This document shows, one piece after another, positions 1-64,000 of a DNA stretch of 64,000 nt. The notes beneath the pieces are model-generated. The model saw only the letters and a program-made list of their open reading frames with translations. It did no database searches and was not told the origin of the DNA. Position numbers and translations under genes: made by a program. This DNA comes from Ectocarpus siliculosus (lineage: Eukaryota > Sar > Phaeophyceae > Ectocarpales > Ectocarpaceae). The stretch is from positions 84,533 through 148,532 of the forward strand of contig FN648527.1 of NCBI GenBank assembly GCA_000310025.1. Reading direction: 5' to 3'. The number at the start of each line of letters is the position of its first letter. Within the stretch, counting starts at the first letter, position 1.

Positions 1-2946
1 TATTTTCCGTACAGCAATATGAGGAGGGGTGATGGTTTCCGTGTAACTCGTGGTTATTTGTTGTTATGTACTTAGAAGTAGTTTTGATATTAAGTTACAT
101 GCCCCTGTGCCAAGTCGTCCAGGAAAAGAATACAAATACCCCAAACCAAAAAAAATAACAAAACCCACATAGTACAATTTAGTGCTGCCGCAACTCTCGC
201 TGGCTTGCTTCCTTCAGCTCGCTCTGTTTGTCTACGTTGCTTGCTTCTTTGTGTTATTTTTATCATAGTTTTATTTTTAGAGGGTATGCAGCCATTTCTA
301 TCAAAATGCTGGTCCATGGGGAGACGATGTTAGAAACGTTGGGACAAACATGGTATTATTGCAGGCAAAAAAAGAAATGAAGCAGTCAGCACCCACACAG
401 AACGCGTTGCTGTGTCTATTATACTCACCCTTTCTCCCGCCGAGCCTGCGTCTCTGGCTGACTTCCACTACAAACGATCCCTTCAGTGGAGGAGGGGAAA
501 TGCAACCCGTGTGCAGTCAATTTGGTCGCACAGGGGCGCCGCGTACCACCACAGCCAGCCGTAGTTACGTTAATGTTGTTGTTACAATAACAACAGCAGA
601 CTGGTGAGTTGCGGAGCATTGCATTTTTTCAGTGTCAGCTTGAGCGGCCCGGGGAAGAGAAAGACCGACCGAGAGCTTACCTCTCTCGTCCCACACGCAT
701 TCATTCGTACACACACACCAAGATAACATTCGCCTCGTAAGATGTGATGGGAGCACCGCGCAATAGAGATCGCGGCTGTGAGCGTAGTGCTCTGAGCGGA
801 ACACAAACCAGTATCCATCCAGGCAGAGACCATTCCGAGTCGTTGATGGTTTTATGGGGGCATGGAGAAAAAAAAACGTGTTTCTTGTTTTTCATATTAT
901 TTCTGTTGTTGTGTTTGTCGGGTGGGCGCAACTAACTGCCAGCTCGTAGTAGGTACATGGGGATTCGGTCGACAGCAGTGGTCGACTCGCAAAATGTTGT
1001 GTCCGTTTATGGTACAATATATTCAGTGTGCTCGGTTGCTGCACCGTACAACATGTCCGATATCCGAATGTCGTGATTTCAAAAAAAAAAATGAATGTGG
1101 TCGGCAGGTACGCACGTGGTTTCCGCGCATTATGTTGGGCCAAACGTCCAGGGCGACCTCGGGGGTGTGTGACAGAACGACGGCCGAGGCCAGCAGTTTT
1201 TTTTTTGTTTTTTTTTGTTTTGTTTTGTTTTGTTTTGTGGTTGACAACTGTGCCGTGGGCGGCGGCGTCGATGTGGTTGTTGCTTATGATGCACACACGA
1301 TGGGCGTTCATGAGGGGGACCATACTCATTTGTATGAACGTAGCTCAGCTGTATGGCGGGTGGGGGTAACCGTTTTTTTGTGTGGATTTCCCACATGGAA
1401 ATTTCAAATTGCGGAGTATAGGGAAGTAGGGCAAACAATTTTACTTCCACCTGTTGTCACGGTCAGAAAGCATAAAATTGATGTCACACTGCCCTGCGTA
1501 GTATAGCTGGCGATGCACGGAGTGGGCGGAGTCTCGCTTTTTTTTTTCGTGACTATAGTCAGCGGGACACAGCCCGCGGCCCAAAATGATTGGTTGTCTG
1601 TTGGTAGAGCGGCGTAGGATGGAAGTATCCCCCATCCAAACACCGGGTTCGCCTCCACATGTGTGTCTATTAGATGCATTCCTCAGAGCATGAGGTTCGG
1701 TGGGTAGGTCTGACGGCAGGCACCGGTGTACCAAACAGAGCGTGTATTCGGGTGATTTCGAGGCTGGAATGCGTAACCACGACAAGTTCCATTTTCTAGT
1801 TTTCCAGCAGGGTCCGTGCATGTAGGCAGCGTAGAAAGAGGAAAACCAAACCTAGGATCAAAAGCACCCACCACCCAGCAAGCGTACGCGCCCACAGTTC
1901 GGCAGAGTCCTCATAAGTTATAAACGGCACACACCGGGGTAGGGTAGTGTATTGCGTACGGACGCAAATGTGGAGCGGTAGGTCACTGCACGCACAAGGG
2001 AAAAGGTGACGATCACACACGAAAGCGGCTTACTTTTTTTTTTTAAGTGACAGTTTACAGTAGGGTCTGTGCATGCATGTACGCAACGCACGGAGACGAA
2101 TTCAAGCACCACACAGCGTAGGAACACAGCACGCACTCGCGCCACGCAAGCACAACATTCATACAGTTAAGATGACTTCGGACAAAGTAACACGGCACGG
2201 ACAAATGGCGTGGAAAGGTTCGCGTAGGGGCATGGATGCGAGTTGGTCGCTCACCACACCCATGAAAAAAAAAACAAATGATGACCACACACAAACGTGA
2301 CGTGTTTTTTTTTTTGTTGTTGTTCGATGGCTGCGTGAACAGCCGTAGGAGCACCGGCATGCGCGCGCATCGGTGCAGCACAACATAGGTGGGTCTTGCC
2401 CCTCACAGAATACGTGGCACACACCAGACCAGTAGTAGTGTGGAAAGGTGTTGCACGGGGAAATAAATGTGAGGGCGGGGGTTTACCACCCGTTGTACAC
2501 ACAAGAAAACGGTGATAATATATATATGCATGTTTGTGGACAAGATGCATGAACAAATGATGACCACACACAAAAGTGACGTGGGTTTTTTGTTGTTCGA
2601 TGGCTGCGTGAACAGCCGTAGGAGCACCGGCCTGCGCGCACATCGGTGCAGCACAACATAGGTGGGTCTCGCCCCTCACAGAATACGTGGCACACACCAG
2701 ACCCGTAGTAGTTTGGTAAGGTGTTGCACGGGGAAATAAATGTGAGGGCGGGGGTTCACCACCCGTTGTACACACAAGAAAACGGTGATCATACATATAT
2801 GCCTGTTTGTGGACAAGATGCATGAACAGGGCGGGATTGATGAACACGCTGGTGCCACGCCACCTTTATCAATCAGCAATTGCAAAGAGACAACGCAAGT
2901 GATGAACAACACGCTGGCGTCTACGTTCTATCCGTCACGTGTACCA
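1..2946. repeat. Left copy of a ~3 kb direct repeat
   Basis: This block matches 18656-21684 in the same orientation over nearly its whole length; examples are the tract around 80-110 against 18735-18760 and the segment 740-960 against 19760-19980. It starts before the window edge. No open frame has recognisable protein features, and the short ORFs on both strands are not convincingly coding. The copies differ by indels: the right copy carries about 370 extra bases near 18960-19340, and the left copy carries a 279-base tandem duplication. It is either a segmental duplication or two copies of an unrecognised long element. Confidence 0.75.
2274..2831. repeat. 279-bp tandem duplication
   Basis: Two adjacent units begin with the same text at 2274 and 2553, a period of 279 bases, and share the downstream text to the end. 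The homologous right-hand block (around 21280-21560) has only one unit, so the duplication arose after the two long copies separated. Confidence 0.8.
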
Positions 2947-3486
2947 TCTTACAGAGACATGGCTAGACTACGATATTCCAGGCAAAGGCACTCTCACCTG
3001 CGCAGATCCTAGCTAGTCTCTGCGAGTTCGATTGTAGACATGTGCCAAGCGTTCCATCATCAACACAAGCGGGCAAGCAGTAGTACTCCAAGCAGGCAGA
3101 TGATAATTCATGATCCAGTCAGGCAGGCGGGTTCATCACTCACAGTTGCGATAGCAGATCAATAGCGCTCAGGTCAGGTTCGTTCACAAAGGGTTTGTGC
3201 TCAGTTTCCGGACTCAAATGTCACTGACAGCTTGGGGGGCGAGATCGCTGCAAGCTGTCATGCGGAGGAACCGTTTCATCATCGCGCGGGGAATGGCAAC
3301 CAATCGGAATTCTTCCACTGGTTTCCATTATTAGCCCGAGCGACGGTTACATCTTCTCGGGAAACCCCCCTCCGAGCACTTATGCAGTGCCCATCACAGG
3401 GACGAGCGCTCCGAACATTTGTGCCTTGCGTCACGAGTGTCCATCATCGCACTATTTAGAACCGGTGTACGCGGCCGTCCGGAACA
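2947..3486 (-). repeat. Gypsy-type LTR copy (1 of 3)
   Basis: About 540 bases that also occur at 10376-10909 and 21685-22219. Read on the minus strand it begins TGTTCCGGACGG, a normal LTR start. At the 10.9 kb copy a polypurine tract sits directly upstream of this start, which gives the orientation. Here no polypurine tract is present, so this looks like a solo or truncated copy joined to the long repeat to its left. Confidence 0.6.
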
Positions 3487-4296
3487 ACAATGCTGCACTT
3501 TTCATCGTTGTTTGAATGTCTGGAAATCACTTTTCTTGTCGTTGGCGCATTCGAAGGTTTGGATTTGCTTTGGTTTTGTTCCGTAGAGATGTCCACTCGC
3601 GTTTTACCTTCCTGGGACACTAATAATTTCCAAGGCCCAATGGCAGGAAATTTCCATGGTAGATTATTGTTGTTTTTCTGGGAGGCAAATGGAATGTTGC
3701 GGCCGGGGGGCTGTTGTTTTCCAAGAAAATGTCTCAAATGGCGGTGGTAGTAGTTATTCTGCGTACGGTTTGTTCCACTTTGGTTTTCCCTGTTTGTTGG
3801 GATAACATTCTCTATAGTTACCGCTATGTTTTTCTGGTGGTACTGGATATTCGTAGGCGTTGGCTTGGCGTGCGACGTGCTGGGTAAAGACGTTGGGGGG
3901 CACGCACCGTTTCTCTGTCCCTCCGATGTACCATACCCGACGAGTCAATCTTTGCGGAGTACTAATTTTCCTTCCCAAGCACGCCTGTACGGCAGACTGG
4001 TATGTTCTGGACGTGTGACGCCTATTCTCTGATATATATTTTTTTCTTGTTTCGGTTTGGAGTTGATGAAGTTGAATGCAGAATTGGCATGCCGGATTTT
4101 GCGGAATCACGCCTGACTGATTGTTACACCGCTGTCGGAAATCATGGGGGGGGGATGTGACACCATGCTGTCCGCCGCAGCACAACAAGTAGTGTTTCTG
4201 ACATCGGGTTTGTTTGGTAGTTCATGTTAGGATTTTCCGTGTTTTCCCTGGGGATTATATATGGAATTGACGTTGGCTAATGAGGTTTGGGTAGTT
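3487..4296. other. T/G-rich spacer, pre-insertion flank of the copia element
   Basis: No convincing gene. The stretch resembles 7895-8670 on the other side of the copia-type element: both have a GTTCATG...CCTGGGG...ATGGAATTGA order next to the insertion. The two flanks were continuous before insertion and probably belong to an older retroelement. A polypurine-like box followed by CTGTTG lies at 3701-3716. Confidence 0.5.
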
Positions 4297-4408
4297 TGTT
4301 TGTGGTACTTGGATATGAGTCCGATCTGTGCATCCTCTGTGGGGGATACGCGTATGGGAAGTATGGGTGTGAGGGTATGTATGCGGTTGTGGTCCAAGTG
4401 CGGGGCCC

Positions 4409-4436
4409 CCGGGAGCACACAGCGGTGTGCTCCCGG
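4409..4436 (+). other. Perfect 12-bp hairpin in the LTR
   Basis: CCGGGAGCACAC, loop AGCG, then the exact reverse complement. The same hairpin is at 7643-7670 in the 3' LTR. It precedes the 32-base repeat array. In an LTR transcript this could be a stable RNA structure near the transcript end; that role is inference. Confidence 0.8.
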
Positions 4437-4440
4437 CACT

Positions 4441-4560
4441 TGCCTGAGGGGCTTGCGTGTCGAATACCAGCTTGCCTGAGGGGCTTGCGTGTCGAATACC
4501 AGCTTGCCTGAGGGGCTTGCGTGTCGAATACCAGCTTGCCTGAGGGGCTTGCGTGACGAA
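4441..4560 (+). repeat. Four 32-bp tandem units in the 5' LTR
   Basis: The unit begins CTTGCCTGAGGGGCTTGCGT and ends in CGAATACCAG. Three units are identical and the fourth differs near its end. The 3' LTR has the same array with a short interruption around 7730-7741. Confidence 0.9.
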
Positions 4561-4699
4561 TATATACAATACATGGTCCTTTTTTATCAGCTGTTCCTGG
4601 GATAACATAGTCCCCAGTTTCAACACCACAGACCGCTGAGGGCGGCAGTGCACTAACACGATATCGTGGAGCCTAGCTAGGCCAGGTGTTGGTACAGCG

Positions 4700-5625
4700 A
4701 TGACGGAAAGAGAGAGAGAGTTGTTGGAAGAAAGAACGAAGAAAGCGGAAGCCGAGAGTGTGGAGTTACGGAGGAAACTTGAGGAGGAAAGGGAGCGCAG
4801 TTCAGCGGGAGACGCTACGAGAGATAGGGTGGATGGCGCTGGGTACGCGTCGGGGTATTATAGGGGTGGAGCAGCCGGGGTGGCGGACACCTTTGGAGCC
4901 GGGGGAGCGGCTACTTCTTTTCGAGATGGTCCAGTGCAACAGCAGTACAGGGACCGCAAGCCACCAGTGTACGACGGCAACTTCCCGCTCTTCAAGACGA
5001 TATTCGAGGTCTTCCTCGCCGGCGAAGATCTTGGGCACACACTCACTCCGCCGGCGAGTCCTGATGAACGCATCTGGCTCATCCACACATCCAGGAGCGA
5101 GAACATAAGATTCCACAGTGAGAAGCGTGTGCGTGATCACGAGCGTGCTTTCGATTACTTGAGGCGAGCCACGAAGGGGGCGAAATTCCAATCGACGATT
5201 CTTGCTGTAGGGAATGTGTCGGGGGCATGGGAGGCTGCCCAGGAGTTTTGTCTTCCGATGAGTAGCTCTGAGAAGGAGGCCCTGAAGTTGTCCCTCGCTA
5301 ACATGAAGATGCAGCTCGGAGAGGACCCGCAAGACTACTTTCTGAGGTTTAACAAAGTGCTGAATACGCTTCGCGCTGTCAACGGTTGTGAAATCCCGGA
5401 AAGTGAGGTCCTTGCGACTTTACGTAGAAGCCTCTCGGCAGACTACGAACAGGTCAAGATCGTGCTCATGCATGATCACACGCTCACACGCAGAAGCTTA
5501 GAGATTCTTGTGCGTAGCCACCACGTTGAGAAAAATCTCGGTGATCGTGCGCAGCGGACGGCCGCGCCGGCTAGCGATCCGCACGCTCTTCGTTTCGGCG
5601 GAAATTCACGGCCCAACGGTAACGG

Positions 5626-5656
<31 letters not shown>

Positions 5657-6874
5657 GGTGGTGGTCCGCAGCGGAGGACCGGTGGGTTTTCCCAAGGCAG
5701 ACAACAGGGTAGAGATGGACAGCAGCAGCCGGGGTGGGGAGGGGGAACTCAGGGAGAGTACAACGGGGGATATCGCCCGCAGCTGCAGCAGCCGCAACAG
5801 TCGTTTCATCAGCAGGCGCCGCAGCAGCAGTATCAACGGAGATTCCCTCAGCATTTTCCGCAGCAGTCGTTTCAGCAGCAGCAGCCCCAGGAGTTCACTC
5901 CCGCAATGGCGATGGGATTCGTTCCGGGTGGTCCCAGGGACCCCGGGCGGAACGCAGCGTGGCCGCAGGAGGCGTCCCCCATTCCCCCGGGATCACCGAT
6001 GTGCGCCGTGCCCATGTGTGGTCGCTGCGGTCATGTCGGGCACACGGCCATCATCTGCCAGGCTCCTCCGCGATTTTATGGTAGGTGTTCTATTTGTGGT
6101 GAATCCGGCCACACGGCGCGCAACTGCAAATTTAACACATCCAACAATCTGCAGCAGCCGCCGCGCCAACACGCGGCGGCCAACACGTCTCAGGTACCCC
6201 ACCTCAACGCCGTAATGCACCCACCTTACCAGCCTTTCTCGCAGCAGCCTTTCCCCCAGCACTCCCATCTTAACAGCGCGGAGCCGGGGTATTCGGCAAG
6301 TTGTGTAGACGGGTCGATAGCGCACCATTGGCCCGTGTCGGCGCCTCTTCCGCAGCAACACCTTGCCATGGTACATCAGGATGGTTCCAGCGGAGGTGTG
6401 CAGCCATGGCAGGGTTCCGGCGGCAGCGGCTATGGTGGTGTGCCCCAGCAGCAGGAGCCGCAGCAGCAGCTGCAACAGCAGGAGGGCCGCGCGTGGGGGG
6501 ATGCTTCCGGCGTGGATATACAGGTCAGTGGCGGTGAGGGTGAATGCGTTGATGGAGTAGGGGGGGGTGGTCATGCCGGTTCGTACGGCACCGTAGAGCC
6601 GGTAGGTCCCCCCCCCGATCGTAATGCTCTTCACGTTTTCTGCCAACACCGTCACCCTGTAGCGTATCCACCGGCCCCTTTCTCCACTTTGCTGTCGGCG
6701 ACTGGGCGTACCGACTGGTGGGTTGGTGATAGTGCCGCGTCTACCCACCGCACTAGCAGCACCGACTTCGTGTCGTCCCCGGTCGCCGCGATGGCCCCGG
6801 GCACCTCGACGGACGCAGCAGCGGTGGCGGCGGCGTCTTGCATCGAAAATCATGGGGGGGGATGTCATGTATGA
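4700..6874 (+). CDS. Gag-protease polyprotein of copia-type element
   Basis: 724-residue frame starting at the first ATG after the 5' LTR. Residues 1-35 are a charged coiled-coil. Residues about 85-280 match the copia gag fold (UBN2/retrotran_gag type), with a PPVYDGNFPLFK start and a conserved leucine-rich helical region. A run of 17 or more glycines follows near residue 309, then a glutamine/proline-rich linker. Two zinc knuckles of the CX2CX4HX4C form lie at C441-C454 and C464-C477; these bind RNA in gag proteins. Residues 673-683 contain W-V-G-D677-S-A-A-S-T-H, the copia protease active site (normally DSGAS), but the frame stops about 45 residues later, so the protease is a stub and probably inactive. 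The protein likely forms the particle shell and packages RNA for trans-mobilisation. The stop falls just after a G-rich tract at 6854-6861, so an ancestral frameshift there is possible. Confidence 0.85.
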
Positions 6875-7520
6875 CCATGATTCTAGAGGGCGTGAGCAGC
6901 AATCGAATTGGTTCGTTTTCTGGCCTTGTCTATTTGTGTTTTAGGTGAACGGCAAAGCAGGGGGGACTGTTGACATTGAGATATTAGCTCGGGGTGAATT
7001 TTGGGAGCTGACAGCAGGGGGGCTGTTTGCGTGGATGCTTGCTTATATTTTCCATCGTTTCTTGGACAACAGCGACGGTACTGATTAGCGGGTGCGCGCT
7101 GTTTAGGATTTGGTATTGGAGGAATGGGTTTGACATGTTTTGACGATTAATGGTTGGGGCCATTGTGCTTTCCGAATTCTCGTTTTGATTGGTCAAGAAG
7201 TTGAGTTTTTGTTTTGTTTGAGGATTTGGTGCCAACTCTTTTTGGAAGTTGTTTTTTCCAGAAATGTCCGTTTTCGTTCCGACGCCTTTCTGATGTAGCA
7301 CAAATAATTGTTGGATACTTTTCTGAGGATGATTCTTTTGTGTCAACGGTTTGAGATTATTTCCAGAGACGAACGCTTTGGATTCGTGAATAAACTGATG
7401 GAGACGCTTTGTTGTGTTGGATGCGTAGCCAGTTTTGTTGAATAAGTTTTCCCAAGGGGTGTTTTTCTATGTTTGCTGATTGCGTTTTCGCCTTGGTTGC
7501 AAGATCGTACATCGTATCAA
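6875..7520 (+). other. Noncoding 3' internal region of the copia-type element
   Basis: T/G-rich, without a credible frame. It carries extra polypurine-like boxes at 6957-6972 and 7013-7029, each followed by TGTT, in addition to the working one at 7521-7530. Confidence 0.6.
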
Positions 7521-7530
7521 GTAGGGGGGC
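7521..7530 (+). promoter_or_regulatory. Polypurine tract of the copia-type element
   Basis: GTAGGGGGGC directly abuts the TG of the 3' LTR, the expected place for plus-strand DNA priming during reverse transcription. Confidence 0.8.
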
Positions 7531-7894
7531 TGTTTGTGGTACTTGGATATGAGTCCGATCTGTGCATCCTCTGTGGGGGATACGCGTATGGGAAGTATGG
7601 GTGTGAGGGTATGTATGCGGTTGTGGTCCAAGTGCGGGGCCCCCGGGAGCACACAGCGGTGTGCTCCCGGCACTTGCCTGAGGGGCTTGCGTGTCGAATA
7701 CCAGCTTGCCTGAGGGGCTTGCGTGACGAATACTATACGATACCTGAGGGGCTTGCGTGTCGAATACCAGCTTGCCTGAGGGGCTTGCGTGACGAATATA
7801 TACAATACATGGTCCTTTTTTATCAGCTGTTCCTGGGATAACATAGTCCCCAGTTTCAACACCACAGACCGCTGAGGGCGGCAGTGCACTAACA
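7531..7894 (+). repeat. 3' LTR of the copia-type element
   Basis: 364 bases nearly identical to the 5' LTR, with the same hairpin at 7643-7670 and a four-unit 32-base array, here with a small interruption. It is followed by the TAGTT target duplication at 7895-7899. Confidence 0.9.
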
Positions 7895-7899
7895 TAGTT

Positions 7900-8674
7900 C
7901 ATGCTTGGATCGTTTCCCGCGTTTTACCTGGGGAGGTGACATGGAATTGAATGTTGAATGGGAATTATAATCGTTGCGTTTATATTAGATGTCCCAGCAG
8001 GGGGGCTGCTGGATTGTTGATTGTCTGTTTTGGATTTGTTGGTTTTTTCATGTTTGTTTTGGACTGTTTGTTTGGTTTCTTCGTGTTTGGGATGGATATT
8101 ACAGCAGCGGGGCTGTTGGACTGGTATATTTGTCAAGGTATTGGGTATTGGAGGAAGGATTTGGCATGTTCTCGTAAGTCATGGTTGAAGCCTTTGTGCT
8201 TCCGATTGTTATTTGAGCTGGTCGATGAGTTGAAACATGAATGTTTATCTGAGGAATTTGTTCTGAGTAAGTCAGGACGTTGGACACGTTTTCCCGGAGT
8301 TACCCGTCCCCGTTCTGACGTGATTCTGATGTAGTGTGTATCTTTGCTGGGTACCAAGGGTATTTGTTTGTGGTTTGACTCCTTGAGAGTTTGGTTAAGC
8401 ATTTTTCTCAAGAGGGTGAATCGTTTATTAACAGACCTTTTAGGAGACTGTAATTTGATATCATCAGAAGATTTGAAAGATTCGTAGAGCATGTTTTATT
8501 GAGAGATCGACAGATAGATTTCGTTGAACGTTGTTTTATTGGGAAATTGTTTGAATGGAATATATGGTGGATGATATTCGTGTGGATGCGTAGTTTGATT
8601 TATCGCCGTTTTACCTGGCAATGATGGTCGTGACGAGGATTTCGTAGATCGTATCTCGTACCGAGCAGGGGGGC
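7900..8674 (+). other. 3' internal remnant of an older copia-like element
   Basis: No gene seen. T/G-rich like 3487-4296 and 6875-7520. Polypurine-like boxes occur at 7996-8010 and around 8102-8117, and a full one at 8664-8674 next to an LTR-like start. I read it as the noncoding tail of an older element into which the 4297-7894 element inserted. Confidence 0.4.
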
Positions 8675-8880
8675 TGTTTGGGGTGCTCGGCAGAGTATAC
8701 TGTCCACGGGGCCTCCGGGGGGTACGCGTGTGAAATAAATGTGTTAATGGGCATGCTGCATGGCGATGGTGTTCCCTACCGCATGTCTCTCACTCTCAAA
8801 TCAACCAAAGGTCTTGAGTCAACCTTCTTTCTCTTTTGGCCTCTGACGGTCTACCGCACCCAAACATATTTTGGTGGTAC
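8675..8880 (+). repeat. Degenerate copia-type LTR fragment
   Basis: It starts TGTTTGGGGTGCTCGG directly after a polypurine tract. It shares the GGTGCTCGG, GGCCTCCGGGGG and TCTTGAGTCAACC landmarks with 26071-26220. The first 20 bases resemble the LTR at 7531. The right edge is uncertain. Confidence 0.5.
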
Positions 8881-10100
8881 CAGTTGTCGCGACTCTTTCC
8901 GTGGGCGCTTTCTAACCGACTTGCAGCGAGCTCAAGGGTTCATCGACGTCGCGTTTGTTGGAGCTACAGATCGAGTCCCCGTTTTCTGTCAATGTCGACG
9001 CTGATGGTATCTCGCTGCCCTGGCGCGAAAACATCATTCGTTTCAACCCCGAAGGTTTTTCATGCTCTCTGGGAGAATGTGCAGCTGGTCGCCGTTGCTC
9101 TCATGGCTTCGGCGACCGAACAATGTTGTTGCTGAACGCAGGCCTCGGACCAAGACGCGTTGGAATGCCTCTGTTTCTTGGGCACACCACGTAGCGGCAC
9201 CAAGTGGGTGCACGACAGATCCATGCTTTTGCGTACAGACTAGGTAGGATACATTTCCGCGCATGCATGCCTTCTAGTTTCGCAATGCGCTAACAGTACA
9301 CAGCCGCGTCGATGCAGAAAAGGATCGTGTCTAAGTTGAAGATGGCGATCCAAAGGCAGTTGGGGCAAGACGGCAGCTGGGACTCTGTTACGCGGTCTGG
9401 CATCCCGTGTCGTAGTCCTCTCGTAGACTCTTACGTCATGTTTACCGGGAAGGAACAGAAGCTTTGTCAACCACGCAGAGGCTATGTTGCCGCATGTCCT
9501 CTTCGATTTGTTGAGGGACATGCGCTTCCGGGCACAAACTGCGTCGCCTTTGGTGGTACGCATTGAGCATACCAGTGACGTCGCTTTGTTCTCGCTGGCG
9601 TTCGCGGCCATGACGACCTCTCCTTCACGATGGGATTTCTGATTCTGCGGCTGCCACGGGGGGAGGATCTTATCTTCAATATCCAGTTTGGTAACACCCT
9701 CCATGACTCCGTAGACGCCGTGGTTGCGGGCGCGGACGTCACGGGCTGCCACACCGCTACACGATGCCTTCCTCTCGGTACGGAGGTTGTGTGGCGCAGT
9801 TGCTGGATGGACCTGCGATCGCTGTTATCATGACAAAATACCGGGCGGCGTACCGAGAGCGTCGCACTTGGCGCCTACTGGTGTAGGGGCGGCGGGTTCC
9901 AAGACGAGCCGTAGCGAGTACTACCTTGACTAAAACACGTTGCCGATGGTCGCCACGCCTACATTCGATTTTCTACGTGTGCGCGCCACGAACATAAGAA
10001 AGTGTGGGTTGGGAGAGACCTACCTTAGAGGGTTGTGTGGTCAAAGCAATAGATAGATGGTAGATCAGACAATCAACAGGAAAGTAATGGGCGGGACCAC
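8881..10100. other. No recognisable gene
   Basis: Several overlapping short frames on both strands, none with a recognisable family. A PRSGTKWV peptide at about 9190-9215 (+) recalls the sulfotransferase PAPS-binding motif but stands alone and ends at a stop. Confidence 0.4.
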
Positions 10101-10104
10101 AGGC

Positions 10105-10185
10105 CGGTGCAGGAGGCCTCAACCCAACTTAATCCAATACTTACATTGAATGATCTAGGTGAGGGAAAGGAATACAACAGTAATC
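10105..10185. repeat. 80-bp repeat shared with 22305-22385
   Basis: Both contain GGTGCAGGAGGCCTC, then a conserved TTGAATGATCTAGGT and AAGAATACAACAGTA-like text. Here it lies left of an LTR copy; at 22.3 kb it lies right of one. Confidence 0.7.
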
Positions 10186-10375
10186 TCGGATTTGATACGA
10201 ATCCAGATTCGGAACGAAACCACGAAGAGTCAGAAATCCCATGGAGCTGTTGGAAAATGACTCTACCTTGTTCAGTCCCCCTTCTCTCTGCCGAAATACG
10301 CCGGAGCAGAGGAGAAAGAAGAAATGGGTGATACCATCCCACCCGGCCTACGAATAACAATAATTTTCATGAACT

Positions 10376-10909
10376 TGTCTTACAGAGACAAGGCTGATCT
10401 ACGATATTCCAGGCAAAGACACTCTCACCTGCGCAGATCATAGCTAGTCTCTGCGAGTTCGATTGTAGACATGTGCCAAGCGTTCCATCATCAACACAAG
10501 CGAGCAAGCAGCGATACTCCATCATCCGGTCAGGCATGCATGCATGCAGGCGTGGTCATGACTCACAGTTGTGATATCAGGTCAATAGCGCTCAGGTCGG
10601 GTTCGTTCACAAATGTTTCGTGCTCAGTTTCCGGACTCAAAGATCACTGACAGCTTGGGGGGCAAGGTTGCTGCAAGCTGTCATGCGGAGGAACCGTTTC
10701 ATCATCGCGCGGGGAATGGTAACCAATCGGATATCTTCCATTGGTTTCCATTATTAGCCCGAGAGACGGTTACATCTTCTCGGGAAACCGCCCTCCGAGC
10801 ACTTATGCAGTGCCCATCACGGGGACGAGCGCTCCGGGCACTTGTGCCTTGCGTCACAAGTGTCCATCATCACACTATTTAGAACCGGTGTACGCGGCCG
10901 TCCGGAACA
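10376..10909 (-). repeat. Gypsy-type LTR with polypurine tract (2 of 3)
   Basis: 534 bases. On the minus strand it starts TGTTCCGGAC and ends in ACA. Directly upstream on the minus strand (10910-10920) is a polypurine tract of seven G residues. It therefore acts as the 3' LTR of the minus-strand gypsy relic to its right. Confidence 0.65.
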
Positions 10910-10980
10910 CCCCCCCAGCATCGACCGTGGTACACGGCTATCCTAACAGGGCGGCCTCACGGTGCCCATACACGGTTCAT

Positions 10981-11132
10981 ACTTCCCTGCCCAGCTAAAA
11001 TCTGGGTCTCCCCCGCTGCGTAGACGACGTGGTACTCTTGCACATTCTTTCATTGCCGGTACACCCCCCCAGGCCGCCAGACGACAGTCGGCGGGCTCTC
11101 GGCAGTGGAAGTAGGCCGTAGTCCAGGGTTAA
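10981..11132 (-). repeat. Direct repeat R2 flanking the integrase fragment
   Basis: 152 bases, about 70% alike to 12097-12245 by eye. It contains a G-run followed by TGTACCGG on the minus strand, similar to a polypurine tract plus LTR start. The integrase frame ends inside it. Confidence 0.75.
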
Positions 11133-12175
11133 GCGGAGAGGGATGGTCGGGCGGCAACGCCGACGCCCGTATCCATTTCGCGCCTCGTGAGCTCCTCCCA
11201 ATCTCCGTCCGGGTACTCCACACGCCAATAGGGGTCGCAGTAGTCGAAGACGTTGGCCTTGAAAACCTTGAGCTGTCCGTCGGTGTCGGCAGATTCTCGA
11301 CCAACTGGCGTCCCCATAGGAAAGAGCTGCAACGCTTGTTCCCTGGACGCTACTTCGCGTTCGCCCCGGGTAGGCGGTCCGGCGGGTCGTGGCGTGGCGT
11401 CCTTGCCGTGGTAGTCCTCGCATAGCGCGTGGAAGACGTCCAGCTGGAGTGGCGAGAAGCTGTCGCGGGCCTCATCCTCAGTCATCCAAGGCGAGAGGGC
11501 ACCATTTTGGTAACGGCCTTGGTACTCCCATGTCCACGTCGTCGTGGTACCGGTGCCGTATATAACCCGTCGGTCCACGAGCGTGTACAGCGGCACAGCG
11601 ACGACGGAGGTGTCGGCCAGGCCAAGGTCGGACGACCACACGAGATGCGCAACCTCGTCCTCGAACGGCAGCCGGAGGTCCTGCGGTCGCACGTGGTAGG
11701 GCTTGAGGTCGGGCGCTGCCACTTTGCGTCGGCGGATCCGGCGGCCGTTGAGTTGAACCGCGAAGCTTGGGCGGTTGTAGATGACGTTGGTGACCTTCCA
11801 CGGACCGGTGTAGTGGTCGTGCGTGAGCTTCGTGTGGTGACTGTCTTGGTGTAGCGTGTTAGCCGGTTCCTTGACGAGGACGGCGTCTCCGATGGCGGCT
11901 TTGGCTCCTGGTGACTCCCGAGCTACCCGGGCATTGTGGCGTACCCGCTGACGGTTCTGGGCCTCGTGGCGGTAGGTGAGGCTCTCCCGCGTCATGCGTT
12001 GTTGATCGGAGACAGTCCGCTCGAGTCCGTGGCCGAAGGAGCTGTTGTCCGCGGCATGGGAGGTGACGTCGATGTGGCTTCTGTGTTCCCAAAACCACTT
12101 CCCTGCCCAGATAAAATCTGGGTCTCCCCCGGAGAAGACGGCGCATCCTTTGAGACATCCTGCCACTGCCGGCAC
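11129..12175 (-). pseudogene. Gypsy integrase C-terminal fragment
   Basis: 348-residue minus-strand frame. The first ~30 residues are read through repeat R1 and are not pol. From about residue 33 the text matches the tail of gypsy pol: a basic stretch with arginine-rich ARVARESPGAK, then GDAVLVKEP, then the GPF/Y-type module TKLTHDHYTGPWKV, which in gypsy integrases follows the catalytic core and assists DNA contact. Downstream is an LYTLVDRRV stretch that could be a degenerate chromodomain, then a Tudor-like YWRVEYPDGDWEELTRREM near the end, a pattern I associate with stramenopile gypsy elements. The catalytic DDE core is absent, so no integrase activity is expected. Confidence 0.75.
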
Positions 12176-12245
12176 ACCCCCCCAGGCTCGCGGAAAATAG
12201 TCGGCGGGCTCACGGCAGTGGTGGATGTCCTTAGCCCAGGGTTAA
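12097..12245 (-). repeat. Direct repeat R1 flanking the integrase fragment
   Basis: 149 bases homologous to 10981-11132 in the same orientation. It holds the inverted pair CCACTGCCG ... CGGCAGTGG and a run of G on the minus strand followed by TGTGCCGG. Confidence 0.75.
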
Positions 12246-12489
12246 ACAGCGCCATAGAAGGCCTCCAGGCCGGAGTCATCGTCGCCAGAGTCGGCCGAGG
12301 AAGCCAGGTGGGTGTCCGCGGGTCCTGGCGGCATCCGCATCCGGCCCCCTCGCGGTGCGAATGTCGTCCTCGCGTCGGGGGCGCCGGTGGGCGCCGTCCT
12401 TGCGGCGAGGGAGCCGACGGCGGTAGTTGGAGCCAGACGGCCGAATCCTAAGCGGAACGCGGCGTGGTCGCCCGGTCATGCCTTCATGA

Positions 12490-13121
12490 CGTTCCAAGCA
12501 CTGGCGGCGGCAGGCACGTTCTCTTCAACCTTCATGGCCCCCATGCCTGCCATCTTGAACTGATCGGGGGTACGTTTGCAGAACAGGGATGGGTCCTGGC
12601 GATGGATCAGATCCGCCGGCGATGTGAGAGGTGATCCCTGGATCGGCGTTCCGACGGCTTTTGGGTGAGCCCCCCGCCATCGTGATGATCATGGAGAAGA
12701 TGCTCTCGCGGTGCTTGTAGTTATCCAGGCGGACCGGTAGGCCTTGGCCCGGGTTGGCGAAGGCCGCGGGATGCGCCGCGTACGCGTGATGGGAAGAGAA
12801 GGCTTCTACGTACGGCTGCGGCGGTGCATACCAGTGCGGCGGCGACGCGGGAGGTCCGGGGGAAGCTGATGCTGTTGCGGCGGCTGCCCGAACGGGTGAG
12901 GCTGGAGCGGCCCCTGTAAGTGCTGTCCATGCAGGTGGTACTGGGGCTGTTGCTGCTGCTGCTGCTGCTACCCGGCCGGCTGATGCTGGGGCCGAACTCC
13001 GCCCAGTCGGGGCAGCATCACTAGTGGTAGTTGCGGTGGAGGGCCAACCGGTTATGCGGGAAGCGCACCTCCAGCCCCTCTGCGGCGGCAGGTATCCCGC
13101 GGCCGGCGGCGGCGGCGGCAC
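12490..13121 (-). pseudogene. Gypsy gag remnant
   Basis: Minus strand. A proline/alanine-rich region encoded by CAG/CCG-rich DNA leads into RLDNYKHRESIFSMIITMAG, and in another frame QDPSLFCKRTPDQFKMAG and MKVEENVPAA before a stop near 12485. The change of frame between these conserved-looking pieces indicates at least one frameshift. It lies directly upstream of the integrase fragment in the same orientation, which supports gag. The identification rests on position and composition, not on a zinc knuckle. Confidence 0.4.
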
Positions 13122-13489
13122 GGAGGGTCACTCCCGTGGGCGGGTAGCGCACCTCCAGCCTCTGCCCTGTGGAGGGAGGTGTCCCGCTACCTGCGGCGGC
13201 AGCAGTGGCGGCGGAGGTTCGTGGGGCGCTCCGCCGTGCGGTGGGGGAATCTGGGGCGGTCCCCGCTCTATCCTTGGGCAGGTTGGGCGGCCTCCAGGAT
13301 TAATGTTAGGTTGCAGGTGCTGCTCCACGACATTGCTGACACATGATGTCGACGAGTCGTAGCAAAGTGGTCGATGTCGCCCCATGCCATCAAGGGTGCC
13401 AGCAGGACAACGCGGTAGGGTACCTCGCCATTTGGTCGCATGACGGTGGCCCCGCGCATCTAGTTGAGGATCATCTGAAACAACTTCGA

Positions 13490-13690
13490 TGTAGCCAGTC
13501 GAGGCCTTAGGGTCAATCTCAAAGGGGTGGGGGTTAGCGTTAGCGTTAGTGGTCACCGACGCGGTGTGAACGTGTTTGTAGTCCTCTAACACGGAGCAAT
13601 CATTGATGAGATCAGAATAGGTTCACCGGCACGAAGAAGTCATTCTGCGCCCCCCGGGGCGGCGATATCATCACCACAGCGCCGACAGTG
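13490..13690 (-). repeat. Segment homologous to 15780-15880
   Basis: Minus-strand text encodes NDFFVPVN and DLINDCSVLEDYKH in neighbouring frames; the 15.8 kb copy encodes NDFSLPVD and DLMSDCPVAEDY with the same relative frame offset. Possibly an N-terminal gag relic present twice. Confidence 0.4.
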
Positions 13691-13699
13691 GACCAGGCT

Positions 13700-16600
13700 G
13701 GTAAGCGGGTGAAACCGAGACAGAGAACAATAGCCCCAAAAACGCACGCGGCACTCCTACAGAAAAGCAACAGAAACCGCCATGTACAGCGACTTGCCGA
13801 CCGGGAACCAGGCTGAGCAGGCCAACCACGACTCAGAGTGGAGGGGGTCAGTCATTGGAAGTCCGTAGCATGTTTTTAGGGTGTGACGACGGTTGGTGGA
13901 TGGTGGCACTTCGGGTGGACGTGGAAGCGTGTCGGTTCATAAGGCATGCTGGTGGCTGAACACAAGGTGGCCTGGTGACGACGCTTGCCTCTGCGAGATG
14001 GTGGTTCGATGAACCGCACAGGCCACAGGTTTCATGTTATGAGTTGTCATGGTTTGAGACGATCGAGGATGAGGTTCAGGGATGGACTCGGTGTCCGACC
14101 CGAGAATTTCACATTCAGTGACACTTTCTTGGAGTGGTGGTCCGTCACAAGGTGGGATGATGGCGCGGTTTTTTTTTGCCTTCGTGAGGTTGTTACAACA
14201 GCTTGGTGTGTGACACAAGATGGATTGTTCTGGTGTTCTGTTCTGTTCTGTTCTGGTGAGAGGTGGTCAAGGTTGAGATTTAGGGATAGATATGGCTAGT
14301 GGTGGAGGCTGGTTGGCTTGATGGCTTTGGCATTGGTGGTGTGGGGTTCACCAAGAAGCATCGTACGATCCATCCATCCCGCCCCCTACTAGTAACTCGA
14401 AACAACCTGAAAGCAAAGCACGAGGCACTCGTTGGAGGCGCCTCCCGTTCTTCCCCTGGAGTCCAGACGCTCACCTTGGTCTACATACTCACCCTTTCAT
14501 CCACTGGTTCGTATGCTCACCGTCCACGGTGCCGGTAGGGTAGCGTGGTTGGTGGGTGGTGGTTAAGGCGATCGTAAGGGATTGCACACCCGTGGGGCAT
14601 TTCACGCAGAGTAGGCCGCACAACGGTTATCCGTGGGGGCCGGAGTATGGTCCGTGGCCACACGGTGCTGCCGGAGTTCCAGGAAGTCCGTAGAACCGAG
14701 TAGAGAGAATTACCAGCCGAAATAACAAGACAGTCAACGCAGCAATCATTTTCCATTCCCTTTGAACGGAAACACCAGATTAACAACCATTCAATAATAT
14801 CACCCATGGGTTTCGGATGCCAAGGCCGATCGCCGCCATTGTGGATGCTCTCCGTTGTAGTGCATGTCAGGTGTGTCGTCTCCGTGGAATGAGATGTGCT
14901 TGCAATCGTGACCTATGCATATGTGGTGACTCCCGCTCGTGTGGAAGTTGAACGGAAATGAGACGTTCGTTGGTGTCTCCGGGAAAATATGTTATGGATC
15001 AGCGTAGGTCGTAGGTAGGTTAGCGGAATCGATTCGCAAGAAGCAGGTCTGTAAAACAAACAGAGTGGGAAGAATAAAAAATAACAATAGAAACAAGAAG
15101 CATGTTCCATGACCGGACATGCGGAAGGGTGGGGTATCCAGCGTGGCGGGATGGACAGCAGGAGTGTGTAGATTTTCGTTACGCAATTATTTATTTTATT
15201 GTGGCGGCAGTCCCCTCATTTTTCGTGGGGAGGCCTGTACTGCGCTTTTCAGTGCGTGTAAAGACTGCACTCTTCAGTGTAGTATTGTTCGTACTTAACA
15301 ACCATCGAGGGTCATACGGGAGGGAGTAAACGCCGATTGTTTTCAACGATTGTTTATGTCCTTCCGTGCTCCACCTCACACCCGCGGTGGTGCCGATTGC
15401 ATATCGTTTTTCATGACGAGAAGGGTCCAGCCGTCCATTTCCGTCGTCAATGGCGCCGACATCGAAGTTTGGTACTCACCCGGAAATTTTTAATTTTTCA
15501 ACCCAAAGGGATTAGGACTAACCACGTTGCTTCCAGCAGTTTCGAGGTTACTACTAGACGACCAGTAGGTTCGTGGCGGCCGCATAAAACCCAGTTCAGG
15601 TGAAGAGAGACGGGTGGGTTCCCAACAACCACCATGAACAGGTGCAGGCAAAAACAATCCTTGGCACTCGGGAACACGGGAACACAAACAAGGGAAAAAG
15701 TAGTTCAACGCAAAAAACGGCAACGTGGAGGAGAGGTTGGCGCTGGGAGCAAGGGGGGTTAGCGCTACTGTCGGCGTGCGGGTAGTCCTCTGCCACGGGG
15801 CAATCGCTCATAAGATCATACATAGTGGTCCACCGGCAAGGAAAAATCATTCATGACATCAGGGGGCGGTTCACTCTCGGTTTCGCTATATCGTCGTCTT
15901 TGTGATTGTCGACGGTTTGATCATGTGACGTCTCCGTGTGCATACATTCGAACCACTTGTAACATCATTGGGGTCGTCCGGCGGTGGTTGACTCGGTGAA
16001 GCATAGGGGTTCATGGTTGCGTACGTCCCGGCCGAACCAAAAACCAAAAATAAATAAATAAAAAATGTAGACCTGTGTTACAGTCCGTTTAGTGTCGATG
16101 GGTGTACCGTTTTTTTTTCAAGTGGTGGGGATCGTGAGTTCAGATTGTCTCGGCAACGTCGTTTTGTCTTGGTCGCACGCGGAGGCTCCAGTAGTCGGCC
16201 TGTTGAACAATAGCTGCGGACTTCGATGACTGTATGATTGACTGTGGCGGGCATGGTGTCGAGATAACATCAGTGGCGCACACTCGGACACCAATCTTGG
16301 CGTCCCCTGTCCCCCTCCAGAGGTAACAAAGCAGCCAGAAACCACACCCAAGGGTTCCCCAATAGTTCCCCCCGAACCGGTTTTTTCAGGCGGACTCACC
16401 TGGACTACATACTCACCCTTTATCTACGGTTTCACATTCTCATTATGCCTCATGTGGTGGTGCAGTGGCGTGTCAGGGGAAGTACGGGTGCATAACGATA
16501 TTTGGTGATTGGTAGGACGCACCCCCCCTTGGTGATGATGCCACAACAGTAACATACGACAGCACCGACAGATCCAGGGAGAATGAGGAAACCAGCAGAC

Positions 16601-18655
16601 AGAACAATCGACCCCAACTCACCGGTAGTCAGTCCCACACACGACATACACAAAGTATGAAAACTAGGTGAAACCGTGCCATGTCGTCCCCCGTGCATGG
16701 TCACAACAACTCATGTGGCAACCGGTAAGGTCGACAGTATTGGATGGGGAAAGGCCGCGTGATCAACACACGGTCACAGGTGGCGATGGCGCTAGGGGAA
16801 AAGAAAGATGATGGATGCACGACAAAGAAGCCCAGATGTTTGATTGTATTTGTGGCACACGATCGGGTGCCCGGGGTCTTTTGGTGGTTCGTGTTCACGT
16901 TGTAGTCGGCACTGTGGTGTGGCAGTGTCGGGTCGAGGTTTTGTGGTTAAATGGGTCGTTGTTCGTCGGTGAAGTGCCTTGTGGGTTGGTGCAGGTTGGT
17001 GCAGGTTGTGTGGTCATGCCCGGATTTATCGCGGTCCGTGGTGTGCATATTTTGGAATGATCGTCGTTGATTTTTGGAATTAATTGTGGTTTGTTGAAGG
17101 CTGGTCTCGGCGTTGTGGCTTGGTGCAAATGACACGAAGCTCGTCGTGGCATAATCCAGACGGTATCGGCGCTGAGGACGTCCCTCCCCTCTCCACAGGG
17201 GACACAAACAAAAACAAAAACAAGGCCCCAGCGAAGGCAGGGTGGGATAGATATGGCCGGAATATCCGGAAGAAGCCTTGAGGTTGGAGGCAGCCCAACA
17301 ATGGTGGTGTCGTCAGAATGTCGTCGTGTCCGAAGACAGATACTCAGCAAAACAAATTCGTACAAGCAATGATTAATGAAGCTCGGATTCATATTCATCT
17401 TACGGTTAATCTGCGGGTTTGGTTGTCGACATGGTTTTACTCAACAGATAAACCATGCTTACTCCTTCCTTCAGCTCGGGTCACATGCTCACCAATCGTG
17501 CTCGTCATGACGAGAATCCATTGATTCATGGTCTGGTGTAATCCGTATTTCCGCACGTTTGCACGGTGAGCAGAGGAGCGCACCCAACATAACTACAGTG
17601 TAGCCCGTAAGAACCGAGCGAAGGAATAACAAATCACGTAGTAATCATCATGCGGCGCACACCACGCCGACACGCGGTATTTGTTTCACGTCCATATCGC
17701 GTTTGGGCATAAACAGTGCACGGTCATCCTGACGCACACATATTCCGAAGCCCAAAAGAAGGTGATGTGGGGCGGGTTCAGTCGCCGGTCGTCCTGAACG
17801 CGCCCAGCTTGAAAAAAAGTTTTATGTTTAGGTGAAGCGATGTGTTTCAGAAGAGAGGTGTTTGTTGTTGTGGTGGTGGGCGTGTACGGCGGCACTGTAT
17901 AGATAGGCAAATAACCTTCAATCCAAACACGTTGTGCGTGTCATGAAAAAGAAACAATAAGTTTTATTTTTCCCGAGTTTCCACCTCCCCACCACGCACC
18001 ACGCGTACTCACCTCACATGCTATTATTGTACTCACCCATTCTTACTCTCGGTTCTTCTACTCACCGTAGGTCTTGGGTGGTTGATTGTGGTGTTACATG
18101 GTGTGAAACACCGATGCTTCAAGGCTGATGGTGGAACCGAGAGAAGAGAAGAAAGGAAGAAAAACAATACCCAAACCAATGCATGCACTAGTCTGCCCAC
18201 ATCTCCTCGTTAAAACCTCTCCCATCGATACTCTACTACACGCGTAGTTGGATCCACGTTCATTCCCGGATAGTCCCACGTGTAGTACGATGGTGCGGGG
18301 GTTTGGTCGTGTGCAGTTGGGAAGGTGTCGCCTGCGTGATTGGTATATGTCGTCGCTGTAGAATGTGTACGGGGTTGTTGGTTGAGGATAACCTGTGAGA
18401 CCCCATTCCATTTGCCCCTTCATGCCCCCACACAGAGTAATGTTGTTCGTGAGGCTTTGTGGCGGCACGGTGGAGCTTGACAGGTTCACGGGTTAGTATA
18501 TTTATTTTATTGTTTTCCGGTATTGCTCGTGAGAGCGTGGTGTTTTCCGTGTAGGTCGGGGTTGTGTGGGATGTTTTTTTTCGTGTAGCTCCGCAGCTCG
18601 TGGTTATTTAAATGTGTGGTATTCTCCATACACAAACCTGTTATGAGGAGGGGTG
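13700..18655. other. 5 kb gene-free region of degenerate repeats
   Basis: No frame with recognisable protein features. Short landmarks recur every 1-2 kb: a TACTCACC-type module near 14485, 16411, 17485 and 18012, each with a GTTCGTATGCTCACC-like partner, and an ACCGAG...AATAACAA-type module near 14695, 17608 and 18130. The region is best read as several very degenerate copies of one repeat. Confidence 0.4.
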
Positions 18656-21600
18656 ATCTTTTTCGTACAGCATTGTGAGGAGGGGTGATGTTCTCCGTGT
18701 AACTCTTGGTTATTGGTTGTTATTTACTTAGAAGCAGTTTTGATATTAAGTTACATGCCCTGCGCCGAGACCAGGAAAATAAGAAAAAAAAACAATGTAA
18801 AAAACCAAACCCACATAGTATAGTTTAGTGCTGCCTCAACTCTCGCTGGCTTGCTTCCTCCAGCTCGCACTGTTTGTCTACGTTGCTTGCTTCTTTGTGT
18901 TGTTTTTTTCATAGTTTTATTTTTAGAGGGTATGCAGCCATTCCTATGAAAATACCGGTCCCTGTTTTTCTCTCTTTTTCTGTGCCAGATGGCCTTGTCT
19001 CTGCTTGCGTTGTGAAGTACCAAGATTGAACCAAGGGAGTGTACCTCTTTCTCTCCGGCCCATGATAGATAGTGACTGCTAATCTCAGTTGATACCCCGC
19101 ATAGCGCGAAGAGGGAGCGGAGGATCCCAGAATATCTGTCGTTGATTTCTATTGACTTGCGGACCCCTCGGGGCCAGTTTATTTGAGTGTACCTTTTTAG
19201 GGTAAGTTAGCCTGTGACCACGGGAATCGACCACGTCGAGTGTTGGATCAGTACGGACATACGAAGGTACTGGGTAGAGAGAGATCGGAACGGTTTATAA
19301 TGTGAAGACAACAACAACAACAACACCGGTCCCCTCCATGGGGAGGCAATGTTAGAAACGTTGGGTCAAACATGGTATTATTGAAGGCAAATAAATGAAG
19401 CAGTCAGAACCCACACAGAGCGCGTTGCTGTGTCTATTATACTCACCCTTTCTCCCGCCGAGCCTGCGTCTCTGGCTGACTTCCACTACAAACGATCCCT
19501 TCAGTGGGGGAGGGAAATGCAACCCATGTGCAGTAAATTTGGTCGCACAGGGGTGCCGCGTACCACCACAGCCAGCCGTAGTTACAGTTAATGCTGTTCT
19601 TACAATAACAACAGCTGACTGGTGAGTCGCGGAGCACTTCATGTTTTACAGTGTCAGCTTGAGCGGGCCCGGGGAAGAGAAAAACCGACCAAGAGCTTAC
19701 CTCTCTCGTCCCACACGCATTCATTCGTACACACACACCAAGATGACATTCGCCTCGTAAGATGTGATGGGAGCACCGCGCAATAGAGATCGCGGCTGTG
19801 AGCCTAGTGCTCTGAGCGGAACACAAACAAATATCAATCCAGGCAGAGACCATTCCGAGGCGTTGATGGTTTTATGGGGGCATGGAAAAAGAAAAAAAAA
19901 AAACGTTCTTCTTGTTTTTCATATTATTTCTGTTGTTGTGTTTGTCGGGTGGGCGCAACTAACTGCCAGCTCGTAGTAGGTACAGGGGATTCGGTCGACA
20001 GCAGTGGTCGACTCGCAAAATGTTGTGTCCGTTTATGGTACAATATATTCAGTGTGCTTGGTTGCTGCACCGTGCAACATGTCCGATATCCGAATGTCGC
20101 GATTTCAAAAAAATGAATGTGGTCGGCAGGTACGCACGCACGCACATGGTTTCCACGCATTATGTTGGGCCAAACGTCCAGGGCGACCTCGGGGGTGCGT
20201 GACAGAACGACGGCCGATGCCAGCATTTTTTTGTTTTTTTTGTAGTTGACAACTGTGCCGTGGGCGGCGGCGTCGATGTGGTTGTTGATTATGATGCACA
20301 AACGATGGGCGTTCATGAGAAGAACCATACTCATTTGTATGAACGTAGCTTAGCTGTATGGCGGGTGGGGGTAACCGTTTTGTTGTGTGGATTTCCCACC
20401 TGAAAATGTCAAATTTCGGAGTATAAGGCAAACAACTATTTCCACTTGTTGTCACGGTCAGAAAGTATAAAGTTGATGTCACGCTGCCTTGCGTAGTATA
20501 GCTGGCGATGCACGGAGTGGGCGGAGTCTCGCTTTTTTTCGTGACTATAGTCAGCGGGACACAGCCCGAGGCCCAAAATGATTGGTTGTCTGTTGGTAGC
20601 CCGGCGCGTAGGATGGAAGTATCCCACATCCAAACACCGGGTTCGACTCCACATGTATGTCTAGTAGATGGATTCCTCAGGGCATGAGGTTCGGTGGGTA
20701 TAGGTATGACAGCAGGCACCGGTGTACCAAACAGAGCGTGTATTCGGGTGATTTCGAGGCTGGAATGCGTAACCACGACAAGTTCCATTTTCCAGTTTTC
20801 CAGCAGGGTCCGCGCGTGTAGGCAGCGTAGCAAGAGGAAAACCACTCCACATCAGAGGATCAAATGCACCCACCCAGCAAGCGTACGCGCCCACAGTTCG
20901 GCAGAGTCCTCATAAGTTATAAAACGGCACACACCGGGGTAGGGTAGTGTATTGCGTACGGACGCAAATAAATGCGGAGCGGTAGGTCACCCCACACCCA
21001 AGAGAAAAGGTGACGACCACACACGGAAGCGGCTTACTTGTTTTTTAAGTGACAGTTTCCAGTAGGGTCTGTGCATGTACGCAACGCGTGGAGATGAAAT
21101 TAAGCACTACACACCGTAGGAACACAGCACGCACTCAGACCACGTAAGCACAACATTCAAACAGTTACGATGACTTCTTCTGACAAAAGTAACACGGCAC
21201 AGACAAATGGCGTGGAAAGGGTCGCGTAGGGGCATGGATGCGAGTCGGTCGCCCACCACACACATAGAAAAAAAAATATATATATGACCATACACAAAAT
21301 TGACGTGTGTTTTTGTGTTGTTCGATGGCTGCGTGAACAGCCGTAGGAGCATCGACATGCGCGCACATCGGTGCAGCACAACATGGGTGGGTCGTGCCCC
21401 TCACAGATGACGTGGCGCACACCAGACCAGTAGTAGTTTGGTAAGGTGTTGCACGGGGAAAGAAATGTGAGGGCGGGGGTTCACCACCCGCACACACAAG
21501 AAAACGGTGATAATATATATATGCGTGATCATATATATATGCATGTTTGTGGACAAAATGCATGAACAGGGCGAGATAGATGAACACGCTGGTGCCACGC

Positions 21601-21684
21601 CACGTTTATTAATCAGCAATTGCAAAGAGACAACGCAAGTGATGAACAATGCTGGCGTCTACGTTCTATCCGTCACGTGTACCA
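18656..21684. repeat. Right copy of the ~3 kb direct repeat
   Basis: Homologous to 1-2946 in the same orientation, ending at the same LTR-like block. An insert at about 18960-19340 matches part of the third repeat family (33718-34000), including the landmark AGAGGGAGCGGAG. This copy has only one unit of the 279-base duplication. Confidence 0.75.
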
Positions 21685-22219
21685 TCTTACAGAGACAAGG
21701 CTGATCTACGATATTCCAGGCAAAGAAACTCTCACCTGCGCAGATCATAGCTAGTCTCTGCGAGTTCGATTGTAGACATGTGCCAAGCGTTCCATCATCA
21801 ACACAAGCGAGCAAGCAGCGATAGTCCATCATCCGGTCAGGCATGCATGCATGCAGGCGTGGTCATGACTCACAGTTGTGATATCAGGTCAATAGTGCTC
21901 AGGTCGGGTTCGTTCACAAATGTTTCGTGCTCAGTTTCCGGACTCAAAGGTCACTGACAGCTTGGGGGGCAAGATTGCTGCAAGCTGTCATCATGCGGAG
22001 GAACCGTTTCATCATCGCGCGGGGAATGGTAACCAATCGGAATTCTTCCATTGGTTTCCATTATTAGCCCGAGAGACGGTTACATCTACTCGGGAAACCC
22101 CCCTCCGAGCACTTATGCAGTGCCCATCACAGGGACGAGCGCTCCGGACACTTGTGCCTTGCGTCACAAGTGTCCATCATCACACTATTTAGAACCGGTG
22201 TACGCGGCCGTCCGGAACA
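21685..22219 (-). repeat. Gypsy-type LTR copy (3 of 3)
   Basis: 535 bases homologous to 2947-3486 and 10376-10909. The minus-strand start TGTTCCGGAC is at 22219. The text right of it is not a polypurine tract. Confidence 0.6.
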
Positions 22220-22304
22220 CTTGCTGATCATTCAAACGCTTTGGGTTTGGGCATATTGCGATCTGTACGCCCAGCCCGAAGAGTTACTTCACGGCGAGGC
22301 CCTC

Positions 22305-22385
22305 CTGTCGGTGCAGGAGGCCTCACCCAACCCAATCCAATACTTGCATTGAATGATCTAGGTAAGGGACAAGAATACAACAGTA
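22305..22385. repeat. 80-bp repeat shared with 10105-10185
   Basis: Same order of landmarks as the 10.1 kb copy. It lies 90 bases right of the LTR copy. Confidence 0.7.
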
Positions 22386-22662
22386 TTCAACTACGGTGAT
22401 TTGGACGCCACACGATGTAAGAACGACGTGAAAAGAAAGCGATGCTGGTTAGGGCAAAATCGCTTGCGTTCGGCAACGGTGTCGCCTCGATTGAAACTTG
22501 TTCGACAGGACCCTCGAGGCGCAGGTCACGCGAACGCAACGCCGCGACTTCGTCGTCGTAGCTTTCACGAGCTAAGAGAAATCGGACGCGATCAAGATCC
22601 TCGTTCAACAGTAACTCTGGCGCTACTTCATAGTGGCGTTAATTTTTCGTAGATGAAACCTT

Positions 22663-23439
22663 TTGAATATGAATGAACTAGGGTTAAGGGCTGGGGGCCA
22701 ACATCCAGGACGGATGGTGGTGAGTGTCCGGGAGGAACGAAAGAAGAAGAAGAAGAGGAGAAGATTTGTTGGGGCGGGAAGAAGGGACGGTGTTGGGAGA
22801 GGCAAGGGAGTGGTGAAGAATTTCGGCACTCGACGAGCGCGCGGTCCCGTCGGGGGTGAAAGGGAAACGTCAGTCCGTAGTCTTGTCTCTATCGGAATCG
22901 AAAAGTCGAAAAATCGAGGTATACATTATGTACATAACGATGGAGAAGGCCGACGAGGAAGGTACGAAGAGAGGAAATTGCACCCCACGTTCGAAGTCGG
23001 TGTGACAACCGCTGCAAGGAAGGAGTGCGGAGGGACCAAAAAAAAAAACGGAGACGTCGACGTTTGCGTCGTGGAACGATCTTTCCGTATAACGCAGGTA
23101 CTCACCAATGCAAGACAAAGAGGTAAATTACCCATCGTGAAAGTCAAAGCGCAGGTCATAACTGCAAAATATGACTCATGCGCGGAGAAGTTACCACGGA
23201 GACTTATCAACAAGACGTTTGAAGGCCGGCTGAGAAGGTTTGAAGCCACAAACGAAAAAACTTCAGCGACGATGGCAAGCGCAACGGCAACACTTCACAG
23301 GAAGAAAAGTGCATATAAGAAAAGCACATACAAAAAAAGAAAAGGCCGGATGCCGACCTGTGGCTCTCTCGGAATCAAGGGATTTCCACCATTTCCAGGA
23401 GATAATCCACAAGTACGGACATATGAAGTTACTGGGTAG
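22663..23439 (+). CDS. Lysine/arginine-rich ORF in repeat copy A, unknown
   Basis: 258-residue open frame covering the 5' half of copy A. It is strongly basic with lysine runs and no recognised domain. The second half (from GDVDVCVVERSFRI to FPGDNPQV) is also open in copy C, where the indels there are of 3 and 6 bases. The first half is in a different frame between copies, and copy B loses the frame after about 170 residues. The minus strand is also open in places. It may be an element-encoded protein or a chance frame in A-rich DNA; I lean to chance for the first half. Confidence 0.25.
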   Translation: MNMNELGLRAGGQHPGRMVVSVREERKKKKKRRRFVGAGRRDGVGRGKGVVKNFGTRRARGPVGGERETSVRSLVSIGIEKSKNRGIHYVHNDGEGRRGRYEERKLHPTFEVGVTTAARKECGGTKKKNGDVDVCVVERSFRITQVLTNARQRGKLPIVKVKAQVITAKYDSCAEKLPRRLINKTFEGRLRRFEATNEKTSATMASATATLHRKKSAYKKSTYKKRKGRMPTCGSLGIKGFPPFPGDNPQVRTYEVTG

Positions 23440-24362
23440 AGAGAGATCGGAACGGTTTTTCATGTGAAGACAACAACAAGAACAACAATGATGAAGGTCG
23501 ACCCGTCCTGCGTCGCTCGGTGTAAAATGATAAATGCAAAAGATGGACCCCGTAAAGATCCAGCCGTCTTTTTCGGCAGTGGCAAAGAAATATGCAACCA
23601 CATGTCGCAGAAAAAAAACGTTGAGCGGGACACTCTAGTAAATAGAACACCGCCTTCTCTGGTGTTGCAGGCAGGTTTGCTTCCACAACCCGGGAACCCA
23701 ACCCACTCTTGTATTTCGGCCTACAAGACTCGAATCGACACAAGCACCGGTAGGAGAGTGCGTGGAAGATGCCGTGACAGCACAACTCCACTCTCCTACG
23801 ACATCTATGTACAGTAGTACTGCTGTCGTTGTAGCACCATGTGGAAGATCTCCGAGGAGTACTCTTGCGCGGTAACGACAACATGGCGAGAGCTCTACGT
23901 GTACCTGTCGTCGACACATGTGGCAGCCGCGCGACACACGAACGGATGTTTGCATCGCATTGTACTATGGTTCGCCGTGGCAGGAAGTATCCCATCCAGT
24001 TAGGTCGTTGCCGTAGTACGCGGAGGACGTCGTTCGGCGTCTAGTCCATACTGCTGTTGCAAAAACACAGCAGTAATCGAGCTATGCATGCAATGTTTTG
24101 CTCTGGTTCACACTTTTGCCTCCACAACCCGAGAATCCCACCGCTGTATCTCGACCTACAAGACTCCAATCAACAAACCAGCACTACTGGCAGAAGTGCG
24201 TGGAAGATGCTGTGACAGCACAACTGAGTCGACACTCGTACGACTTCCATGTACAGTAGGCGTATGGTCCATACTGCTGTAGAAACACAAAAATCGAGCC
24301 ATCTTTATTTTTATTTTTTTACATACTAATAACAAGAAATGTATCACGTCACGACGACCATC
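22673..24362 (+). repeat. Repeat family copy A
   Basis: Begins ACTAGGGTTAAGGG and ends in GACGACCATCCTGTGAGTAT. Copy B follows immediately head to tail, and copy C is at 32838-34890. All three share a purine-rich 5' third, a central basic frame, and a 3' third with two CTACAAGACTC-CAATC modules. The element type is unknown; no LTR or inverted ends are obvious. Confidence 0.75.
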
Positions 24363-24375
24363 CTGTGAGTATATA

Positions 24376-25996
24376 CACTAGGGTTAAGGATTGGCCCCCC
24401 GCCCCCCAAAAGGGCTGGGGGCCAACATCCAGGACGGATGGTGGTGAGTGCCGGGAGGAAAGAAAGAAGAAGAAGGGGAGAAGAATTGTTGGGGCGGGAA
24501 GAAGGGACGGTGTTGGGAGAGGCAAGGGAGTGGTGAAGAATTTCGGCACTCGACGAGCGCGCGGTCCCGTCGGGGGTGAAAGGGAAACGTCAGTCCGTAG
24601 TCTTGTCTCTATCGGAATCGAAAAGCCGAAAAATCGAGGTATACAATATGCACATAACGATGGAGAAGGCCGACGAGGAAGGTACGAAGAGAGGAAATTG
24701 CACCCCACGTTCGAAGTCGGTGTGAAAGCCGCCGCAAGGAAGGAGTGCGGAGGAACCAAAAAAAAAAACGGAGACGTCGACGTTTGCGTCGTGGAACGAT
24801 CTTTCCGTATAACGCAGGTACTCACCACAATCAATGCAAGACAAAGAGGTAAAATACCCATCGTGTGCATGTGATTCATGCGCGGAGAAGTGACCACGGA
24901 GACTTATCAACAAGCAAGAAGTTTGAAGGCCGGCTGAGAAGGTTTGAAGCCACAAACACTTCAGCGACGATGGCAAGGGCAACGTCAACACTTCACAGGA
25001 AGAAAAGCGCATATATATAAGAAAAGTGCATACAAAAAAAGAAAAGGCCGGATGCCGACCTGTGGCTCTCTCGGAATCAAGGGATTTCCACAATTTCCAG
25101 GAGATAATCCACAAGTACGGACATATGAAGTTACTGGGTAGAGAGAGATCGGAACGGTTTTTCATGTGAAGACAACAACAAGAACAACAATTATGAAGGT
25201 CGACCCGTCCTGCGTCGCTCGGTGTAAAATGATAAATGCGAAAGATGGACCGCGTAAAGATCCAGCCACTCTAGTAAATAGAACACCGCCTTCTCTGTTG
25301 TTACAGGCAGGTTTGCTTCCACAACCCGGAACCCAACCCACTCTTGTATTTCGGCCTACAAGACTCCAATCGACGCAAGCACCGGTAGGAGAGTGCGTGG
25401 AAGATGCCGTGACAGCACAACTCCACTCTCCTACGACATCTATGTACAGTAGTACTGCTGTCGTTGTAGCACCATGTGGAAGATCTCCGAGGGGTCCTCC
25501 TACGCGGTAACGACAACATGGCGAGAGCTCTACGTGTACCTGTCGTCGACACATGTGGCAGCCGCGCGACACACGAACGGATGTTTGCATCGCATTGTAC
25601 TATGGTTCGCCGTGGCAGGAAGTATCCCATCCAGTTAGGTCGTTGCCGTAGTACGCGGAGGACGTCGTTCGGCGTCTAGTCCATACTGCTGTTGCAAAAA
25701 CACAGCAGTAATCGAGCTATGCATGCAATGTTTTGCTCTGGTTCACTTTTGCCTCCACAACCCGCGAATCCCACCGCTGTATAGCGACCTACAAGACTCC
25801 AATCAACAAACCAGCACTGGCAGAAGTGCGTGGAAGATGCTGTGACAGCACAACTGAGTCGACACTCGTACGACTTCCATGTACAGTCGGCGTCTGGTCC
25901 ATACTGCTGTAGAAATACAAAAATCGAGCCACCTTTTTTTACTTTTTTCCATACTAATATCAAGAAATGTATCACGTCACGACGACCATCCTGTGG
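24376..25996 (+). repeat. Repeat family copy B
   Basis: Tandem to copy A and over 90% alike by eye. It lacks a piece around 24860-24885 that disrupts the basic ORF and a piece around 25267 that is present in A. Confidence 0.75.
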
Positions 25997-26060
25997 GTAT
26001 ATACATACCATGATGATGGATGTTGATGAGGAAGGTGTCGCGGATTCTACCTACAGCCGG

Positions 26061-26240
26061 GCAGGGGGACTATCCAGGGTGCTCGGGAGAATATTTGGCC
26101 TAAGCGGCCTCCGGGGGTTATGCGGATGATGTGTGTATAATGGCGACGATGCCCGGGGCCCCTCTTACCTTGCACACATACCCCTCACTCCATAGCCATA
26201 CAGTGTCTTGAGTCAACCCTCCACTCTTTCGGCCTCTAAC
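26061..26240 (+). repeat. Degenerate copia-type LTR fragment
   Basis: A GCAGGGGGAC polypurine-like tract (26061-26070) precedes text sharing GGGTGCTCGG, GGCCTCCGGGGG and CTTGAGTCAACCC with 8675-8830. It is probably the 3' end of an old copia element. Confidence 0.5.
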
Positions 26241-26840
26241 GCAACTGCCGCGCCCAGACAACGTGTGTGCCGCGGAATGCATATCGCTAGGCAACGTGTA
26301 TATCCTCATGTAGCTTTGTCCACTCAAGCGATGGTGAGAACGTGTGTTGTGTGGACTGTAACTGTGCATGCGGGAGCAGGCAAACATACTTGCGGCATTC
26401 TGACAAAACTTGTTCTTGTGGGTTCTGTTGTTTCGATGTTCCAAAGAACCAATCCGACATTGCCCGAATCCTTTGACGATCCCTCCGAAATATCCATCGC
26501 CGCATTGAGCCGCAGGAAGTTGGCAACGTATCTCCCCCCTGTCTTGTTCATGTCTGGATTGTTGGGGCACGTTTGAGGGCCGACAACAAACATTCTAGAT
26601 CAATTTTGTGTATGACAACGTAGATGGTGATGGGGAGGCTCCCCCTCTAGACCACAACCTGGCGACTGAGAACGCCTTGTGCTCCTCCCTTTACCTTACG
26701 CAAACCCTCCGAAGCAAACGTCAACCCCCCCTTTCCTAACGTCACAGCCCGCACTGTGCCAGCAACAATTTAAACTTCATCGACATCCTCGCTCACCACC
26801 CCCAGTCACTGCGTCTATCAACTCGGTGGGCTGGACACGA

Positions 26841-27260
26841 CTAGCGACGAGTTTTGACCACAAGCAACGAATCTAACGCGGCTCTCAAGATCGACGTCGA
26901 GTACAAAACCGGATCGTGCCATGAACCCTTAACGGGTACCCACAGATGCCCTCTTTCCGCGATGGCGAGGGGAGGAATCAACCTGTATTGTTGAGGGGTT
27001 TTATCACCGCTGCATTGCGTGGAGAAGAAGGATATGCCTCCAGAAAGTAAGCCGGCGATCTGGCCGAACGTACTGCAACCCATCAAAACCCCGTCGGCTT
27101 GAATCATGCAGGACATTTCGTTTTGAACGTCGGAGCCCACGTGAAGAACGATGGACTTGTCGCGAATTCGGAAAATGCCGGATCGTTTCGGGGTGCAAAA
27201 AGTCCCGGCTTTCTTCTCCGGGCAATCACTTGGTGTCGTGGCAGCCAAGCATTCCTCGAT
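26841..27260 (-). CDS. Glycosyltransferase-like gene, last exon
   Basis: The exon starts after an acceptor AG at 27261-27262 on the minus strand and runs in phase 0 into IEECLAATTP. It encodes about 139 residues including HVGSDVQNEMSCMIQADGVL, then MGCSTFGQIAGLLSGGISF, then YRLIPPLAIAERGHLWVP before the stop. An aspartate or ADG followed by a small-residue SxFxxxAGLLS motif is typical of the sugar-nucleotide side of fucosyltransferase-like GT folds (GT11/GT23/O-fucosyltransferase groups). Together with the upstream HIRMGD exon this suggests a Golgi glycosyltransferase. Exon order and phase agree with 27660-27930. The exact family cannot be fixed from sequence alone. Confidence 0.6.
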   Translation of the reverse strand: MEECLAATTPSDCPEKKAGTFCTPKRSGIFRIRDKSIVLHVGSDVQNEMSCMIQADGVLMGCSTFGQIAGLLSGGISFFSTQCSGDKTPQQYRLIPPLAIAERGHLWVPVKGSWHDPVLYSTSILRAALDSLLVVKTRR

Positions 27261-27659
27261 CTGATCGATGCAAGGGCGTGGAGCACAGAGCAGAGTGAGA
27301 AACCCAACCCTCGCCTGAAGTACAGAGGAGAGACCATCCCATCGGGTATGACGTTGCTATCCCCAATTTGGCCTTGTGCATCGGGTGGAAGTAGCTTCAT
27401 TGGGCAAGATCGTTTGTGGGCAAACCAGCTTCCAGACGTCGTAAAATCCATAGGCTCTGCTATGTTGCAGCTTGCTAAGGCCACTTTGTGCGTCGGCCGC
27501 AACGCCTATTTTTCAAGTCTCCCATTGAAAGGTTGATAGCGCCCGGGCATAACGCAAGATTCATTGGCCCAAGCCGAACGGTGGTCTAATATTTCCTTAC
27601 ACAGCTGGAGTGATGAAACGGGCGGGCACGATTAGTGCAAAGCTTCGAGGTGTTCGCAC

Positions 27660-27930
27660 CTGGTCAAGATCGGCCGGCCAAGTGGGGAATTCGTCGAACA
27701 GCCCAGTGACCACCGAAGGGCAAGGACTCAGCGTTTCGGAAAAAACGTGAAACAGCGGCTCCGGCAACCCTCTTTGTCTGAACTCGTCGGCCACAGTCTC
27801 CATGATCAACTCCACGTTGTGGAAGTACTGCGAGCTTCCGTCGTAAAAGGCGCGTCTATCACCCATGCGGATATGCACAGCGAAATGAAAGCGGTCTTCC
27901 TCGAAGTCGCAGCGCGGGGTCTCGTTATAC
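27660..27930 (-). CDS. Glycosyltransferase-like gene, HIRxGD exon
   Basis: Bounded on the minus strand by a TTTTTAACCAG acceptor and a CCAG/GTGCGA donor; the exon ends in phase 0, matching the last exon. It encodes RYNETPRCDFEEDRF, then FAVHIRMGDRRAFYDG, then LFHVFSETLSPCPSVVTGLF. HIRMGD resembles the HxRxGD motif that contacts GDP-fucose in several fucosyltransferases, and FHVFSE is like the FxxxSDxxxF region of the same folds. That functional reading is inference from motifs. The upstream neighbour exon is not resolved. Confidence 0.6.
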
Positions 27931-27949
27931 CTGGTTAAAAAGAGCGGAG

Positions 27950-29625
27950 GAGAAAGGGTACTTGTGGAACAACTGTCGTCCGCAGAGAGGTCTTGCCCAC
28001 TTTCATAATCGGTTCGGGTAAGTATTGCACTCAACGTCAAACCACGGGGAGAGGGCAACAAACATTCTTCTGATTGCTGAGGATAACCTTCCATCGCATG
28101 CCGCTGTCTGACGCCGTGAAGATTCATTTCATCTGTGCCCAGTCGGGTTGTCACCACACAACGATACATCTGTCGTGGCTCCAATGGAAGATGGTGGTAT
28201 GACAAAGGCCCTCATCCCTCTCATACTTGAGTCCGTGACAACGAAGTTTGACCCTCTTGCATCGGAGCCCCCTGTCTGTATCTTACCCTCGTTTATCGCA
28301 GGGTATGCGGACCGTCTGTCTCTTATCATATTGTCACGCTTATTGTCCGTGATACGTGTCCCTGTCATGCACGTTACTCCTGCTGCGCACCAGCTCCTGC
28401 TGCGCACCAGCTGGAGTCCAACGGAAGAGGTCCAATCTATGAACGCGGTGCCTTGGTGCACGTGAGGTTCAGCTATCAAGTTGGACACACGCTGGGTGGG
28501 GATCTTGCCAAGGAGACACCCATACAATCTTGCCCGATCGTTTCTCCCGCGATGCTTACGTTGCACGCATTCGGCAACGTGTCCCGAGATTGATGGCGGC
28601 GATGGTTTAGTTTTTTCACTGAAATGACCCACCCATCGCCTTCTGAACCCAATTCTGCCGTTTAGGGGCAGGTGACACAAGATGCTACCCCCCTGGACGG
28701 GTTTTCAAACCTTTTATACTCTAGATTAAACAGAGAAGAGGTGCCTAAAATGGCGGCGTTGCAACCGTCTCATCGATATCATTCCCAAAATATATGTTTG
28801 GGTGTTGGCATCCTGTTCGTTGTGGAGTAGTCCAAGGGGTGTGGTATCTCGTGTCCCTCACCCTTTTGTTTTGTCATGTTCGTTGAGAGGTTTACACTAC
28901 CACGACGTCCACCACCAGATAACAAGAACAGAAACTCCGTCTATGATCAAGGGTTGTCGTATGGACGGGCTCTTTCCGACCACGCAACACGGGTTGGCCG
29001 CACCAGCCATGTCACCATCGTTTTCTGCCGTTTGGGGATCACCGGTTAACAAAACGTGTGTAACCCTTACACTCAGCGTCTTGAGGAAATCCAGTCAATG
29101 CGGTTCGCCCTAAGCCACATTTGGCTAATCATACGCCTAAGCTGTGAACTCACCACGGGCGTGGATGCTTATGAAAATTCGACCTCATCTCTTGGAGGAC
29201 TTCTCGAACGATGTGTTGTTTCCTCTCGTCCCATGACCCAATGTTTACGAGGTGATGGGTTGCCTCCATTAGATCCAGGGAAAAAACCACACGACCCCAG
29301 CGCTGGCGCTTTTTGTCCGATTGCTGCAGCTTGGTTTGTATCTGAAGTATAAATTGAGTGAAGGATCCCTTCTCAGCCTGTCGGGGTCAAACGTCGAGAG
29401 AGAGAGAACAACGGACGACCGTGGATGTCGAAGGACACGACACGCTGAAGATATTGCATGACATAAACAGTTTAGTCCACGGCTCCCATATTTTGCGAAG
29501 AACTAGCGTTTGACTCTCAGAGCACGGCTTCGCCTATCTGTTGCAAGCATGTTTAATTTGATGGCCCGAGGCGTTTTGCAGTCCATTTCGTCGACAAAAC
29601 GGCAAGGCCTCAAACCGACTCTGGC
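27950..29625 (-). other. Middle of the glycosyltransferase-like gene, exons unresolved
   Basis: Between the HIRxGD exon and the first exon. Minus-strand frames at 28129-28680 are open but show no motif I can tie to the gene. A MITE copy lies at 28672-28858. Either further exons are hidden here or the gene is broken. Confidence 0.3.
28672..28858. mobile_element. Degenerate pogo-type MITE
   Basis: The ends GTGACACAAGAT...CCCCCTGG and CCAAGGGGTGTGGTATCTCG form an imperfect inverted pair. The internal text GGCGGCGTTGCAACCGTCTC matches GGCGGCGTTGGAACCGTCTC of the intact MITE at 60139-60355. It is older than that copy. Confidence 0.65.
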
Positions 29626-29637
29626 CTAAGCGCTTGC

Positions 29638-30249
29638 CTCGACAACCAAGAGCTTCTCATCCGCCGGAATCGGGACAGACGGCACATCGAACTGGAAGTA
29701 CGACAACCAGTCAATGATTACACAACGACGCAGTGCGTCCCGCTCCTCTTTCGTCTTGGAAAGATCCATTTCTGCGACAGTGCCGGCTCTGTGGCAGTAC
29801 ATCAGCGCCGTCCCGTCGCCGCCGCCCACGAACCTCTTCCCCCAACCGGGAGTGGCCCAATCGCACCCCATTTCTCTCGAAAATATCCACGTCGCCAGAT
29901 GTCTGATGGTGGTACTGCCGGCACCGTCATAGTTTGGTTTCGAATCGACGAGGCATGGCGACCCTGCACGTCTTAGCTCCTCGGCCGTATCGATCCAAAG
30001 GTCCGCGTCCGGCATACGCGGATGAAACCCTTTCCATATGGTATCGTTGAAGTCGTTCCAAACGTGCAAGCAGTCTTCAAAGGTCCACCCTGACTCGGCA
30101 TATTGGCCAGATGCAAGGTCGGCGCACACATCGGCAGGTTCCACCCGACTTAGCGCTCCAGTTGCAAGTGCCAAACCGCTTTCCTCAAAAAATGGCGTGA
30201 GCAGCAGAAGCGACCCCGGCAGAGCCCAGCGCGACACGATCATCACCAT
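29638..30249 (-). CDS. Glycosyltransferase-like gene, first exon with signal peptide
   Basis: Start chosen at the ATG at 30249 because it gives a signal sequence, MVMIVSRWALPGSLLLLTPF, followed by an alanine-rich cleavage region; a longer frame has only a GTG start. The 204-residue exon contains WTFEDCLHVWNDFNDTIWKG, then STTIRHLATWIFSREMGCDW, then GGGDGTALMYCHR and WLSYFQFDVPSVPIP. Cysteines are spaced as in a lumenal protein. It ends at GAG/GCAAGC, so the donor would be the minor GC type, or a mutated GT. Same strand and order as the two downstream exons, which suggests one secretory-pathway protein of more than 430 residues. Confidence 0.55.
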
Positions 30250-30299
30250 TCTTCTTTCCAGGGACACCTGCTCATGAGCAAGTATTTTCGGGTTGATTA

Positions 30300-31390
30300 C
30301 GGTAGATGACGTGTGGTCCTAAAGAGGGACGTTGACGGCCATTTCTGCATGGTCTGCGAGAGGGGGCGTCATGGGGGAGGTTGTTAATGACAGAAAGGGT
30401 AGCAGATGAAGAGGGATCAAGTTGCTTGCAGCGACTCCACTCTCGTGTTGTTTGCTGTTCTACCATCCTCCTTGCCCGTACTCTTCGTATCGCCAAGTCT
30501 ACCATGCGGTGAACGCAGAGACAAGGAGGGAAGCGTCGCCATGAAAGCAGCAACGTCACCCGCGGCTCATTCCCCCCTCTCTGTAGTATTGGTGTATTGG
30601 TTCGAGCTGAGCACAATGTGCGCTCGCCATCAAAGCAAACTTGATGATGGGGTCAACCAGTAACAACAACATATTCTTCTACCTCTTTGTTCCTGAACAC
30701 CGAGCTGCAATGGAACTCGAAGTGTCCACCTCTGCTTGTAGGCTCACACACTAGCCCACGGATTGAATCTTTCGTACCACGGCACGACGGCAGTAAGGAT
30801 CTTCTTCTCAATGCACTAGTCACCAGCTCGGACCTGTGGCGGTACACATCTAAAGACTACAGCACATATATCTCCTGGTGCTGTTCATGGTGGCACGGTG
30901 CGGCAGGACTGCGCCGAGTATTACCGAGAACTAGACGCCTTCTATGGTGTTATCTTTCGGTTACTACAATGGTGGTCGAGAACATCATGTTGTGCGGGAT
31001 CGAGAACCTTTACTGCGTGCAAAGGGGATGATCGGACCACGTTGTTTCGAATTTGTCAAGCACCCTCGAGGCAGGTACACACGAAACGTTCAACGGTTTC
31101 AGGAAGTGAAAGCAAACTATTAAGTCATACGCAGCGAACTGCCATCCGTACGCGAGGAAGTAACCCAAGATGCCGAACACCCTTAGCAGGGTGCAGCGCA
31201 CCCTTCGTGGGACTCGCCAAATACCTCACGGTCCTTCGCGCTTAGTGATGTGAAAGCCTGGTCCGGTGAGAACCCTTCCTAAACGCACTATTTCTTGTGG
31301 CGAAGAATCATGCTATATACTTGCAGGATGGTCGACGTGTCGTGACTATTTCATACTTTTAGTGTCGGGAAAAAAACAAATCGTAGGTCG
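30300..31390. other. No recognisable gene
   Basis: Short frames on both strands only. No repeat landmark was recognised before 31400. Confidence 0.4.
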
Positions 31391-31399
31391 GAATTCGTT

Positions 31400-32260
31400 T
31401 TTGGCTACACAGCAGTATGGACCAGACACCGGGGGAGGTTCTCGTTCAGCATGATGAAGGCCGACACGCATCGTAAATGATGAACAGCACGGAGCATAGA
31501 CGTGCAGCACGCGCCAGCCGTACTTGTAGGCCTACCGCAAGCCATGAAGGGGTAGCGCAGCTTTGGTAGCACGCATGCATCCACACCACGCTCTTTTACG
31601 CTGCAGCAGCACGCACAGCAACAGTACATACGTGCAATCACTCACAGATAAAGGCCGACACACGACGCAACTGATTGAAAGCATAGAACGACGCGTAGCA
31701 GGGGTCGCCCGTACCTGCAGGCCTACCGCAAGCTAACTCATGTTTATGCGCAGCTTTGGACGCACGTGTATGCATATCGACAGCGGCATCACGCTTGAGA
31801 CGGCACACACAGCAGTACGCGACAGACAGCAACGTTCCTTCTCGTAAATCCCCCCCCGGGGGGGTGTTAGTGTCTAAATCCCCCCCCGTCTGTATCTCCG
31901 CCCACAAGGCGCCAATCGAGCCAGGACATGCACGGCTGTGTTGCTGTAATGTAGGGCTATCGCGAGACCCACCGAACAGCCGAAACGATGCAAGTTTTGG
32001 TGCAACCATGGCTGATGGGCACAATGTATCTGTTGCCCCAACCTGCCCTCCGGGAGGGGATTAGTGTCAAAAAAAACCCCGTCTGTATCCCCGCCCACAA
32101 GGCACCAATCGAACCACGAACACCGGTAGAAGTGTTTGAAACATGCGCGTAGAGCGCACAGCAGCGGGCAGCAGGTGAGGCGACCAGCACGTCACGTATT
32201 CCTGCCCCAACTTTACACGCACCCAATGGGAACCGAACATATACATACGTGGACGAACTG
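31400..32260. repeat. Dispersed repeats with CCAATCGA module
   Basis: The left part (31410-31560) is the reverse complement of 46965-47115. Further on, two diverged copies of a module reading CCGCCCACAAGGC(A/G)CCAATCGA lie at 31899-31925 and 32090-32115, each followed by GC-rich text and a C-run/G-run pair (31850-31865). Confidence 0.65.
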
Positions 32261-32272
32261 ACAGACAAGATG

Positions 32273-32557
32273 ATAGAGATATCAACCTGTGCAAGAAGAT
32301 ACGAATTTTTGGCCCTGCGGACCTACACCCCGACCTATATCCGCACATCCGCAAAAGCCATGGAACATCGAATGCTCAATAGCACAAACCGCATGTACCG
32401 CCGCAAACACCAGCGCTGCGTCGAGATAGGGCGTGACAGATACATGTGCGGCAAGAACGCGATGGAGCCGCGGGCGGCCTCCTACCTGGCGGTAGTCTAT
32501 CTGCGATGGTACGCCTACGGATGTGTTACATGCTGCTGCTGGTATTTACTGCGATGA
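32273..32557 (+). CDS. Small ORF, unknown
   Basis: About 94 residues from the first ATG, ending in a tryptophan/cysteine-rich tail. The composition (arginine, methionine and tyrosine rich, with MYRRKHQRCVEIGRDRYMCG) looks more protein-like than neighbouring shadow frames. No family is recognised, and it could be one exon of a lost gene or a chance frame. Confidence 0.2.
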   Translation: MEISTCARRYEFLALRTYTPTYIRTSAKAMEHRMLNSTNRMYRRKHQRCVEIGRDRYMCGKNAMEPRAASYLAVVYLRWYAYGCVTCCCWYLLR

Positions 32558-32837
32558 TGGGAAAAAAGTGGTGCTGAGGCTGCTGCTGTCCTGTCTGTGT
32601 GTGTGTGTATTCTATTTTCGCCGTTTCTCGGTGTAAGTGGGGTGCGATCACGAAATGCTAGCGATGTTGTGATGGATGGTACAGCAGTACTATATTGCTG
32701 TTTTCTTTCGAAATGCTTCATTATTCTTCTTCGGTTGCTGGGGAGTGAGACACACCGAACACCCGTCGTCTTGCCGGCAACATTATCTACGAGGCTTTGC
32801 GCTGACTCTTTCAAACCCACGCGTACTATTTACTATA

Positions 32838-34890
32838 GGTAAGGATTGGCCCCCGCCCCCCGATGGGGCAGGGGGCCAACATCCAGGACGGATGGTGGTG
32901 AGTGTCCGGGAGGACGGCAAGAAGAAGAAGAAGGGGAGAGGATTTGTAGGGGCGGGAAGAAGGGACGGTGTTGGGAGAGGCAAGGAAGTGGTGAAGAATT
33001 TCGGCACTCGACGAGCGCGTGGTCCCGTCGGGGGTGAAAGGTAAACGTCAGTCCGTAGTCTTGTCTATCGGAATCGAAAAGCCGAAAAATCGAGGTATAC
33101 ATTATGTACACAGCGATGGAAAAGGCCGACGAGGATGTACGAAGAGAGGGAATTGCACCCCACGTTCGAAGTCGGTGTGAAAACCGCGGCAAGGAAGGAG
33201 TGCGAAGGGAACAAAAAAAAAAAGGAGACGTCGACGTTTGCGTCGTGGAACGATCCTTCCGTATATCGCAGGTACTCACCAATGCAAGACGGGGAGGTAA
33301 AATACCCATCGTGAAAGTCAAAGCGCAGATCATAACTGCATATGACTCATGCGCGGAGAAGTTACCACGAAGACTTATCAACAAGAAGTTTGAAGGCCGG
33401 CTGAGAAGGTTTGAAGCCACAAACACTTCAGCGACGATGGCAAGTGCAACGTCAAAACTTCACAGGAAGAAAAGTGCATATGAAAAAAGTGCATACAAAA
33501 AAAGAAAAGGCCTGATGCCGACCGACGGCTCTCTCGGAATAAAGGGATTCCCACAATTTCCAACAGGTAATCCACAAGTATCGAGGAGGCCGACGACAAT
33601 TAGTGACACACATGTGGTACGCAAAGAAAGATAGGGCAAGGAAACGCAAGGGGAAAAAAGTCATACTTTAATGCAATCCTTCCTTATAACTTCACTCACC
33701 GACGAAAGTCATAGCGAGATTGAACCAAGGGGGTGTACCGCTTTCTCTTTCCCGTGATGCTGACTCCTAGTCTCAGTTGATACCTTGCATAGCGCGCAGA
33801 GGGAGCGGAGAACTCCGGAATATCTGTCGTTGGTTTCTGTTTGCTTGCGGACCCCTCCGGGCCAGTTTGTTTGAGCGTACCTTTTTAGGGTAAGTTAGCC
33901 TGTGACCACGGTAATCGACCGCGTCAAGGGTTGGATCAGTAGGGTACTTGGGTAGAGAGAGATCGGAACGGTTTTTAACGGGAAGACAATAACAAGAACA
34001 ACAATGATGAAGGTCGACTCGTCTTGCGTCGTTCGGTTTAAAATGATAAATGCGAAGGGTGGGCTGCGTAAAGATCCAGCCGTCTTTTTCGGCAGTGGCA
34101 AAGAAATATGCAACCACATGCCGCAAAAACCAAAGTTGAGCGGGTACTGCTGTATGTAGTAAATAGAACACCGCCTTCTCTGTTGTTACAGGCAGGTTTG
34201 CTTCCACAACCCCGGAACCCAACCCACTCTTGTATTTCGGCGTACAAGACCCCAATCGACGCAAGCACCGGTAGGAGAGTGCGTGGAAGATGCCGCGACA
34301 GCACAACTCCACCTTCCTACAACAGCGATGTACAGTTGTACTGCTGTCGTTGTAGCACCATGTGGAAGATCTAAGAGGGGTCCTCCTGCGCGGTAACGAC
34401 AACATGGCGAGAGCTCTACGTGTACCTGTCGTCGACACATGTGGCAGCCGTACGACACACGAACGGATGATTGCATCGCATGGTACTATGGTTCGCCGTG
34501 GCAGGAAGTATCCCATCCAGTTAGGTCGTTGCGGTAGTACGCGGACGTCGTTCGGCGTCTAGTCCATACTGCTGTAGCAAAAACACAGCAGTAATCGAGC
34601 TGTGCATGCAATTTTTTGCTCTGGTTCACTTTTTTGCCTCCACAACCCGAGAATCCCACTGCTGCATCTCGACCTACAAGACTCCAATCAACAAACCAGC
34701 ACTGGCAGAAGCGCGTGGAAGATGCTGTGACAGCACAACTGAGTCGACACTCGTACGACTTTTATGTACAGTCGGCGCATGGTCCCAACTGCTGTAGAAA
34801 TTCAAAAATCGAGCCATCTTTTTTTTATTTTTTTCCATACTAATAACAAGAAATGTATCACGTCACGACGACCATCCTGTAAGTATAGAC
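32838..34890 (+). repeat. Repeat family copy C
   Basis: Begins TAAGGATTGGCCCC and ends in GACGACCATCCTGTAAGTAT like copies A and B. It carries an extra segment at about 33580-33960 that also occurs at 19020-19300. The first purine-rich frame is broken near 33043, and the second basic frame is open at 33104-33634. Confidence 0.75.
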
Positions 34891-34899
34891 TTAACTACG

Positions 34900-35890
34900 A
34901 TTATGTCGGAGGCCTGAGACGCAAGAGTTCAGCCATTATTCCACTCTAAAAACAAGACGTTAAATATTGGTGCATCAGTTCGCGGTCGCCTTGATACTTT
35001 ATTTTTCGCCGGCTGGCTGTTGCCCGCTGCAGCGGGCCAGTCTCTGGATCGCATCGCCCCTGTCGCGAGCTCGAAACTCCAAAGGAGAGTAGAGTTACAG
35101 CACGGTGAATGCACGCAACCACTTTCTCAGTCATTGGGCTAGACGTTGCGGTGCGGCAAGTCGGTTTTATTTGTTTTTTATTGGGGTTGAAATACTTTCT
35201 CGGCCGTCTTCGCCGACGTGGGCGTGCCACTTTCACGACCACAGCGTCGCTGTCGCGAGCTCCAAACTCCAAGGGAGAGCAGAGTGACAGCACCGTGAAG
35301 TATGGCTAAATATCGTGCATCCGGGCGCGTCTACGCAAGGGACTTCAAGGGACTGTGATCTCTAAAAAATTACGCAGCTCATTGGACGAGATTTCGGAGA
35401 ACGTCAACTCATAAATCATGCCACATACTTGAAGTACAAGCGTACATGCAGTACCTTGCACAGTTTTTTTTTGCCGCATGGTCTCATCTGTAGATAGATA
35501 TCGACAGACTGTCCGTACAATCTGGTATGCGTTGTAGGCACAGTGGTAGTGCATGCATGCATCCTGTCGCCTTCTCTAGCGGAAGCAACGCGAACTGGAG
35601 TATGTGCATCGTGTATTGTCACCGCACGCACGGATGGTTATTACGTACTACGTGGTATATGCCACACACACCCTCCAACCCTCCAAGTTGCACATACTAT
35701 ACAGCTGTAGCAAGGAAGATTGGACAAATGAATGTAGATTAATACAACTTTAGACTTGAACATGCACACAAATCTCACGGCATCATCAATTGCTGCAAGT
35801 GCTGCAAGGTTGTACGCATATGTCTGTGAACACTGTTGTTGTACTGCTGCTGTTGTATTGAAGGTGGTGCTGTAGACTGCGCCCCATCGT
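34900..35890. other. No recognisable gene
   Basis: Contains an internal ~50-base near-repeat: CGCGAGCTC(G/C)AAACTCCAA...GGGAGAG at 35064-35090 and 35252-35280. Nothing else stands out. Confidence 0.4.
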
Positions 35891-35895
35891 ATATA

Positions 35896-36781
35896 CTTCC
35901 TCTGTCCCATAAGTCTAGTCGGTTATGTTGGGGGAGACCGTTAACGGTGTCGGATGCCTTCGGCGATGATTTTTTTAAAATCTTGAGCGTTTTTTGGGTC
36001 GAAACACATTTTTTTTTCTTGCGCACTACCCTGCATGATCTAGCGGCCAGCAAAAAAGTAGTCTGACCAAAAATGGCCATTTTTAGACCCCTTTCCAGAG
36101 GGGGGTGGGGTGGGGGCACTATGAAAAACAATACAACGACACCCAAGCCTTGCCCCAAACCCTAAACCTAACTCCGCTCTACTCAAGAATCACACCGCGT
36201 CCCCACATACTAAAACCAGTATAATAGTGAACCCGCACTAAAAAAGACACGGGCCTTACACAAAAACAAGGATACTTGGGGACCCACACTGAAACCAAGA
36301 CAATTGGGGTTACCACACTAAAACCAAGACACTTGCGGGGCAAAACAAAGAGGGGTACGGCCCTCTTACCTTACGCCTCCTCGTCATCTGCCAGATAGTC
36401 CCAAGCCTTCTTAAAGGCCTCCTCATCGTACTTTACCCTTCTTTCCAACGTTCCCGCCCTCTGCCGCACCCTCACCCCGGTACGTTCAACACTTAAGCCG
36501 TTGTCGCCCATCTTGCGGAGTGTTTGTGGGCTGTGGTATGCTGAATTTTAGGAAGTTTTGCGGGAATTCTATAAAATATTCTAAATAAAAAACTTGAAAA
36601 AATTCCCATAATTTCCTGTTTTCTGACCCTTTGTTTGTGGTCAAGTACTTTTTTTTTCTTTCCCATCACCATCGTCTACACGTCAGCTTTCAAACGAACC
36701 TAACTAAAAGGGTAGGGTCAACTTCTAATTACACGAACAACTTGTCATCCATAACCGACTAGACTTTTGGGACAGAGGAAG
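35896..36781. mobile_element. 886-bp TA-flanked inverted-repeat element, mariner/Stowaway-like
   Basis: The 31-base terminal inverted repeats start CTTCCTCTGTCCCA and differ at one position between 35896-35926 and 36751-36781. TA dinucleotides flank both ends (35894-35895, 36782-36783). No transposase is encoded. The interior has short imperfect repeats of CACACTAAAACCAAGACA type. The ends strongly resemble the CTCCCTCCGTCCCATAAT ends of plant Stowaway/mariner-like elements, so a Tc1/mariner relationship is inferred. Confidence 0.85.
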
Positions 36782-37056
36782 TACACAGTTAAACAAAAGA
36801 GATAAACTTTTCGTGATACCACACCGTTTCATGGAATAATTGCTGCAAGTTAGTCAGAAGTTAATCTGCGCACAGTGAACGTTCTGGGTTGTGTAATCAA
36901 CTTCATGGGATAACTGCAGGAAGTTAGTCAGAGGTTAGAATATTTGCAGAGTGAATGAAAGAGTGCATATCCGGGTCACTCTCACTTTCGACATCCTCTC
37001 CTCTCATCCCCGCATCGACCTTCAGCTGCAACACAACATGAACGCCCTCTCCCATA

Positions 37057-37407
37057 ATGCCCAGCAACCTCGCCCCGGTGGGAGGTACTCCTCCGCTCGG
37101 GATCCCAACCGACCAGGTCAACAGCCGCGGCTACAAAGGTAAAAGAAAGTTCTCTCTTTTTAATTTTTTTCAATTTAATTCCGCCTGATGTGTGCCCGAA
37201 CGTTGTTCAGGTGTTGCATGAAGACCTGACATGAAACTGCATCGCAACCGCAACCGCTAAATCTCTCCACAACAATGCCCTTTTTGCTTGCTGTTGTTGT
37301 CAGAGTGGAACAATATCCACGCGGTGTGGCGTCTTTACGCTGGTGTCAAGTCTCCGGACGGCAAGGAGTTCAAGCACGTCACCGTCGCCCCCGCCAGCCT
37401 TATCAAA
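37057..37407 (+). CDS. Two-exon N-terminal part of an unknown gene
   Basis: Exon 1 is 37057-37138 (ATG to AAAG/GTAAAAG) and exon 2 is 37304-37407 (after a TTGTTGTTGTCAG acceptor, ending AAA/GTAAAT). The phases fit: one base from exon 1 plus two from exon 2 give a glutamate codon. The joined start reads MPSNLAPVGGTPPLG and continues through NNIHAVWRLYAGVKSPDGKE to APASLIK, 62 residues. The next intron contains the hAT-like transposon. A likely downstream exon is at 43184-43471 but is one base out of phase and has a stop, so the gene is probably dead or misses an exon. No family recognised. Confidence 0.5.
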
Positions 37408-37781
37408 GTAAATCATGTGTACACCCGTTTACATCGGAACGTGATTGTGTAGTGAACAGTTAGCCCTGCGCCTGACCCTGTTTTTGCGCCAAATTTCTGT
37501 CCAGCGGATGTTCTTTCGAACATACTTTTTTATTTTTCATTTCGTTCTCAGACCAATCAACGCCCACCAATTTTGAAAGCAGCGTGCGTTTCCAGGACGA
37601 ACGGACCGAACATTTGCTGTGATGGCTCGAATTTGAATTTTTTTGAATTTGTTTTGAGCGCGTGTGGATGCGCATGAACAACAACACACTGACAACACAC
37701 GGCGGTGGGGTTGGTGTTAGTGCTCCCTCGTGATCCAAGTAGACCTGCGACCACCCCACCGCGGACCAGCGCCACAATTTA

Positions 37782-38561
37782 ATGGCCGATGACGCGGAAG
37801 ATGCGCGGAACGCATCCTCTACTCTGCCAACTCTTCCTGAAATCATTTTTGAATTCGAGGAGGAGAGTGGGGACCTTCCCCTTTTTGCTCTCCGCATTGG
37901 CTGCCTGCTTCACGTGCTACACCTCTCCATCAACGCGGGGATGGCGTGTGAGGTTTTCATGGGCCTTCTTGGCAAAGGTTCCTGGCACGAGTTGGAACAT
38001 CAACACCTCGTGGCACTGCTTGGGTCGATCTGATACAACACCAGCAAGTCCGACTCCTCTTGCATTTCATGGAAAATATTTCAGCGCCTCGTGTTTGGGT
38101 GCAAAGGCTTTCAGTGGAAGAACAAGTTCATTAGGCCGGCCGAAACGCGATGGAAGGTCGTTTGGGACGGGGCAGAAGTGCTTGAGGACCGATGGGAGGA
38201 GGCTAGATGGTTGCATGCGAAGTGAGCCGCCCAGGAGATGCTAGGCACGCCGTTCATGGGTTACTGGTTCAAGGCACTCTGCATGCTTGACAACCCTCTC
38301 ATTCGTGTACACGCAAAGTTTTGCGTTGAGCTGAGAAAAGCAGTTGTCGGCTGGGCATACAACTGGATTCGGGGGAAGGGTGGCTACTTGTTGAAGGGCA
38401 CGGCTGGCGGAGCGGAGCGTCTGCCCCCTGGGATGCGTTTGGCGGAGGCGGCCGACTTCTCTTTGCTGCTGCTGCGGCGGATCGAGGAGCTTCGCGCTCG
38501 CCCGTGGAAATATTTGACGGAGCTGCTCTGGTTTGCTCTCAACGAGCTGACAGAAAACGAG
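37782..38561 (+). pseudogene. hAT-like transposase, central part, with two stops
   Basis: One frame runs from MADDAEDARN to LNELTENE and a GAG/GTAAGA donor at 38561-38562, interrupted by TGA at 38031 and TGA at 38223. It contains IGCLLHVLHLSIN, the hAT-type cysteine-histidine region after the second catalytic aspartate, an AETRWKVVWDGAEVLEDRW segment (hAT TRW region) and FKALCMLDNPLIRVHAKFC. Family assignment is from motif order, not alignment. Upstream parts of the transposase are on the opposite strand at 40803-41640. Confidence 0.55.
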
Positions 38562-38670
38562 GTAAGAAGGATGGGCATAGATGTATGTTGTACGTGATTG
38601 ATGTGTTCCCTGTTCGTTTCCTGCACTTCATCCCTGCCGAAGTGCCGTCTTTCGGGCTGTGCTTGGCAAG

Positions 38671-38693
38671 TGCTGCTGCTGCTGCTGCTGCTG
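38671..38693 (+). repeat. CTG microsatellite
   Basis: Eight CTG-type units in the presumed intron of the transposase pseudogene. Confidence 0.85.
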
Positions 38694-38868
38694 CATACCC
38701 TCCTCGTTTTCATGTTTTGTTTCTTTAGAAAAAGCCCGCCTTTTTCTCGGTGATTCTTTGCCAGACCTCGTTTCGTTTTGGTCCGTCTGCTCTCCTCATG
38801 TATGCTACGCGCCCTCCTTATGCCGCTGAAGGGCAATCGCTAGCAGCACCGATCAACCCTCACACCCC

Positions 38869-39887
38869 ATGATTTACCTCACGATTCTCTCCCTAAGGCT
38901 GGACCCTCACGCCCCTGGATTCCCTGCTGCCCTCCCCAAATGCTGCATGCAGTTTCGCCACTTTTTGCAGAACTTCGAGAACGAGGAAGGTGTTTTTTTC
39001 TGGGAGATGAGTGAGCGCTGGACAAAATGGACCGACATGCATCAGCACCTCCCCTACAGCATGGCCAGGTTAGCTTGCAGTTACTATACGAGGGCAAGTG
39101 GGCGGGGGCGGACAAGGCAAACGAGCATGCTGTAGGGAAGGAGTTTGCGCGGGCATTGCTAGTGGCGCTATGGCCTGAGAAAAACGAGAGTGCTGAGTGG
39201 AGGGAGTGGCAGGAGGAGCATGACATTCTCGGAATTTTGGAGGGGGACCTCTCGGAGGCAACGACACCAGGAGAAAAAGATAAGCTAACGTTTGGCATGT
39301 ACACGGAGTTGAACGAGAGTGCTGAGTTCAGAAAAGAGGTTGAGGTGTACGCCGCATCTGCGCACGAGAAGAAAGAGGTTGTAAGCGACGACCTAGATGT
39401 TGACAATCCACCGCCGCGTGTCTCAGCTTTTGGCATGATTTGGAACTTCCCTCTTTTATACGAATGGGCTCGTCACGCGATTTTCCTCGCTGTAATTCAT
39501 GAACAGCTTGTGGGGAGCGTGTTTTCAAAGTACGATACTTGCACGCAGCAGCACGACTCGAGGGAGATTGATATCGTTCGCCTTGGCCAGTTCCGCTCGG
39601 CCCAGTCTAGGAGAATACGGAAGTTGCACGCGTCCAACCATGAAATTCGGGAGGCAGGAAACAAGGCAATTGCCGAAGCGAGAGCGTTGCGGAAAGCTGC
39701 CTCAGAAGCAGTTCCGAATGAGAGACAGCAGCGCAAACGCGGGCATGATGTAACCCAGTTTGTGAGGACTGCAACTAATAAAGCTAAGTATGGCCCAGGG
39801 TGGCAGGTTAGGAGCGTGCTTGATATGTCGGAGTCGGAGTCTGAGAGTGATGTGTCCGCGGAGCTCAGCGGAGAGGAGGATGATTAG
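38869..39887 (+). pseudogene. hAT-like transposase, C-terminal part
   Basis: A frame starting around 38890 gives SERWTKWTDMHQHLPYSMARL, then a frameshift near 39065 moves into the frame that runs to 39887. That part has WNFPLLYEWARHAIFLAVIH followed by VGSVFSKYDT, which matches the hAT dimerisation region pattern (W..FP.L...A ... ES.FS). The last 100 residues are basic then acidic (DMSESESESDVSAELSGEED). It follows 37782-38561 after a putative intron. Confidence 0.55.
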
Positions 39888-39920
39888 ATGTGATAGAAAA
39901 TACGCCGTACTTCGGAAGTA

Positions 39921-40680
39921 GATGGATGAAGGCTGCAGTATTTTTGAATCAACACGAAAAAAAAACTTTGGTTAAACAACACAACAACACCCGAAGGAAC
40001 TGCCCGCGCTCGCAACCTTTCCTCCCCTGCTCGAGGTCGAAGAGGTATTGGGCAGCAAGTGTATAAGCCAGAGCCACTGATGGCGCAGCAACGATACAAA
40101 GGGCTGTAGTAGCGCCGGCCGTACAGCCTGTGCGCCGTGGTGCAAATGTTGGTGATGACGAAAGGAAGTCCGAAATCGATGGATTAATGAAGCAATATTT
40201 TCCAATCACCACGAAAAAAAAAGTTGTTTGCAGCAACACGGCATCCAAAAGGAACTGCCCGCGCTCGCAAACTTTCTTTCCCCGCACGTGGTCAAAGAGG
40301 TACTACGCAGCAAGGGTATGGGCCAGAGCTACTAATGACACAGCAACGATATCAAGAGCTGCAGCAGCGCCGGCGGTAGCCTTTGCGCCGTGACGCAAAA
40401 TGTTAGCCATGACGAAAGAAACGAAGAAACAGATGGATGAAGGCAGCCATATTCTTTATTCAACACGCAAAAAAAATTTGTTTGACAAACACAACATCCA
40501 CAAGGAACTGCCCACGCTCGCAACCTTTCCTCCCCTGCACGAGGTCGAAGATGCAATGCGCAGCAAGTGTAGAATCCAGAGCTACTGATAACGCAGCAAC
40601 GACAGAAAGGACTGCAGTATCGCCGGCGGTACAGCCTTTGCGCCGTGGCGCAAAAATCAATTCACCGAAAAAAGGCAGCA
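39921..40680. repeat. Three ~255-bp tandem repeats inside the hAT-like element
   Basis: Units begin GATGGAT at 39921, 40178 and 40432. Each has an A-run, then GGAACTGCCC(G/A)CGCTCGCAA and a final TTTGCGCCGTG. They sit between the convergent halves of the transposase. Confidence 0.85.
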
Positions 40681-40802
40681 GCAGCAGCAGCAACAGCTGA
40701 AAAAAGAACACACGCACGAAAAACAACTTTACCCTCTCACACATTATCTCTGGTGCTCCGGCCACCACCGCGCTTGCTTTGTCTCCAGCCCCACCCACGA
40801 AC

Positions 40803-41640
40803 CTAAGACGAGTGCCTGCCACCCCGACCCCTACCAGCTCGCCCTTCGCCGCTCCTTCCTCTTGCGCTGCTGCGTCCTCTCTCCGCGTTTCCGCCACGGC
40901 CTCTTCCCGCGTTTTGACCTCTTGCTTGCCCACCCCGCGATCCTCGCCCACGCCCTCTATCGCGGCCAGGTGCCGTGGTGTCCTCCCCACGGAGTTTCTG
41001 ATGCAGGTTGGTCACACAGCCGCCCCTTGCGCCCGAGACAAAAGCAGTGTTGTCAGAGAGGACGTAAAGCACTTGGTGGCGAGGATATTTCAACACGTTC
41101 ACGATTGTGTCGGTAGAAGAGTGCCGCTTGAGTTTCTGCTGTCTTGTCTTTCATGCTGCACATGCGAAGGAGCCCCCACCAAGGTGCATCAGCAACCACG
41201 TCCCAAAACCCCACGAAGATGGGGAAATTTTTGTCGCCCTTTCGCAGCGATTCGTCGCCCGCGATAAGCAAGTAGGGTGCTTTCGAGAATGGTGGCGATC
41301 AGTTCCGCCATGTCTAGATGCGCGCTGCCAAGAGCGAGCCGCTGTGCGGTTTTGCCATGAAATTTCATCTTGCCGCTGTTGACGTCTAGCGCGACATCCA
41401 CCGCCAACCGCAACGTGGACATGATCAAGCGACCGCCCTGGCAAAGCGGGGTGCCGACCTCGGGGTATTCTTGAACAACCCCATACGACCGCCTCTTGCT
41501 GCTCTTCTCCTCCGTCGAGTCACCCTCTTCTTCTTCCGCGATCACAGCGAGCGCCCGCTCGGAGTCAATATCAATCCGGCGAAAATTGCTTTGCATCATT
41601 TCGAACGGTCCATCGTCCTTCGCGGTGCTGATTTTCATCA
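40803..41640 (-). pseudogene. hAT-like transposase, N-terminal/core part on the opposite strand
   Basis: Minus-strand text continues through several frames: RRIDIDSERALAVIAEEE, then HLDMAELIATILEST, then, after a frameshift near 41270, FWDVVADAPWWGLLRMCSM and ETQAALFYRHNRER, then after another shift near 41090 YVLSDNTAFVSGARGGCVTN. SDNT...SGA.GG matches the hAT second catalytic aspartate region (DN at 41055-41050). It then runs into an unrelated arginine/glycine-rich tail. The natural continuation, IGCLLHVLHL, is on the plus strand at 37.9 kb, so the gene was split by an internal inversion. Confidence 0.45.
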
Positions 41641-42556
41641 TCATTGCGGCGAGGGCCTCAGAGCACTCTTTGCCTCCTCGCGGAGCACGGTGATCCTCTC
41701 TTTCTGACGTTTGCCCTGTTGTCGGCACAAACAGCGCGGTCATGGCAGTAGCTACGCATGAGATACACAAACAAAAACATATCAGAAAACCTATGCATGC
41801 TTTGTCGCACAAAATTTCCAGTTGCCTGTTTTTTTGTTGGCATGAAAAAAAAAGACCGTTGAAGTGAGCAAGAGTACGTAGCCCTCTCCTCGCTCTCTCC
41901 TCGCTTACCTGCTTCCTCAAAATTGCGTTGGCGTTCACCAGCGCGGCCATTGAAGCCAGTTCTCTCTTCCTCTGGCCTCTCGCCATCGAGTCTCGGATGA
42001 CCTGCTTCCGAAGAGAAAGCGCGGGAGAAGTAGCAGCACCACCACCACCACCCCCACCACCACCAGCAGGAGCGTGGAGACCAGCGTCCTTTACTGTCTG
42101 TCGATATTTCGCATCCAGCTTGCGCTTCTCCAGCGCCAACACCGACAGCTTCTCCGTCAAGCGCTGCACTTGCTGGCGCTCCTTCTCCAGCTTCTTCTCC
42201 GTCCTCACTCGGCTCTCGTGCTCAGCCGCTGCCGCTTGTGCTGCTCCCAGGCGTAGCTCTCGTTGCTTGCTTGCTTCAACGTTTGCTGCTGCTGCTAGTT
42301 TTTCCGCCTCTCTCTTTGTCGCATTCGCCTTGTTCCTTTGTACGCGGACGGCATCAGCTCTCGCTTTTGCGGCGTCGTGGCTCCGTGTCAACTCCTTGAC
42401 GTCTGCTTTCTGCACGAGCTTGTTGTACCTGGCTTGCGACGCTCTATTTTCCATCGTCATGCCGTTTCGTTCGACACATTTCGCATTTTGGGCCTTGAAT
42501 TTTATGTTGAGTTTCCTCTGCGAAGGCGGTGAAGAATTCGACCGTGCCTTGCCCAT
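41641..42556 (-). CDS. Coiled-coil protein encoded in the hAT-like element
   Basis: Exon 1 is 42556-41909 (216 residues from ATG), ending at CAG/GTAAGC; exon 2 starts at 41715 after an ACAACAG acceptor and adds 24 residues (from GKRQKERITVLREE) to a stop at 41641, total 240. The protein is almost entirely charged helix with heptads from residue ~55 to 150, then nine glycines, then a second basic helix. If unspliced, the frame stays open to 41189 in a different register that overlaps the transposase remnant. Its role is unknown; an accessory or DNA-binding partner of the transposase is possible. Confidence 0.5.
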
Positions 42557-43183
42557 GGCAACACGCCAGCACCCGGTCTTAGGATGCGAAGTGACCGACG
42601 ACGGTGCACTCGTTTTAAGAACGGTTTCTTGTGTGACCTCGATAGAAACAAGAGCTGTGTTTTGGTCGGTGGCGATATTTGTTATAGACTTGCACGTTCG
42701 CGGCAGCTGGGAATAAAGGCCGAAATTGACTTGGTTTTAGAGAGTTTGGTGGGTTAGAACCCGCCGATTGAAAAACTGACAGACAATAACACGCATATGT
42801 CCTGTTCACAGGTGTATCCTTTACCGCAGGAGCCAACTCGTTTGTGGCATCGAGTATTTCGCGTTCTCCTCTCGCTGTTTAATATCAAGTCAAAACAAGG
42901 TTTGGCGTCGTCAACCGGACAAGCGGAAAAACTTTGTTTTGGTCAGAGAAAGCCGAATAGCCGTGCCACGCGCATACAACATTTTGGGTCAGGCGCAGGG
43001 CTAACAGTCGTGCGTGTGCGTAGTTACCTAGATATGGGTGCGCGGATGCATCCGACTGTTGCTGTAAATTAGTTACCAATATGTCACAAAATTACGCCGT
43101 GTTCACCGGTCGCCGTCACAAATAAAATATCACTTTTTTATATAGTAAAACCATGTGAAATTTATTCCTTATATTTTCCCCAG

Positions 43184-43471
43184 ACACCCATCCGATATCC
43201 ACTGCAAAGGTGCACTGCGAGTGTCATGACGCAGCGACTAACGAGGAAGACCTGACCGACGGGTGCACGGGCGAGATCGTCGAGGACAACCTGATCATCA
43301 AGGATTGGGACTCCCCGCCGCTGCACTACTAGTGCGCCCGCCGCCTGTGGGACCAGACCATCCACGAGTTCCCGTACAAGACCGACGAGCACCGCGACCT
43401 GGGAACTACCCACGACAAGGAGTCTTCCCAGCCCTCCGCCACCTTCCCGGCCGCCCTCGCCGACCTCTATA
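43184..43471 (+). pseudogene. Probable downstream exon of the interrupted gene
   Basis: It follows a good TTATATTTTCCCCAG acceptor and ends at a GTAAGA donor. The coding-like frame reads VHCECHDAATNEEDLTDGC, then IVEDNLIIKDWDSPPLHY, a TAG at 43330, then CARRLWDQTIHEFPYKTDE. GC-rich third positions support coding. The frame needs a phase-1 upstream exon, whereas 37407 is phase 0, so an exon is missing or the gene has decayed. No family recognised. Confidence 0.45.
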
Positions 43472-43585
43472 GTAAGACGCGTGTTTCCATTTCAGAAAAA
43501 AGCAAACGTCTCAAGTCATTTAAGGCACATTGTGCCACCTTCAACTGGCTTTCGCCAACTACCAATAGAGTAAAGATATCACCAC

Positions 43586-44880
43586 ATGTCTGACAATCAT
43601 CGATGTCGGCCGACGCCAATTCATCGGGTAACTCGTTCAGCAGCCGCATCTCAAAATCGCCAAACACGATCACATACTGCACGTCACAATCCACACCAAA
43701 TATCAACACCCAGCCAGAGTAATACTCCCTCAAAGAACGAACAAACAACTCAAACTCGACGACCACCTTCAGCTCGTCGAAATACCCAACGAAGATCGCT
43801 CGGCCAACAACGAACAACGCCTGAAACTCGAACTCCACAAACCTGTCCGGATAACGAGCAACACGCAGTACTAGCAAGATCTCGCAGACGAAGACGTGCT
43901 GAAATCTTAACGGAACGTCGACGTCGCAATGCAAACAATAACACACCACACGAGTCAGACCCTGAACTCGATATGATACGTACGTCAATATTTTAGCCAA
44001 ATACGGAATCGTGCACCAAGGTTACCGGCACCCAAACTAGACAGCCATCGCGGTGATGCAAAAAACAAATCCGCTTTGGAGTGCAAGACATTGACTCGCA
44101 ATCATTCGACTTCCCCTCGGCACCTTTCGAGCTAAAACACAAGGAAGGATGGATTTGGATTATTCACAAAATATCACTGTTCTCACTGCAATGCTCAACG
44201 TTGGAAAGAAGAAACGAGATTAAATTGTTGTACCAAAGGCAAGTCGTGTATCCATCGTCTCAAATCTACCCCCCACCATCTTATGGCGCTGTTTGAAACT
44301 GCTAAATATACTTCTGCTCAAAGAAGGTACAACGGGCTTTTCGGATTTAATGCATTAGGCGCAGGCAGTATTCAAAAAAAGACATGGACTCACCTTGCAT
44401 GGGCGTGCTTACCACCGCATATTCGACCTCCAACAACATTATGAGAACTATTCCGTGTCGAACAAATCGAGGTTTTACATATACGATTCTGAATTCACAC
44501 AGAACATTTCATCCCTTGAATTGGACGAAAACATCGCGACAACTTTACGAACGCATGTGCACAATAATATTCCGTGGGCACAACAATACCGATCTGCTGT
44601 AGATAGCGTTATTAACCAACCTAACGCCCACCACGCTGAATCCGCGGACCCTGCGTACATTGAGTTCGTTGAAGTAAGCCGAACAAACGACGGACCCGTT
44701 GTAGGTGAAAAGGTTTCAGCACCGGAAGTTGCAGCTTTAGTAATCACATCAGGTCAGGAAAACAGCGGATCACGTGCTGTAGTAACTTATCCACGCTACA
44801 GTCATGTGCTGTAGTAACTTATCCACGCGACAGTCCGAACGACAAGCCTAGGTTCCTGCCCCATCGCAGCTAAACGAATT
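43586..44880 (+). pseudogene. Helitron Rep/helicase, N-terminal remnant
   Basis: 43586-43996 is a basic arginine-rich frame with RSRRRRRAEILTERRRRNAN, typical of the start of Helitron proteins. In another frame from 44160 is YHCSHCNAQRWKEE (cysteines at 44178 and 44187), then NCCTKGKSC at 44223-44250, and RYNGLFGFNALGAG. This is the Helitron N-terminal zinc-binding pattern CxxCxAxxW..E..CC.KGK followed by the YN..F.F region. After a frameshift near 44390 the next frame gives GRAYHRIFDL, then SRFYIYDSEF and PEVAALVITSGQE. No HUH nuclease or helicase part remains in the window. Decayed by frameshifts and a 32-base duplication. Confidence 0.75.
44773..44836 (+). repeat. 32-bp tandem duplication in the Helitron remnant
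   Basis: Two copies of a unit starting CACGTGCTGTAGTAACTTAT. The duplication adds two in-frame stops to the Helitron frame. Confidence 0.85.
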
Positions 44881-46340
44881 TTTGATGCTCAGATAAACAT
44901 CCACTTTAACGCCTCCACATTACCTCTTCCCCAACAACCTCTTTCTTCTGCTTGATGCTTGCCTTTTACGGTATCATCTAGGCATTATGACACGTACACG
45001 CTCTTACATCCATCTACCCAATAATTGCATTCTGCCGCCAGCGCATGCACCCTACCGCCTGCACCATCACCGACATCATCACGGCCATCACTGTCGCGCT
45101 TCAACATTATGAAGTTTGAGATCTCCGTACAATGCTGCAAAAGAAACCATACCTTCAGCAGTGGTAATCGGCAATAGCCACCAGGGCTGTAAGGCGCAAC
45201 GATGACCCGAGGCGGGAGGCGTCAACTCTTTCACCGTCAACTAGCGGCAACGCAGTCTGAATATTGCAAGTGTTCAACTCCTTTCACATTGGGAGGGATA
45301 CCGCATATCGGCGTCATTAGAGGGGGACATTAGAGAAGGGCGCGACATTAGAGCGGATCGACACTGAAGAAGATCGAATATGACCATTCGAGCGGGACGA
45401 CACTGACGAAGTTAGAGTAATAGTTCCAGAAGTTTAACACTGAAAAAGTTTGAATATGAGAGCTAGGCGGCAACACACCATCAACTACCGGCAAAACCGT
45501 CGAACAATTGCAGTGTTCGTTCTTTCTTTGGCTCCTTTGGGGAGAATATTGGCCACCGCTAAGCCACTTAGAGATCGCTGCCTGCGATTGTGACTACGTT
45601 CTTACCGGTGCAAGAACAAGGAGGCGACCGTAGCTTACATCTCTTTTTCGTCCGCACCGGGCGAAGCTAGACAAAAATTCACGTACACGCAACTCATTTG
45701 GCTTCATGTTACACCGGGAACGACACATTTCTCGAATACAACGCTGACATCTTCACACCGTTCATTCGGTCGCCCTTCGGCTTCATGACCTTGGTATGCA
45801 GTGCACAGCCTTCACACCTTCCCTTTAAGCCTACTACTGAGGACGAGGGCGCCTCCGCGCCCGAAGTCCGGAGCCCTTGTATATAACATGATATGTGTAT
45901 GTGTATGTTATGTGACAGACGCACGCCGCTGACTCAACGCCATCGTCGGGTCACGTGTGTGTCGCCCGCGCTGCTGGTGGACGGCGTGGTGGACGGCAGC
46001 GCGTGTATGTATGCGATGTGCCAGGCGCTGCGTGCCCCTTCCAGAAAGGGGCTTGCATGCGTGCTGGCACACAGCAGTTTCGGTTTGGTTGGGTTGTTTG
46101 GTGAGGTTGGGTTGGGTTGGGTTGGGTTGGGTTGGGTTGGTACAATCACTTCAGTAGGGTATTGACTTTTTGCGGTATAAGTTACTTGAGTTGAGTATTA
46201 ATTGCCATTACACATGTTACTGAGTTGAGTGTCAACTGTTTTTAATTGCCATTACACATGTTACTGAGTTGAGTGTCGACTGTTTGTTGTGACACAAAGT
46301 ACTTGAGTTGAGTATTGATTTCGATCAAATTTTACTTGAT
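44881..46340. other. No recognisable gene; short repeats
   Basis: Irregular GACATTAGAG/GACACTGA motifs occur at 45300-45460. Two and a half units of a TTACTGAGTTGAGT / TTGCCATTACACATG repeat lie at about 46180-46320. The frames are short. Confidence 0.4.
46105..46140 (+). repeat. GGGTT microsatellite
   Basis: Seven tandem GGGTT units, G-rich on the plus strand. Confidence 0.95.
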
Positions 46341-46499
46341 TCCAGTATATAAATGTCGGACAAGATTTTTGTGTGGCATTTTAGCGGAAGTGTGCTGGGT
46401 AAAACTCCAATTTCCATTTGGGGAACAGAGTCAACTGTAGAAAGCGATTACAATATACTTCGAGCACATAACACCGTAGCCCCCATGGCAAGTTGTGTG

Positions 46500-47450
46500 C
46501 AAAACTACAATACTCAAATGTACACCTATCAAGCATACACTCCGAGTAGTGAAGACTGTTGGATATCTCTGATGGATATTCCTACATGAAAACGAACAAG
46601 GTAGGGAGCTCTGGACAAACAAACGCTGTGAACACATGGACATGCGGAAAACCAAGACAAAAATAAATAAATAAACAGCCAACTCCATTCTGAGCACTGT
46701 CGTCCAAACGGCAAAATCACGTATGTATATGATATGAAGTGATGAAACTGGAGAATACGACAGGCGTGTGCACAGCAGTAGTTTCCAGACTGGTGTGTTT
46801 GGCGCACGACAACGGCCGCAGCTCCCTCTGCTTTCGTAGTTGCGACGTGTGTCGGACATTGTCTGTGAGTGGTTGAATGTGTGTATCTGATGCAGCACGT
46901 GGTGCTGCAGCGTAAAACAGCGTGGCGTGGATACATGTGTGCTACTACACCTACGCTACCCCTTCATGGCTTGCGGTAGGTAGGTCTACAAGTACGACTG
47001 ACGCGTGCTACGCGTCTATGCGCCGTGCTGTCATTCATTTGCGACGCGTGTCGGCCTTGATCATGCGGTTGCGCGTGACTCAACGAGAACCTTCTCCGGG
47101 GTCTGGTCCACAGTACTGTGTAGCCGAAAAACAAATGGGATCTACCATTTACTTTTCGGCGTGTCTAAATCCCCCGCCCCCATCTGTATCTCTGCCCACA
47201 AGGTACCAATCGAGCCAGGACATGCACGGCCGTGCTGCTGTAATGTGGAGGTATCGCGAGCTACATCGTACAGCGGAGATGGGGCAGGTTTGGTGCAGCC
47301 ATGGCCGATGGCCAAAATATTTCTGTTGGGCAAAATATATCGGTTGCGCCAACCTGCTCCCCCGGGGGGGAATAATGTCTACTAACCCCCCCGTCTGTAT
47401 CTCCGCCCACAAGGCACCAATCGACTGACAAACACAGGTGGAAGTGTGTG
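46500..47450. repeat. Left arm of a large imperfect inverted repeat
   Basis: 46530-46840 is the reverse complement of text around 49400-49740 (landmarks CTCCGAGTAGTGAAG, GATATCTCTGATGGA, CACCAATC-type). 47170-47430 carries the CCAATCGA module, matching 48820-49290 on the other strand. Confidence 0.6.
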
Positions 47451-47639
47451 AAAACATGCACGTACAGCGCACAGCAGCGGGCAGCAGGTGAGGCGACCAG
47501 CACAACAAGAATTCCCACAGCTTTTCACACACCCAAGAGGAACCGAACACTTTTTCTCTTCTTCTTGAGGCAGACTTCTTTCAGCTTCACGAGAAAGAAT
47601 CCCACTGCTGTACATGTATGTAGTGCTTCCAGGCACCAA

Positions 47640-47730
47640 TCGACTGTAGAAGTGTGTGGAACGTGCACGCACAGCACACAGCAGCGGGCACGAGGTAAGG
47701 CGACCAGCACATCAAGTATTCCTAACCACA
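47640..47730. repeat. Further CCAATCGA-module copy
   Basis: CACCAATCGACTGTAGAAGT, followed by the same GCACACAGCAGCGGGCA text as at 47465-47490. Several such copies lie head to tail between 47180 and 47730. Confidence 0.6.
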
Positions 47731-48309
47731 GCGTTACACACACACAGTGGGAAGCGAACACCGCCGTCTCACTGGTGGGGCGCAAAAGCCTCGCTTACCC
47801 CGGCCAGCGGTATGTCGTCACACAAGTCTTCAGTCGACACAGGACATGCTCGGCTATGTTGCTTCGCTGTAGGGCTACCATATGACCCATCATTAGCCCG
47901 AACGGCGTAGCCCGAACGGTTCCATTCAGGTGGTAACACCGCCGGTGGGGTAAACTACGGATGTGTTCCTGGGGGGGGGCGTACTCGTATGTTTTGCATG
48001 CCTTAGGGGTTTGACCATTGACCACGCGTCCTCGAGAGGATGAAGCATTGTTCCCACAGGACCGATCACCGATGGTCAATCGTTCCTTCCTAGGTAGCCA
48101 GAGGTGGCTCAAAAATGTCTTCCTTTGTCTGTCTATCCTAACGACATCCCTTCCCGCCTCGGTGAGCTCTGTCATCACCAAGCGCGAAGCGCCGTGAGGT
48201 ATTCGGCGAGTCGCATGAAGGGTGCGCTGCATCGTTTTAAGGGTGTTTGGCATCTTGTGCTTACTTCCTTGCGGACGGATGACAGCTGCGTATGACTAAG
48301 TTTATTTTC

Positions 48310-48820
48310 TGGTGTTTTCACTTCCAGAGACAGTTATAAGCACTGTGTAACTGCCTCGAGGATGTGTTACTATTTAACCACAACGTGGTGCGATCATCCC
48401 ACTTGCGCGGAGTGAGGGTTATCGGCCCCGCACAACACAATCTACAAGACCACCATGATGGTTACCGCAAAGAAAAAACTACAGAGGAAAAAAAAGAAAC
48501 GGTAACCTGGTTGCCGAGTTCGAAAGGTCAATTGGCTTGTTTTACAACGTCGTTGCCAAGCGACGAAAACCCAACCCCGATGGCAAACACCAAGCCGGCT
48601 TGTTCTACAACGTTGTTGCCAAGCGATGACAACCCAACCCCGATGGTAAATACAACGGGGACGGGGGGAGGGGGGGGATATGTCTAATACCCCATCAAGG
48701 ACCTCGCACCTCTGTACAAGGCTCCGATGGCCACACAAGGACCGCGGTGGAAGTGTAACGATGATCCAAGAGTCACCTTCAGCACGATGGAGATACGAGC
48801 AAAACCCACCGCGATGACAA
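48310..48820. other. No recognisable gene
   Basis: Contains a 52-base imperfect duplication at 48538-48590 and 48598-48650 (GCTTGTT(T/C)TACAACG, then AACCCAACCCCGATGG). Confidence 0.5.
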
Positions 48821-48825
48821 CACAG

Positions 48826-49290
48826 CCGTGCATGTCCTGGCTCGATTGGTGCCTTGTGGGCGAAGATACAGACGAGGGGGTGTTTAGAGACAAATTCCCC
48901 CTGGGGGGCAGGGTGGGGCAGCGTATATTTGTTTTCCCATCAGCCATGGCTGCACCAAACCTGCGCCGTGTTGGCTGTTCTGTGGGCCTCGCGATAGCCC
49001 CACATCGCAGCAGCACAGCCGTGCATGTCTTGGCTCGATTGGTGCCTTGTGGCAGAGGTACAGGCGGGGGGGTATTGAGACATTATTCCCCCCCCGGGGG
49101 GCAGGTTGGGGCAACATATTATATGTATTTTGCCCATCACCCATGGATGCACCAAACGTGCACCGTTTCCCCTGTACGATGTCTCTCGCGATAGCCCCCA
49201 CATCACAGCAGCACAGCCGTGCATGTCCTGGCTGGATTGGTGCCTTGCGGGCGGATATATAGACGGGGGGGTAATTAGACACTACCCCCC
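48826..49290 (-). repeat. Tandem ~190-bp minisatellite of the CCAATCGA family
   Basis: Three units in minus orientation, starting with GCCGTGCATGTC at 48828, 49019 and 49216. Each has GATTGGTGCCTTG, a C-run/G-run palindrome and CCATGGNTGCACCAAAC. Confidence 0.8.
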
Positions 49291-49319
49291 CCCGGGGCGG
49301 GGTTCAGATACGCCGTTTA

Positions 49320-49770
49320 TTTTGTTTTTGTACTAACACTAAGAAATGTCTCACGACACGAGACAGAGCACTCTACTGCTGTAGTCTGGTGTGTGTCTCT
49401 ATCCATCACAATGAAAGCAGAAGTAGTTGCGGCCGCCGCCGTGCGCCCAGCACACCAATCTGGAACCTGCTGTGCATCCGCCCTTACAGTCTTGTTCAGT
49501 TTTATCACTTTAGATACGCGATTTCGCCGGCTGCAGCACAGTGCTCCGCATGGGGTAGGTGCCGGGACGGCACGCACAGCGTTTGACACGCCCCGAGCTC
49601 GACGCTGGGCTGATTCTCTTCCTGTGTTTTTCTCTACTTTTCTGCATGGCGTCCATGTGTCCACAGCGTTTGTCCAGAGCTCGTTACGTTGTTCGTTTGT
49701 GTATTTATGTCCATCAGAGATATCCGCTACTCGGAGTATGACTATGGTTGATAGTTCATGCTCACGAAAC
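49320..49770. repeat. Right arm of the large inverted repeat
   Basis: Homologous to 46530-46840 in opposite orientation, with the same neighbour order (this segment, then the CCAATCGA modules). Confidence 0.6.
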
Positions 49771-49799
49771 ACTCTTCTTTCGGTTTCTCACCATGGGGG

Positions 49800-51129
49800 C
49801 CAAAATCTTGCACGAAGAAATACGTAGAGCGGTCGACTGTTGCCGCACGGAATGAAGGATGTGGATAGGTGATGCGAGTCTTGGTTGTATGGGACAACAA
49901 GTTGCACGCTTTGAACACGAAGTTTGTTGCATGGTTAGACTACAGATAGCGCCCGCAGTAAGGGAAAGTTCTATAAAGAAACTGAGGCTCAACTTGTAAA
50001 GAAAAATAGGAGAAAAGGCTAAGAAACACAGCTCAATCTTGGCAATAACACAGTAAACGCCCCAATAAGAAGCATGATGATGGTGCGATACCCCAAGACG
50101 TAAGAAACAAGGAGTAGTTGGGGGGGCGTGTACAATAAGAAACGTCCCACTTGCCGCACCTTCGGTGCTTTCACCCCCCTACCTAGCTGCAAAGTGATTT
50201 TTTTTAGGGGGGAGAGAGTGTGCATGGAACAGCTGTCTCCACCTATAGTCCATGAGGGAAGCCCGCGACAGGGTGGTGGCGACAGCCAGGGTCATAGAAA
50301 GGCTGACGGGTGGTCGCGGTGCGGCTAATAGGGCAGACTTGCCTTGTGGGCTTCAATTGATCAGTCGCCAAGCTGCCAAAACGCCTCTTTCTTCAATATG
50401 ATAAAGTGATCTATGTCGAATGAAATTATCTACGAGAGGACTTGTAGACCTTTAGCCGGGTTCTGCACTTTTGTACTTCTCTGACCCCCCCGATTGTTAG
50501 CCCTGCCGGGTCACTAAAACTCCAGTGTTTTTCCCACAAGCACACAACCACAACAGCAAACTCCCTAGGTTCGGCCGGGGACATCCGTGGAGCTTGATCG
50601 TGTACATGCGCGTTGCTGTTTTTACAACTTGTCCATATTGCTGCTGTGTAGTGTAGTTGCTGACGCGATGCGTGCTGGATTTTGGGAGTGTACATCGTCA
50701 AATTTGGAGATACATACCGGGATATCCTTGCTTGGCTGGGCTTGATATACCCCTTTCGCTACAGTCCGCTCTTTGCTTTTCAGTGGCTTCATAGGTTTGG
50801 GTAAGGGCATGTTTGTATGTGGAGCTCTATTGTGTGTCTCTGTGAAAGGGTATTACTTCGAGAGATGCACTGTGGCATTCGTATTTAGCGAAATGTGCAT
50901 TATTTCCGCATTTTGGCATGCTTACCCTGCCAGAGACCTCGATTCTCCCGCTGGTACTGACGCATTTTCATTGGTTACCGGTGACCGCGGTCGATGCTTA
51001 TAATTAAGACACATCTATCTATGCGTTCCTACGGACTTGCCAACACCTAGCGTGAAGGGATACTGGGCGGCAACTCCGTGGCATGCCCACACACTGGTCC
51101 ATGGAGACTGATCTATCAAAGATATATCA
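49800..51129. other. No recognisable gene
   Basis: Only short frames. Nothing with family features. Confidence 0.4.
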
Positions 51130-51590
51130 GAACGCGTGAAGACCCAAACATTTTCTACTGCGGACGGTCTCTGTAGTACTGTAGTCGGCCTTCGAAATGA
51201 AATGGTCGAGAGGTGGTGTACTACAGTACGACATGTAGAACATGATTGACAGCTTCGACCGTAGCCAGCCGCGCAACACACGTCGGCCGTTCTCGCAGAC
51301 GACCTACTCGACATCTGTCACACCTTATGCCCCCCTCGCCAACTGGGGGCGCGGGGACAATCTTTCACCCTCCTGTGACCTCTCGCTATTCGCGAACATC
51401 TTCACGTTTTCATTGCGTCCCAATGCACCGTCCCTTCTTGTACTTCTAACGTATCATCCTCCTTCTTCTTATTCCAAACTTCCCCCCGAACCCTCACCGT
51501 CATTCATCCCGGTGTGGCCGCCCTGCCCATTGGGGGGCGGATGGCCACAACCCGGTCAACCATTAACCCTAGTTCCTACTACCGCCGAGA
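51130..51590 (-). repeat. Dispersed repeat, pair of 61797-62190
   Basis: The reverse complement matches 61797-62190: shared start GGTTA...GGCCACACCGG, a GGGACGGTG core, GGTCGTCTGC..GAACGG, and GTACTGTAGTAC. Its first ~80 bases also resemble the start of repeat family A/B/C. Confidence 0.7.
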
Positions 51591-51917
51591 ATGTTTGCTG
51601 ATCTACGTGCATCTGGTCACGCACGAATACAGCCAAATACTCTTGGGTTGACATCACTCAGGACGCGCTCGGACGTTCTGCTCATTTGGTTGCATGCGAG
51701 CGGACCCCAATCGACGCAGCTTTCCTCTCCCTGAAAGATGAGCCGGCGGGAGATTGACGGGAGGGGAGAGAGGAACAGGTCGTACAACCTGCATTCTCTC
51801 CCGTCCGAACATGGAATAAGAAGTGTTCTTGTGGTGAACTGTTGTACACTACAGTAGTAGCCTCCCTCTAGACGATCAGCCTGGAAGACCGGCACCAGCA
51901 GAAGGCGGTCTGTAGTT

Positions 51918-51951
51918 ATTCATCGTACCCGAGGAACTCGGTACGATGAAT
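51918..51951. other. Long hairpin
   Basis: ATTCATCGTACCCGAG, loop GAA, CTCGGTACGATGAAT: a 15-bp stem with one bulged C. Function unknown. Confidence 0.75.
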
Positions 51952-51959
51952 CGAAAGGC

Positions 51960-53900
51960 TTCAACGTGTCTTTGATGGAGACAAAAGAAAAAGCCAGGCG
52001 CATGAGACATATGGATGCAGCAGCGCATGTATAGTTGTAGTAGAGTGAAATATGTGGAGACCACGGACGAAATATTGTCGGGCGAAAGAAGGAAGATGGA
52101 AGATCTCAGCCATGATGATGCTGGCCCAACTGTTGGGCACGGGAAGGGCCGTGCGTGAGCGGTGTGTGTGTGATCCACTGGATGGAAGGGGGTAAAACAC
52201 CTTTCTGTGCGCCAGACCAGGTAATACGATATGGGAAGGAAACACGCCCTCAAAATCAAACAAACAAACAAACAACCGTTGTCTGCTGTGAACTTGGACA
52301 GTTGGCGGGGCGCTGGCTCTCATGCTTATCGACGGTGGCCCCCCGCGCCTTCGATGTCTCGGAAGGCATACTGGTGTATATGAACTATTGCTGTTGATGT
52401 TGGAAGAATGTGTGAAGGGAGGGCGGCGACCTGCCTTATGGGGGCTGCCACCTGTGCAAACAAGGATATTAACCCGTTCAATACATGAATTTCATGTTTG
52501 GGGCAGGACCCATGGGACCCCAACAATACTGTCACAAAATATGAAAGAAGGGGGGGGAGATCCGAGAGGGACGAAAATAGTATAGCTAGACGAAATACAA
52601 TACTTGGGAATACGGCAGAGTAAGAATGGGAGAGTTCGCGAACCCTATACAGCAGCGTACGTACACTACATCGAGGAAGCTATTTGCCGCGCAACCAAGG
52701 CTTCTCGAGGCCTTCTCATGTAGTCTCGATGGAGTCGGCCTCACGCTTCACGAACCCTACGCATACAAACAAATTTACTACATACAAACAAATTCATTAC
52801 GGAGCATGGCTGAAAATGGTGGTGGAGTACACTGCTGTACCTATGAAGAGCCGGAAAGGGCAGGGACGGAGGGCGGGGAGAAGGGAGAATCATGGGCGAA
52901 GGCATCGACTATGTAGTAGGCGTTTCCTCCGCCCTTGATATCTGCACTCTTTGACGTGGAAAGCAGTAGTTGGTGGCTTGCGCCTCACTCGCGTTTACGG
53001 CGCACGCCGACAGTGATATTATTTTTGTTTGAGAGCATGGTTGAGATGGACGAAGGGATGGCAGTTGCAACGAAGTCAACTTGAATGCCAACGTCAAAGT
53101 TCGATGTAGACGTTTGTAGCCGCGTAGATGCACAAGGCCGAACCATGTACTGCAGCAAGACCAGGGGCAGCGATCGCGGCAGTTGACATGCGCCCGGGAA
53201 ACCCTGCTGGACATGCGGTTCGGCAAAACTGTCCAAAGCAACATAATGCGCATGAAAGATACACAAACATGGCCCGCAGAATCTATTCTTCGAAGATGCG
53301 TCGTGCTCACGAACGAGAGCAACGATGATCTTGTTGCCGTCCGTGCATCTTAGCGAATGAGGGATGCGTACGGGTTAGTGTGTGTCGAACAATAACACAC
53401 AGAGACAGTATACCTCCGAGATTCCCGCAGTGGTACGTTACAACAGCAGTCTGAGGAATACAAACCATCGAGGTGGGAAGCACCGTGCGGCACGAAAGAT
53501 ATAATACAAACATTGTGATACGCCCTCGGGCCCTTCTTTCTCTGTTCAACCGCCCCGTTCGGGTGGCGACACAGACAATGCCTACTCTTGTCGGCCCCAG
53601 GACGCGGAAGCTTCTCAACCTCGGGGAGGATTTATCATCTGAGATTCTCCACCGAACCATGCTCTAGACTCCTCGAGATTAGCAGTGTAGCTGGAGATAA
53701 GCATTGCCGGCCGGGTCGGGCAAGGGGTGGGGGAGTGAAATAAAACTTTCACGGACATTGGTTTGAAAAGCTGAAGTGAAATCTTCAAAATTGCTGCTTC
53801 TTTTTGCGAAGGGGCGGCGTGCTTGCTAACAATAGCTTTATTGAGACGCCCCGATAGGGGTGTTGTTTTGTTAAAGCAAGAAGAAATGCTGATTAGAGGG
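51960..53900. other. No recognisable gene
   Basis: Overlapping short frames on both strands without family features. Confidence 0.4.
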
Positions 53901-53910
53901 ATCGTGATGT

Positions 53911-53931
53911 ACCGTAGGTTGCATAAGATAT
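53911..53931 (+). repeat. Left terminal inverted repeat of the pogo-type element
   Basis: CCGTAGGTTGCATAAGATA matches the reverse complement of 58253-58271 exactly. The match also includes the flanking TA and the bases AT outside it. Confidence 0.9.
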
Positions 53932-54130
53932 CACACTTTCATTAGATACCACACCCCCTCAGAAAACGTACACAATACCACACCCGTGTGCTATTTTTTT
54001 CAGCCCCCCAAAAAACGTCATTTTATCACACGGTGACATAAGATACCACACCCCCTGAAGTTGGGCCGCATTAAATCGACGGAGCCCCTGCTTATCACAC
54101 GGTGTGACAACGTGAGGACAGAGATCACGA
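53932..54130 (+). promoter_or_regulatory. Left subterminal motif cluster
   Basis: GATACCACACCCCCT, AATACCACACCCGTGTG, TTATCACACGGTGACA, GATACCACACCCCCTGAA and TTATCACACGGTGTGA lie in 200 bases before the gene. Similar motifs are at the right end. They are likely transposase-binding sites and may overlap the promoter. Confidence 0.65.
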
Positions 54131-54154
54131 CCACACCACCTGCTCGCAAGAGCC

Positions 54155-57100
54155 ATGGAGGCGGACAATGTCGTGGAGGGTGGTGCAGTTAGGAACCCTG
54201 CTGAAAGCCCCGCGGCTCAGACTGCAGTGGGTAAGACTCCAGCGGCGGCCCCACGCTCCATAGCGTCCTACTTTCCACCCGCCCCGGGGGAACGTGGGGC
54301 TGCTCGGACGACTCCCTCAGCAGCCGCACATGACACCGCACGTACTGCTGAGGCCCGCTCAAAAGAATCTACTGCTACTGAGACTCCCACAGCACCGGCT
54401 GCGCCTGCCACCGCGGGTGCCGCCGAAACCTGCGAAGCAGAACCTACTGCTGAGAATCCCGCAGCACCCACACCCACACCCGAAAAGGCAGCTCTCCCGC
54501 CAACCACCAACACCCTGAGCGCGGCTACTGCTGAGAATCCTGCAGCAGCACCGCGCTGCGGAGAACCATCGTGCACCAACAAGCCCTTGTGGGCAGAGCC
54601 AGGGAAGGATATGCCGGAGTTTTGCGGCAGGCATGCGAAGTCTGGCGACGTCTACATCAAAATAAGGTGTGCGCAGAGCGTCTTGCAGTTTGCAGCACAT
54701 GGGTGTTTGTGAGGATTCTCATGGCTCAAGCAAACCAAAGAACATGCCACGCCTGATTGCCTGATCGATAACCAGATCGAAAAATAATGTGATTTTGACG
54801 TCGTGTCGTCGCGCTCGCCTCACTGCACATTGGCATGTACACACTACATTTACATGTAGTTCATATATTCTGGTGTGGGCGAAATGTTTACTGGATTGTT
54901 TTTGTCACACACACGACACGTTTCCGCATACCGTTTTTTGTGTTTGTGATGTTTCGGTAGGAAGACTGCGAAACCCATACCCAACACGTGCAAATATGTA
55001 CACATAACCTCGACAGCAGTTCGTGCCTGTTTGTGTGAGATACGAAATAGGTGCCGTCAGCTGCTCACCCTCTGTACCTTGCATGCGTGGACGCCATGAC
55101 TCTCAACCTGGTGGCCGTTGTCAGAGCTATCCGCTAGCCATCGTATTTTTGGTACGTTTGCCTGATGGTCGTTGGAGCGAGCGCATTGTTACAGATACTG
55201 CACTTAACGACACGTATGCTACATGTTTTGTTGCTTCCTCGAACTCATGCGCTTTTCAGGAACGTGCACCTGCCTGAAGCACCGACGACAGCAGCCGCAA
55301 CGGCGCCCGTCGGTGACGCCATGTTTCCTGGAGAGTCAGAGGAGTGGACAGATGGTTTCGGTGGGCGTCTCGACGGCACGCCGGCCGAGGGCAAGGGCAA
55401 GGGCAAGAGGAAAAGAGAGCCGCTGGAATTGGAGCCACCAAACTTCCCCATTAAGTTTGGTGGTGGCCAGAAACGCAAGCGGTACGATTTGGAATTCAAA
55501 GTAAACGCCATTAAGTACGCGACCATGCAAAGCCCGGGGGCGCAGGGGCCTAATGGAACCATCGGTGTGTCGTATGCGCAACGAGTGCTTGGGATTCCCG
55601 AGAAGATCACACTCTCTGAGTGGATAAAAGACAGAACAAAGTACGAGAAGCAGCTGGAACAGGCAGACCAGCTCGGGGCCAAACGGAAGAAAAAAGCCCG
55701 GAGCGTGAAGTCGTTCAACACGGGGAGGGTTAGGTCAAACGCTGAGGCCGAGCTCGAACTTCTCGACTGGATCAACGATGTTCGTTCGGAAGCCATCTCT
55801 GCCCGCGTCTCTACAAGGATGATCAAGAACAAGGCGGTATCGCTCAACTCGCTTTGGTTCGGCCCGAGGCCTGCAGCGAACGACCTGGAGGGCAGTAGAA
55901 AGTACCGCAACAAGCAGACTCACTGGTGCAGGAGGTTCCTTAGGAAGAACCGGTTGTCATTCCGGGCGGTTACCAGGCAAGGCCAGAAACTCCCTTCCGG
56001 GTGGCCTGCGATTGCCATGAAAGCCGTCAAGGAATGGAGGGCGCTTCGTCACGGAGGAATCGACGGTGGGGGAGGACGGAGCATGGGGGGGGCAACGAGC
56101 AGTGCGCCTTCGAAGCCACCTCTGTTGTTCAAGGAGGAGCAGAGCTACAGCATGGATGAAACTGCTGTGTGGATGGAGCCCGCTGGCACGTCGACCGTGG
56201 CGGTGAGTTCAATAGTGTTGCTTCGAGTCATGTGCCTGTCTGGTCGTTTCTTGGCATTCCGTGCAAACAGTGGGCATTGTGATGCAATATTTCTTGCCGT
56301 ACCTACTCAGTGTCCAGCCAGTAAGGCTAGACGACGTTGGTGTTGTGCTTATGCCGGGTTAGAAGTTTCTTACCATTCGCATCCATCATCGCTGTACTGC
56401 AAAACCCATACGTTACTTTGTGCGTGAAGAGCTGTCATTCTCATCTACAAAATCGACCTTTTTCGTCGCCTCTGCTTTCTCTATTGTTTTTTGCTTCTTA
56501 TTTTTGTCGTTCGCAGCACACCGGTCAGAAAGAGGTGGCCATCAAAACCGGTGGAAAGGAAAAGTTGCGGATCACTGCCGTGCTTGCAGCAAACATGAAG
56601 GGCGGCAAACTCCCGCCGCTGCTCATCTTCAAGGGTAAGCCTACGGCGCCGGGCAAAACCCCCGCTGCCAACAGCATCGAACGAGAGTTCAAGGTGGGCA
56701 AGGACAAGAAGGGGGTAGTATACCCTCAGAGCGTTGTGTACGCCGTGGACGACAAGGCGTGGCACACGCAGCGCGTCTTCAGAGATGTTTGGCTCCCCCA
56801 AGTGTGGAACCGGCGCCCGGGTCGCGAGGGGGTCCTGGGCAACTACCGTCAGCCGGACACGCTGCTATCGTGGGACGATTACACCGTGCACAAGACAGCC
56901 CTGTGCAAGGAAGCGATGGATAAGTCCAACACGACGCTGTTTTTTGTCCCCGGAGGCCTAACGCCCAAGATCCAGCCTTGCGATGGACTTATCAACAAGC
57001 TGTTCAAGTCCAACATTTCCAGGCTCTACGATGACCACATGGCCTCCACCGACGCCGTGCGCAACGACCGCGGCTACCCGGATCCCCCATCGAGGGGATT

Positions 57101-57452
57101 GCTCGCGCAGTGGGTGAAGAAAGCGTGGGATGAAGTGGACCCTGAGAGCATCCGTTCGAGCTGGAGGAAGGCTGGCATGACCCTTGCCTTCGATGGATCT
57201 GAGGACGAGGCGTGGGCCAACAAGGAGCTCAACTCCGACGCCCAAGGGAAACCACTTCGTGCAGACGGCGATGCGGCCGCTGCCGGCGTGGAGGAGGCTG
57301 GCCCATCGGAGGAGGGGGAGACGATGGCCGACTTGTTGGAGGTGTTGGAAATCGACGACGATGACAGCTCGGGAGATGGCGAAGGCAACGATGACTCGGA
57401 GGTTGAGGTCATGGCAGACTTGCCGGGGGCGGACGTTGTTTGCATAGACTGA
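54155..57452 (+). CDS. Pogo-type transposase with an N-terminal EsV-1-7 motif
   Basis: Exons 54155-54666, 55260-56202 and 56517-57452 join in phase (an AG/GTGTGC donor splits an arginine codon; GCG/GTGAGT then CGCAG/CAC at phase 0) to give 796 residues. Residues 33-40 (PRSIASYF) resemble a PCNA box. Cysteines at 141, 146 and 163 and histidine 166 fit C-X4-C-X16-C-X2-H, the EsV-1-7 repeat. A basic KGKGKRKRE follows, then a psq/CENP-B-type helix-turn-helix ([16 protein letters not shown]) and a second one with [20 protein letters not shown]. The DDE_1 catalytic core has D470 in SMDETAVW, D605 in WDDYTVH and D641 in [17 protein letters not shown]. The tail is acidic. It would act in the nucleus, cutting at the element ends and inserting at TA. 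If exon 1 is instead a separate gene, it stops at 54712 with 185 residues. Confidence 0.8.
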
Positions 57453-57459
57453 GGTGTCT

Positions 57460-57900
57460 TGTCTGGTATCTACCTACCGTAGTTGCATGCCATGGTCAAG
57501 TCAACCAAAGCTGCTATTCGAGCCAATTTGTCCTGGGTTTCATATGTTTCGGTAGTCGCTTGTCCTCTTGGTTTCTAGCTTTGGTTGATACGTAGCTGGC
57601 ACTTGCTTGCGTCCTATGTGGTTCCAGCTTGAGTGTTGGATGCAAGTCTTGCAAGTGGTTGCGTCGTCCAGGTACCTGTGTGCTGTCGTTTTGTCGCACA
57701 CAACACCGGCACAACCGCTCTGAGGTGTCGGTTCTACGTCTTCGTTGTGTACCTATGCGAAGAATTTCCAAAGGATACTGCGAAAATGCACGTGGGAAAG
57801 CATTTACGTGATGGAGTGGTGTGAGCCATCCTAGCTATCACACCTGTTTACACCCCTTGACGCCCTTTGTACGTGGGTGCCTCCTGTAAGCGCACCGCAT
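57460..57900 (+). other. 3' untranslated part of the pogo-type element
   Basis: No gene. It lies between the stop codon and the right subterminal array. Confidence 0.5.
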
Positions 57901-57904
57901 CACT

Positions 57905-58252
57905 CGAGCGACATTATTATCACACCCCCGTAGGTAGGGTCTTGTGGGCGCACTGCAACCACACGGGCGACATTATCACACCCCCGTCAGGCCGGGTCCT
58001 GTGAGCGCGTATCATCACACGGGCGAAGTTATCACACCCCCTTGTTATCACACCCCCTGTAAGCCGGGTCCTGTGAGCGCGCTTCATCACACGGGCGACG
58101 GTATCACACCCCCTTGTTATCACACCCCCTGTTGGTGAGACTCTGTGAGTACACTTTGTCACACGGGTGACATAAGATATCACACCCCCTACAGAATACC
58201 ACACCCGTGTGATAACTTTCGTCCTCCCGAAAATGTTATCACACGGGTGTGG
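57905..58252 (+). repeat. Right subterminal array of the pogo-type element
   Basis: About four ~64-base units, each with CACACGGGCGA, a TATCACACCCCC box (near 57918, 57974, 58029, 58042, 58102, 58115 and 58180) and CCGGGTCCTGTGAGCGCG. Boxes in both orientations stand next to the inverted repeat. Confidence 0.8.
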
Positions 58253-58271
58253 TATCTTATGCAACCTACGG
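58253..58271 (-). repeat. Right terminal inverted repeat of the pogo-type element
   Basis: Exact reverse complement of the left end, followed by TA at 58272-58273. Confidence 0.9.
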
Positions 58272-58273
58272 TA

Positions 58274-58980
58274 CATGTACGTGCGGGAAAACACAAAATG
58301 TCTGCAGAATGTGTCTGGTGTCTTGTGTCGCGATACACGCCCAGGGAGGCCATTTCACCATCTAGGCACCAAATCGCAATCTGAGACTTGTGCACAACGA
58401 GTAGCACTTTGCCCGAGCGCTCTCTTCTGCTACCCTTTCAATTCGTCGCCGGTGCCGTGATGCCGGGAAGCGAGTGTCCCCGCCCGAAAGCCCAGCCAGG
58501 CGCGATTTGTTTTGGTTCCCCACTGCTGTGTGCTCAGCAGCTAGCTCCGACTGCGATGTCAAGACACACACTGCACAGAGACAGGGAAACGACATGGACA
58601 TGGGGAGCGGGAGATGCACACACCACCGGGAGAGCCAGCGGTAGAGTGTGCCGTATACTATACGGCCGTCAGCTATCGGCGGAGGAAGCGAGAGGAGAGG
58701 ACAAGACGCGTCGTTTGATTGTGTCGTGCGTTTTGAAGAGCAGCAGGGTAGTTCTGTCATCAGCAAGAGCGAGGATAGAGGTCCCCCAGAGAAGATGGAG
58801 AACCAACTAACACACTGCCAGAAATTAATGATGCATGAACTGCTGGAAACCTCTGTAAATTGTGTGCGAGGGACTAGGGTGCCACAAGTTTGAGTTGCTC
58901 CGGATCAAAGCTCGAACCAGGGAAGAGAGGACGTTTTTGTTGCGCTACAACAGCAGCTGCTCATAACCCCCCTGGTATTC
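58274..58980. other. No recognisable gene
   Basis: Short frames only. Confidence 0.4.
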
Positions 58981-58984
58981 AATT

Positions 58985-59262
58985 CAATATGTAGCTGATG
59001 GTCAACACCACCCCCCTTCTCTTGCTGATGACGAACACCCTCCCTCTCCAGCTGACGATGACCACCACGTCCCCTCTCTAGCACCACCTCCCAACTCTAG
59101 CTGATGTTGAACACCACCCCCCTTTCTTCTAACTGACGATGAACACGACCCCCCAACTCTAGCTGATGATGAACAGCACCCCGCCCATTTTAGCTGATGA
59201 TGATGAAGATCACCCCCGCTCTTTACTGATGATGATGAACACGACAACCCCCAACTCGACAC
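58985..59262 (+). repeat. ~32-bp minisatellite
   Basis: About eight imperfect units of the kind CTGATGATGAACACCACCCC plus CCAACTCTAG, with unit-to-unit variation in the GATGAT and C-run parts. A short frame runs through it and is not taken as a gene. Confidence 0.85.
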
Positions 59263-60130
59263 TGCTGCTGTGTGGAATGAACGGGCCTATGTTAGCAACG
59301 CACGAGCCTACTGCAGGTACATATTTCCACGCCCGAACTAGTAGGCATAGTGCTGACGTTTTCGCGCAATGCCACAATTACAGCATCGACACGAGACAAA
59401 ACGACAAATTATTCAAGGCGAAGAAAGCTCGAAAGTTTTCGGAAGGCTATAAGTCTACTGCTGCTGTAGGCAGGCAGAGCTTGCCCGCCGTTCTTCAACT
59501 TATCGAGACCATACCTGAAAAGGTAGGGTTTCGGGATTCGTGTCGAATCTTGCAGCTGTTGCCTAGCTGTGATGAGGGGAGATGTGCGTGGTGTATGGTG
59601 GGTGTGCCTGGCCTATTAGTTCGTGACCAACAAATCGTTCAGGTAAGAAGAAACAAACAGGTTGATGCTTTTGTGCTTCTATAATCTGGCAACGAATTCA
59701 TCTGTTATGTGTTCGGAAAAAATATCGCATTTTCCCCAGTATAACCGGAGAGTTTATCCCTGTCAATCAATCATGTTGTTGTCGTAAGGTCAACCGTTGA
59801 CTTTTTCGTGATCGGCAAGACGGCGACGGGTCATCGAGGCCAGGGCTGCACGCACACGATTCTGAGGATGTGGAAGAGAAGGTTCGTTCGATTGTTCTCC
59901 GCCGCCCAATCAACCAAGTTGCCTGCGCCAGTCGATCTCTGCAATCAGATCGTGCGGGCGGAAAAGCCTGCTGTGGTGCAATCGGGCCGCTTTTCTTGGA
60001 ACTGGGGAATTACCGGATAACTACGGGTAAAGGTGTGGTATGGAACAGCGCTGGTGTGAATGGAGTACAATCATGCGTACTACTTGAAAAGAGACTCTGT
60101 GGAAAAGAGCGGGAAATGTTTGAAAGGGTA
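59263..60130. other. No firm gene
   Basis: A plus-strand frame (59280-59684) ends in a cysteine-containing tail, but half of it is the minisatellite. No family features. Confidence 0.35.
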
Positions 60131-60138
60131 CTGAACTA

Positions 60139-60355
60139 CCGTATATGACACAAGATAACACACCCCCTTGGCCGATTTTCAAAGCTCAATTTCTCAACAG
60201 CAGGAAGAGTCACAGCGCCGAAAACGGCGGCGTTGGAACCGTCTCGTCGAGAGCTGTTCGAAAACGTATTGTTTCGTTTATGCATCCTCTTCGTCGTGGA
60301 GTAATCGAGCTTTGGAAATCGGTCCAGGGGGTGTGTTATCTTGTGTCATATACGG
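60139..60355. mobile_element. 217-bp pogo-type MITE
   Basis: The ends are perfect 30-base inverted repeats starting CCGTATATGACACAAGATAA, and TA flanks both sides (60137-60138, 60356-60357). The CCGTA start and the AAGATA(A/T)CACAC core parallel the ends of the 53911 element. No coding capacity. Perfect ends imply recent movement. Confidence 0.9.
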
Positions 60356-60834
60356 TATCCAAATATAGTCGGTGAATAAGTTTGAGAGATTTGGATAAAA
60401 TTTTCAGGTTCTCGGAACGCATGTATTGACCGTCAGCAGAGTTGAGGTTGAGAGTAAGATGTTGAGAGTTTGTGAACATGTGTGTGGACGAAGAGACACG
60501 CACACAAGGTCAGTACAACTAATAAACAGGACACTCGATCGCAGCTCTCCTGGAGTTAAACATTCCCACGACAAGACCCTTGGTATCATCACAAATACAT
60601 ACGTTGTGGGAAACGCCTCCCGATCCCCTGATACTGCCAACGGCGGTTTCCGTGAAAAAGATTTTTCAAATTTTCGAACGTTTTCAGAAAACAATGATAT
60701 TCAGATTCCCCATAAACTTCCATAAACAAAGTCGCCACTAATTTTGCCACCATGTCGTTCCGATTTCCTATAATTACAGGTATACAAGGGCGATCGACGG
60801 TGATGATCGACGGAGCGACGGCGGTGCGACCGAC

Positions 60835-61530
60835 GAAGGCGGCCGAAGGCCACCCGATCGACCGACCGACAGACCGACCGACCCTACCCAACCCTACCCA
60901 ACCCAACCCAACCCAACCTAACGGCGACGAACGACGAAGCGACGGCAGCGCGATCGACGGCGGCGACCCAACCCCAACCCCAACACAACCCCAACCCCAA
61001 CCCCAACGCCAACCCCAACCCAACCCACCCCAACCCAATATAACCCAAAACCACAGAGAGACACGGTCGGTCGGGTGGAGTTTCGTTTGGTTTGCAGAAA
61101 GCGAGGATGGTGGAGACGATAAACACTTCGCCACAAACATGTAGATAGAAGAGTGACGCAGAGGAGCCGAGTGACCACGAAGAATCCGCCGTACGAACCA
61201 GGCCGTCCGATCGACCGACCAACACCAGCAACCGACATAACCTACCCTACCCCTACGAACAACCGATCGACCAAACCCACACCCTCCACCCTACCCAACC
61301 AAACCCAAGACCCGACCCAATCAACCGACCGACCGACCGACCGACCGACCGACCGAACAACCAGCCCAACCCTACCCTACGTAACGCTACGCTACCCAGG
61401 TCAGAACCGAACCCAACCCCAACCCGGCCGACCGACCGTCCGTCCGACCCAAACGCACCCTACCCCAACCTAACCCGCGCCCGAGCCAACCCTACCCCAT
61501 CCTACCCCACCCAAAATACAACCCATCCCC
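60835..61530 (+). repeat. C/A-rich microsatellite block
   Basis: Mixed tracts: CCGACC/GACC at 60855-60890 and 61325-61356, CCCAAC at 60890-60925, CCCCAA at 60967-61050, and CTACCC/CAACCC interspersed to 61530. The strand is strongly C-rich, so the opposite strand is G-rich. Confidence 0.9.
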
Positions 61531-61796
61531 CACCTGACCGACCGAGTGGTTTGGAAGCTAAAAATATACTTCTAGTTGAATAGCCAGCTTAATTTGTTTT
61601 AAACGCGAAATAATACATCGCCTAAATGTACGTCGATCATCATCATCTTGTCTCTTTTCCGGAATTACTTTTTTTCAACACGATGAACAGCGCATCCACC
61701 TCAAATATTTCCTTGCAGAGGGTACAGCATAATTCAGAACACACAGGCAGAGGTACAGACCACGCTACTTCGTCGCACTTTTCTTCGTACCTACTA

Positions 61797-62190
61797 CGGT
61801 TACGGATTGACCCCCCGCCTCCCAATGGGGCGACCGGCCACACCGGGATGGATGACGGTGAGGGTTTGAGGGGAAGTTAGGAATATGAGGAAGGAAGACG
61901 ACACGTTATAAGTACAGTAAGGGACGGTGTATCGAGACGCAATGAAGACGTCAAGACATGAAGACGTTCGCGAAGAGCGAAAGGGCACAGGAGGGTGAAG
62001 GATCCCCCCGCGCCCTCCGTGGACGGGGGGGGAAAAGATGTACCTGATATCGGGTAGGTCGTCTGCCTGAACGGGCTACGTGTGTTAAGCGGCTGGCTAC
62101 GGTCGATGTTGTTATTCATTGTCTACATGATGTACTGTAGTACAGTAATTCGGAACCACCTCTTGACCATTTCAGCGTCCGCAGTTAAGA
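61797..62190 (+). repeat. Dispersed repeat, pair of 51130-51590
   Basis: Same order of landmarks as the 51 kb copy in opposite orientation. The first 80 bases resemble the starts of the A/B/C repeat family. Confidence 0.7.
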
Positions 62191-62199
62191 AACGTCAAA

Positions 62200-64000
62200 A
62201 TCAGGTCGAGCCCCAATCCCTTGTTTTGGGATCGAAGGACCATCCGAAGTCGTCCTTGTTCTTACGAAGCATTTCATATTTGTTTTAACTGTCGCATCCT
62301 CCTGATTCTCTTGTTTCGTAGACGTATTTCGCATTTGCTCATTTCTGCCTTTTGATCTCTGAGGGCTGTCCACGTCTTCAAGCTCTCAACAGAGGCGGTG
62401 GCGAGTTCCATCAAACCCGTACAGCGGACAGCATGTGGTTGTCCACGGTGTGTGGCAGCACCGCTCTCTCCCCCGTACAATAAAACATGCACTCTTCGGC
62501 TAGGTAGGGGAGTGGAAGCACCGAAGGAGCAGCACTGGGACGCTTAATTGTTTTCCTTCGAATTGCCTTGATTAACATCTCTGTGGGCTACGGAGGGAGA
62601 CTTCCCCCGTACCACATGTTCCGCACGGCACAAAGCCTCTGAGGTATCCTAACGTGTTTCTGCTCCTAAAACACAAAACCCCCCTCAGAATACTATAAGA
62701 CGGGACGAAACTGTTGTACAGTAGCAGTTTTGAACGATCGAGCCTCCCAATGATACGCACTACCATTCAGAAAACACCCAATTCGAAGTCGTGCGATACC
62801 TGCTTCGAGATACAACAGTACAACCCGTCGAACCGTCCGATGTCGTGCAATACGCTTATATTACCAACACAGAACTGTACGATACGCACCCTGCACGCAT
62901 TTTGACCGCGAAACGGGACGGCACAGCTCAGCCGTTGGCCTTCCTGACGCACCACCCACCTAGAAAATCCCCATATCAGAGGACTCAAAGAGTTCCTCCA
63001 CCAAGAAGCACAACGGCGAGTGTTACTTCAGAGAAACCCTAGTCTGTCCCTCGGCGGTGACGTGCAGTACCGACTGGCGATGGCCAGCTGTGGTGCACTA
63101 TGAAGCGCTAAGTGTCGTTTGCCTTACCCTTCTGGATCGTCATGGACCCCGCGCCGTATGTTGGTTTCATGGCGTTGCTTGCTTCCCGCTGTATCTTTGC
63201 GGTTCCCATGAATGATTCCCATGATGCCTGAGATATCTCACTACACGGGGAAACATGACGAAAAACACAATTCAGAAAAAATAAAAACAGAAACAACAGA
63301 AGGAAAGCGATAGGGCTGCGCTATCGTGCTGCCCGGGTTTCCAAATATCGTGGGCATCCAAACGTACAGGGACAGGTTGCATGGGATCAAGCGACGCGCG
63401 AGGCATCGTATCGTTTGTTTGTTTTGTTTTGTCCGGGAGGGGGGGGTTACGCGGCGCCACGTCAAATTCCTTCTTGCGGTTCGGCTTACGGCGCGGCCCA
63501 TGATATACAAACAATGGGACCGTATAGCACGTGGCTTCATCATAGGAAAGGAATAACGTGGCTTCACATTGGTTGTCTCTGTAGATATAGTCGAGCGTCA
63601 ATATTCTGCGCGCATCCGATATTCACGAGCGAGCTGACCGGCACGCACATGACAATGCCGACCCGGGGCATTTGAACCACAATTGTCCCCGCCCGCGTCA
63701 TGAGTCCATGTGGAAGACGCGTTATGAATGGCGCAATTTCCCGAAGGTCCAAACAAGGAGAATTCACGGTGTTGCTGCATACTGCGCCAACCTTGGTGAG
63801 AAACTAACCCTAAGAAACAGGTACTCCTACCATCCTAACCGTGTTGGGGGAGGGGAGAGGGCACGTAGTTCGACCTTAACTCTGCGCTCTCGCCGCTATG
63901 CATCGTTCGAGACATGACCAAGTTTTACGAGAACATTCTCGGGTATCTTTCACCTACAGTATATCGATTCCAACCATGCGGCCGAAGCGACATAGGTGGC
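62200..64000. other. No firm gene to the window edge
   Basis: Short frames only. A plus-strand stretch at 62760-63042 reads RYLLRDTTVQPVEPSDVVQY and then a proline-rich end; it may be a small exon but matches no family I know. Confidence 0.3.

What the first reader, a model, noticed from the sequence alone, without database searches (positions are those of the whole stretch)
54155..57452. EsV-1-7-type cysteine motif joined to a pogo transposase
Exon 1 ends with C-X4-C-X16-C-X2-H (residues 141, 146, 163, 166), the exact spacing of the EsV-1-7 repeat known from the brown algal developmental regulator IMMEDIATE UPRIGHT and from the phaeovirus EsV-1. Donor and acceptor phases join it in frame to a pogo-type DNA-binding and DDD transposase. 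A transposon carrying this motif would give a route for its spread between genomes and viruses, and suggests the motif can work as a nucleic-acid or protein-binding finger.
Basis: partly seen in the sequence, partly recalled or inferred. Interest (0 to 1): 0.88.

Follow-up and report, generated by a model that had tools for sequence, protein, structure and literature searches.

The report
Brown-algal transposon with EsV-1-7 finger
A jumping gene in a brown alga carries, at the front of its cut-and-paste enzyme, the small cysteine motif known from a brown-algal developmental regulator and an algal virus; this is real, but the same fusion was already reported in print in 2025.

Summary
The window contains a complete 4,360-bp pogo-like Tc1/mariner transposon (53912-58271, TA duplications, terminal inverted repeats). 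Its three-exon gene encodes a 796-aa transposase. Exon 1 ends in one EsV-1-7 motif (PF19114, 32.9 bits, cut-off 25), joined in frame to a DDE_1 transposase with D470/D605/D641. Splice dinucleotides are unchanged in all 20 aligned rows, and 11 of 18 other copies keep the motif. [quoted passage not shown] Size, motif and a 217-bp MITE core with the same ends match; sequences could not be compared. Added here: a sister family lacks the motif; an older relict keeps it (second Cys lost); the splice donor sits at the repeat boundary; one subterminal repeat differs between the families. Nothing found supports passage through viruses, though that test was weak. Best reading: a host-derived zinc-finger-like accessory module; its binding role is inferred.

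The parts
53912..58271 (+). Whole element, 4,360 bp, pogo-like Tc1/mariner DNA transposon (matches published TcMar-2_Ec32, 4.4 kb)
   Evidence: inverted ends; other copies match up to the same ends
53910..53911 (.). TA target-site duplication, left
58272..58273 (.). TA target-site duplication, right
53912..53936 (+). left terminal inverted repeat
   Evidence: arms 53907-53936 / 58247-58276, 30 nt, 97% complementary
58247..58271 (-). right terminal inverted repeat
54155..54666 (+). exon 1 (residues 1-170 and two bases of codon 171)
54251..54274 (+). PIP-box-like PRSIASYF, residues 33-40; lacks the leading Q of the consensus
   Evidence: consensus from PMC5371812 passage
54557..54658 (+). EsV-1-7 motif, residues 135-168 (ligands C135, C140, C157, H160)
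54667..55259 (+). intron 1, phase 2, donor AAG|GTGTGC at the R-C repeat boundary
55260..56202 (+). exon 2: DNA-binding region and first catalytic D470
55741..55965 (+). HTH_Tnp_Tc5-like region, residues 332-406, below the Pfam cut-off (15.5 of 22.2 bits)
56203..56516 (+). intron 2, phase 0
56517..57452 (+). exon 3: DDE_1 domain (501-701), D605, D641, acidic C-terminus, stop
53930..54154 (.). 5' subterminal repeats (ATACCACACCC; ATCACACGG)
57837..58245 (.). 3' subterminal repeats (seven TATCACACCC; five TCACACGG)

Best explanation
This is a copy of a known brown-algal DNA transposon family, TcMar-2_Ec32, whose pogo-like transposase has gained one EsV-1-7 motif at the 3' end of its first exon. 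Shown here: gene structure, in-frame junction, catalytic triad, TA duplications, inverted ends, copies elsewhere in the genome with the motif, 217/218-bp MITEs with the same ends, and a sister family lacking the motif. Inferred: the motif came from the host's large EsV-1-7 family; the copied piece ended at a repeat boundary, where the Arg-Cys codons AGG-TGY resemble a splice donor (AG|GTGYG). Inferred mechanism: the transposase binds the ends through its helix-turn-helix region, cuts and inserts at TA; the C3H motif binds zinc and serves as an accessory finger for contacts with subterminal repeats, chromatin or another transposase subunit.
For: Pfam PF19114 above cut-off and DDE_1. 17 rows of the genome search cover the whole 3,298-bp gene at 97-100%, the window's own included. 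Motif intact by pattern in 11 of 18 other copies. MITE cores of 217 and 218 bp with the element's ends. Published description with the same length, MITE size and motif. Sister elements on C6 and C75 have the same two-exon N-terminus and an IxSFF motif but no EsV-1-7 motif; P0004 and P0006 show the same layout. An older relict (L069, 242-848) keeps the motif at 73-74% identity with dN 0.234, dS 0.734. Host gene L075 has a single-motif exon sharing CGEP and AEPG and ending in a phase-2 donor at the corresponding place.
Against: No transcripts, no zinc or DNA-binding data. The relict has lost its second Cys. 7 of 18 other copies have lost the motif or its frame: five by small deletions, one His to Arg (L016, whose 796-aa frame is otherwise open), one by an upstream frameshift. 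Five-model AF2 of the motif gave mean pLDDT 80.8 but little regular structure, and no PDB match was significant. L077 and L079 donors fall at other offsets (L079 in phase 0), so the donor argument is weak. The window's sequence could not be compared with TcMar-2_Ec32 itself (supplements closed).
Confidence: 0.62

Rival explanations
1. The motif is ancestral to the transposase clade and the sister family lost it.
For: Only one split was seen, so gain and loss fit equally well by count; the motif predates the young burst of copies, since a relict at about 79% DNA identity in this stretch has it.
Against: None of 21 database relatives shows it; five of them (P0002, P0004, P0006, P0007, P0008) include the end of exon 1 or the place of the junction. 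By eye, none of the 94 DDE_1 hits lies near a listed EsV-1-7 hit other than this family's copies and the C43 relict; these lists are capped (150 of 880, 388 and 458 candidates scored).
Confidence: 0.15
2. The motif is a passenger without function, kept because the copies are young and mobilised in trans.
For: Five of 18 other copies have the motif broken by small deletions, yet multiplied with it; copy-to-copy differences in the motif are few (5 synonymous, 7 non-synonymous summed over 18 comparisons), too few for a test. Near-invariant G and M are replaced.
Against: Against the older relict the motif has dN/dS about 0.32, and it aligns while much of the rest of exon 1 does not.
Confidence: 0.2
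3. Unspliced exon 1 makes a 185-aa protein with the EsV-1-7 motif only, acting as a repressor or competitor of the transposase.
For: Exon 1 reads on to a stop at 54710-54712.
Against: Splice signals are kept in all 20 rows; no transcript data.
Confidence: 0.06
4. The motif came from, or was passed to, a phaeovirus by this transposon.
For: EsV-1-7 genes occur in several viral genomes and horizontal transfer has been proposed for the gene family (PMC7457493 passage).
Against: Scans of IMG/VR contigs confirmed no relative of the transposase or of this motif, though they are insensitive; 150 or more host motifs exist in this genome as an immediate source.
Confidence: 0.04

Closest known systems
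TcMar-2_Ec32 with its MITE TcMar-N1_Ec32 (Ectocarpus; Genome Biol 2025, PMC12477816, passages seen)
   Same: Length (4.36 against 4.4 kb), Tc1/mariner class, N-terminal EsV-1-7 motif, MITE of 217 bp with the same ends
   Different: No difference found; sequences not compared because supplements could not be opened
pogo/Tigger-type transposases (Tc1/mariner)
   Same: DDE_1 domain, three Asp, Tc5-type HTH region, TA duplication, a PIP-like motif
   Different: EsV-1-7 motif; PIP-like motif lacks the leading Q; HTH below Pfam cut-off
EsV-1-7 / IMMEDIATE UPRIGHT family (PF19114)
   Same: C-X4-C-X16-C-X2-H and a score above the Pfam cut-off
   Different: Single motif in a transposase rather than tandem repeats; 32.9 bits against 65-81 for the 150 listed host hits; A147 and D165 replace near-invariant G and M

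Membership tests
EsV-1-7 motif (PF19114) | Profile match over the curated cut-off | tested here: met
   32.9 bits, cut-off 25
EsV-1-7 motif (PF19114) | Four ligand positions at C-X4-C-X16-C-X2-H | tested here: met
   C135, C140, C157, H160
EsV-1-7 motif (PF19114) | Zinc binding | not testable with these tools
   No solved relative by sequence; weak fold matches only
pogo-like Tc1/mariner transposon | DDE_1 domain with three catalytic Asp | tested here: met
pogo-like Tc1/mariner transposon | Terminal inverted repeats and TA target duplication | tested here: met
   left end TA-CCGTAGG in 18 of 20 rows (L024 lacks that end, L027 is cut by the locus edge)
pogo-like Tc1/mariner transposon | Tc5/CENPB-type helix-turn-helix | tested here: inconclusive
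   15.5 bits against a cut-off of 22.2; relative P0015 passes with 24.7; exon-2 model poor, pLDDT 46.6
TcMar-2_Ec32 | 4.4 kb autonomous element with N-terminal EsV-1-7 domain and a 217-bp MITE | tested here: met
TcMar-2_Ec32 | Sequence identity to the published consensus | not testable with these tools
   Supplement look-ups capped at 0

The most novel reading that the evidence does not exclude
The captured finger changed which DNA the transposase reads. Two families of the same transposase clade share one subterminal repeat (ATCACACCC) but differ in the second: TCACACGG in all five end regions examined from three motif-bearing elements, TCACCGG in all seven from five sister elements, with no exceptions. 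EsV-1-7 would then be a sequence-specific DNA-binding finger, and the transposon would offer its first natural binding site. The contrast rests on a single evolutionary split, motif absence was seen directly only near the C6, C75 and C43 sister copies, and the two MITEs fetched lack the second repeat, so it is not needed in cis for mobilisation.
Probability: 0.12. Interest if true: 0.65.

Novelty: already known. Interest (0 to 1): 0.3.

Why it matters
The EsV-1-7 family is large in brown algae and includes a developmental regulator, and its biochemical role is still only hypothesised (zinc-finger transcription factor, PMC12629598 passage). A transposase that has taken up one motif, next to a sister without it, gives a natural fusion in which removal of the motif can be tested against defined DNA ends. 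The fusion itself is in print, so the gain is in the comparison.

Tried and rejected
Passage through viruses: two scans of IMG/VR contigs confirmed no relative. They used single sequences, which find close relatives only, and did not recover any viral EsV-1-7 gene.

Other fusions of the motif with transposases: the protein database gave no candidate for the motif region alone and none of 21 transposase relatives carries it. Most of those are exon-2 or exon-3 models without exon 1, so the absence is partial. Pfam was run on P0001-P0008 and ten of the other thirteen; the last three (P0018, P0020, P0021) were checked only by pattern.

Intron-position argument for capture of a host exon: of seven short host stretches examined (L075-L081) clear donors just after a motif were seen in L075 (phase 2), L077 (phase 2) and L079 (phase 0), at offsets 35, 29 and 33 against 32 in the transposon. 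Suggestive only.

Literature: searches of the held library for EsV-1-7 (5 papers), IMMEDIATE UPRIGHT, transposase/zinc finger/domain capture in brown algae (0 papers), pogo with PCNA, phaeovirus with transposase (1 paper, listing only) and pogo domain shuffling. Passages, not whole texts, were seen of PMC12477816, PMC12993054, PMC7457493, PMC12629598 and PMC5371812. In one search one pattern was mis-written (it could not match ATACCACAC); one search replaced it.

Full report
What is there. The window lies at G000:C98:84533-148532 in a 189-Mb genome of 492 contigs. Around the given coordinates is a complete DNA transposon. Its ends are inverted repeats (arms 53907-53936 and 58247-58276, 30 nt, 97% complementary), flanked by TA; the core is 53912-58271, 4,360 bp. 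The gene has three exons, 54155-54666, 55260-56202 and 56517-57452, and encodes 796 residues.

The motif. Residues 135-168 match Pfam EsV_1_7_cys, E 5.7e-8, 32.9 bits, cut-off 25; residues 501-701 match DDE_1, E 8.5e-19; a Tc5-type helix-turn-helix is seen below its cut-off. The pattern C-X4-C-X16-C-X2-H occurs once in six frames of the window and on average 0.0 times in 20 shuffles. The motif is a divergent one: 65 host repeats chosen by spacing have G and M nearly invariant where this one has A147 and D165. The 150 host hits listed by the genome search score 65-81 bits (150 of 880 candidates were scored).

Copies. A DNA search of the genome gave 51 matching pieces; 17 rows cover the whole 3,298-bp query at 97-100%, the window's own included. 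I aligned the window, its duplicate L009 and 18 other copies (L010-L027). Donor 1 and both acceptors are identical in all 20 rows; donor 2 differs only by one exonic base in L015. The motif is intact by pattern in 11 of the 18 others. L012 has the motif's DNA but an upstream frameshift, L016 has His changed to Arg, and L019, L020, L021, L022 and L025 have small deletions in it. Frames without internal stops are seen in the window, L014, L016 and L027.

Already in print. PMC12477816 (Genome Biology 2025; [quoted passage not shown] In this genome the 21-base end TACCGTAGGTTGCATAAGATA occurs 91 times (50 forward, 41 reverse), its backward control 0 times. Two pairs of inverted ends that I fetched enclose cores of 217 and 218 bp. 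Length, motif and MITE agree; the sequences themselves were not compared.

Sister family and relict. A second family in the same genome (74-76% DNA identity over much of exon 3) has the same N-terminal layout: an alanine/proline-rich first exon with QQITSFF, then an intron, then GDMMFPGETEW, but no EsV-1-7 motif in the C6 and C75 copies read; database models P0004 and P0006 show the same. A relict at L069 242-848 keeps the 5' end and motif of the fused type: 73-74% identity in the motif, second Cys replaced, dN 0.234 and dS 0.734 against the window. So the fusion is older than the present burst of copies; gain in one lineage is the simpler reading, but only one split was seen.

How the fusion may have arisen. 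The exon-1 donor AAG|GTGTGC falls on the Arg-Cys codons where the next repeat of a tandem EsV-1-7 array would begin; host arrays commonly encode this as AGGTGCGG, itself donor-like. A host gene with a single-motif exon (L075) shares CGEP and AEPG with the transposon motif and ends in a phase-2 donor at nearly the same place; two other host stretches have donors at different offsets, one in another phase. This suggests, but does not show, capture of a host exon.

Ends. Both element ends carry dense short repeats: ATCACAC occurs 3 times in the 5' UTR, 12 times in the 3' end, once in the 3,298-bp middle, and 0.1 times per kb elsewhere in the window. ATCACACCC is shared with the sister family. The second repeat differs: TCACACGG in five of five end regions from three motif-bearing elements (window, L069 relict, L072), TCACCGG in seven of seven from five sister elements, never both; TCACACGG is absent and TCACCGG occurs 6 times in the other 59.6 kb of the window. 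For the C1 and C10 sister elements exon 1 was not read, so their lack of the motif is assumed. The two MITEs lack both forms of the second repeat, so it is not required in cis.

Other features. Exon 1 also has PRSIASYF (residues 33-40), matched by PKEITSFF and PQQIASCF in the sister proteins. A review passage gives the PCNA-binding box as Qxx[I/L/M]xxF[F/Y] and says Drosophila pogo transposase binds PCNA (PMC5371812). Here the leading Q is missing, so this is a lead only.

Verdict. A real, correctly read fusion in an active-looking transposon family, already described in one sentence of a 2025 survey. The most likely role of the motif is an accessory zinc finger; zinc binding, DNA binding and any effect on transposition are inferred. 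The virus route is unsupported by weak tests.

Noticed in passing
53930-54154 and 57837-58245: Dense subterminal repeats; the second repeat type differs between the motif-bearing family and its sister (TCACACGG against TCACCGG).
   Followed up: partly
54251-54274: PIP-box-like PRSIASYF near the transposase N-terminus, with counterparts in the sister family (PKEITSFF, PQQIASCF).
   Followed up: partly
L069 242-848 and 8697-4950: A relict 5' end of the motif-bearing family lies about 6 kb from a sister-family copy in the opposite orientation.
   Followed up: partly
4700-6874: 724-aa ORF with a copia-type gag match just below cut-off (26.5 of 27 bits) and a weak zinc knuckle: probable LTR retrotransposon.
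   Followed up: no
11129-12175 (minus strand): 348-aa ORF with a sub-threshold PTM/DIR17-like Tudor match, 18.9 of 27.2 bits.
   Followed up: no
P0008 and P0002: Database gene models in which a sister-type transposase is joined to a Noc2 piece (P0008) or a weak reverse-transcriptase piece (P0002); probably gene-model or insertion chimeras.
   Followed up: no
L019, L020, L021, L022, L025: Five copies carry small deletions in the motif, four with the same broken reading, as if a defective lineage multiplied in trans.
   Followed up: partly
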